The notes below the pieces were generated by a model, which did not search any database, had not been told where the DNA came from, and worked only from the letters and a program-made list of their open reading frames with translations. The position numbers and the translations under genes are program-made. From positions 1 to 36,092 of the forward strand of contig CANIWM010000062.1 of NCBI GenBank assembly GCA_947471505.1: a stretch of 36,092 nucleotides of DNA, given 5' to 3'. This document shows positions 1 through 36,092 of this stretch, piece after piece (within the stretch, counting starts at the first letter, position 1; each line of letters begins with the position of its first letter). The DNA is from Chthoniobacteraceae bacterium (lineage in GTDB: Bacteria > Verrucomicrobiota > Verrucomicrobiia > Chthoniobacterales > Chthoniobacteraceae).

Positions 1-84
1 CTCCCCACCCAAACAAAACGCGCTGATTTTCTAAAACAGCGACCGCGCAACCACCGCGCGCAGCATCATCGACCTGCCGCCACC

Positions 85-266
85 GTGAAATCCAACCCGC
101 GCCGCTCCCCCTCGCCCTCAACCCTCAACTGCCGTTTTTAGGATCAATCTCAGCAGCATTCGCTTTATTTTTTACGTGTGCCGCGCACGCCGCACCTCCG
201 GCGAATGACAATTTTGGAGTTGCGACTGTCGTTACAGCCAATACCGGCACGATCTCGGGCACCAAC
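85..266 (+). other. Likely signal-peptide coding segment, apparently frameshifted
   Basis: The frame of the Calx-beta gene is open back to a TGA at 24-26 but has no ATG, GTG or TTG between there and 267. Codons 141-197 nevertheless encode a hydrophobic stretch (A-F-A-L-F-F-T-C-A-A-H-A-A), then P-P-A-N-D-N-F, the same start seen in the internal PPC-like repeats. A GTG at 85 in the +1 frame encodes a basic n-region (V-K-S-N-P-R-R) and hits TAG at 139-141. One extra T in the T5 run at 135-139 would join it to the signal-peptide frame. This is either a sequencing or assembly indel, a true frameshift, or a non-standard start. Confidence 0.5.
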
Positions 267-3200
267 GTGGAGGCGACGAAACAGGCGAACGAGCCGGACC
301 ACGCGGGCAATATCGGAGGACAGTCGGTGTGGTATCGCTGGGTGGCTCCGACTACCGGGCTGTATGAGTTCAACACCGTGGACAGCGATTTTGATACTTT
401 GCTGGCCGTTTATACGGGAGCGCCGGTAGGCAATCTTGTGGAGATTGCGTCGAACGACGAAGCGGTGGAAGGCGGGGTGTCGCGGGTTATTTTCCAGGCG
501 ACGCAGGGGACGACCTACCGCATCGCCGTCGATGGGTGGGAAGACGGTGCGGGATTCGTGGAGGAAGGAATTATCACGTTGAACTGGGCGTCGGTGCAGA
601 GACCTGTGAACGATGACTTTTCCGCAGCGACCGCGCTCTCTGGCCGCAGCGCGGTTCTGGCGACTTCCAACCGGGCGGCAACGAAGGAAACCGGCGAGCC
701 TGACCACGGTGGCGACACGGGAGGAGCTTCGATTTGGTACCGCTGGACGGCTCCAGAAAACGGCACCGTGCTGATTACTTATGACGATACGGATGGAATC
801 GCGCCGCTCGTCGGGTTCTATACCGGCAATTCCGTCGGCGCGCTGACTCCAGTGGTTCTCAACGAAGTTGTGACGGGCAGCTTCCGATGCAGTGTGGTGG
901 CCGGGACGATCTACCGTCTGGCGTTTGACGGTAATGGCGGGGAGACCGGCAATATTGCGGCGACGTTGGGATTTACTGGAGCGAACGACGAGTTCAGCAA
1001 ACCTCGCGTTATCGCCGGCGCGAGTGGGGCCCTCGCGGACGATATCGCCGCTGCAACTGCCGAGGTCGCGGATGTCGGGCTGGTTCCCGAGATTACGGTG
1101 GACACGGCGACTCTCTGGTATCAATGGACCGCTCCGGCGAACGGGCCGGTTTGGTTTGGTGCGGATGGTGGGAATTTTACTGGTACGCCCTCGGAGCCGA
1201 TGGCTGTGCGAGTCTTCACCGGCAGCACGCGCGAAACCCTCGTTCACGTGCCCGATACAGACAGCGACACCGCGCAAATTTTCACCGCCGTTGCTGGAAC
1301 GACTTACCGGATTTTGGTGCTGAGCGAGTTTGGCGACGCGGGGGATTTTACCCTGCGTTGGATTCAGGCTGGGCCCGCGACCAATGACAATATCGCAAGT
1401 GCGACGGTCCTGAGCGGAAACACCGGAGCCGGTTCCGCGACGTTGATTGGAGCGACGGTGGAATCCGGCGAGGGGCTGACAGACGGCTCGGTTTGGTATC
1501 GCTGGACCGCGCCATCTGCCGGAGTCTTGGCGATATCGACTCCATCTCAGGCGAGCATCTTTACAGCGCGGGGAACGACGAATCTTTTTGCAAACTTAGC
1601 GGGCGTCCGCACGGTCGGCGTCGCGGCTGGCGAACGCATCACATTCTGTCTCACCGCCGATGCACATGAAGTGCCGACTGCGGCGTTCTTCTACGCATTT
1701 ACTGCGGGGGCATCGATCGTGGAGATCGAGACGGCTGTTGGAGACGAGTTGCTCGAGCGCGACGCCCCGACGGCCACCCTCACGCTTCGGCGCGAGACCG
1801 GCGCGATTGCAAGCCCCGCTACGGTGGTTCTCACTCCGACGGTCGGTGCGGGCTTTGCGGGTGAAGGCGTTCACTACGCATTCTCGCAATCGACGGTGAA
1901 TTTTCTGGCGGGTGAAACCCAAAAAACGGTGACGCTGGGCGTGATCAACAACGCGATTGCGGAAGGCCCCCTTTTCATCGAGGCATCGATCGTGGCTGGA
2001 GCCAATGCAGTGATCGGCGACAGATCGACCGTGAACTTTGTTCGCTACGACGATGAAGATGATCCGGCAAACAATCGGATCGCAAACGCCACGGTGCTTG
2101 CCGGTTCGACGGGGACGGAGGCAGCGACAACAATCGGCGCGGACCCCGACCGAGCGACCGATCCCGGCTACGCAGAATCGGAAGCGGGAGGCGGCGCGCT
2201 GGAGTTTGCGGTTCCAGAGACGGTTTGGTACCAGTGGACTGCTGCGACGACTGGCCCGATTGTATTTCGTGCCGCACAGGACACCGATTCACAATTGAAC
2301 ATCACGCTCGCGGTATTTGACGGACCGACGGCGGCGGCAGCCGTTGTGGCGCAAGCAAATGCGGAGGACGGACAAGGTGCCACGGTGACCGCGGAGGCTG
2401 GCTGGCTCGCGGAGGCCGACAAGACTTACTACATCGCAGTCGCAGCGGCGGACGTCCTATCGAACGAGCCGCTCGGCACGCCATTCGAGCTCTCTTGGCA
2501 GCCACCCGCCGCAGGGTTCGTCAGCATTGCGGACGTCTCGGCAACAGAGGGCGTCGATGGCACTGCCGTGCTGACGATCACGCGAACGAACGGGACGGCT
2601 GCTTTCGACGTCGAGGTGAGCACCTCCGACTCCGGTTTCGCAACGGAGGGAGATGATTACGACGGAGTTTTCACGACAATCAGCTTCGCCGTGGGTGAGC
2701 TGACAAAGTCGGTCCCCGTCACAATTATCGACGACCCTTTGAAAGAATCGCCCGAGTTTCTCGAAAATGGCGAGACGTTCTCGGTTATCATTAGCAGCAG
2801 TGACTCCGATGTATTTATTGCGCAGAGTGTTGCGAAGGTCACGATCCTCGACGACGAGACTGGCGCGCTCGTTTCGCTCGACCCGCTTGGGATCGATGAC
2901 GAGACAGCGCAAGAGGACGCGGGTGCTTTCCAGATCACAGTGAACCGGGGCGGCATCACCACCGGCGCCGCGTCTGTGGACTACACACTCACCGCAGGCA
3001 GCGCCACATTGGCCGACGTGAACCTCAGCGGCGGAACGGTGGACTTTGCACCAGGCGAAACAAGTAAGGTCATCACGATTCCTATCATCGACGATTTCCT
3101 CGATGAACCAGTGGAAACATTCGCGCTCACCCTTTCAAATCCGGGCGCAAATACGACGCTGGGCGAGCGAACAAGTGCAGTGCTCTCGATCGTCGATGAA

Positions 3201-4967
3201 GACATCCCCGGCGTCCTCGCATTCTCCGCCGCAACCGCGTCCGCGACTGAGCCCGCCGGAACGGTGAATCTCACCGTCGCCCGGACAGACGGTAGCGACG
3301 GCGACGTGAGCGCGACATTTACCGTCATTGCGGGAAGCGCGACGGCGGGCGCGGACTATTCGACGACGACGGGCACAGTCACGCTGCTCAACGGAGAGAC
3401 CTCCAAAACGATCGCAATCGCGCTGCTCGACGATTTCGTGGACGAAGCCAACGAGACTTTCACCGTGACCCTCAGTGGCCCGACGGCGGGGGCGACGCTG
3501 GGGGCGCAACGCAGCGCGACCGTTACACTCGTGGACAACGATGAACCGGGAGTGCTCGCATTTTCGGCTGCGGTTTTCCCCACGCCGGAATCGGCAGGGA
3601 CGGTGCAGCTTACCGTCACTCGCACCTCGGGAAGCGATGGAGCGGTGAGCGTGAACTTCTTTACGACCGCAGCGACAGCAGTCGCTGGCGTGCATTACGC
3701 GACATCGACAGGCACGGTCCAATTCGCCCATGGCGAGACGACGAAAAATATCAGCATCCCGCTGATTGATAACTCGTTCGACGACCCAGACCGACAGTTC
3801 ACCGTGACGCTCAGAAACCCGACCGCCGGCGCGACTCTCGGCACGCAGACCAGTGCTTCTATCGTAATCTCGGATAACGACACATTTGCGGCAGAAAAGA
3901 CCGCATTTTCAGCCCTGCTGAAAAAGGACGGCATTGCCCGAGGAAGTATTGTGGTGACGACGACCACCAAGAGCAAAGTCACCGTGCAGACGCTCGTGGG
4001 CGCGACAAAATACACATTCATAGGAGTGCTCGGCGTCGATGGTTTGGCGACCCTTGTTTTCCAGCCGAAGGGCCGCTCGGCGAAGACGCTTTCGCTCCAA
4101 GTCGGCGGCGACGCTATCCGGGGGACGCTGAACGACGGCGATGGAAACATTTACGTGTTTAACGGCTCCGAAAACGACACCGGCACAAAGGCCGCGCCTG
4201 TCGATGGCGCGGCAAACTACACGGCGCTAATCCAAAATCACGCCGCTCCGAACAACGGACTTCTCAAGGGCCGTTTTCCCCAAGGATACGGCTGGGTGCA
4301 GCTTGCGGTCGGCGTTGACGGAAAGGCGAAAGGCAATGGCAAGTTGTCCGATGGCACAGCTCTGGCGTTTGGCGGAGTCGTGGATGTCAGTGGCGAACTC
4401 CCGGTTTTCGTCACGCTCTATGCCACGAAAGCCGGCTCCATCGCCTTTACGCTGAAGTTTGACGCCGCACAGCCCGCGACCGACGCGACAGCCGTCGGGG
4501 TGCGCTGGGTAAAGCCCGCAGCCCCGAACGACAAACTTTACCCGCTCGGCTGGCCGCTCGGCATCGACGCGGACCTTACGGCTTCGAAGTTCTTCGCTCC
4601 AGCGCAGCCCACCGCGAAGAATCCAAACCCTCCCTACATTGCCGGGACTCACAACCTCCTCGGTCTTGCCGCTCCATCACAAGTGACCGTAGCAATTACC
4701 GACGGCGGCACGCCGGGCCTCTCGAACGACGCAAGCATCGATGCGAAGAGCAAGGTCACCGTTGGCGGCGCGACCACTGGAGCCACCGCGGCCACGACGC
4801 TTGCCGTCACCCTGAAAAGCAACGGCACCCTGTCCGGCGAATTCGCACATGTTCCGACGCAGTCCCGAGGGAAACTCAGCGGTGTCGTTCTGCAAAAGGC
4901 GCACACCGCTGGCGGATTCTTCATCGGCACGAATGCTTCGGTCGGTGCTGTTTGGATCGAGCCATAG
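267..4967 (+). CDS. Giant secreted Calx-beta / PPC-like repeat surface protein
   Basis: Large extracellular, all-beta protein with no catalytic domain seen; the likely role is adhesion or cell-surface structure (inference). Numbered from the GTG at 267, residues 1-480 contain four copies of a ~110-residue PPC-like unit, each with an N-D-x-F-type start, a G-E-P-D-H or similar stretch and a S-V-W-Y-R-W-T-A-P core. A degenerate Calx-beta lies at about 485-600 and a fifth PPC-like unit at 601-750. Four Calx-beta domains follow at 751-865, 866-980, 981-1093 and 1094-1205, each ending in an acidic D-D-E or D-N-D turn typical of calcium binding. Residues 1210-1566 form a beta-rich C-terminal module homologous to the end of the protein at 11470-13950. 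267 is only the first standard start in frame: coding clearly continues upstream through a signal peptide (codons 141-200), so the true N-terminus is earlier (see 85-266). Confidence 0.85.
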   Translation: MEATKQANEPDHAGNIGGQSVWYRWVAPTTGLYEFNTVDSDFDTLLAVYTGAPVGNLVEIASNDEAVEGGVSRVIFQATQGTTYRIAVDGWEDGAGFVEEGIITLNWASVQRPVNDDFSAATALSGRSAVLATSNRAATKETGEPDHGGDTGGASIWYRWTAPENGTVLITYDDTDGIAPLVGFYTGNSVGALTPVVLNEVVTGSFRCSVVAGTIYRLAFDGNGGETGNIAATLGFTGANDEFSKPRVIAGASGALADDIAAATAEVADVGLVPEITVDTATLWYQWTAPANGPVWFGADGGNFTGTPSEPMAVRVFTGSTRETLVHVPDTDSDTAQIFTAVAGTTYRILVLSEFGDAGDFTLRWIQAGPATNDNIASATVLSGNTGAGSATLIGATVESGEGLTDGSVWYRWTAPSAGVLAISTPSQASIFTARGTTNLFANLAGVRTVGVAAGERITFCLTADAHEVPTAAFFYAFTAGASIVEIETAVGDELLERDAPTATLTLRRETGAIASPATVVLTPTVGAGFAGEGVHYAFSQSTVNFLAGETQKTVTLGVINNAIAEGPLFIEASIVAGANAVIGDRSTVNFVRYDDEDDPANNRIANATVLAGSTGTEAATTIGADPDRATDPGYAESEAGGGALEFAVPETVWYQWTAATTGPIVFRAAQDTDSQLNITLAVFDGPTAAAAVVAQANAEDGQGATVTAEAGWLAEADKTYYIAVAAADVLSNEPLGTPFELSWQPPAAGFVSIADVSATEGVDGTAVLTITRTNGTAAFDVEVSTSDSGFATEGDDYDGVFTTISFAVGELTKSVPVTIIDDPLKESPEFLENGETFSVIISSSDSDVFIAQSVAKVTILDDETGALVSLDPLGIDDETAQEDAGAFQITVNRGGITTGAASVDYTLTAGSATLADVNLSGGTVDFAPGETSKVITIPIIDDFLDEPVETFALTLSNPGANTTLGERTSAVLSIVDEDIPGVLAFSAATASATEPAGTVNLTVARTDGSDGDVSATFTVIAGSATAGADYSTTTGTVTLLNGETSKTIAIALLDDFVDEANETFTVTLSGPTAGATLGAQRSATVTLVDNDEPGVLAFSAAVFPTPESAGTVQLTVTRTSGSDGAVSVNFFTTAATAVAGVHYATSTGTVQFAHGETTKNISIPLIDNSFDDPDRQFTVTLRNPTAGATLGTQTSASIVISDNDTFAAEKTAFSALLKKDGIARGSIVVTTTTKSKVTVQTLVGATKYTFIGVLGVDGLATLVFQPKGRSAKTLSLQVGGDAIRGTLNDGDGNIYVFNGSENDTGTKAAPVDGAANYTALIQNHAAPNNGLLKGRFPQGYGWVQLAVGVDGKAKGNGKLSDGTALAFGGVVDVSGELPVFVTLYATKAGSIAFTLKFDAAQPATDATAVGVRWVKPAAPNDKLYPLGWPLGIDADLTASKFFAPAQPTAKNPNPPYIAGTHNLLGLAAPSQVTVAITDGGTPGLSNDASIDAKSKVTVGGATTGATAATTLAVTLKSNGTLSGEFAHVPTQSRGKLSGVVLQKAHTAGGFFIGTNASVGAVWIEP

Positions 4968-5225
4968 CCGGCAACGTCGAGCGGTTCGATTGCCGAGTCA
5001 CCAACCCGCCCGAAGCCGCGCGTTTCTTCCTCTGCGCGCGTTGGTTCCTGCGGAATTGACCGATGGCAGTTTTGCGCAACCTTCCTCAGCTACACCGCGA
5101 TGCAATGGATAAAGGCTGGCACTTCGGAAAACTCGCGACCAAAGCGCCGACAGGGCTGGGTCAGAAACGCTAAGTTACGAACGGCTTTGCCGTTGTCCTT
5201 CTGCACGCTATACATCTCGAAATTC

Positions 5226-7796
5226 ATGACGCCTCACCAAACATCCACTCTGCTTGCAACGCTCCTCGCGGCTTCTGCGCTTCCGGCTTCTGCGGAGCCG
5301 CGTTCCTTTAATCAGGACATCCGTCCGATCCTCTCGGACAAATGCTTCGCCTGTCACGGGAGCGATGCGAAACATCGTAAGGCGGAACTGCGGCTGGATA
5401 CGCAGGAGGGCGCTTTTGGAAAGGCCGAGAGCGGCGCGGTCGCAATCGAGCCCGGCGACCCGAAGGGCAGTGAGCTGTGGGCGCGCATTAATGCCTCGGA
5501 CGAGGATGAAATCATGCCGCCGCCGAAATCGCACAAGACGATTTCCACAGCGGAGAAAGAGCGGATTCGCGAGTGGATCGAGCAGGGCGCAAAATATCAG
5601 AAACACTGGTCCTTCGAGGTGCCGGTGAAAGTGGCGCTGCCGGCGACGACCGGACGCAATGCAGTGGATGCGTTCATTTTTGATCGCCTGAAACGCGAAG
5701 GACTCGCACCTTTGCCGGAGGCGGACAAAACGACGCTGATTCGCCGTGCGAGCCTGGCGCTTACGGGCCTGCCGCCGTCGGTCGCGGTGGTGGATGCGTT
5801 TCTCGCCGATGCTGCGCCGGATGCTTATGAAAAGGCCGTGGACCGGCTGATGGCCTCGCCGCAGTTTGGCGAAGAAATGGCGAGGCATTGGCTCGATGTG
5901 GCGCGCTATGGCGACACCCACGGGATGCATCTCGATAACGAGCGCTCGATGTGGCTTTACCGCGATTGGGTGGTCGGCGCGTTCAACCGGAATCTGCCTT
6001 TCAGCCACTTCACCATCGAGCAACTCGCCGGCGATTTGCTGCCAAACCCGACGGACGATCAACTCATCGCGACGGGCTTCAACCGCTGCAACGTCACGAC
6101 CGGCGAGGGCGGCGCACTGGATGCGGAGTTCATCTTTCGCTACGCCGTGGACCGCACCTCGACGACGGTGCAGACGTGGATGGGAATGACCGCGGGCTGC
6201 GCGGTTTGCCACGACCACAAATTTGACCCGCTCGCGCAGAAGGAATTCTACCAGCTTTACGCGTTCTTCCACAGCTCCGCCGATCCGGCGATGGACGGCA
6301 ACGCGCTGCTCGTCTCCCCGACTTTGAAGACCATCTCGCCCGAGCAAAAGCAGAAGCTCGCCGAGAAGGACGCGCTGCGCACAGCGGCGGCAAAGCGGCT
6401 GGAGGATGCGATGAAGTCACTCGAATACGTGGACCCAGCGACGCTGGGAGACGTGACCGAGCCGGACGCGTCTTTGTCTCAATGGATCGCCAAGCACGAG
6501 GGCAAGGACACAAAAGAACTCCCCGCCGAAGTGAACAAAATCCTTAAGCGCAAGGCCGACGCGAAACGCTCTGCCGAGCAGGAAAAACAACTCCGCGACT
6601 ACTTCCTCGCCAATGTGTACCCGAAGACCAAGTCCATCATCGGCCCGCTCCAAGCGGAAGTTGCCAAGATCGAAGGCGAGCGAACGGAGTTCGATAAAGC
6701 GCTTCCTGCAAGTTTCATCATGCGCGACCTTGAGAAACCGCGCGACAGTTTCGTGATGATCCGCGGCGCTTACGACAAGCCCGGCGAGAAGGTCTCCCGC
6801 GATGTGCCCGCGGTTTTTCCACCGCTACCCAACAAAGAGAACCCCACGCGCCTCGACCTCGCGAAATGGCTCGTCGCCGACAACCACCCGCTCACCGCAC
6901 GCGTGACCGTGAACCGTTTCTGGCAGCAATTCTTCGGCGTCGGGCTCGTGAAAACCGCAGGCGATTTCGGCTCGCAGGGACAACCGCCGAGCCACCCGGA
7001 ATTGCTCGACTGGCTCGCCGTGGACTTCCGTGAAAACGGCTGGGATGTGAAAAAACTCGTCCGCCTTTTCGTCACCAGCGCCACGTTCCGGCAGTCCTCC
7101 GACGCCCCCGCCGCGCTATGGACGCGCGACCCGGAGAACCGCTTGCACGCTCGCGGCCCGCGGGTGCGGCTCGATGCCGAAGTCGTGCGCGACAATGCTC
7201 TCGCCGTCTCCGGCCTGCTCGATCTCACGATGGGCGGACGTGGCGTTCGCCCCTACCAGCCGCCGAATATCTGGGAGCCCGTCGCCTACATTCGCAGCAA
7301 CACCGCGAACTACAAGGCCGACACCGGCAACGCGCTCTACCGCCGCAGCCTTTACACATTTTTGAAACGCACCGCGCCGCCGCCGTTCATGGCGAATTTC
7401 GACGCACCGTCCCGCGAACAATCCTGCACGCTTCGCGAGCGGAGCAACACGCCGCTCCAGGCGCTCCAGCTCATGAACGACGTGCAGCAAATCGAAGCCG
7501 CCCGCGTATTCGCGGGAAAGATCATCACGCAAGGCGGCGCGACACCGGCCGAGCGAATCACCTTCGCCTATCGCACCGCGCTCGCACGCAAACCCGCGCC
7601 CGAGGAAATCGAAATCGTGACCGCCGCATACAAACAACACCTCGCCGCTTACGAGCAGACTCCCGCGGAAGCCGCGAAGTTCATCCGGCAGGGCGAGTCC
7701 ACGCCGCAGGCCGGAATCCCCGAGCCCGAATTCGCCGCATGGACGCTCATCGCGAGCCTCGTGCTGAACCTCGACGAAACCATCAACCGCAACTGA
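5226..7796 (+). CDS. PSCyt1-DUF1549-DUF1553 secreted cytochrome-like protein
   Basis: 856-residue exported protein of the planctomycete/verrucomicrobial family that combines a c-type haem domain with DUF1549 (PSCyt2) and DUF1553 (PSD1). The ATG at 5226 gives a clean signal peptide (residues 1-23, ending A-S-A). PSCyt1 carries C-F-A-C-H at residues 40-44 and an M-P-P-P motif near residue 98. DUF1549 covers roughly 150-360 and includes a second C-A-V-C-H at 325-329. A charged, probably helical spacer follows, and then DUF1553 from about 540 to the end, with a R-x-x-V-N-R-x-W-x-x-x-F-G-type motif. The stop is one base before the DUF1501 gene, so the two are almost certainly co-transcribed. These pairs are widespread in PVC bacteria and often linked to polysaccharide degradation, but the biochemical role is not established. 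No strong Shine-Dalgarno site is visible. Confidence 0.93.
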
Positions 7797-7797
7797 C

Positions 7798-9267
7798 ATG
7801 AATCCGATCATCGAACACCAGCTACTGCAAACCCGCCGCCAGTTCTTCGGAAACGCCGGCCTCCGACTTGGCGGCATCGCGCTCGCGCAAATGCTCGGCA
7901 ACGCGGCAACCAGCAACGCCGCCGCCGCCACCAGCCGTGTGCACCCGCCGCTGCCCGGCTTCCCTCATTTCGCGCCGAAGGCGAAATCGCTTATCTACGT
8001 CCACATGAACGGCGGGCCGTCGCAGCTCGACCTGTGGGACTACAAGCCCGATCTGCAAAAGCGCTTCAACGAAGAATTGCCCAAGTCCGTGCGCGGAGAA
8101 CAGCGCATCACCGGCATGACCAGCGGGCAGAGCAAACTCCCCGTCGCGCCTTCGTTGTTCAAATTCGCGCAGCACGGCAACTGCGGGCGCTGGGTGAGTG
8201 AACTTCTCCCTCACACGGCGAAAATCGTGGACGAAATCGCGCTCATCAAAACCGTCCACACCTCCGCCATCAACCACGACCCCGCCTGCACGTTCCTGTT
8301 CACCGGCGCGGAAGTCCCCGGACGCGCCAGCCTCGGCTCGTGGCTCGGCTACGGCCTCGGCAGCGAGAACAACGACCTCCCCGCGTTCGTCTGCCTCACT
8401 CCGCAGTACCCGAAGGACAGCGACGGACAAGCGCTCTTCTCCCGCATGTGGGGCAGCGGCTTTCTCCCCACGCGCCACGCGGGAGTCACCCTGCGCGGCT
8501 CCGGCGATCCCGTTCTCTATTTGAAAAATCCCGACGGACTTGCGACCAGCGAACGGCGCTCGATGCTCGACGCGCTCGGCAAGCTGAACCAGCGCGGTTT
8601 TGACAAAATCGGCGACCCGGAAATCCAGACCCGCATCGCTCAATACGAAATGGCATTTCGCATGCAGACCAGCGTCCCCGAGCTCGTGGACCTCAGCACC
8701 GAGCCGCAATCCGTCCTCGACCTCTACGGCCCGGAAGTTTCGAAATCCGGAAGCTTCACCCACAGCGCGCTCATGGCCCGGCGGCTCGTCGAACGCGGCG
8801 TCCGCACCGTGCAAATCATGCACCGCGGATGGGACCAGCACGGCGCGCTGCCCACCCACATCCGCAAGCAGTGCGCAGACACCGACCGCGGCGTCGGAGC
8901 GCTCGTCGCCGACCTCAAACAACACGGCCTGCTCGAAGACACACTCGTCGTGTGGGGCGGCGAATTCGGCCGCACCGTCTATTCGCAAGGCACGCTGACC
9001 AAGGACAACTACGGACGCGACCATCACCCGCGCAACTTCTGCATGTGGATGGCGGGCGGCGGAATCAAGCCCGGCATCAGCCTCGGCGAGACCGACGACT
9101 TTTCGTACAACATCGTCGAGTCGCCCGTTCACCTAAACGAGATCAACGCCACCATCCTGCACTGCATGGGCATCGACCACACGCGCTTCAGCGTCCCCGT
9201 CCAAGGCCTCGACCTCCGCCTCACCGGCGTAGAGCCCGCGCGCGTGGTGAAGGAGCTTCTGGTGTAG
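7798..9267 (+). CDS. DUF1501 family exported protein
   Basis: 489-residue protein of the DUF1501 family, which belongs to the alkaline phosphatase/sulfatase-like superfamily. The N-terminus has a twin-arginine-type motif (R-R-Q-F-F-G, residues 13-18) followed by a weakly hydrophobic stretch and A-A-A-A, suggesting Tat export. Family hallmarks include [13 protein letters not shown] near residue 75, W-D-Q-H near 345 and W-G-G-E-F-G-R-T near 386, followed by a G-R-D-H-H-P stretch; these are candidate metal-site residues. It starts one base after the upstream PSCyt1/DUF1549/DUF1553 gene, its usual partner. The substrate is unknown; the superfamily suggests hydrolysis of a phosphate or sulfate ester, but this is inference. 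Confidence 0.93.
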
Positions 9268-9522
9268 GCTGACGCCCTTCAGAACTTTGGTCACTTTCCC
9301 TCGATGAGCACGCTTGTTGAACGCGAAATTTGTAGGGTGATTTATCGAAACGGCTGAATTTTTATTTCATGAACACATGCTGTCCGGGGCGATGTGAGGT
9401 GGGGATAGAATCTGGCCGCGCTGAGATGACAGATTTTCAGCCGGACAGGGACGGCGGCTGTCATTTTCCCGATGGCACGGCAGCGGCTAGACGGCGCGGG
9501 CAACTGGTGACATCATCCATCT

Positions 9523-10239
9523 ATGCGCATCTTTGTAACACTGATTATTTTCGCCACAGCCGTGCTGGCTCAGACTCCAGGCTTCCAAGCGCCCAAGGAA
9601 GTCGCGCCGGGTATTTTCGAGATTGGGGCGATCCGCCTCGATAAGAACGCGCTGACGGTCACGTTCCCGACGAAGGTGAACATGGTGGATGGGCTCATTG
9701 AGTACACTATCGTGACGACGAAAGGACCGACGCATGAGAGTGTGCTGGCCACGGAGGTCTCCCCTCAAAATGTCCACATGGCGATGCTGCTGCTCGGGGC
9801 GAAAGGCATGGCTATCGGCAAGGATGCGCCGCCGCCGGAGCGGATTGATGCGGAGTATTTGGCGAAGGCCCCGAAACTGGAGGGCGACCGCATTTTCCTC
9901 ACCTGCAAATGGAAGGACGCGGAAGGGAAGGAGCAGATTGCGCCGCTGGAACGCTGGCTCGTCCGGCGCTCGGAAGTCGCGAAGAAAAAGCCCACCGAAA
10001 TCACTGCGGAAGATGGGCCGTGGCTCTACACGGGCTCCTTTTTGCACGAGGGGCGCTTCAATGCGGAGGTGCAGGGCGTCTTCGGAGCGGTGGTCACTTT
10101 TCCCGGCGCGCTCATCAACAATCCTCGCAAGGGCTCGAACGACGACCACATGTGGTTTGCGAAGACAGCCGTCATCCCGCCCGTCGGGACGCCCGTGGAA
10201 CTCACCATCAAACTCGAACCAGCCAAAGCCAACAAATGA
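9523..10239 (+). CDS. YdjY-domain secreted protein
   Basis: 238-residue exported protein with a signal peptide (residues 1-16, ending V-L-A) and a YdjY-type domain. The recognisable core is a V-N-M-V-D-G-L-I-E-Y segment followed by T-H-E-S-V-L and V-S-P-Q-N-V-H-M-A-M-L-L-L-G-A, residues about 50-95, typical of secreted YdjY-like proteins. Such proteins have no firmly assigned activity. Its stop codon overlaps the start of the toroid protein gene (ATGA), so the two are translationally coupled. The 255 bases upstream contain no recognisable gene; no strong Shine-Dalgarno sequence precedes the ATG. Confidence 0.8.
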   Translation: MRIFVTLIIFATAVLAQTPGFQAPKEVAPGIFEIGAIRLDKNALTVTFPTKVNMVDGLIEYTIVTTKGPTHESVLATEVSPQNVHMAMLLLGAKGMAIGKDAPPPERIDAEYLAKAPKLEGDRIFLTCKWKDAEGKEQIAPLERWLVRRSEVAKKKPTEITAEDGPWLYTGSFLHEGRFNAEVQGVFGAVVTFPGALINNPRKGSNDDHMWFAKTAVIPPVGTPVELTIKLEPAKANK

Positions 10240-11423
10240 AACGCCGCACTTTTATCCTCACCGCCACAGCCGTCGCCGCCGTCATCGCGACGAGCACTTT
10301 CCAAAGGAAAGCAACCGCCGTCGAACCACTGCCGAAAGACGAAAAGAATGTCTCTTTTCGCAATGAAATCCGCGACGTGATTACGCGGGGACTGGACTAC
10401 CTCGCCAAGCAGCAAAATGCAGACGGGAGCTTCGGTGCGGACCTCACACACCCGGCGCTCAGCGCGCTGCCGCTCATCGCATTGCAGCGGGAGCCGACGG
10501 GACGTTTCACCACCTCGCCGCAGCCTGAGATGATGAAAAAGGGCTACACGTATTTGCGGGGATTCGTGCAGCCGGATGGAGGCATTTACAACCCGCAGAA
10601 TGGGCTCGCGAATTACAACACGTCCGTGGCGCTGCTCGCCATTTTCGGAGCGAACGAACCGAAGGACGAAAAGATCATCCGCGACGCTCGCGCTTACGTC
10701 GTCGGGCAGCAGGCCAGCGGCCTCGCGCAGCCCGGCACCGATGGCGGCATCGGCTACGGCACTGTGGGAGCCAGCCCGAAGCGCGGGCATCCCGACCTCG
10801 ATAACACGCTCATCGCGCTGGAAGCCCTGAAAATTACCAAAGGCACCATTGCCGACAAACCCGACGCCAAAGACCTGAACTGGCAGGCCGCGATAGACTT
10901 CGTCACGCGCTGCCAAAACTTGCCCGGCGCGAACAAGATGGACTGGCCCAGCGGCGACCCAGCCAACAAAGGCGGCTTTGTCTATTACCCCGGTTTCAGC
11001 AATGCCGGAAAGACCGAGCTGGAAGGCGGGAAAGTCGCGCTCCGCAGTTACGGCTCGATGAGCTACGCCGGGCTGATGAGCTTTATCTACGCAGACCTCG
11101 CGAAGGACGATCCGCGCATCGCCGCTGCGATGGAGTGGCTGCAAAAAAACTACACGCTCGACGAAAATCCCGGCCTCGAAATGCAGGGCTACTATTACTA
11201 CCTGCACCTCATGGCCAAAGGGCTCGCCGCCTCCGGCACCACCACGCTCGACATCAAAGGCAAGCAAGTGGACTGGCGGCGTGAACTGGCTCTGCGCCTG
11301 ATGAGGCTGCAAAAACCCGACGGCTCATGGTCCAACCCGGAGCCTCGCTGGAAGGAAGCGAACCCCGTTCTCGTCTCGGCATACTGCACGATGGCGCTGA
11401 GCATCATCTACCAGCAACTCTGA
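10236..11423 (+). CDS. Exported alpha/alpha-toroid (squalene-cyclase/prenyltransferase-like) repeat protein
   Basis: 395-residue protein with prenyltransferase/squalene-oxidase-type repeats forming a terpenoid-cyclase-like alpha/alpha toroid. Residues 1-29 look like an export signal (K-R-R start, then a hydrophobic stretch). Repeat signatures include Q-N-A-D-G-S-F-G near 63, Q-P-D-G-G-I-Y near 110, G-G-I-G-Y near 170 and Q-K-P-D-G-S-W near 360. The cyclase D-x-D-D catalytic motif of squalene-hopene cyclase is not visible, and the N-terminal signal places it outside the cytoplasm, so it is unlikely to be a hopanoid cyclase. The start overlaps the YdjY gene stop by four bases. Function unknown; protein-protein or polysaccharide interaction is possible. 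Confidence 0.82.
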   Translation: MKRRTFILTATAVAAVIATSTFQRKATAVEPLPKDEKNVSFRNEIRDVITRGLDYLAKQQNADGSFGADLTHPALSALPLIALQREPTGRFTTSPQPEMMKKGYTYLRGFVQPDGGIYNPQNGLANYNTSVALLAIFGANEPKDEKIIRDARAYVVGQQASGLAQPGTDGGIGYGTVGASPKRGHPDLDNTLIALEALKITKGTIADKPDAKDLNWQAAIDFVTRCQNLPGANKMDWPSGDPANKGGFVYYPGFSNAGKTELEGGKVALRSYGSMSYAGLMSFIYADLAKDDPRIAAAMEWLQKNYTLDENPGLEMQGYYYYLHLMAKGLAASGTTTLDIKGKQVDWRRELALRLMRLQKPDGSWSNPEPRWKEANPVLVSAYCTMALSIIYQQL

Positions 11424-11469
11424 GCCACGGCGTGATTCGCGCGCTTTCGTAACCTACAGCCCTCTTGCA

Positions 11470-13950
11470 ATGGCACGTTTTCCGCATACGTTCCGGCACT
11501 TTTCCATGCGGCATTGGCTTGTTATCATTCTCATCATTTCGTTTTTCGGATCGCGAGCGGCGGCCCAGAAGCCGTTTCTAAGCGGCACCCCGCTTCGGAT
11601 TACAACGTCCGAGATTTATGATGAGCGGTTGTATGTTCCCTTTCCCGGAGACGATCCCATTCCGGGGGCAAACTATCAGTTCACCATCAATATCACGGCG
11701 ACGGTGGACCCTGCCGATGCGGCGCTGTTTGATGAGACCACCGTCGTTAAGTTTACGGTCGGTGATTTCTCATTCGATGAAATCCTTGGAAATGATGATA
11801 ATTTCGACTCCACTGTAGTCGGCAAGGACAGGAGCGCGGAATTCACTTTCGAAACCTTCGACGTCAATAGTGACACGTTTCAAAATGGGGTCGTTACGGT
11901 AAATTGGGACGAGCCGATAGGGACCGGTCCGACGCAACTGCGCATTACCGCAACTTTCAATACGTTGAGCGCAGGTGTTCAGCACTATTTCGACGCGAAA
12001 ATCGAACCAGAATACTCGCTATTCGGATTCCGTTCTCATGTAGTTGCCGCGCCGGAGGCGGGCATCGACGACAAGGGTTTTGCTGAGGTCGCCTTCGGTC
12101 CTTATTCGGCATCGGCCCTCTCCTACTATGTCGTCGGCAGTTCGACCGCGACAGGGGATGATTTTCTCGTTCGTCTTACACTTTCTGGGTCTACCGATGA
12201 CTTGAAGCCCACCGGTGCCATCACCTTCCCCGCTTCAAGGGCGGTGCTTTTTAATCCGACCGCTGTTTTTACGGGCGTTACCAAAGATCGCTATCGAATA
12301 GGGAACACACAGTATGACAACTCTTCAGTGCCGACATTGGAGTATTTCCTAAGTAGTGAAAGCGGGTTGCCTATTAATCCAAGTTGGCTGACTGCCACGG
12401 TGAGTGAGAGCGTAGATACGAGTGGCAACCATTCATGGGCCACCCCTAGCGCCGTAACGCTCAATCCCGGTGCAAACTATCTGTTTCTCCAAATCACGGA
12501 TAGTGAGGGAAATTCCACCATAACCAGCGCTCGTTCCTTCCAGTATTCCACTAAGGGAAAAGTATCGCTCACGGGGGCAGCCTCGGGATTCCCAATTGGC
12601 GATTCTGGAAAGGTAGTAGGCACAGTGATGGGAGCGGGCTCTCTATTTCTAAATCCGAAGACAATCTCCGTTAAATCTAACGCTCCGGCGAGTCCGCTGG
12701 AAGACGGAAGACTGAACATCGAAGCCGGACAAATCGGCATCGCGGTAGCGAAACCGGAATTGGGCGCGATTTTCGACGGATGGACGGCCACATTTGACGG
12801 TGCGCCATTCGCACTCGACCCGCAAGAAGCGGTGAAAGAGCGCATGGTGTTCTTTACCCGTCCGAAGCTTGTCGTCGTCGGGCACTTTGTCCCAAACCCC
12901 TTTTTAACCTCTGGCTCAGGCACTTACTTCGGTGCGGCGGACGGTTCAAGCGCCCTTGAGCGCGGCACTTTTTCGGGGAAAGTATCAAAGAATGGTGCGT
13001 TTACTGGAAAAGTGCTGCTCGGCCCGCTATCTCTGTCGGTGAAAGGCAAATTCCTCGGGAGTGGCTTGTGGACAGGGATCGTCACGAAAAAAGGCGTGCC
13101 CTACACCGTTACCCTGAACGTCACCGTATCCGGCACGCCGCAGCAGATCACCGGCACCGTCACCAGTAACGACCTAAACTCCACCATCACCGCCGACTTC
13201 TCGCCATGGGTAAATAAAACCCACGAAGCGACCGCCTACGTTGGAAGCTACAACGTTTTACTTCCGGCCACCGGAGCCGTGCCGGAGGGAGTCGGATTCG
13301 GGCAGGTCGCAATCGACAAACTCGGCAAAGTTAAATTCATCGGACAAGCCGGCAATGGAACGGCGATTTCATTCAGTTCCGCGCTGTTTGAGCGGTCAGC
13401 GACAGAAGTGGTATTTCCGTTCTTCGTCGCCCTAGAGAAGGGCCTCGGCAACATCGCTGGCATCGTCAAATACGACGCGACCCAGCCCGACAGTGACCTG
13501 ACGGGGACGCTTGCTTGGTCCAAGCCGATTACCTCTAAAATCGAGCCCGCCGCCATTGACGGCCAAATTGCGCTCCACGGATCGAAGTACAACAAGCCCG
13601 CGGCGGGAACACGCGTCATCCTCGGCGCGACCGGCGCGGGGACGCTCAATATCCATAGCCCGTCGTTCACCACGCCACCGACCGGCGCGACGGTATTCCT
13701 TTCTACCAGCGCCGCCCTTCAGACAAATAACACGCTGGCTCCCGTCACTTCATCCAACTCCGTTCAAAACGTGACGTTGAAATTCACAGCAGCGACTGGA
13801 CTCTTCACCGGCAAATTCACCGACCCAGGGCTTCGCAAAACATTCACTTTCTCCGGCGCAGCGACGCAGCAGGCGAATGGCGGAGTTGGCACCGCCGCGG
13901 GGCTCTTCACACGGGGAAATCAGACGGGCTACGTCACACTCACCCCGTAG
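11470..13950 (+). CDS. Large secreted protein with InlB-like repeat and verrucomicrobial C-terminal beta module
   Basis: 826-residue secreted protein with a signal peptide in residues 1-32 (hydrophobic I-I-L-I-I-S-F-F, ending R-A-A-A; an internal ATG at codon 13 is an alternative start). Residues 33-350 are beta-rich with no family I recognise. A divergent InlB-B-repeat-like segment lies at about 400-475, with F-D-G-W-T and V-G-H-F-V-P-N-P-F. Residues 477-826 form a C-terminal module homologous to that of the Calx-beta protein at 267-4967: both share a K-[FY]-D-A-x-Q-P-x-x-D followed by W-x-K-P, and both close on a short G-x-x-x-x-x-P end. There is no PEP-CTERM or LPXTG anchor. The N-terminal half has lower GC than neighbouring genes. 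Probably surface-exposed or released; function unknown. It is convergent with the next gene, only three bases apart. Confidence 0.82.
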   Translation: MARFPHTFRHFSMRHWLVIILIISFFGSRAAAQKPFLSGTPLRITTSEIYDERLYVPFPGDDPIPGANYQFTINITATVDPADAALFDETTVVKFTVGDFSFDEILGNDDNFDSTVVGKDRSAEFTFETFDVNSDTFQNGVVTVNWDEPIGTGPTQLRITATFNTLSAGVQHYFDAKIEPEYSLFGFRSHVVAAPEAGIDDKGFAEVAFGPYSASALSYYVVGSSTATGDDFLVRLTLSGSTDDLKPTGAITFPASRAVLFNPTAVFTGVTKDRYRIGNTQYDNSSVPTLEYFLSSESGLPINPSWLTATVSESVDTSGNHSWATPSAVTLNPGANYLFLQITDSEGNSTITSARSFQYSTKGKVSLTGAASGFPIGDSGKVVGTVMGAGSLFLNPKTISVKSNAPASPLEDGRLNIEAGQIGIAVAKPELGAIFDGWTATFDGAPFALDPQEAVKERMVFFTRPKLVVVGHFVPNPFLTSGSGTYFGAADGSSALERGTFSGKVSKNGAFTGKVLLGPLSLSVKGKFLGSGLWTGIVTKKGVPYTVTLNVTVSGTPQQITGTVTSNDLNSTITADFSPWVNKTHEATAYVGSYNVLLPATGAVPEGVGFGQVAIDKLGKVKFIGQAGNGTAISFSSALFERSATEVVFPFFVALEKGLGNIAGIVKYDATQPDSDLTGTLAWSKPITSKIEPAAIDGQIALHGSKYNKPAAGTRVILGATGAGTLNIHSPSFTTPPTGATVFLSTSAALQTNNTLAPVTSSNSVQNVTLKFTAATGLFTGKFTDPGLRKTFTFSGAATQQANGGVGTAAGLFTRGNQTGYVTLTP

Positions 13951-13953
13951 CCA

Positions 13954-14877
13954 CTACTTCACTCCCGTGGCCAGCAGTGTTTGGAAATGCGGGGCCTCCT
14001 TCTCCCGGGCACACACCGTCACCTCGATCTCGCGGAATCCCGCCGCCGACATCCACGCATGAAGGTCCGTCTCGCTAAAGCCCAGCCAGCGGTCCGCGTA
14101 GAGCTCCCGCGCCTCATCAAACTGATGCTGGAGGAGGTCTAGAATCACCACGCGCCCACCCTTTCGCAGCAGCGAAAACGCAGCCGCAATCGCCCGCGCC
14201 GGATGCTCCGAATGATGGAGCGCCTGACTGAGAAGCGCCAAGTCCGCCGTCTCCGGCTTCACTGGCGGTTCCTCGATATTTCCCAGCCGATACTCCAGAT
14301 TCGTGAACCCGTGCTCGCGCGCTAGATTCCCTCCAAACTCTACCATCTTCTCACTCGAATCGACCGCGATTACCTTCTTCGCCCGCTTCGCCAAAAGTTG
14401 CGCCAACGTTCCCTCGCCCGCGCCGAGGTCCACCGCCACCGTGCTCGGCGGCACCATGAGAAAAAGAAACTCCGCCACCGCCTTCCACGATCTCCCCGGC
14501 ACATACGTACGGCCAAATTTCCCCGCCAGCTTATCGAAATAATCGCGCGCCCGGTCGTTCCGTTTTTTGACCGCCACCTCCAGCGCCGCCCGGTCATGCG
14601 TGCTCTCCGGCAACTCATGCTCCACGGCTTCCAAAATCGACGCCAGCCCAGCCAGCGCCGCCGCATCCGCGACATAGTAGCTATTTTTCCCTGCCCGCCG
14701 ATCCATCACCAGCGCCCCCTGCCGGAGCTGCGCGAGGTGATTAGAAATCCGCGACTGCCCCATGCCTAAAATCGCCTGAAGCTCCACGACAGAGAGCTCC
14801 TCCCGCCGCAACAGCAGCAGCATCCGCAACCGAGTCGGGTCAGCAATAAGAGCCAGCGTTTCCACAAGTGAAGCCAT
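13954..14877 (-). CDS. ArsR-family regulator fused to SAM-dependent methyltransferase
   Basis: 307-residue fusion. Residues 1-90 form an ArsR-type winged helix, with A-D-P-T-R-L-R-M-L and G-M-G-Q-S-R-I-S-N-H-L-A-Q-L as recognition helix. No ArsR Cys metal-binding motif is visible, so a metal ligand is unlikely. Residues about 110-305 form a class I methyltransferase of the Methyltransf_11/UbiE type, with motif I V-D-L-G-A-G-E-G-T near 148, an acidic end of strand 2 (V-D-S-S-E-K), and G-G-R-V-V-I-L-D-L near 240. Such fusions are known in other bacteria, some near methionine/SAM-cycle genes; SAM or a methylated small molecule may be the effector (inference). I chose the ATG at 14877 because the helix then starts as in other ArsR proteins; an upstream start at 14916 is possible. 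It is divergent from rpsA. Confidence 0.88.
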   Translation of the reverse strand: MASLVETLALIADPTRLRMLLLLRREELSVVELQAILGMGQSRISNHLAQLRQGALVMDRRAGKNSYYVADAAALAGLASILEAVEHELPESTHDRAALEVAVKKRNDRARDYFDKLAGKFGRTYVPGRSWKAVAEFLFLMVPPSTVAVDLGAGEGTLAQLLAKRAKKVIAVDSSEKMVEFGGNLAREHGFTNLEYRLGNIEEPPVKPETADLALLSQALHHSEHPARAIAAAFSLLRKGGRVVILDLLQHQFDEARELYADRWLGFSETDLHAWMSAAGFREIEVTVCAREKEAPHFQTLLATGVK

Positions 14878-15076
14878 ACGGCATCCATCATTCCGAGTCC
14901 CCTGCCGGAATGCCACAACCTTTCCCTGAAAATCGCCCGCTTTTCCCCTTGCCCGCGCAGTTTACCCCGCTACTTTCGCTGCCCCTTTCTACCGTTATAG
15001 GAGTACGCGTGTGCGTAGGCCCGGCTGGGAGGGAATAAATCGGAAACCGTGGTTTGTAACTCAGTAAATAATCAAA

Positions 15077-16750
15077 ATGATTGAAATGAAAGAACTGCTC
15101 GCGAAGTCCATGCGCGACTTCAAAGAGGGCAGCATCGTAAAAGGAACCATCCTTGAAATCCGCCCGCGCGAAGTGCTGGTGGACATTGGATACAAGAGCG
15201 AAGGCGCAATCCCAGGCAGCGAATTCGATGACCTCGAAAATCTCCAAGTCGGAGACGAAGTCGAAGTCCTCCTCTGCCGCCTCGAAAATGACGAAGGCAT
15301 GGTCGTGCTCTCCAAAGAGCGCGCCGCAGCCAAGCAAAATTGGGAGAAAATCGTCGGCGTGTTCAACGCAGGCGGGCTCATCAAAGGCAAAGTCAAGGGC
15401 TCCGTCAAAGGCGGTCTCCTCGTCAACATCGGCGTCGAGGCATTCTGCCCCGGCTCACAAATCGACATCGTCCCACCCAAGGATCTTACCGGATTCGTCG
15501 GCAACACCTACGAATTCAAAATCGTCAAACTCATGGAGGACCGCCGCAACGTCGTCCTCTCCCGCCGCGAAATCATCGAGGCCGAGCGTAGCGAAAAACG
15601 TGGCGCATTCATGGCCACGAAGAAAAAAGGCGACACCGTCAAAGGCATCGTCAAAAACCTCACCGACTTCGGCGCGTTCGTCGATCTCGACGGCATGGAC
15701 GGTCTCCTCCACATCACAGACATGACGTGGGGCCGCCTCAACCATCCTTCCGAACTGCTCAAGGTCGGACAGGAAATCGACGTCGTCATCCTCGACATCA
15801 ACATGGACAAAGAGCGCATCTCCCTCGGTCTCAAGCAGACCCAGCGCAACCCGTGGGACAAAATCGAAGAGCGCTTCGCAGTCGGCTCGAAAGTCAAAGG
15901 CAAAGTCACCAACCTCATGCCCTACGGCGCATTCGTCGAACTCGAAGAAGGCGTCGAAGGCCTCATCCACGTCTCCGAACTCTCATGGACCAAGCGCATC
16001 GCTCGCCCGAGCGACGTGCTCACCATGGGCCAGGAACTCGAAGCAATCGTCCTCGGCGTCAACAAAGACGAACAGAAGATCAGCCTCGGCGTCCGCCAGC
16101 TCGAGACCAATCCTTGGGACGCGATGGAGCACAAGTATCCAATCGGCAAAACCGTCAAAGGCATCGTCCGCAACCTCACCGCATACGGTGCGTTCGTGGA
16201 ACTCGAAGAAGGCATCGACGGCATGGTTCACGTCTCCGACATGAGCTGGACCCGCAAGATCAACCACCCATCCGAGCAGGTGAAAAAGGGCGACGAAGTC
16301 GAAGCAGTCGTTATCGACATCGACAAAAACGCCCAACGCATCAGCCTCGGCATGAAGCAAATCGACGAAGACCCTTGGAAGGGAATCGAGACGCGCTACA
16401 AGATCGGCGACAAAGTCAAAGGCACCGTCACCAAGCTCGCCACCTTCGGCGCGTTTGTGCAGCTCGACGGCGACATCGACGGCCTCGTCCACATCTCCCA
16501 GCTCCGCGAAGAGCGTGTGGAGAAAGTCAAAGACGTGCTCAAAGCCGGCGACGAAATCGAAGCCCGCGTCATCAAAGTGGACAAAGGCGAGCGCCGCATC
16601 GGCCTCTCGATCAAAGCAGCGAACTACAGCGAAGAAGACATGCGCAAAGAAGCCGCAGCCTTCGACACCGCAATCAAGCCCGGCGAAGACCTCGTCGGCC
16701 TGGATCAAGCGTTCGCCAGTGCATTCGAGGACTACCGTCCCGGCCAATAG
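15077..16750 (+). CDS. rpsA: 30S ribosomal protein S1
   Basis: 557-residue protein, the same length as Escherichia coli S1. It recruits mRNA to the 30S subunit and is especially relevant in lineages with weak Shine-Dalgarno sites, as here. Six S1 RNA-binding domains start at about residues 18, 100, 185, 270, 357 and 444. Domains 3-6 carry the standard K-G-x-V-x-x-x-x-x-x-G-A-F-V pattern and a G-L-x-H-[VI]-S or T core; domains 1 and 2 are more divergent, as usual for the ribosome-binding end. The gene stands alone, divergent from the ArsR-methyltransferase gene, and ends in a strong hairpin terminator at 16780. The leader (14878-15076) has no clear Shine-Dalgarno site but holds two small palindromes; S1 autoregulation in E. 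coli works through leader hairpins, so this is worth noting but unproven. Confidence 0.97.
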   Translation: MIEMKELLAKSMRDFKEGSIVKGTILEIRPREVLVDIGYKSEGAIPGSEFDDLENLQVGDEVEVLLCRLENDEGMVVLSKERAAAKQNWEKIVGVFNAGGLIKGKVKGSVKGGLLVNIGVEAFCPGSQIDIVPPKDLTGFVGNTYEFKIVKLMEDRRNVVLSRREIIEAERSEKRGAFMATKKKGDTVKGIVKNLTDFGAFVDLDGMDGLLHITDMTWGRLNHPSELLKVGQEIDVVILDINMDKERISLGLKQTQRNPWDKIEERFAVGSKVKGKVTNLMPYGAFVELEEGVEGLIHVSELSWTKRIARPSDVLTMGQELEAIVLGVNKDEQKISLGVRQLETNPWDAMEHKYPIGKTVKGIVRNLTAYGAFVELEEGIDGMVHVSDMSWTRKINHPSEQVKKGDEVEAVVIDIDKNAQRISLGMKQIDEDPWKGIETRYKIGDKVKGTVTKLATFGAFVQLDGDIDGLVHISQLREERVEKVKDVLKAGDEIEARVIKVDKGERRIGLSIKAANYSEEDMRKEAAAFDTAIKPGEDLVGLDQAFASAFEDYRPGQ

Positions 16751-16779
16751 CACCCGCGCTTTAGCAAACTAATCACAAG

Positions 16780-16820
16780 CCGCTGGCATCTCGGAAACGA
16801 GGTGCCAGCGGTTTTGTTTT
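16780..16820 (+). terminator. Rho-independent terminator of rpsA
   Basis: A 14-bp stem (16780-16793 with 16798-16811, one G-T pair) closed by a GAAA tetraloop at 16794-16797 and followed by TTTTGTTTT. It sits 30 bases after the rpsA stop. Confidence 0.93.
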
Positions 16821-16889
16821 GCTCCTCAACGTGGACCAAGTGAGATGCTTCGTGACGGATTCCACAATCTGCCCCATAGTGCGGAGCTT

Positions 16890-18260
16890 ATGCCATTTCG
16901 TGAACTAGGACTCGGGGACAGTATTGAAAAAGCCATTCAGGAGGCGGGTTACACCGAGCCGACTCCGATTCAGGCTGCCGCCATTCCGCAGATTCTTGCG
17001 GGGCACGATCTGATCGGGATCGCGCAGACGGGGACCGGGAAGACGGCGGCTTTCACGCTGCCCATTCTCGCGAAGCTGGCGCAGGCTTTCGGCGGGGAAA
17101 ATCGCCCCGGCACTCGCGTGCTCGTGTTGGCACCGACTCGGGAGTTGGTCGTGCAGATTCATGAGAACGTGCTCGCCTACTCGAAGCATGTGCCTATCTC
17201 CATTGCGAACGTGTACGGCGGCGTGAGTGAGCGCCCGCAAATCGCAGCGATGAAGGCGGGAGCGAATGTGATCATCGCCACGCCGGGACGCCTCATGGAC
17301 CTCATGGGCGGACGCCACGGGACTTTTAAAGGGCTGGAGTTTCTCGTGCTCGATGAGGCAGACCGGATGCTGGATATGGGCTTCATCCCCTCCATCCGAA
17401 AGATCCTCCAATCCCTCCCGCAGAAGCGGCAGACGCTCATGTTCTCCGCCACGCTGTCGAAGGACATCGAGCAGTTGACGCATGAGTTTCAGCGTTCGCC
17501 GAAGACGGTGCAGATCGGTCGCCGCTCGAACCCAGCGGAGACGGTCACGCAGTTCGTGTATGAAGTCGGCGCGCACCTGAAGCCCGCGCTTCTTTCCCAT
17601 CTGCTGAACGACGCAGCGATGAATATGGTGCTCGTTTTCACCCGCACGAAACACGGCGCAGACCGCGTGGCGCGGAAGCTGGAGCAGAGCCGCATCCCCA
17701 CGGCGACGCTGCACTCGAACCGCTCGCAGAGCCAGCGGTTGCGTGCGCTGAACGATTTCAAGTCCGGCAAAGTGCGCGTGCTCGTGGCCACGGACATCGC
17801 CGCGCGCGGCATTGACGTGGACGGGATTTCGCATGTGGTGAACTACGATTTCCCGATGCACTCGGAGGATTACGTCCACCGCATCGGGCGCACGGGCCGG
17901 GCGCAGGCAATTGGCGACGCGCTGAGCTTCGTCACCCACGGCGACGCTGCGGCGTTGCGGACGCTAGAGCGATTCATCGGTCGCGGCATCGTGCGCAAAC
18001 GCGCCGAGGGCTTCGATTACCAAGCCGCCGCTGCCCCGCGCGAAGAGCGCAACTTTGATGAGCGTCCGCGCCAGCAACAGCAACCCCGGCGGCAGCAGCA
18101 GCAGCCGCGTCAACAACAAGGGCCACGCCCCCAGCAAGGACCACCGCGGCGGCGAGAAGATCGTCCTGCGATGCCGCCAAGTTCAGCAGGCCGTGGGCAG
18201 CAGCAAGAGCGCAAGCCGGAGCCGCAAGCCGGGGCCTGGAAGGGTCGGCGGCAGCGTTGA
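16890..18260 (+). CDS. rhlE: DEAD-box ATP-dependent RNA helicase, RhlE-like
   Basis: 456-residue RNA helicase that unwinds RNA duplexes using ATP; RhlE-type enzymes act in ribosome maturation, RNA decay and cold adaptation. All motifs are visible: Q motif (P-T-P-I-Q, 24-28), motif I (A-Q-T-G-T-G-K-T, Lys51), Ia (P-T-R-E-L), Ib (T-P-G-R), II (D-E-A-D, 155-158), III (S-A-T), V (A-T-D-I-A-A-R-G-I-D) and VI (H-R-I-G-R-T-G-R). The C-terminal ~80 residues are low-complexity, rich in Gln, Arg and Pro, a typical basic RNA-binding tail. I chose the ATG at 16890, preceded by GGAG three bases away and giving the usual family N-terminus; an ATG at 16845 would add 15 residues. A palindromic element follows the stop codon. 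Confidence 0.94.
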   Translation: MPFRELGLGDSIEKAIQEAGYTEPTPIQAAAIPQILAGHDLIGIAQTGTGKTAAFTLPILAKLAQAFGGENRPGTRVLVLAPTRELVVQIHENVLAYSKHVPISIANVYGGVSERPQIAAMKAGANVIIATPGRLMDLMGGRHGTFKGLEFLVLDEADRMLDMGFIPSIRKILQSLPQKRQTLMFSATLSKDIEQLTHEFQRSPKTVQIGRRSNPAETVTQFVYEVGAHLKPALLSHLLNDAAMNMVLVFTRTKHGADRVARKLEQSRIPTATLHSNRSQSQRLRALNDFKSGKVRVLVATDIAARGIDVDGISHVVNYDFPMHSEDYVHRIGRTGRAQAIGDALSFVTHGDAAALRTLERFIGRGIVRKRAEGFDYQAAAAPREERNFDERPRQQQQPRRQQQQPRQQQGPRPQQGPPRRREDRPAMPPSSAGRGQQQERKPEPQAGAWKGRRQR

Positions 18261-18265
18261 TGCGC

Positions 18266-18407
18266 TCAAGGAGCGGCGACATTCTTGTCGCTGTCCTCAA
18301 CGCGCGAAGCGCCTGATCGGAAAACCGTGCAGTTTCCGAGAGTCGCACGAAACGGATTAGGCGCTACGCGCTATGGTTACAGCGACAGGAATGTCGCCGC
18401 TCCTTGG
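18266..18407. repeat. REP/MITE-like palindromic element
   Basis: Two 27-base arms, 18268-18294 and 18379-18405, are inverted copies with a single mismatch; each contains GAGCGGCGACATTC. The interior continues the pairing: GCGAAGCGCCTGATC near 18304-18318 answers GGATTAGGCGCTACGCGC near 18355-18371. The whole ~140-bp unit can fold into one long hairpin. It lies between two convergent genes (rhlE and the cNMP-binding gene), a typical place for REP/BIME or MITE elements and for a bidirectional termination function. No coding capacity; no second copy was seen in the window. Confidence 0.85.
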
Positions 18408-18420
18408 GCTTCGCCTCTGA

Positions 18421-18897
18421 TTACTTCGGCTCGTGCGGAGCGAGCACCGAGTCCACATACCGCGTATTCGTGCGGCGGAGACGCTGCGCCATTTCCTGCG
18501 CGATCCCGAGCAGGAACTTGAACGCTGCTGCGGGGAAAAACGCCGCCAGCGCGCGGAGGACGCCCTCATTGATCTTTAGCAGGATGCAGTCGCTCACCGC
18601 TTGCACGTCGGCGCTGCGCGGCTGGTGGTCGAAGAGGGAGACTTCGCCGAAGATGTCGCCCGCAGTGAGGCGGTCAAGTTCCACGAGGTCGCCATCGCGA
18701 TGCGTGACGACGCGGCAGTCGCCCTCCGCGACGTAGTACATCGCGTTGCCGGACTCGCCTTGGCAGACGATCTTTTCCCCAGCGAGATAGCTGGTCGGGT
18801 CGGCGAGATTGAGGAATTCCTCCAGCTCCGAGTCCGTGAAGTCGTGGAACAGCGAGATGGTTTTTAGTTTGTCGTGAATGGGGTGAGGTTTGCTCAT
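18421..18897 (-). CDS. Cyclic nucleotide-binding (Crp-type effector) domain protein
   Basis: 158-residue protein made almost entirely of a cyclic nucleotide-monophosphate-binding domain (residues about 10-125). Visible elements are the L-x-x-L-F-x-D-F opening helix, a G-E-K-I-V-x-Q-G-E-x-G-x-x-M-Y-Y-V-x-x-G strand pair and a phosphate-binding-cassette-like F-G-E-V-S-L-F-D-H-Q-P-R-S-A-D-V. No helix-turn-helix follows, so it is not a classical Crp transcription factor; the ~35-residue tail is helical and basic. It may act by protein-protein contact. Start taken at the ATG 18897; a GTG at 18915 adds six residues. Confidence 0.87.
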   Translation of the reverse strand: MSKPHPIHDKLKTISLFHDFTDSELEEFLNLADPTSYLAGEKIVCQGESGNAMYYVAEGDCRVVTHRDGDLVELDRLTAGDIFGEVSLFDHQPRSADVQAVSDCILLKINEGVLRALAAFFPAAAFKFLLGIAQEMAQRLRRTNTRYVDSVLAPHEPK

Positions 18898-19003
18898 ATC
18901 GCTCTTCGGTAGCACGATATGGGCAGGAGGGAAGACGGGATTTACATGGATGGTGTAGAAATGTCCGTTGGCATCGCGACCTTGTGTCTGCTATGTCTCC
19001 GGT

Positions 19004-19195
19004 ATGAGTTCGACGACCAAACCAACAGGCTCGATAAATGACAGGATGCCACCTGTAACTCCGAAGTCACCAGTCAAAGACTGGCGCAGCACGCTGGGCA
19101 TGTTTAGCGGTGATACGTTAATGAAGGAGATTGATGAGGAAGGGCGGCGAATCCGTGAGGCTGAGAAAAAAGATCAGGATAACGTTACGGCATGA
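19004..19195 (+). CDS. Putative antitoxin of a VapBC-type pair
   Basis: 63-residue hydrophilic protein with a Pro/Thr-rich N-terminus and a charged C-terminal helix (M-K-E-I-D-E-E-G-R-R-I-R-E-A-E-K-K) of the kind that wraps a PIN toxin. No DNA-binding fold can be assigned confidently in the N-terminal half. The stop overlaps the start of the PIN-domain gene by four bases (ATGA), the standard antitoxin-first layout. Called from this context as much as from its sequence. Confidence 0.75.
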   Translation: MSSTTKPTGSINDRMPPVTPKSPVKDWRSTLGMFSGDTLMKEIDEEGRRIREAEKKDQDNVTA

Positions 19196-19620
19196 TCATT
19201 CTCGATACCAACCATCTCTCGGCCTTGAAATACGAGGAGAGTGAAGGTTTTGCGCGCCTTACTGCACGAATGCTTGCGCGGCCTTATGAAGAATTTGGGG
19301 CGACAGTTATTTCGCTTGAGGAGCAGATGCGCGGATGGTTGGCCGTGATTGCGCGGTGGAACGACCCCGTGAGGCAGGTTTCCGCGTATGCGGAATTGTC
19401 TAAACTCAATGACTTCTACTCTCGTTGGACGTTACTGGAATTTGACGAACGAGCAGCCTTACAGTGTGTCCGACTACGCCGCTCAATTCCGCGTGTAGGG
19501 ACGATGGATTTGAAAATCGCGAGCATTGCACTCGCGCAAGACGTGCTCTTACTCACTGCAAATGAGCGCGACTTCAAGCAAGTGCCGGGGCTTGGGTTTG
19601 AGAATTGGCTGTCGGCTTAA
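19192..19620 (+). CDS. vapC: PIN-domain toxin, VapC-like ribonuclease
   Basis: 142-residue PIN-domain protein, expected to be a Mg2+-dependent ribonuclease toxin. The acidic active-site residues appear as Asp5 (I-L-D-T-N), Glu43/44 (S-L-E-E-Q), Asp106 (G-T-M-D-L-K-I-A) and Asp127 (T-A-N-E-R-D-F), in the usual order and spacing. It overlaps the antitoxin gene by four bases and is convergent with pta, six bases beyond its stop. VapC family members usually cleave tRNA or rRNA; the target here is unknown. Confidence 0.87.
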   Translation: MIILDTNHLSALKYEESEGFARLTARMLARPYEEFGATVISLEEQMRGWLAVIARWNDPVRQVSAYAELSKLNDFYSRWTLLEFDERAALQCVRLRRSIPRVGTMDLKIASIALAQDVLLLTANERDFKQVPGLGFENWLSA

Positions 19621-19626
19621 TTTCCC

Positions 19627-20664
19627 TCACGCCTGCTCGGGATACAGCTCGCGGTAGCGGATCGCTTGCAGGCCGATGGTGGCGGCGACGCCGAGGATTT
19701 CCTCGTCGGTCGCGCCGCGTGAAAGATCGGCGCAGGGCTTGGAGAGGCCGAGGAGGATTTGGCCGTAGGCCTCGGCTCCGGCGAGATATTTCACGAGCTT
19801 GCTGGCGATGTTGGCGCTGTTGAGGTCGGGGAAGACGAGGACGTTCGCTTTGCCGGCGACGAGGCTGTCGGTGGCTTTCAGCGTGGCGAGGTCGGGCACG
19901 AGCGCGGTGTCGGCCTGCATTTCGCCGTCAATTTCGATCTCCATGCCGGCATCGAGCGCCATCTTTTTCGCGAGAGCGGCGGCGGCGGCGACTTTTTGCA
20001 CGCAGGCGAGCTGCGAGCCGCCTTTGTTGGAAAAGCTGAGGAATGCGACGCGCGGCTTATTGCCGGTGAGCTGGCGGCAGACGTGGCCGGTCTGGATGCC
20101 GATGCGGGCGAGCTGCTCGACGGTGGGCTCGGGGATGACGGCGCAGTCGGCAAACAAAATGACGCCGCGTTCGCCGTAGCGTTTGTTGCTCAAATCGAGC
20201 ATCTGGCAGCTCGAAATCATCGTCTCGCCGGTCAGCGGTTTGATGAGCTGAATGAGCGGGCGCAGCGTGCTGGCGGGCGTGAGGCCGGCACCGACGACGA
20301 GGCCATCCACGAGATTGTGCTGCACCATCATGGAGGCGAAATAGCTCGGTTTGCTGAGGATTTCGCGGGCCTGCGCAGGGCCGAGGTCGCGGTAGCGTTT
20401 CAGTTTTTCGAGGCGTGGGATGAAGTGCTCCAGCTCCGACGAAGTCTCGGGATCAATAATCCCGATGTGGTCGAGGCTGACATGTTGGGCTTTGGCGGCG
20501 GCTTCCACCTCGGAGCGTTTGCCGAGCAGGATGGGTGTGCCGAGTTTCAGGCGCGAAAACTCACGAGCAGCGCGGAGGACGACGGGCTCCGTTCCTTCGG
20601 GGAAAACAATCCTCTTCGGGTGGCGCTTTAGCTTTTCAAATACCGACTCAATAAACCGTGACAT
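19627..20664 (-). CDS. pta: Phosphate acetyltransferase
   Basis: 345-residue PTA/PTB-family enzyme that interconverts acetyl-CoA + phosphate and acetyl phosphate + CoA, linking central metabolism to acetate. It is the short form without the N-terminal DRTGG/AAA region of the long E. coli protein. Family signatures: I-V-F-P-E-G near residue 19, V-V-G-A-G-L-T near 130, S-F-S-N-K-G-G-S near 212, D-G-E-M-Q-A-D-T-A near 252, and F-P-D-L-N-S-A-N near 286 followed by G-Q-I-L-L-G-L-S-K-P. Phosphate butyryltransferase is the alternative but fits less well. Start at ATG 20664, where the family N-terminus begins. No ackA is next to it; it is divergent from the PUR-type gene. Confidence 0.92.
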   Translation of the reverse strand: MSRFIESVFEKLKRHPKRIVFPEGTEPVVLRAAREFSRLKLGTPILLGKRSEVEAAAKAQHVSLDHIGIIDPETSSELEHFIPRLEKLKRYRDLGPAQAREILSKPSYFASMMVQHNLVDGLVVGAGLTPASTLRPLIQLIKPLTGETMISSCQMLDLSNKRYGERGVILFADCAVIPEPTVEQLARIGIQTGHVCRQLTGNKPRVAFLSFSNKGGSQLACVQKVAAAAALAKKMALDAGMEIEIDGEMQADTALVPDLATLKATDSLVAGKANVLVFPDLNSANIASKLVKYLAGAEAYGQILLGLSKPCADLSRGATDEEILGVAATIGLQAIRYRELYPEQA

Positions 20665-20783
20665 GCCGAAGAGTGTCCCGATTTGCGCAGCAGGTGTCGA
20701 GTGCGCGATTGGCCGAAAGAAAATCCATCTTCCCAGTTGCACGATGCGCTCCGGCGATTAGTTTGCAGCCCCTTAACAAAGAC

Positions 20784-20804
20784 AGGCTCGATGGAATCGA
20801 GCCT
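20784..20804 (+). promoter_or_regulatory. Leader hairpin before the PUR-type gene
   Basis: A 9-bp perfect inverted repeat (GGCTCGAT / ATCGAGCC plus a flanking A-T pair) around a three-base GGA loop. It ends eight bases before a GAGGA Shine-Dalgarno site (20812-20816), which itself is five bases from the ATG at 20822. It could be an operator or an mRNA hairpin controlling translation. Confidence 0.5.
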
Positions 20805-20821
20805 TCGCACTGAGGAATGAC

Positions 20822-21073
20822 ATGAGACCAAGAGAAGAACACATGCACGATAACTCCGCACCGAGGATGCCCAGCGAACCCATCGCCACCGAAAAAGTGA
20901 CGATTGATCGGAAGGTATTCTTCCTCGACTTGAAGGAAAACCAACGTGGCCGCTTCCTGAAGATCACCGAAGATGTCGGCGGTCGTCGGGATACCGTCAT
21001 GATCCCGGCGGGCGTCTTCCAGGACTTCCTGGAAGCCATCACCCGGCTGGTGGACTACGAGTCGAAACTGTAG
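20822..21073 (+). CDS. PUR-alpha-like small DNA/RNA-binding protein
   Basis: 83-residue single-PUR-domain protein, related to the bacterial PUR-alpha proteins of Bacteroidota and spirochaetes (such as Borrelia BpuR), which bind single-stranded DNA or RNA. The signature strand pair [20 protein letters not shown] lies at about residues 31-50, and the terminal helix F-Q-D-F-L-E-A-I at about 66-73. A strong GAGGA at 20812-20816 supports the ATG at 20822; an internal ATG at 20843, preceded by AAGAGAAG, is a possible second start. Followed by its own terminator. Confidence 0.85.
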
Positions 21074-21123
21074 TTGTCGGCAGCGCCCCAGGAGCGCTAA
21101 ACCGCAAAGTCCTGTTCCCGTCA

Positions 21124-21162
21124 GAACGTCCCGGCATCACCACGCCGGGACGTTTTTCTTTT
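21124..21162 (+). terminator. Rho-independent terminator after the PUR-type gene
   Basis: A perfect 10-bp stem, ACGTCCCGGC (21126-21135) and GCCGGGACGT (21144-21153), with an 8-base loop and a following T-rich run TTTTCTTTT. It separates the PUR-type gene from the infA operon. Confidence 0.93.
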
Positions 21163-21218
21163 CCCCGAAGGATCGTAACTTGAAATCCAGCCGTATCATG
21201 GATAACGTCTGCCCCTGC

Positions 21219-21437
21219 ATGGGAAAACAAGACATGATCCAGCAGACAGGCGTCGTAAAAGAAGTGCTCCCCGGAACGATGTTTCGGGTGCAACTCGCGA
21301 ACGGCCACATTCTCCTCGCGCACATCTCCGGCAAGATGCGCAAGAACTTCATCCGCATCGTCCCCGGCGATAAAGTGAGCCTCGAACTTTCTCCTTACGA
21401 CCTGACGAAAGCCCGTATAGTCTTCCGCGAACAATGA
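21219..21437 (+). CDS. infA: Translation initiation factor IF-1
   Basis: 72-residue IF-1, a single OB-fold protein that occupies the ribosomal A site during initiation; identical in length to the E. coli protein. Family hallmarks are M-F-R-V-x-L-x-N-G-H, [15 protein letters not shown], and [13 protein letters not shown]. The ATG at 21219 aligns with the usual M-x-K-x-D start; in-frame ATG (21198) and TTG (21180) codons upstream would add 7 or 13 residues. The stop overlaps the start of the DUF883-like gene (ATGA), so translation is probably coupled. Confidence 0.96.
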
Positions 21438-21709
21438 GCGAAGCAGCAGCAAATCCTGACAACGGCCCAGCCGAAAAACACGAAACCTCACGCGACCACA
21501 TCCGCGACGCAGCAGCCGATGTCCGTGAAGCCGCAGCCGAGGCTGCGCGCGAGATCGCAGACAAGGCCAACGCGATCGCTGGCGAGTGGAAAGGCAAGGC
21601 CACCGACTGGCAGAAAGACGCCGAACATTACGTCCGCGAAAACCCCACCAAGAGCGTGCTCGCAGCCGTCGGAGTAGGCTTCGTCATCGGCCTCCTCTGC
21701 CGGAAATAA
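21434..21709 (+). CDS. DUF883/YqjD-ElaB-like ribosome- or membrane-associated protein
   Basis: 91-residue protein with an Ala/Glu-rich amphipathic helix (about 20-65) and a C-terminal hydrophobic segment ([14 protein letters not shown]) with the G-x-G-F-x-x-G-L motif of the DUF883/YqjD family. E. coli YqjD and ElaB are tail-anchored inner-membrane proteins that bind stationary-phase ribosomes, a link made interesting by the overlap with infA. It heads three membrane genes: the next starts seven bases after its stop. Confidence 0.86.
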
Positions 21710-21716
21710 CCACGCC

Positions 21717-22127
21717 ATGAGTGAAAAAGGACCACCGCCGGAAGCGGAGACGGCGGGTCTTGTCCGGCATCTGCGCGCATTCCTCGCGGCCTGCGCGCGA
21801 TACGCCTCCGCCCGACTACGCCTCGCATCGCTGGAGGGAAAAGAAGCTGCCGGGCAAGCCGGGAAATTTCTCCTCCTCGCCGGAGCCACGCTGTTTGTCG
21901 CCGTATTCGGCTGGCTCTTCCTGTGCCTCGCAGTCGTCTTCCTGCTCGCACTCGCGATGGGCACGCACGGTTGGATTTGGGCCTCCCTCATCATGGCCGC
22001 GGTTCATTTCGCAGGGGCTTTCATCTTGGGACGCTCGCTGCGTTCACGCGGGGGAAAATCGTTCTTCCCGCTCACCACTGCCGAGTTTCAAAAAGACCGC
22101 GAATGGCTGGAGAAGGAGCGACTATGA
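21717..22127 (+). CDS. Phage-holin-superfamily (YqjE-like) membrane protein
   Basis: 136-residue membrane protein with a cytoplasmic N-terminal helix, two hydrophobic hairpin segments at about 49-80 and 83-105, and a charged C-terminus. This layout matches YqjE/holin-superfamily III proteins, which travel with YqjD-type proteins. It is not a phage lysis gene: no endolysin or other phage gene is present. The stop overlaps the next start (ATGA). Confidence 0.8.
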   Translation: MSEKGPPPEAETAGLVRHLRAFLAACARYASARLRLASLEGKEAAGQAGKFLLLAGATLFVAVFGWLFLCLAVVFLLALAMGTHGWIWASLIMAAVHFAGAFILGRSLRSRGGKSFFPLTTAEFQKDREWLEKERL

Positions 22128-22516
22128 CCGACCCCGACAAAGCAGAACTCCTCGCCGAGCTCGCCGCTGCTCGTGCGAATATCGCCGCCACCGGAACGGC
22201 CCTCCACGCTGCATCAGACCGCATCCGCCACAAGTTCGACATCCCTGCCCGCGCCAAGGCCAGCTTTGAAAATCACCGCTCCGCATGGCTCAGTGGAGCG
22301 GCGATCTTCGGCCTTCTGCTCTCCAAGCTCCCCGCCCGCAAAAAGACCGTCTTCGTTGAGCAGGCCACCGGTGCCACCGGCAAGCTCGCCACCGCGTGGG
22401 GCTTCTTCAAGTTTGCCAGCGGTCTCGCAAAGCCCTTCCTCGGCGACCTCGCGGCGAAATGGATCGCCGCCCGTGTAGAGAAGGCGACTACCGCTCCACC
22501 GCAGGGCACGAAGTAG
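22124..22516 (+). CDS. Hypothetical membrane protein of the infA-yqjDE-like operon
   Basis: 130-residue protein with an N-terminal charged helix (about 1-45), a short hydrophobic segment (S-G-A-A-I-F-G-L-L-L-S, about 57-67) and a second, amphipathic region (about 85-105). By position it may correspond to the third member of YqjD-YqjE-YqjK-type clusters, but the sequence gives no firm assignment. It is coupled to the holin-like gene (ATGA), and its 3' end overlaps the convergent glycosyltransferase gene by 29 bases. Confidence 0.7.
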   Translation: MTDPDKAELLAELAAARANIAATGTALHAASDRIRHKFDIPARAKASFENHRSAWLSGAAIFGLLLSKLPARKKTVFVEQATGATGKLATAWGFFKFASGLAKPFLGDLAAKWIAARVEKATTAPPQGTK

Positions 22517-23276
22517 AGAACGACGCTCGCAGCCGCCCGAGGTGCGTCTTTTGAGATACTCGCCCTCGCCGGAAGAACCCGCTGATGAGTGCTGCAATGG
22601 TTCCCTTCCACCCCAACCAGCCCACGCGTAGCCCATACAGGCGCGCGAGATGAAACGTCACCGCCGCAAACGTGTAGTCGCGATTGTGCGCGCTGCGCTG
22701 GTAGCTGAACGGAAAACTGAGCCGCCGACATGTGTGCCCCGCCCGCACTTGCTCCAGCGCCCAAGCGTAATCCTCCATCGTCACCAGCGTCTCATCGAAC
22801 ATGCGCTGCTCCCACAGTTCCCGCCGAATCATTCCGAAACTGTTCGAATAGATGGAGCAAAAGCGCAGGCCGGTGCGCTGCAGTTCTGGCCATGTGATCG
22901 CGTCGCTCCAATCGTCTTTCGCCGTCCACCTTCCGCTCACGCATGCCGTCCCAGAAAGCTCCATCGCGGCGATCATCGCGGCGATCGTATCAGGCGCGCG
23001 CAAGACGGTATGAGAGCTCAAAATCAAGACCCACTTCGCCGTGCATTGAGCGATTCCGAAGTTCAAACAGCGGGCGTGATGATACGGTGCATCCCACCGA
23101 GCCACAGTCCCGCCGGCCTCGCGGATGAGCACATCTGATCCATCTCGGCTACCCGAGTTCACGCCGATCATCTGGGCAGGTTGCACCGTCTGCGCACGGA
23201 GTGCGGCAAGCACTTCCGGCAGCGTGGAAGCACTGTCTTTGAAGCGGATGATGACGGCGAGATCGGCGACGGGCAT
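22488..23276 (-). CDS. Family 2 glycosyltransferase
   Basis: 262-residue GT-A-fold glycosyltransferase. The nucleotide-sugar region A-V-I-I-R-F-K-D opens at residue 7, followed by G-V-N-S-G-S-R-D-G-S near 45. The usual metal-binding D-x-D is replaced by L-S-S-H-T near 93, as in a subset of GT2 enzymes with S-A-H or similar. The acceptor/base region is T-M-E-D-Y-A-W-A near 172. Start taken at ATG 23276. The donor and acceptor are not determinable; no membrane segments are clear. It lies next to the kbl gene but separated by ~48 bases, so co-transcription with tdh-kbl is possible. Confidence 0.86.
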   Translation of the reverse strand: MPVADLAVIIRFKDSASTLPEVLAALRAQTVQPAQMIGVNSGSRDGSDVLIREAGGTVARWDAPYHHARCLNFGIAQCTAKWVLILSSHTVLRAPDTIAAMIAAMELSGTACVSGRWTAKDDWSDAITWPELQRTGLRFCSIYSNSFGMIRRELWEQRMFDETLVTMEDYAWALEQVRAGHTCRRLSFPFSYQRSAHNRDYTFAAVTFHLARLYGLRVGWLGWKGTIAALISGFFRRGRVSQKTHLGRLRASFSTSCPAVER

Positions 23277-23324
23277 ACAGGCCCACCGCACTATCATCCT
23301 TTGTGCCAGACGGCTAGTTCTCCG

Positions 23325-24515
23325 TTACACGCCGAGTTGCTGTTTCGTCGCGATGAATGCCGCCACGGCGCTCTCCAGCTCTGACCTCGTATGTGCGGCG
23401 CTGATTTGTGTGCGGATGCGCGCCTTCCCCTGCGGGACGACCGGGTAGCTGAAGCCGACGACGTAAACGCCGCGCTCCAGCATCGCCTCGGCAAAGCGCG
23501 CCGCGAGCGAAGCCTCACCGAGCATGATGGGGACGATCGGGTGCGAGCCGGGGACGATACTGAAGCCCGCCGTCGTCATCGCCCCGCGGAAAAAGCGCGT
23601 GTTTTCCTCCAGCGTGTCGCGCAGAGAAGTATCCGCTCGCAGCAAGTCCAGCACGGCCAGCGAAGCACCCGCGATGCAGGGCGCAAGCGTGTTGGAGAAC
23701 AAGTATGGCCGCGAACGTTGGCGCAGCAGGTCGATGATTTCTTTGCGTCCACTCGTGTAGCCGCCGCTCGCGCCGCCGAGTGCTTTCCCGAGTGTGCCGG
23801 TGAGGATGTCTATGCGGCCCATCACGCCGCAGTGCTCGTGCGTGCCGCGCCCGCGAGCGCCCATGAAGCCGACGGCGTGCGAATCATCCACCATCACCAG
23901 TGCGCCGTATTTCTCCGCGAGGTCGCAGATTTTCTTCAGCGGCGCGATGAATCCATCCATCGAAAACACGCCATCGGTCGCGATGAGCTTGAAGGCCGCG
24001 CCCTTCGCATCCGCCTCGATCAATTTCGCCTCCAAGTCCGCCATGTCGCAGTTTTTGTAGCGGTAGCGCTGCGCCTTACAGAGCCGCACGCCGTCTATGA
24101 TCGAGGCGTGGTTCAGCTCATCGCTGATGATCGCATCCTGCGGACCGAGCAGGGTTTCAAAGAGCCCGCCGTTCGCATCGAAGCACGACCCGTAGAGGAT
24201 GGTTTCTTCCGTGCCGAGGAACTCCGTGAGGCTCGCTTCCAGTTCCTTGTGAATGCCTTGCGTGCCGCAGATAAAGCGCACGCTCGCTAGGCCGAATCCC
24301 CATTTTTCCAGCGCATCGTGCGCCGCCTGCCGCACCGCCGGATGCTGCGCGAGACCGAGGTAATTGTTCGCGCACATGTTCAGCACCGCAGCGCCGCCAT
24401 CCGCCCGAACGGTGCTGCCCTGTGGTGTCGTGAGCACGCGCTCGGACTTGTAAGTGCCCGCTGCGCGAATCGCATCGAGCTGCGTTGCGAGATGTTTTTT
24501 GAAAGGCTCGTTCAT
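23325..24515 (-). CDS. kbl: Glycine C-acetyltransferase (2-amino-3-ketobutyrate CoA ligase)
   Basis: 396-residue PLP-dependent enzyme that cleaves 2-amino-3-ketobutyrate with CoA to glycine and acetyl-CoA, the second step of threonine degradation. The PLP-binding lysine is Lys244 in T-L-G-K-A-L-G-G, the same number as in E. coli Kbl. Other family motifs are N-N-Y-L-G-L near 50, G-T-Q-G-I-H near 84, D-E-L-N-H-A-S near 134 and V-D-D-S-H-A-V-G near 208. It starts five bases after the tdh stop, forming a tdh-kbl operon. Serine palmitoyltransferase/AONS-type homologues are ruled out by the tdh partner. Confidence 0.96.
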
Positions 24516-24520
24516 GGTGA

Positions 24521-25549
24521 TTAGCGGCTCCAGTCCAGCACGACTTTCCCGCAGTTCCCAGACTCCATTGCGGCGAAGCCCTGCTCAAATTCCGTGTAGT
24601 GAAAGCGGTGGGTGATAATGGGCCGAATGTTCAGCCCGCTCTCCAGCATCACGCTCATCTGGTACCACGTCTCATACATCTCGCGCCCGTAGATGCCCTT
24701 GATCGTGAGCATGTTAAAAATCACCTTGTTCCAGTCGATGGGCATCGGCTCCGAGGGGATGCCGAGCATCGCGATTTTTCCGCCGTGGCACATGTTATCA
24801 ATCATCTGGCGGAAGGCGCTCGGGTTCCCGCTCATCTCCAGCCCGACATCAAAGCCCTCCTTCATCCCGAGCTGCGCTTGCACGTCGGCGAGGCTGCCCG
24901 TTTTCACGTTCAGCGCCACCGTCGCGCCCATCGTCCGCGCAAGCTCCAGCCGGTATTCGTTCACATCGGTAATCACGACATGCCGCGCACCCGCGCGCTT
25001 CACGACGGGGATGGCCATGATGCCAATCGGCCCCGCTCCCGTGATGAGCACATCCTCGCCGAGACACCCAAACGCCAGCGCCGTATGCACCGCATTCCCA
25101 AACGGGTCGAAGATGCTCGCCACCTCCTCATCCACCCCCTGCGAGTGGTGCCAGACATTCGTCATCGGCACGCTGATGAACTCCGCAAACGCCCCGGTGC
25201 GATTCACGCCGATGCCCACCGTGTCCTTGCATAAATGGCGGCGTCCCGCGAGGCAGTTGCGGCATCGCCCACAGACGACGTGTCCCTCCGCGCTCACGAT
25301 CTCGCCGGGATGAAAGTCGTTCACGTTCGAGCCGACACGGACGACCTCGCCGACGAACTCATGCCCCACGACCATCGGCACGGGGATCGTCTTCTGCGCC
25401 CACGCGTCCCATTTATAAATGTGCAAGTCCGTCCCGCAGATGCCGGTTTTGTGGACTTGGATGAGGACATCATTGATGCCGACCTCTGGCTCCGGGACAT
25501 CCTGGAGCCAGAGCCCGCGTTCGGAGCGTGCTTTGACGAGTGCTTTCAT
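24521..25549 (-). CDS. tdh: L-threonine 3-dehydrogenase
   Basis: 342-residue zinc-dependent medium-chain dehydrogenase that oxidises L-threonine to 2-amino-3-ketobutyrate with NAD+. Catalytic zinc ligands are Cys38 (G-I-C-G-T-D-L-H) and the His/Glu of G-H-E-F-V-G near 63-64. The four structural-zinc cysteines sit in V-C-G-R-C-R-N-C plus C about eight residues later. The Rossmann motif G-A-G-P-I-G is near 170. The ATG at 25549 gives the E. coli-like N-terminus. A 6-bp hairpin lies five bases upstream of it, with no Shine-Dalgarno site. It leads the tdh-kbl operon and is divergent from the Gfo/Idh/MocA gene. Confidence 0.97.
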
Positions 25550-25554
25550 AGGAG

Positions 25555-25569
25555 GCGGGACCATCCCGC
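25555..25569 (-). promoter_or_regulatory. Hairpin adjoining the tdh start codon
   Basis: An inverted repeat GCGGGA / TCCCGC with a three-base loop ends five bases before the tdh ATG, where a ribosome binding site would be. No Shine-Dalgarno sequence is present; on this strand the intervening bases read CTCCT. It may affect translation or be an operator half; assignment is weak. Confidence 0.3.
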
Positions 25570-25685
25570 AAACGCTTGGAGGAAAGCAACCCAAAATCCT
25601 GTTTACGGGATGTGATTCCTAAATACCGACGCGCGCTAAAGAACCGCTTGCCCGCTGCGGGCCGTCCCGCTGTGCTTACTCGCAC

Positions 25686-26765
25686 ATGAGCACATTGAAT
25701 TTCGCAATCATCGGCACAGGCGGCATCACACTTCAGAACCACCTCCCCGGCCTCGCGCTGTGTAAGGACGTGCGCGTCTCGGCGCTGTGCGACACGAGCG
25801 AGGCCACGCTGGAAAAAGCGCGCGCGCAGATTGGCGAGGTCGCCGTCTCCACGAGCTACGAAGACATCGTGAAGCGCGACGACGTCCACGCCGTGATCAT
25901 CGCCACGCCGAACATCGCGCACAAGCCCATCGCCCTTGCCGCCATCGCGCACGGCAAGCACGTCCTCTGCGAAAAACCCATCGCCATGTCTGCGCCGGAT
26001 GCCCGTGAAATGGCCGCCGCCGCAGACCTCGCGGGCGTGCGCCACATGACGGCGTTCACGTATCGCTTTGTCCCCGCCATGCGCTACTTGCGGCACCTCA
26101 TCGACATCGGGGAACTCGGCCAGCCCTACCATTTTCGCTCCTGCCGCCTGCAAGACTGGGGCACGCGCAACCTCGGCTGGCGGCAGGTGAAATCGCTCGC
26201 GGGCACCGGCGAACTCGGCGACATGCTCAGCCACCGCATCAACTTCGCACAGCACCTCATCGGCCCCATCAAGCGCATGGTCGCCAACGTCAAAAACCTC
26301 ACACCCATGCGCGATGGGATGCCGAACGACACGGAAGATTGGGTCGCCATTTTGGCCGACTTCGTGAACGGCGCGACCGGCGTGCTGGAAAGCTCCAAGC
26401 TGGCCAGCGGGCGCAGCGAATCTTGGCGCTCGCTCGACTACGTGGAAGTGAATGGCAGCGAAGGCACGTTCGAGTTCACCACGGGGAAATGGAACGAACT
26501 CCTCTTCGGAAAAATCGGTGGCCCCGGCATCGCGCCGCTCGCCGTGCCGCGTGAGTTTTGGACTTGGCCCGGCTCGCCGCGCGACCCCGGCGTGGGCGAT
26601 CCGCTCATCACGTTCCGCTACGATCAGGCTTTCGAGTTTGTGGACGCCATCCGCGCCGGACGCCCCTGCGTGCCGAGCTTCCACGAAGGCGCAGCCTCCC
26701 AAGCCGTCATGGACGCCGCCCTTGAATCGGCGACGACGGGTAAGTGGATCGACCTTACGGCGTAA
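25686..26765 (+). CDS. Gfo/Idh/MocA family oxidoreductase
   Basis: 359-residue NAD(P)-dependent sugar or inositol oxidoreductase. The Rossmann motif I-I-G-T-G-G-I-T is at residues 8-15, and the family C-E-K-P-I-A motif is near 97. The C-terminal beta-sheet domain starts near 130 and includes a G-D-M-L-S-H-R-I-N-F active-site-type stretch near 178. Substrate unknown; the enzyme is single and not next to a sugar operon. Its last 11 bases overlap the convergent ArsC/Spx-like gene. Confidence 0.92.
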   Translation: MSTLNFAIIGTGGITLQNHLPGLALCKDVRVSALCDTSEATLEKARAQIGEVAVSTSYEDIVKRDDVHAVIIATPNIAHKPIALAAIAHGKHVLCEKPIAMSAPDAREMAAAADLAGVRHMTAFTYRFVPAMRYLRHLIDIGELGQPYHFRSCRLQDWGTRNLGWRQVKSLAGTGELGDMLSHRINFAQHLIGPIKRMVANVKNLTPMRDGMPNDTEDWVAILADFVNGATGVLESSKLASGRSESWRSLDYVEVNGSEGTFEFTTGKWNELLFGKIGGPGIAPLAVPREFWTWPGSPRDPGVGDPLITFRYDQAFEFVDAIRAGRPCVPSFHEGAASQAVMDAALESATTGKWIDLTA

Positions 26766-27105
26766 GCAACCGCTCCCATTCTTCCTGCTTAAAGCCCGTC
26801 GTGCCGCCAGTCTTCGTGAGCAAAAATGGCCGCTTTACGAGGTTGCCGTTTTGCGAGAGGAGGGACAGTGCTTCGGGCTCGGTGAGTTTTGGCAGGCGGT
26901 CTTTCATGTTTAGCGCCTTGTAGTCGAGGCCGCTTGTATTGAAGAGCCGTTTCATGTCCCCGACGTAGCCGAGCATTCGCTTCAACTCTGCAACGGTGGG
27001 TGGCTGCTGGCGGATGGGGATCGTCTCAAACGAGGTGTCGCGCTCTTGTAGAAACTTCAGCGCCTTTCGGCAGGTGTCGCATTTTTCGTAGAGGTAAATC
27101 TTCAT
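26755..27105 (-). CDS. ArsC/Spx-family thioredoxin-fold protein
   Basis: 116-residue thioredoxin-like protein of the ArsC/Spx/YffB family. Residues Cys9 and Cys12 form C-D-T-C, a redox CxxC more like Spx than single-Cys ArsC proteins. K-R-P at residues about 91-93 (V-K-R-P-F-L-L) is the conserved anion-site loop. Roles in the family range from arsenate reduction to transcriptional control via RNA polymerase; which applies here is not visible. Alone, with its 3' end overlapping the Gfo/Idh/MocA gene. Confidence 0.9.
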   Translation of the reverse strand: MKIYLYEKCDTCRKALKFLQERDTSFETIPIRQQPPTVAELKRMLGYVGDMKRLFNTSGLDYKALNMKDRLPKLTEPEALSLLSQNGNLVKRPFLLTKTGGTTGFKQEEWERLLTP

Positions 27106-27312
27106 GGGTTTGCACGGCCAATCTCGCGGAATCGGAGACTGCGGACAAGTGCATTGCTCAGGCCCTTGCGCGTGGATTGATTCGTGAAGGCGGAGCGATT
27201 CCCGATGAAAAATTGTGTCACGGAGTTTCTCCTTGCGGCGGCGCGATGCCCTGAGACATTGCGCGTCACCTTCTCGCCTCCAGAAAACCCGTAACTACCA
27301 AAAACCCGCGAC

Positions 27313-28833
27313 ATGAACTCTAACGGCCTGCTACAGAAGCACTGGTTCCAAGTGTCCCTACACTTCTTGCTGGATGCTGCCCTTTTCGTAGCCGGCATCA
27401 TCGTCGCCGCGTATATCGTGTTCGCTTTGGCGGCGAGGGGAGTCATCGTTTACCGCGACTACTATTGGGCAGATGCTGTGCAGCTTTACTGGTGGCACTT
27501 CGTCGTCTCTGGCCTCGTGTTTGCGGCCTCGCTTTACATTGCGGGGCTCTACACCTCTCACAGCGTCAATCGCAGCGGCTACCGTCGTTTTTTCCTCCTC
27601 GGCACCTGCCTGGTTTTTGCGGCGGGGATCTTGGTGGGGATGTCTTACTTTAGTAATGCGCGGCCTCTCGGGCGTATCCCGCTCGCCGTCGGCGCGGGCA
27701 TCGTGGCGGTGTTCACGGCTCTTCACCATGCCTACCTTCTCTATGCGCTGAAGGCTGCGAAAGAGCGTGTGGCCTACATGATCACGTGCCCGTTTGACGA
27801 AGGCGAGATGCGCATCTTCTCCGAAATCGGGCTCCAGCACTTCGACTTCGTGGGCACGATCTCCGCGCTCGGCTACCTGCCCACGTCCGACACGCGCGTA
27901 CTGGGAAATGCGAACGAGCTTGAGAAACTGGCGCGCGAGCACCGGCTCGACCGCGTCCTCGTTACCGGCAAGGCACTGAACCACGCGACGCTCTGCAAGC
28001 AGTTCTGCCAGCTCCGCTACTCGGGCATCACGGTCATGCCGCTCATCATCGTCTGCGAAGAGCTGGACCAGCACATCCCGCTGGAACTCATCTCGCCCGA
28101 GTGGCTGCTCAATGCCAGCGGCGAGCCGCACCTGCTTTACATTAAAAAAGTGAAGCGGCTCTTCGACATCATCGCCTCCGTCGTCGGGCTAGTGCTCGGT
28201 CTGCCCGTGCTCCTTCTCGCCATGTTGGCGGTGCGTGTGACTTCCAGAGGGCCGATCTTTTACCACCAACGCCGCAGTGGGAAATTCGGGCGCGACTTCC
28301 ACATGATTAAGCTCCGCAGCATGTGCATTGATGCCGAGAAAGCGGGCATCCAGTGGGCTTCTGGCGGTGCCAATGGCAGCCGCGATCCGCGCGTCACGCT
28401 CGTCGGCGGCTTCCTCCGCAAATACCGCATTGATGAAATCCCGCAGCTCTGGAACGTGCTCAAGGGCGAGATGACTTTCGTCGGCCCGCGCCCGGAGAGG
28501 ACGGAGATGATTCACGAGCTGGCCCGCCAGATTCCCTACTACGAAGAGCGCATGTTGGTGCAGCCCGGCATCACCGGCTGGGCGCAGGTGAACTACCCTT
28601 ACGGAGCCACCGTCATGGATGCGCGCCGCAAGCTCGAATACGACCTCTATTACCTGAAGCACATGAGCCTCTTCCTCGATGTCTTCATCCTCCTCGACAC
28701 CGTCCGCACCGTCCTCTTTGGCGGAACCGAAGGCCGCGTGCGCAAGGTGGAATCCGCAGTGATGGACAAATGGCAGCGGCTCAAGACGGAAGATGACGCC
28801 AAGCCCGAGCCCGACGTCCTCGGCGCGGCTTGA
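27313..28833 (+). CDS. Polyprenyl-phosphate sugar phosphotransferase (exopolysaccharide initiation)
   Basis: 506-residue membrane enzyme that transfers a sugar-1-phosphate onto a polyprenyl phosphate to start exopolysaccharide synthesis. The N-terminal half has about four membrane helices (about 15-140) and a CoA-binding-like cytoplasmic region. The C-terminal Bac_transf domain starts at K-R-L-F-D-I-I near 280, with one hydrophobic helix, I-F-Y-H-Q-R-R-S-G, K-L-R-S-M near 333, R-x-D-E-I-P-Q-L-W-N-V-L near 375, V-G-P-R-P-E near 393 and Q-P-G-I-T-G-W-A-Q-V near 416. It resembles WcaJ/EpsB-type proteins. The stop overlaps the VanZ-like gene start (TTGA), so an operon of at least three genes follows. 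Confidence 0.92.
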   Translation: MNSNGLLQKHWFQVSLHFLLDAALFVAGIIVAAYIVFALAARGVIVYRDYYWADAVQLYWWHFVVSGLVFAASLYIAGLYTSHSVNRSGYRRFFLLGTCLVFAAGILVGMSYFSNARPLGRIPLAVGAGIVAVFTALHHAYLLYALKAAKERVAYMITCPFDEGEMRIFSEIGLQHFDFVGTISALGYLPTSDTRVLGNANELEKLAREHRLDRVLVTGKALNHATLCKQFCQLRYSGITVMPLIIVCEELDQHIPLELISPEWLLNASGEPHLLYIKKVKRLFDIIASVVGLVLGLPVLLLAMLAVRVTSRGPIFYHQRRSGKFGRDFHMIKLRSMCIDAEKAGIQWASGGANGSRDPRVTLVGGFLRKYRIDEIPQLWNVLKGEMTFVGPRPERTEMIHELARQIPYYEERMLVQPGITGWAQVNYPYGATVMDARRKLEYDLYYLKHMSLFLDVFILLDTVRTVLFGGTEGRVRKVESAVMDKWQRLKTEDDAKPEPDVLGAA

Positions 28834-29747
28834 ACCGCTACCGGAAGCAATGGCTGGCAGTCGGCGCGCTCTGCGTCGGCGCGTTCTTTTTCCCGATTCG
28901 ATTCGAGACGGACGCGCTCTTTTACATCCATCTCATGGACGCTGCGCATCTTCCGGCCTTCTTCGTGCTCACGCTTTTCGCGCACGCATTTTGGCCTTGG
29001 GAAGTAGCGCCGTGTCGGCGGCGGTTGCTGGCTGCGGGCTCGATGGCGGGGCTCAGTGCGGCGATTGAGATCATCCAGCCGCTCACCGGGCGCAGCGAAA
29101 GTTTCACCGACCTCGTGAACGGCATGATGGGCATCCTCCTCGCGCTCGTTCTACTCGCCAGCCGCCGCAAGCTCTGGGCGCTCCCGCTCGCCGCCGTGTG
29201 TATCGCCGTGGCGTTTCAGCCTGCTTGGCGGGAGTCCGCCGGGATGCGCTGGCGGGCCGCGCATTTCCCCCTGCTCGCCGATTTTGAAACCGACGACGAA
29301 CTCCGCCTGTGGCTCGGCAACGGCCTCGGCAACGTCCGCAACGACGACACCGCCATCGAGCGCGTCCGCCAGCACGCCACGCGCGGCGAGTGGGCGCTCC
29401 GCGTCGTCACCACCGTCGCTCAGTATCCCGGCGTCCGCCTCCTCAGCGCCAAGCAAGACTGGCGCAACGGCAAGACGCTCGCCTTCGATGTCTGGAACGA
29501 CGGCCCCGCATTCACCCTCTCCATCCGCATAGACGACGACTTCCCCCACAAAGAGCGCGGCGACCGCTACAACACCACGCGCGAACTCGCCCCCGGCTCC
29601 AACCACATCACCATCCCCGTCGCCGAAATCGAGAGCACCCCGCGCAACCGCCGCCTCAACCTCGCCGCCATCCAGCGCACCATCCTCTACGTGAACGAGC
29701 CCACCGCGCAGCACGCGTTTTACATAGACGCCATGCGGCTGGAGTGA
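28830..29747 (+). CDS. VanZ-like membrane protein with C-terminal carbohydrate-binding-like domain
   Basis: 305-residue protein. Residues 1-130 are a VanZ-like region of about four membrane helices with the E-I-I-Q-P-L-T-G-R-S-E-S-F-T-D-L-V-N-G family motif near 78-97. Residues 150-305 form a soluble beta-rich domain (F-E-T-D-D-E-L at its start, F-Y-I-D-A-M-R-L at its end) resembling galactose-binding/CIA30-type beta-sandwiches. The start is a TTG overlapping the sugar transferase stop. The combination suggests a role in polysaccharide export or attachment (inference). Confidence 0.8.
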   Translation: MNRYRKQWLAVGALCVGAFFFPIRFETDALFYIHLMDAAHLPAFFVLTLFAHAFWPWEVAPCRRRLLAAGSMAGLSAAIEIIQPLTGRSESFTDLVNGMMGILLALVLLASRRKLWALPLAAVCIAVAFQPAWRESAGMRWRAAHFPLLADFETDDELRLWLGNGLGNVRNDDTAIERVRQHATRGEWALRVVTTVAQYPGVRLLSAKQDWRNGKTLAFDVWNDGPAFTLSIRIDDDFPHKERGDRYNTTRELAPGSNHITIPVAEIESTPRNRRLNLAAIQRTILYVNEPTAQHAFYIDAMRLE

Positions 29748-29759
29748 TGGGTTCCCACC

Positions 29760-31673
29760 ATGCGCACGCACATCATCACCGTCCTCGCCTGCATCGCCTG
29801 CATCGGCATCGGCTGGAGCATCGGGCGGCTCGGGGGAAATGAACCATCCCTCGCAGACTCACGCCGCCCGAACGCTGAAGCCGCCGCCGCCAGCAGCGCA
29901 TCCACCGCGAACGACCCCGAGGCCGCTGGCATAGACCCCGCCACCAAAACAGGCCGCGCCCTTTCCTCCCTCCTCGCGGCCTCGCGCCAGACAAACTTCT
30001 TCTTTCGCCTCCGCGACATCGCCCTCGCCGTCAACCAGCTCGGGCCCGACGACATCAAGGCCGCGCTCCAATTTGCCAAACGCTCCAAGCGCGAAGAATC
30101 CCGCTTCCTCATCCCCATGATCATCAGCCAATGGGCCAAGCTCGATCCGCGATCCGCCGCCGAGTATTCCGTGGGCGAAAAGAGCGGTGGGCAGCGATGG
30201 GAGCGCGAGTTCTCCATCAGCAGCAGTGCCACCGAATGGGCTCGCCGCGACCCCACCACCGCAAAAGCGTGGGCGCTCGCGCTGGAGAGCCCCGGCGACC
30301 GCCGCACCGCCGTCGCAGGAGTCGCCGCTGGGATGCTCGCCGCCGACCCGAGCGGCGCATTCGCCTGGCTCCAATCCCTCCCCGCCGAGAGCCGCAACGC
30401 CGAGAGCTACGGGCAATTCTTCCGCGACTGGAGCGCCACCGACCCCATCGCCGCATCGCAAAAAGTCCTCTCCCTTCCCTCCGGTGAACTCCGCACCCGC
30501 AGCATGGCCGAGATCGCCGGGCGCTGGGCCGAGAGCGACCCCGACGCCGCCCTCCAATGGGCCCGCACCATCGGCGAAACCGGCGGGCGCAACCGCTCCC
30601 TCGCCACTATCATCTCCAAGTGGGCCCTTACCGAGCCCACCCTCGCCGCCGCCGCCGCCAAAGACCTCCCCGCAGGCGACCTCCGCACCGAAGCGTTCGC
30701 CAACATCATCTCCACCCTCGCAGACAAAGACATGGACGCCGCACTCGCGCTCGCCAACGAGCACCTCACCGGCGTCGCCCGCACCGCCAGCCTCCGAGAA
30801 GCCGCCCGCCGACTCTCTTATCAAAACCCCAGCGCCGCAGCCACCTTCTCACTCTCCATCCCCGAGGGAGCAAACCGCAACGAAGCCATGGCAGAGGCCG
30901 TCCGCCGCTGGGCCACCGAGTCCCCCGCAGACGCCATCGCATTCATCCAAAAAAACATGACCGACAACCCCACCCGCGACGCCTCGATGAACGCCGCCCT
31001 CGAAGGCTGGGTGAACATTGACCCCAAAGCCGCGCTCGATTTTTCCATGAACTCCGGCAACACCAAGCCCGACGACATCACCCGGCGCGTCACCGCCTGG
31101 GCCTCGAACGACCCCACCAGCGCCCTCGCTTGGGCCAAAGGGCTCAGCGACAGCCCGGCCAAAAACAGCGCCATCGCCGGTGCCGTCGGGGGCCTCGCAC
31201 TCACAGACCCCGAACGCGCCATGCCCCTCGTCACCCCGCAGCTCCTCGGCAGCATCTCCGACGACGCCCGCCGCGCCCTCGGCAACATCATCGCCAGCAA
31301 ACTCGAACCCACCAACGCCGCCGACTGGGCCAGCAAACTCGCCGACCCCTTAGCCCGCGAAAGCGCCTACCGGACGACCGGCGAGACCTGGGCCAAAGCC
31401 GACCCCGTCGCCGCCGCCGCATGGCTGGAGAAACTCCCCGAAGGCCAAGACCGCGACTGGTCCACCGCCAGCTACGCCCGCGTCGTCCAAAGCACCGACC
31501 CCGAAGGCGCAGCCGCCTGGGCCAGCACCATCCGCGACCCCAGAGAGCGCGAAGGCGTCATCACCGACGTCACCCGCAACTGGCTCAACAGCGACAAAAA
31601 AGCCGCCACCGCCTGGCTCCAAGCCACCACCGCCCTCTCCCCGGAAGCCAAAGCGCGCCTCCTGCCGAAATAG
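29760..31673 (+). CDS. Exported helical-repeat protein with ~16 W-A-x-x-D-P units
   Basis: 637-residue protein with an N-terminal signal or membrane anchor (residues 1-23) and a long alpha-solenoid. About 16 units of ~32 residues recur, each with a consensus W-A-x-x-D-P-x-x-A-x-x-W followed by a turn such as L-P-x-G-x-x-R. Clear copies include W-A-R-R-D-P, W-A-E-S-D-P-D-A-A-L-Q-W-A, W-A-S-N-D-P-T-S-A-L-A-W-A and W-A-K-A-D-P-V-A-A-A-A-W-L. There is no enzymatic motif. It follows the VanZ-like gene by 12 bases, suggesting one operon with the sugar transferase and a scaffold role in polysaccharide assembly (inference). DNA is very C-rich at third positions. Confidence 0.82.
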   Translation: MRTHIITVLACIACIGIGWSIGRLGGNEPSLADSRRPNAEAAAASSASTANDPEAAGIDPATKTGRALSSLLAASRQTNFFFRLRDIALAVNQLGPDDIKAALQFAKRSKREESRFLIPMIISQWAKLDPRSAAEYSVGEKSGGQRWEREFSISSSATEWARRDPTTAKAWALALESPGDRRTAVAGVAAGMLAADPSGAFAWLQSLPAESRNAESYGQFFRDWSATDPIAASQKVLSLPSGELRTRSMAEIAGRWAESDPDAALQWARTIGETGGRNRSLATIISKWALTEPTLAAAAAKDLPAGDLRTEAFANIISTLADKDMDAALALANEHLTGVARTASLREAARRLSYQNPSAAATFSLSIPEGANRNEAMAEAVRRWATESPADAIAFIQKNMTDNPTRDASMNAALEGWVNIDPKAALDFSMNSGNTKPDDITRRVTAWASNDPTSALAWAKGLSDSPAKNSAIAGAVGGLALTDPERAMPLVTPQLLGSISDDARRALGNIIASKLEPTNAADWASKLADPLARESAYRTTGETWAKADPVAAAAWLEKLPEGQDRDWSTASYARVVQSTDPEGAAAWASTIRDPREREGVITDVTRNWLNSDKKAATAWLQATTALSPEAKARLLPK

Positions 31674-31684
31674 GAGCCACCCGC

Positions 31685-31774
31685 CTTCAACAATCAACAA
31701 TCGGAGTTCAGCAATCGACAATTTGATCAATGGAAGATTGCTGATTGCTGAACTCCGATTGTTGATTGTTGAAG
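31685..31774. repeat. Perfect 32-bp inverted repeat
   Basis: Arms 31685-31716 and 31743-31774 are exact reverse complements, with a 26-base spacer that itself holds the palindrome TTGATCAA (31723-31730). The arms are built from short AACAATC-like blocks. It lies 11 bases after the helical-repeat gene and 30 before the MFS gene. The downstream arm is not followed by a T-run, so it is not a standard terminator. No repeat elsewhere in the window. Confidence 0.9.
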
Positions 31775-31804
31775 TTCCCCCGCGCCGCCGCTACGAACCC
31801 GCGC

Positions 31805-33142
31805 ATGGCGCACTCTACTCGTCCTCGTCTCTCCTTTTGGCAAATCTGGAACATGTCGTTCGGCTTTCTGGGCATCCAGTTCGGCTGGGGGCTCCAAATG
31901 GCGAACATGTCGCCCATTTACAAAATCCTCGGGGCCGACGACAGCACTCTGCCCTACCTCTGGCTGGCAGGGCCGCTCACCGGGCTCCTCGTCCAGCCGC
32001 TCATCGGCGCGATGAGCGACCGCACTTGGACGCGACTCGGGCGGCGGCGTCCGTTTTTCCTCGTGGGGGCGATTTTGTCTTCGCTCGCCCTCATCGCGAT
32101 GCCGCATTCCAGCAGCGTATGGATGGCGGCGGGGCTGCTGTGGATTCTCGATGCGAGCATCAATACGACGATGGAGCCGTTCCGCGCATTCGTGGGGGAT
32201 AAATTGCCGGAGGACCAGCGGACGAGCGGGTTCGTGATGCAGAGCTTTTTCATCGGCGTGGGGCAGACGGTGGCGAATGCGATGCCGTGGTTTCTCGGCA
32301 GCTACATCGGGGTGAAAGGGGCGACGGCGGCGGGTATCCCGCTCACCACGTATTACTCCTTCCTGCTCCGTGCGATGGTCTTCCTCATCGCGGTGTTGTG
32401 GACGGTATTTAAGACGACCGAGGAGCCGCCAGCGGACCTCGAATCGTTCCGCCGAGAGAACGCCTCGAAGGGCGGACTGATGGCCGGGTTTGCAGAAATC
32501 CCCACCGCCATCGCGGAGATGCCGCGCACGATGAAGCAGCTCGCGGTGGTCCAGTTCTTCACATGGTTCGCATTCCCCTGCATGTGGCAGTTTTTCGGCA
32601 TCGCAGTGGCGAAGCACGTCTTCCATGCAGAGAGCGGCTCGCCGCAATTCACCGAGGGCACGGAGTGGGCGGGGCTGTGTTTCGCGGTGTATAATGTGGT
32701 GTGTTTTGCCGTCGCATTTCTCATCCCCGTGGTGGCCAAATCGCTCGGACGCAAAACCACCCACGCGCTCTGTCTGGTCTGCGGTGGCATCGGCCTGCTG
32801 GGCGTGTTCGTGTGCAAGACGCCGTATTCGCTTTGGCTCCCGATGGCGGGCGTGGGCATCGCGTGGGCGTCCATTTTATCGCTCCCTTACGCCATGCTCG
32901 CAGGGGCGATTCCAGGGCACCGGATGGGCGTTTACATGGGCGTGTTCAATCTCTTCATCGTCCTCCCGCAAGTCGCGATGAGCTTCATCATCCCCCGGAT
33001 TTACAAAGGTGCTCTCGGCAATGATCCGCGCAACGTCGTCATGCTCGGCGGCATCATGCTCCTCGTCGCAGCGGCCAGCGTGTTCCTCGTGGAAGACAAA
33101 GGCGGAAGTGAGGTGAGCGCAAGCGGCGGAGGGGGCCACTGA
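31805..33142 (+). CDS. MFS sugar transporter, sucrose/maltose (GPH/SLC45) type
   Basis: 445-residue transporter with about 12 membrane helices. The loop after helix 2 reads [13 protein letters not shown], the G-R-R-R-P-F signature of sucrose/maltose-type symporters. Proton or sodium symport of a disaccharide or oligosaccharide is the likely role. Start at ATG 31805, beginning M-A-H-S-T. Its stop is one base before the sulfatase gene, so the two form an operon. Confidence 0.88.
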
Positions 33143-33143
33143 T

Positions 33144-34625
33144 ATGCTCCGCATCTTTCTCCTCATCGCCCTCCTCGCCGCCTCACTCCAAGCCGCCGAC
33201 GAGAAGCGCAACGTCGTCTTCATCATCGCCGACGACCTCGGCTGGGGCGAACTCGGCTGCTACGGGCAGCAGAAAATCCCCACGCCCAATATCGACCGCC
33301 TCGCCGCGCAAGGGATGCGCTTTACCCAGCACTACAGCGGCGCTCCCGTGTGCGCGCCGTCGCGGTGCGTGCTGATGACGGGGAAGCACCTCGGCCACGC
33401 CGAAGTCCGTGGAAACATGCAGGCGCAAGTGAAGCTCCCGCAGTTCGAAGAGGGGCAGATTCCCCTCAGCGAACAGGCGCTCACCATCGCGCAGGTTTTC
33501 CAAAAAGCAGGCTACGCCACGGGCGCGATGGGCAAGTGGGGGCTCGGCCCCGTCGGCAGCACCGGCGACCCAGCGGCGAAAGGGTTCGACCTCTTCTTCG
33601 GCTACAACTGCCAAGCCGTCGCGCACAGCTTTTACCCCGCCGCGCTGTGGCGCAATGCCGAGCGCGTGCCGCTCAATGCCAAGCCCATCCCCGGCGGGAA
33701 AAAGCAGCCCGAAGGCGAAGTGCGCATGGAGGACTTCATCGGCGAAGTCTATGCGCCCAAGCTCATGGTCGAAGAAGCTCTCACCTTTATCTCCGCCCAA
33801 AAAGCGCGACCCTTTTTCCTCTACCTGCCCTTCATCGAGCCCCACGTATCCATGCATCCGCCAAAGGAATCCGTGGAGAAATTCCCGAAGGACTGGGACA
33901 CCGAGCCCTATCGCGGCGACAGCGGCTATCTCCCGCACCCACGCCCGCGCGCCGCTTACGCAGCCATGATCTCCGACCTCGACGGCTACGTGGGGCGCGT
34001 GCTGGAGGCGCTGGAAAAAGCGGGCGTCGCAGACCGCACACTCGTCGTCTTCACCAGCGACAACGGCACCACACACCCCGGCGGCCCCGGCACACGCTTC
34101 CACATTGGCGGAGTGGACCCCGAGTTCTTCAACAGCACCGCCGGGCTCCGTGGGTACAAAGGCAGCGTCTATGAAGGCGGAATCCGCGTCCCCATGATCG
34201 TGCGTCTCCCCGGCAAAATCTCAGCCGGGGCCGTGAACGCCACGCCCGGCTACTTCGCCGACTGGTTCCCCACCCTCTGCGACGCCGCCAGCCTCCCCAA
34301 ACCCACCGGCCTCGACGGCGAAAGCCTCTGGCCCGCGATGACCGGCAGCCCCGCCACCCCGCGCACCAAGCCGATGCTCTGGGTCTTCCCCGAATACGGC
34401 GGCCAAGTCGCCGTCCGCATCGGCGACACCATGCTCCTCCGCCAAAAGCTCAACACCAAAAAGCCCGGCGGCTGGGAAGCCTACGACCTCGCCAAAGACC
34501 CCGGCGAAAAAACCGACCTCGCCGCCGAAAGCAGCGCCCTCATCCAACAAGCCGAAGAAACCCTCCGCCAAGAGGTCTCCCCCAACGCCAACTTCCCTCT
34601 CAAGATTCCCGGCGTGAACGAATGA
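33144..34625 (+). CDS. Formylglycine-dependent sulfatase
   Basis: 493-residue secreted arylsulfatase-type enzyme. A signal peptide covers residues 1-17 (ending L-Q-A). Metal ligands start at I-A-D-D-L-G-W-G near 29. The modification site is C-A-P-S-R at 70-74, so Cys70 should be converted to formylglycine by a maturase not encoded in this window. A G-K-W-G-L-G motif near 131 and D-N-G-T-T-H near 304 complete the active site. It likely desulfates a carbohydrate. One base separates it from the sugar transporter gene. Confidence 0.95.
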   Translation: MLRIFLLIALLAASLQAADEKRNVVFIIADDLGWGELGCYGQQKIPTPNIDRLAAQGMRFTQHYSGAPVCAPSRCVLMTGKHLGHAEVRGNMQAQVKLPQFEEGQIPLSEQALTIAQVFQKAGYATGAMGKWGLGPVGSTGDPAAKGFDLFFGYNCQAVAHSFYPAALWRNAERVPLNAKPIPGGKKQPEGEVRMEDFIGEVYAPKLMVEEALTFISAQKARPFFLYLPFIEPHVSMHPPKESVEKFPKDWDTEPYRGDSGYLPHPRPRAAYAAMISDLDGYVGRVLEALEKAGVADRTLVVFTSDNGTTHPGGPGTRFHIGGVDPEFFNSTAGLRGYKGSVYEGGIRVPMIVRLPGKISAGAVNATPGYFADWFPTLCDAASLPKPTGLDGESLWPAMTGSPATPRTKPMLWVFPEYGGQVAVRIGDTMLLRQKLNTKKPGGWEAYDLAKDPGEKTDLAAESSALIQQAEETLRQEVSPNANFPLKIPGVNE

Positions 34626-34644
34626 GCCTTCCTGTCGAAGGAGT

Positions 34645-34665
34645 GGTATAATCCCAGAGTTATAC
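34645..34665 (+). promoter_or_regulatory. Candidate promoter -10 box with overlapping inverted repeat
   Basis: TATAAT at 34647-34652 matches the sigma-70 -10 consensus and lies within GTATAA (34646-34651) and TTATAC (34660-34665), an inverted repeat with an eight-base gap. It is ~20 bases before the start of the gene at 34686. No good -35 box is present. Confidence 0.35.
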
Positions 34666-34685
34666 TTACCAGGTAGCTCAGCCTT

Positions 34686-35255
34686 ATGGTGACTCAACCG
34701 ACGCACTCAACAACGTCCCGCCGATACCCAGCTCTCTGGCGTCTTGTCACACTGATTGGCGTCTGCTTACTGGCGTATTACGCGTTCGTTGCCGGGCACT
34801 CGGTTTCTGATCCCGCCGGTCCGTTGCCGTTCGATGCCTCGCGTCCCTTCAAGCTCGATTTCGGGCGCGGCAGCGGGATGGTTGGATTGAGCACGATTGC
34901 GATTGCCGAGAACGGCGAGACCTCAATCTGTCGCTGGCGAAAGGGAACTTGGGAGAGGGCGTCGCTGCGATTGTCCGCCCAGCAATTGAACGAAGTCGCC
35001 CAAGCTGTAACTCGCCACAGACTACCGCGCCTCGCGAAGGAGTATCTCGGCACAGTATTGGACGGCACTCAATGGGTTCTCTGGATTCGCCAAGGGACGC
35101 TGGGGAAAGCCACCTACTTTGATAACAACTTCCCAGGATCCATCCGCTATTTCGCAAATGAGCTCGACGCCATTCTTAAGGAAGCAGGCATCGACAAGCT
35201 CCAGTGGGAGCCGAGTAGCAGGCGCGACCGTGAGCTCTGGGGCGCGATGAGGTAG
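34686..35255 (+). CDS. Membrane-anchored hypothetical protein
   Basis: 189-residue protein with a basic N-terminus, one membrane helix or uncleaved signal at about 20-40 (L-V-T-L-I-G-V-C-L-L-A-Y-Y-A-F), and an extracytoplasmic mixed alpha/beta domain. No family recognised. Its base composition is slightly less GC-rich than the sulfatase gene upstream. Confidence 0.65.
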   Translation: MVTQPTHSTTSRRYPALWRLVTLIGVCLLAYYAFVAGHSVSDPAGPLPFDASRPFKLDFGRGSGMVGLSTIAIAENGETSICRWRKGTWERASLRLSAQQLNEVAQAVTRHRLPRLAKEYLGTVLDGTQWVLWIRQGTLGKATYFDNNFPGSIRYFANELDAILKEAGIDKLQWEPSSRRDRELWGAMR

Positions 35256-35320
35256 CGACTCACCCGAGGACTTCGGAAAAGCAGTGGGGCAGGGGAAGTT
35301 CACGGAAGCCAGTGTTCCCA

Positions 35321-35368
35321 AAAAAGAACCGCTGCCCGGACTTCATAGCCCAAGCAGCGGTTTCTTTG
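35321..35368 (-). terminator. Bidirectional rho-independent terminator
   Basis: An ACCGCTGC / GCAGCGGT stem (35328-35335 and 35354-35361). On the - strand it is followed by TCTTTTTT, a strong terminator for the gene at 35386-35985. The + strand run TTTCTTT could also serve the gene ending at 35255. Confidence 0.9.
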
Positions 35369-35385
35369 TCGCAGTCGATGCCGCG

Positions 35386-35985
35386 TTATGGCGTTGGCGG
35401 CGGAGTCGGCGTGGGTGTGGGTGTTGGAGTCGGTGTTGGCGTTGGCGTTGGCGTTGGCGTGCCGCCGGATTTCTGGATGTGGCTCGCCGTCTTCCAGCCC
35501 GTGAGCAATTCCGCGTTGTCCTTGTAGAGGTTGGAGAAAATCGCATTCAGCGTCTTCACCACGCCCTTGCCGGAGCGCAGATGCACGGGGATTTGCGCCG
35601 TCGCACCCGCACGGTCGGCCAGCGCGTCGCCCTGCTCACCCTCGCTCGTTTCAAAACTACCCGCCATCGCACGCAGACTTGTCGCTGTTTCCGCATTGGC
35701 GTGTCCGGCCAGTTCGTCGGCGAGCGATAGCTCATCAATCGCTGCGGCAAACGCGCGCAATTTCGCCACCAGCACCGCATCATTGTCGCCGTGAGGCATA
35801 CGGAAGCGGTCCATGATCTCCGGCGTCTCCTGGTCCTCCGCCACCGCAGCCATCGTGCGGTTCACATTGCGCAGCGCATCGAGCACCTCCGAGCGCAGGA
35901 CACGTTGCGCCCCCGACTCCTCATCAAAATCCCCGCCCGCCTGAAGGTAGAGTGCGAAGAGTTCAGCAAAAAGAAAGCGGGTCAT
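35386..35985 (-). CDS. Hypothetical protein with C-terminal (TP)n tail
   Basis: 199-residue protein of unknown function with no signal peptide once the start at ATG 35985 is used (upstream in-frame ATG at 36039 would add a hydrophobic stretch of 18 residues). Residues 1-170 are mostly helical, with acidic and Ala-rich segments, and include G-W-K-T-A-S-H-I-Q just before the tail. The last ~25 residues are alternating Thr-Pro, encoded by near-perfect six-base units GGTGTT/GGCGTT on the + strand (about 35391-35462). Confidence 0.7.
   Translation of the reverse strand: MTRFLFAELFALYLQAGGDFDEESGAQRVLRSEVLDALRNVNRTMAAVAEDQETPEIMDRFRMPHGDNDAVLVAKLRAFAAAIDELSLADELAGHANAETATSLRAMAGSFETSEGEQGDALADRAGATAQIPVHLRSGKGVVKTLNAIFSNLYKDNAELLTGWKTASHIQKSGGTPTPTPTPTPTPTPTPTPTPPPTP
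35391..35462. repeat. Hexanucleotide-type tandem repeat coding for Thr-Pro
   Basis: About twelve imperfect copies of a six-base unit (GGCGTT, GGTGTT, GGAGTC and similar). Four consecutive GGCGTT copies lie near 35435-35458. Slippage here would keep the reading frame and change only tail length. Confidence 0.85.
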
Positions 35986-36030
35986 GGTAAGGAAGGGAGC
36001 GATCAAGCAACCCAAACCTAAAAAACAACC

Positions 36031-36092
36031 ATGACCCATAAAAAGAATAAGAAGACCGTGAGTGAACTCAAAGCAATAATTGGCCAGGACGA
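36031..36092 (+). CDS. Start of an open frame, possibly IS256-type transposase (partial)
   Basis: Only 20 codons before the window ends. The peptide M-T-H-K-K-N-K-K-T-V-S-E-L-K-A-I-I-G-Q-D resembles the N-termini of some IS256-family transposases, which begin with a similar Lys-rich stretch, then T-V-S-x-L and I-x-Q-D. This is a weak resemblance, and no terminal inverted repeat can be shown here. Confidence 0.35.
   Translation, partial: MTHKKNKKTVSELKAIIGQD

Follow-up and report, generated by a model that had tools for sequence, protein, structure and literature searches.

Why do secreted proteins with unrelated upstream parts end in the same module? The question is raised by a window of 36,092 nucleotides from Chthoniobacteraceae bacterium (contig CANIWM010000062.1; the window is the whole stretch of DNA that was analysed), in which two genes encode such a pair. 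A sequence-only reading of the window had described the products, here called proteins A and B, as giant secreted proteins with a common C-terminal beta module, possibly a secretion or anchoring domain with a partner system. "Giant" is apt for protein A (about 1,570-1,610 residues) and hardly for protein B (826 residues). The relevant features are the following.

135..191, + strand: FLGSISAAFALFFTCAAHA, a hydrophobic stretch like a signal peptide, in the reading frame of protein A (translation, by eye)
267..4967, + strand: protein A, with the C-terminal module behind PPC-like and Calx-beta repeats (open reading frame; Calx-beta E 1.6e-67, five stretches)
3534..3881, + strand: last Calx-beta repeat of protein A, adjoining the module (best PF03160 stretch, residues 1135-1250)
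3891..4964, + strand: C-terminal module of protein A, about 358 residues in three eight-strand units (profile E 3.5e-89; AlphaFold2)
11470..13950, + strand: protein B, with regions lacking a Pfam match between signal peptide and C-terminal module (open reading frame, translation)
about 11470-11565, + strand: Sec-type signal peptide of protein B (translation, by eye)
12910..13947, + strand: C-terminal module of protein B (profile match E 4.6e-89)

The frame of protein A is open from base 27 and its predicted start is uncertain; the ORF caller begins the protein at 267 because the start codon is unclear. Between the two genes, positions 5100-9267 hold a PSCyt1/DUF1549/DUF1553 protein directly followed by a DUF1501 protein, a pairing familiar in Planctomycetes and Verrucomicrobia. 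A 504-residue open reading frame with a putative start and weak matches to squalene-cyclase/prenyltransferase toroids lies at 9909-11423.

That A and B share their last 350 or so residues is borne out by BLASTP (48.1 bits, E 3e-9, 26% identity over 378 columns, reaching both C-termini), and the motifs that had been listed for the pair are present in the alignment. Protein A carries KFDAAQP...D and WVKP, protein B carries KYDATQP...D and WSKP, and both end in G-x-V-x-L/I-x-P. The KFDAxQP form is restricted to these two proteins; the signature found throughout the family is approximately F-x(n)-S/T-D-x-x-G-x-h-x-W-x-[KR]-P. The module of protein A had been placed at 4000-4967. This region is indeed homologous, but it covers only the last 320 or so residues and is too short, the module extending from 3891 to 4964.

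No model in Pfam or NCBIfam covers the module of A or B, and 18 modules scanned singly against Pfam gave chance-level matches only. When the window's genome (a 6.07 Mb draft in 153 contigs, 96.7% complete) was searched with a single sequence, 16 places were found, the last of which (E 0.58) is noise. A profile built from 16 copies detects 27 copies in the same genome, with E values from 4e-113 to 5e-25. The module is present in 25 of the 57 genomes searched as relatives. Within the window's own genus, three genomes have no copies (G002, G003 and G004), and the others have 8 (G001), 6 (G005, a 76%-complete genome), 22 (G006), 12 (G007), 18 (G008) and 27 (G009). Across the family, copy number ranges from 0 to 47 per genome.

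The module is conserved over several families and classes of Verrucomicrobiota. In a sample drawn evenly from the phylum, the module was detected in 35 of 387 genomes; since few candidates were scored, the copy numbers obtained per genome are minimum values. Across 84,980 species, a scan limited to the GKLADG-type pattern of a five-sequence set returned 19 loci, all labelled Verrucomicrobiota; they belong to Chthoniobacteraceae, Spartobacteria, Opitutaceae, Verrucomicrobiaceae and records named Prosthecobacter. Conserved columns of the module are mostly glycines and turn residues, and do not include a catalytic set.

Some modules are nearly identical in different proteins (L074 and L078, 89% over 523 residues; L092 and L094, 93%; L084 and L085, 95%). 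Judged by sequence, such copies suggest that protein tails were duplicated recently, which would also have broken the assembly. In the window's genome, near-identical copies occur on contigs C2, C138 and C43, on C40 and C17, and on C60 and C52, several of them at contig ends.

The module had been said to sit always at the C-terminus. "Always" goes too far, but this is true of every readable copy in the window's genome, where 26 of 27 reach to within 30 residues of the stop codon and a contig end truncates the remaining one. Overall it is true of most copies: of 98 uncut copies in pooled regions fetched from many genomes, 86 reach to within 50 residues of the stop codon. Eleven of the twelve exceptions are distant relatives with an incomplete profile match, a diverged last part or a tail after the module. 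Among the distant copies of family f45, L104, L105 and L120 have tails of about 240-510 residues that contain GWNLIGIP-type sequence and may form an additional C-terminal domain. The twelfth exception, L140 from a Verrucomicrobiaceae-like family, has a 214-residue tail behind a full module. In tandem arrangements, a second module is carried or begun in L121 and L055. A two-unit variant that lacks unit 3 is C-terminal in 8 of 8 copies. The profile search found no copies in the middle of proteins or scattered as repeats beyond the tandem doublets and the few with extra C-terminal domains. The module is a real and large C-terminal domain family without an entry in Pfam or NCBIfam.

The proteins that carry the module are diverse. 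Pfam domains in 16 host proteins of the window's genome include CAP (two proteins), subtilase with P-domain, CotH with lamin-tail, laminin-G and Calx-beta, as well as PKD, Big (including Big_9), He_PIG and InlB-type domains in many combinations. When the hosts in this genome are compared pairwise, 276 of the 351 pairs are similar in the module and only 60 in the upstream part, which upholds the view that the upstream architectures are unrelated. Judged by eye, protein B and most hosts whose N-terminus can be read have a Sec-type signal peptide; no lipobox was seen at host N-termini. The module genes are scattered over the genome. Comparison of 61 neighbouring proteins revealed no family in common beyond pairs, and therefore no recurrent neighbour. 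A DUF1501 cluster near module genes, apparent in a crude comparison, was not borne out by this one.

AlphaFold2, applied to an alignment of 18 modules, gave a high-confidence model (pLDDT 88.4, pTM 0.87) in which 24 strands form three groups of eight. Mapped onto protein A, these are as follows, with the extent of the strands given in model residues.

3885..4184, + strand: unit 1, predicted eight-stranded barrel (model strands 6-97)
4197..4604, + strand: unit 2, predicted eight-stranded barrel with the GKLADGT-type signature (model strands 110-235)
4647..4964, + strand: unit 3, eight predicted strands, up to the stop codon (model strands 265-359)

Units 1 and 2 are homologous (hhalign E 1.5e-4), and unit 3 is related to them more weakly. 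The fold of unit 3 is the least certain, because it has low confidence when units 2 and 3 are modelled without unit 1; the fold matches of that model fall almost all on unit 2.

The predicted units 1 and 2 look like the barrels at the C-termini of fHbp, haemophilin and TbpB. In VIA-align searches with module residues 1-97, the first-ranked match of unit 1 is the fHbp C-terminal barrel (Z 11.6, rmsd 2.5 over 96 residues). The same barrel ranks first for unit 2 in the separate model of units 2 and 3 (Z 9.9), and the best Foldseek match of the module model in the PDB is TbpB (E 3e-5). However, a designed eight-stranded barrel matches unit 2 with Z 9.4. Because the barrel fold is this generic, the likeness to fHbp and TbpB suggests a common principle and not common descent. 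The profile shows no homology to TbpB or fHbp when compared with PDB sequences.

There is about an even chance that the module is a C-terminal sorting or secretion domain, comparable to those of the type XI (T11SS) and type IX (T9SS) secretion systems, and that it has a putative partner. Cargo proteins of T11SS vary in their N-terminal effectors and share an eight-stranded barrel at the C-terminus (PMC12282271). The module resembles such cargo (TbpBBD of TbpB, the lipoprotein-C barrel of fHbp, haemophilins) in the predicted eight-stranded barrels of units 1 and 2, in the order of variable N-terminal effector and C-terminal barrel, and in export by Sec. It differs in having two or three successive barrels, where that cargo has one barrel or handle-barrel pairs, and it occurs in dozens of copies on hosts that show no lipobox and are encoded by unlinked genes. 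T9SS cargo likewise comprises many large secreted proteins, unrelated upstream, that end in one kind of domain and are encoded by scattered genes. The T9SS C-terminal domain, however, is an Ig-like domain of about 70-100 residues, whereas the module consists of about 350 residues of predicted barrels; the T9SS C-terminal domain families recognised by Pfam and NCBIfam do not match it. SprA (TIGR04189) gave zero matches in the 57 genomes, where the positive control was likewise silent.

If the module is such a signal, host proteins would enter the periplasm through their Sec signal peptides without being lipidated. An export or assembly machine of the outer membrane would then recognise the C-terminal barrels. 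It would move the whole protein, whatever the upstream effector, to the cell surface or into the medium. This putative dedicated partner would differ from Slam and from the T9SS machinery. The analysis itself shows a family that sits at the C-terminus of unrelated cargo, with predicted barrels in units 1 and 2, scattered genes, presence or absence as a block and no detected Slam; recognition, translocation and a dedicated partner are inferred. Against it stand the generic barrel fold, some non-terminal copies (L140, L104, L105 and L120) and the outcome of the search for a partner: PF04575, the DUF560/SlipAM family of T11SS outer-membrane proteins (Slam), is undetected in the window's genome, the neighbours share nothing, and the partner system suggested by the sequence-only reading was not found. 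A more specific version, which can be held only tentatively, is that Verrucomicrobiota possess an undescribed outer-membrane system, for secretion or surface assembly, that takes the multi-barrel module as its cargo signal and would have reached the principle of T11SS independently and with a different translocon.

Another C-terminal element occurs on dozens of exported proteins in the same genome. PEP-CTERM has 42 matches there, alongside one exosortase. The two elements are alike in this distribution, but the module is a folded domain of 350 residues without a C-terminal transmembrane helix or basic tail. At the C-terminal ends of the 26 readable copies there is no PEP motif, transmembrane helix or basic tail, in keeping with the observation that neither PEP-CTERM nor LPXTG is seen there. 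Eight genomes of genus g5 have 2-10 modules with zero exosortase and zero PEP-CTERM matches, so the module is independent of exosortase. Within the family, module-free genomes are richer in exosortases (Mann-Whitney p 6e-4 naive, 0.058 by genus). The idea that the module takes the place of PEP-CTERM is nevertheless unsupported: in the window's genus PEP-CTERM is commoner in module holders (21-42 matches, leaving aside the 76%-complete G005 with 10) than in module-free genomes (5-12). Exosortase and PEP-CTERM counts are discordant in some of the relatives G000-G035, for example 8 against 3 in G015 and 0 against 42 in G020.

The main rival to a sorting role is passive attachment, which is rather unlikely. 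Host proteins would leave the cell by general export, for instance type II secretion, and the barrels would bind exopolysaccharide, LPS or another surface component without a partner machine. A secretin gene is found in all 57 genomes, so a general export route is available; for the same reason it cannot discriminate module holders from non-holders. Ligand binding is frequent among eight-stranded barrels, and diverse, large, multi-domain cargo fits matrix proteins. The tandem doublets and the extra C-terminal domain of L140 are also easier to understand for a binding domain. Near-strict C-terminal placement, by contrast, would be unusual, since binding domains tend to sit anywhere; the other beta-domains of module hosts (Calx-beta, Big_9, InlB-type) are internal.

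It is improbable that the module is the cargo barrel of a true T11SS, whose strongly diverged Slam-like translocon would have been missed by PF04575. The best matches of units 1 and 2 are T11SS cargo barrels, the layout of effector and C-terminal barrel is that of the cargo, and PF04575 matches weakly in five of the 57 relatives. These weak matches do not track the presence of the module. In the window's draft genome PF04575 finds no Slam even at E 10, where a diverged Slam is possible, and none is detected in the copy-rich G006, G018 and G014. The 18 modules have no Pfam match up to E 10 to the known cargo barrel families (PF01298 TbpBBD, lipoprotein C), and thus no sequence homology to known cargo. 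Verrucomicrobiota are unmentioned in the T11SS literature that was searched.

Least probable of all is a shuffled structural end-cap without a sorting role, spread by tail duplication for stability or protease resistance: the near-identical modules in different proteins do indicate recent duplication, but a mere cap would not readily account for the absence of the whole family from three genomes while genus-mates hold 6-27 copies. Conservation across several families and classes of the phylum also speaks against it.

Were it used for sorting, the module would label dozens of proteins per genome for secretion or surface display, in a phylum in which routes of export have received little study. 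The exosortase system was itself found from PEP-CTERM by phylogenetic profiling (PMC1569441). If the module is a sorting signal, its profile and the contrast in copy number within one genus would offer a similar handle on the machine that reads it. Even if it serves plain attachment, the domain family is large, reaching 47 copies in one genome, and is absent from Pfam and NCBIfam.

Follow-up and report, generated by a model that had tools for sequence, protein, structure and literature searches.

A low-copy palindromic repeat with seven-base arm units behind stop codons in two related verrucomicrobial genomes

The palindrome and its setting

The window, the whole stretch of 36,092 nucleotides analysed here, comprises positions 1 to 36,092 of contig CANIWM010000062.1 (C62) in assembly GCA_947471505.1; its genome is denoted G000, and other C numbers are likewise contigs. 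A palindrome lies there between two plus-strand genes. The upstream gene (29760–31673) encodes a protein of 637 aa, in which no Pfam family was found at E 1e-5, and its TAG stop stands 11 nt before the palindrome. On the other side, the palindrome ends 30 nt ahead of the ATG of an MFS transporter gene (PF07690; 31805–33142, plus strand), the first gene 3' of it, which is followed by a sulfatase gene (PF00884; 33144–34625, plus strand). The first-pass annotation had described a perfect 32-bp inverted repeat in front of transporter–sulfatase genes, and we recovered exactly this arrangement, with arms at 31685–31716 and 31743–31774 that are 26 nt apart. When mismatches are permitted, the arms extend to 38 nt on the plus strand (left, 31685–31722; right, 31737–31774), are 95% complementary and enclose a 14-nt loop (31723–31736), in which the previously noted spacer motif TTGATCAA occupies 31723–31730. 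The ends of the palindromic element read CTTCAACAATC. The short recurring blocks that had been remarked on in the arms follow a period of 7 nt, the left arm being built of the units CAATCAA, CAATCGG, AGTTCAG and CAATCGA.

An inverted repeat of this kind goes far beyond what chance would produce, in line with the argument made at first pass. When the window was shuffled 30 times with dinucleotides preserved, the best arm score was 14, compared with 32 observed, and 600 kb of shuffled genome yielded one hairpin with an arm score of at least 14. When the strand was folded, positions 31670–31800 reached -65.1 kcal/mol (z -10.4), and none of the shuffles (0/200) was equally stable.

Homologous copies in the genome

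A 22-nt arm word, allowed up to three mismatches, was searched genome-wide with the reversed pattern as a control. It gave 13 matches, compared with 0 for the control, and these map to seven places (C62, C68, C76, C7, C22, C104 and C24). BLAST with the whole element returned the identical seven places and a second copy on C104. The genome-wide arm search proposed in the first-pass annotation therefore shows that the window repeat is not unique but has several further copies. Short-word single matches at C1, C16, C23, C32, C68:23449, C101 and C115, where there is no matching palindrome, and weak BLAST matches on C79, C23 and C122 were left out of the copy count.

Five of the copies are full palindromes (C62 in the window, C7, C22, C104a and C104b). 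C68 and C76 each carry two half-copies arranged inside-out around a spacer of ~36 bp, and C24 is a half-copy. Since C68 has 158 bp in common with C76 at 96% and 205 bp in common with a site in the related genome G006 at 97%, the inside-out form is a repeat in its own right. Eight copies could be aligned over arms and loop with a mean column identity of 88%. The loop of the window copy is homologous to those of the other copies when read on the minus strand, and the window copy is oriented opposite to the C7 copy. Homology running through both arms and loop points to spread by copying and makes a separate origin at each site unlikely. As in MITEs, several homologous, non-coding copies of less than 200 bp are thus found at unrelated sites. 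Most copies end in CTTCAA/TTGAAG, and the whole element is an inverted repeat, so that terminal inverted repeats are present. The arms share a central GGAG block at C62 and C22, while at C7, C104a, C104b, C68, C76 and G006 C50 the central block is unlike between the arms.

Presence and absence in a sister species

A stricter word was present in two of the 57 genomes searched, the window's own and G006, a Prosthecobacter debontii MAG (isolate ZE-13nov19-293) that is a congener of the window genome. G006 carries copies on C50, C44 (two), C118, C117 and C109; the pair on C104 and the copy on C22 are common to both species. A pattern scan of genome contigs matched 19 stretches, among which L164, L165, L166, L179, L180 and L181 showed similar stems, judged by eye, on folding. 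Several others (e.g. L167, L170 and L172) consist of the word alone, with no palindrome to match, and were not taken as relatives. A viral scan gave one stretch, L182, in which a clear matching stem was not seen.

The two species differ in which sites are occupied. G006 C13 carries the same two genes as the window site (89% and 94% identity) without the element between them. The empty site that the first-pass annotation had looked for in relatives thus exists, but the two genes are not cleanly joined there. About 20 other bases are present in the short spacer, and the site may be the remnant of a deletion. In the opposite direction, G006 C117 carries a shortened copy (69 bp) between two genes that abut in G000 C34, TAA then ATG; of the insertion/absence pairs, this is the cleanest. 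By eye, ACACATG flanks the G006 C117 copy on both sides and may represent a target duplication, and no consistent target-site duplication was found at the other sites. At the position of the C7 copy, G006 has a different hairpin, made of ATGACGA units, in place of the family element. Presence and absence at orthologous sites (C62/G006 C13 and G006 C117/G000 C34) is a further MITE-like property. The idea of a mobile-element remnant, raised at first pass, therefore comes close, with the amendment that the element is a dispersed palindromic repeat, polymorphic for presence between the species.

Taken together, these observations make it likely that the inverted repeat of the window is a member of a dispersed, non-coding palindromic family of low copy number (~90 bp, with 38-nt arms and a loop of ~14 nt), copied as a unit into gaps behind stop codons in this and the sister species. 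What we directly observe is the homology of arms and loop, the dispersal, the sister site without the element, the clean absence here of the sister's insertion, the period-7 arms and the position behind stops.

Position behind stop codons and a possible role in RNA

All seven distinct full sites lie shortly behind a stop codon, at a distance of 11 nt (C62), 22 nt (C7), 13 nt (C22), 7 nt (C104a), 8 nt (C104b), 3 nt (G006 C50) and 16 nt (G006 C117). Here, G006 C117 is counted as a full site despite its shortened 69-bp form, the stop at C104b is the end of a low-scoring ORF, and the gene upstream of C22 was missed by the simple gene caller and has a strong Pfam match. Because the gaps are short, proximity to a stop is partly unavoidable; the chance that all seven would lie near one is ~0.02 by our own estimate from gap lengths, made without a tool. 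Partial copies break this pattern. The genes flanking C68 and G006 C109 are divergent, C76 stands at a distance of 42 nt from a stop, and the C24 half-copy overlaps a predicted ORF.

This placement raises the question of whether the element is a functional 3'-end RNA element, a terminator or a 3' stabilizer, that is selectively kept wherever it is located. Besides the position behind stops, the extreme stability of the hairpin and the replacement of the C7 copy in the sister by another hairpin would fit such a role. However, no T-run accompanies the element, although the genome does have T-tailed hairpins. No intrinsic-terminator-like site was found in 31500–32000, in keeping with the missing T-run noted at first pass, and no promoter-like site was found in the same interval. 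A classical intrinsic terminator, with a G+C-rich stem and a T-run, was accordingly rejected. Covariation, assessed by pair counts on the copy alignment, did not exceed chance (283 of 500 shuffles were equally high), which leaves selection on RNA structure without support, and in the sister the site orthologous to C62 is without the element. A search of Rfam 15 gave no family above the gathering threshold and only microRNA and sRNA models below it; a known Rfam RNA was accordingly rejected. The first-pass annotation had held that the same arms at many terminators would mark an ordinary termination hairpin. The arms do recur behind stops, yet no T-run follows them. At two sites (L196 and L200) a related heptad hairpin, of the ATGACGA type, stands beside a classical T-tailed hairpin that is upstream of it and separate, so that at these sites it is not the heptad hairpin that acts as terminator. 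On balance, we regard selective maintenance as a 3'-end element as unlikely, while an RNA function as such would be plausible from position and stability.

Mobility and origin

A second alternative is a REP or REPIN moved by a Y1 (RAYT-type) transposase of the genome. Nine Y1_Tnp matches are present, the inside-out pairs of half-copies at C68 and C76 recall BIMEs, and the GGAG block recurs in many arms. The association expected of such a pair was nevertheless missing: the CAATC word, with one mismatch allowed, was absent from all eight of the nine Y1_Tnp loci that were examined with flanks of ~1.5 kb, and a RAYT-borne REP was rejected on this test. The half arms show, by eye, no REP-type internal hairpin. 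Within ~1.5 kb of the Y1_Tnp loci L184, L187, L188 and L190 lie hairpin repeats of other, G+C-richer families without period 7, as expected of RAYT–REP pairs. We thus consider movement of the window family by a RAYT quite improbable. No autonomous parent element or transposase with the family's ends was met among the copies and loci examined.

The window itself contains a second large inverted repeat at 18264–18409, G+C-richer and with 55-nt arms that match at 84%. A similar sequence is present at L081:1-127 (C76), and since a similar hairpin lies near the Y1 transposase match in L187, this repeat may belong to a REP-type family.

A local origin of each hairpin, through slippage by 7 nt and template switching, would account for the period-7 arms and for the one heptad by which C104a and its G006 ortholog, C44a, differ in length, but it is very improbable given that arm words and loop are shared by descent at unrelated sites. 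The shared loops disfavor these processes as the sole origin, although the arms may still be shaped by them. An operator or a recombination site was also suggested at first pass, and the position upstream of the MFS–sulfatase operon would fit an operator or invertible site serving it. Such a role is very unlikely, since the genes that the element follows elsewhere are unrelated (sulfatase, M19 peptidase, GFO/IDH/MocA oxidoreductase and sodium:solute symporter), the settings are tandem and convergent, and the sister has the same MFS gene without it.

Proposed behavior of the element and relation to known repeats

The element is not an operator, and it is not an ordinary terminator either. In the best reading, it belongs to a new low-copy family of MITE- or REP-like small interspersed repeats with an unusual seven-base build. 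We propose that this dispersed repeat moves, or moved, in trans and non-autonomously, like a MITE or REPIN, and that the gap behind a stop codon would be a place where it is tolerated. Transcribed together with the upstream gene, it would fold into a hairpin of great stability, which is probably a block to 3' exonucleases or a target of cleavage by RNase III, and either effect could loosen the coupling of the upstream gene to the MFS–sulfatase genes. The near-perfection of the window copy may stem from the identical central GGAG block in both arms, perhaps acquired by template switching between them, a known process that homogenizes stems, as described in part of PMC8794818.

Small interspersed repeats, as excerpts of two papers portray them, are shorter than 200 bp, encode no protein, contain inverted repeats, are intergenic and have a predicted effect on co-transcribed genes (PMC2229807; PMC3049150). 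On these partial accounts, the window family resembles the bacterial MITEs (Correia/NEMIS, ERIC, RUP; BOX, SPRITE) in its size below 200 bp, lack of a protein, inverted repeats, intergenic location and predicted influence on genes transcribed with it, but it has neither TA ends nor an established target duplication, its copies are few and its arms consist of 7-nt units. REP, REPIN and BIME elements (GTAG and CGTC superfamilies), known from a verrucomicrobium according to passages of PMC3733652, are described there as extragenic palindromes with inverted halves, which the window family also is. In contrast to them, it has much longer arms, shows by eye no tetranucleotide-tagged internal hairpin and does not lie near the eight Y1 transposase loci.

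Seven-base words are known from two further settings. In the portion of PMC4476775 that deals with it, the P6b stem of the Nostoc tRNA-Leu intron is composed of repeats of TDNGATT or of NNTGAGT, one kind taking the place of the other. The window family is alike in make-up, with a stem of 7-nt motifs, GATT-type words and one class of motif replaced by another; P6b is described as a variable stem-loop within an intron, whereas the window family consists of free-standing dispersed copies. TAACTGA repeats, reported in part of PMC4679880 from Beggiatoaceae, Cyanobacteria and Bacteroidetes, are similarly intergenic, 7 nt long and contain TGA, but they are direct repeats before start codons and not hairpins behind stops. 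According to a survey cited in the same excerpt, heptanucleotides outnumber every other class in the majority of genomes.

Literature searches (Prosthecobacter inverted repeats, and repeat words in full text) gave no description of the repeat, and the word matches look unrelated by title and abstract. Cyanobacterial STRR repeats are a further case for comparison. To our knowledge, small interspersed repeats have rarely been described outside Proteobacteria, streptococci and Cyanobacteria. Being polymorphic between two close species, the family allows direct comparison of sites at which a hairpin between operon genes has been lost, gained or replaced, and its heptad arms offer a handle on why long stems and 7-nt repeats go together.

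Other hairpins with seven-base units

Hairpins with an arm score of at least 14 were surveyed in 1.236 Mb of the genome (the window and 60 stretches). The survey yielded 56, six of which have period-7 arms, two of these belonging to the family of the window element. The other four consist of GTGATT-type or ATGACGA-type units and are unrelated to it in sequence. In a post hoc comparison, five of the six period-7 hairpins lay no more than 25 nt behind a stop, compared with 7 of the 50 others (Fisher p 0.0011); with the window family removed, the figure was three of four (p 0.017, likewise post hoc). In 400 kb of three congeners, more period-7 hairpins were found; two have a stop 7 and 10 nt away, and one has only starts in its vicinity.

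GTGATT-type hairpins are likewise dispersed as a family, matched many times in the window genome and G006. Heptad hairpins of this type at L248:16520, L238:13343 and L203:6212 lie 5–12 nt 3' of stops, and the L248 hairpin is part of a dispersed family that has numerous matches in G006 but few in G001 and G005. TGA is enriched among the distinct intergenic period-7 units (14 of 23, 5.7 expected; 0 of 2000 permutations), although units of the same family are not independent. The idea that period-7 units serve as stops in all frames found no support: stop codons of all kinds occurred in 16 of 23 units with 13.2 expected (p 0.10). It is conceivable, if speculative, that there is a wider class of heptad stems over several phyla: dispersed hairpins made of 7-nt words, mostly with TGA (TTGATTG, GTGATTT, ATGACGA), that lie behind stops, can replace one another at one site and have a make-up akin to that of the heptad stems in the Nostoc tRNA-Leu intron.

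Other repeats were encountered as well. Hairpins at L202:10221, L243:13630, L243:169 and L231:19251 have an arm period of ~10, with CGCAGATT, CGCTAATC and CGCTAAAA units. The hairpin CAAGGAGGGGGAACGTCCCGTTCCCCTG, with a loop of ~50 nt, recurs at L225:5888, L232:69, L209:17241, L235:14053 and L206:4643 as a separate dispersed family. One intergenic stretch, L198:3663-3975, carries three near-identical CAGCCGAGAATCTCGGCTG hairpins. Within the window, internal repeats of ~360–600 bp with 66–69% identity occupy 15629–16504, inside a 557-aa ORF (15077–16750).
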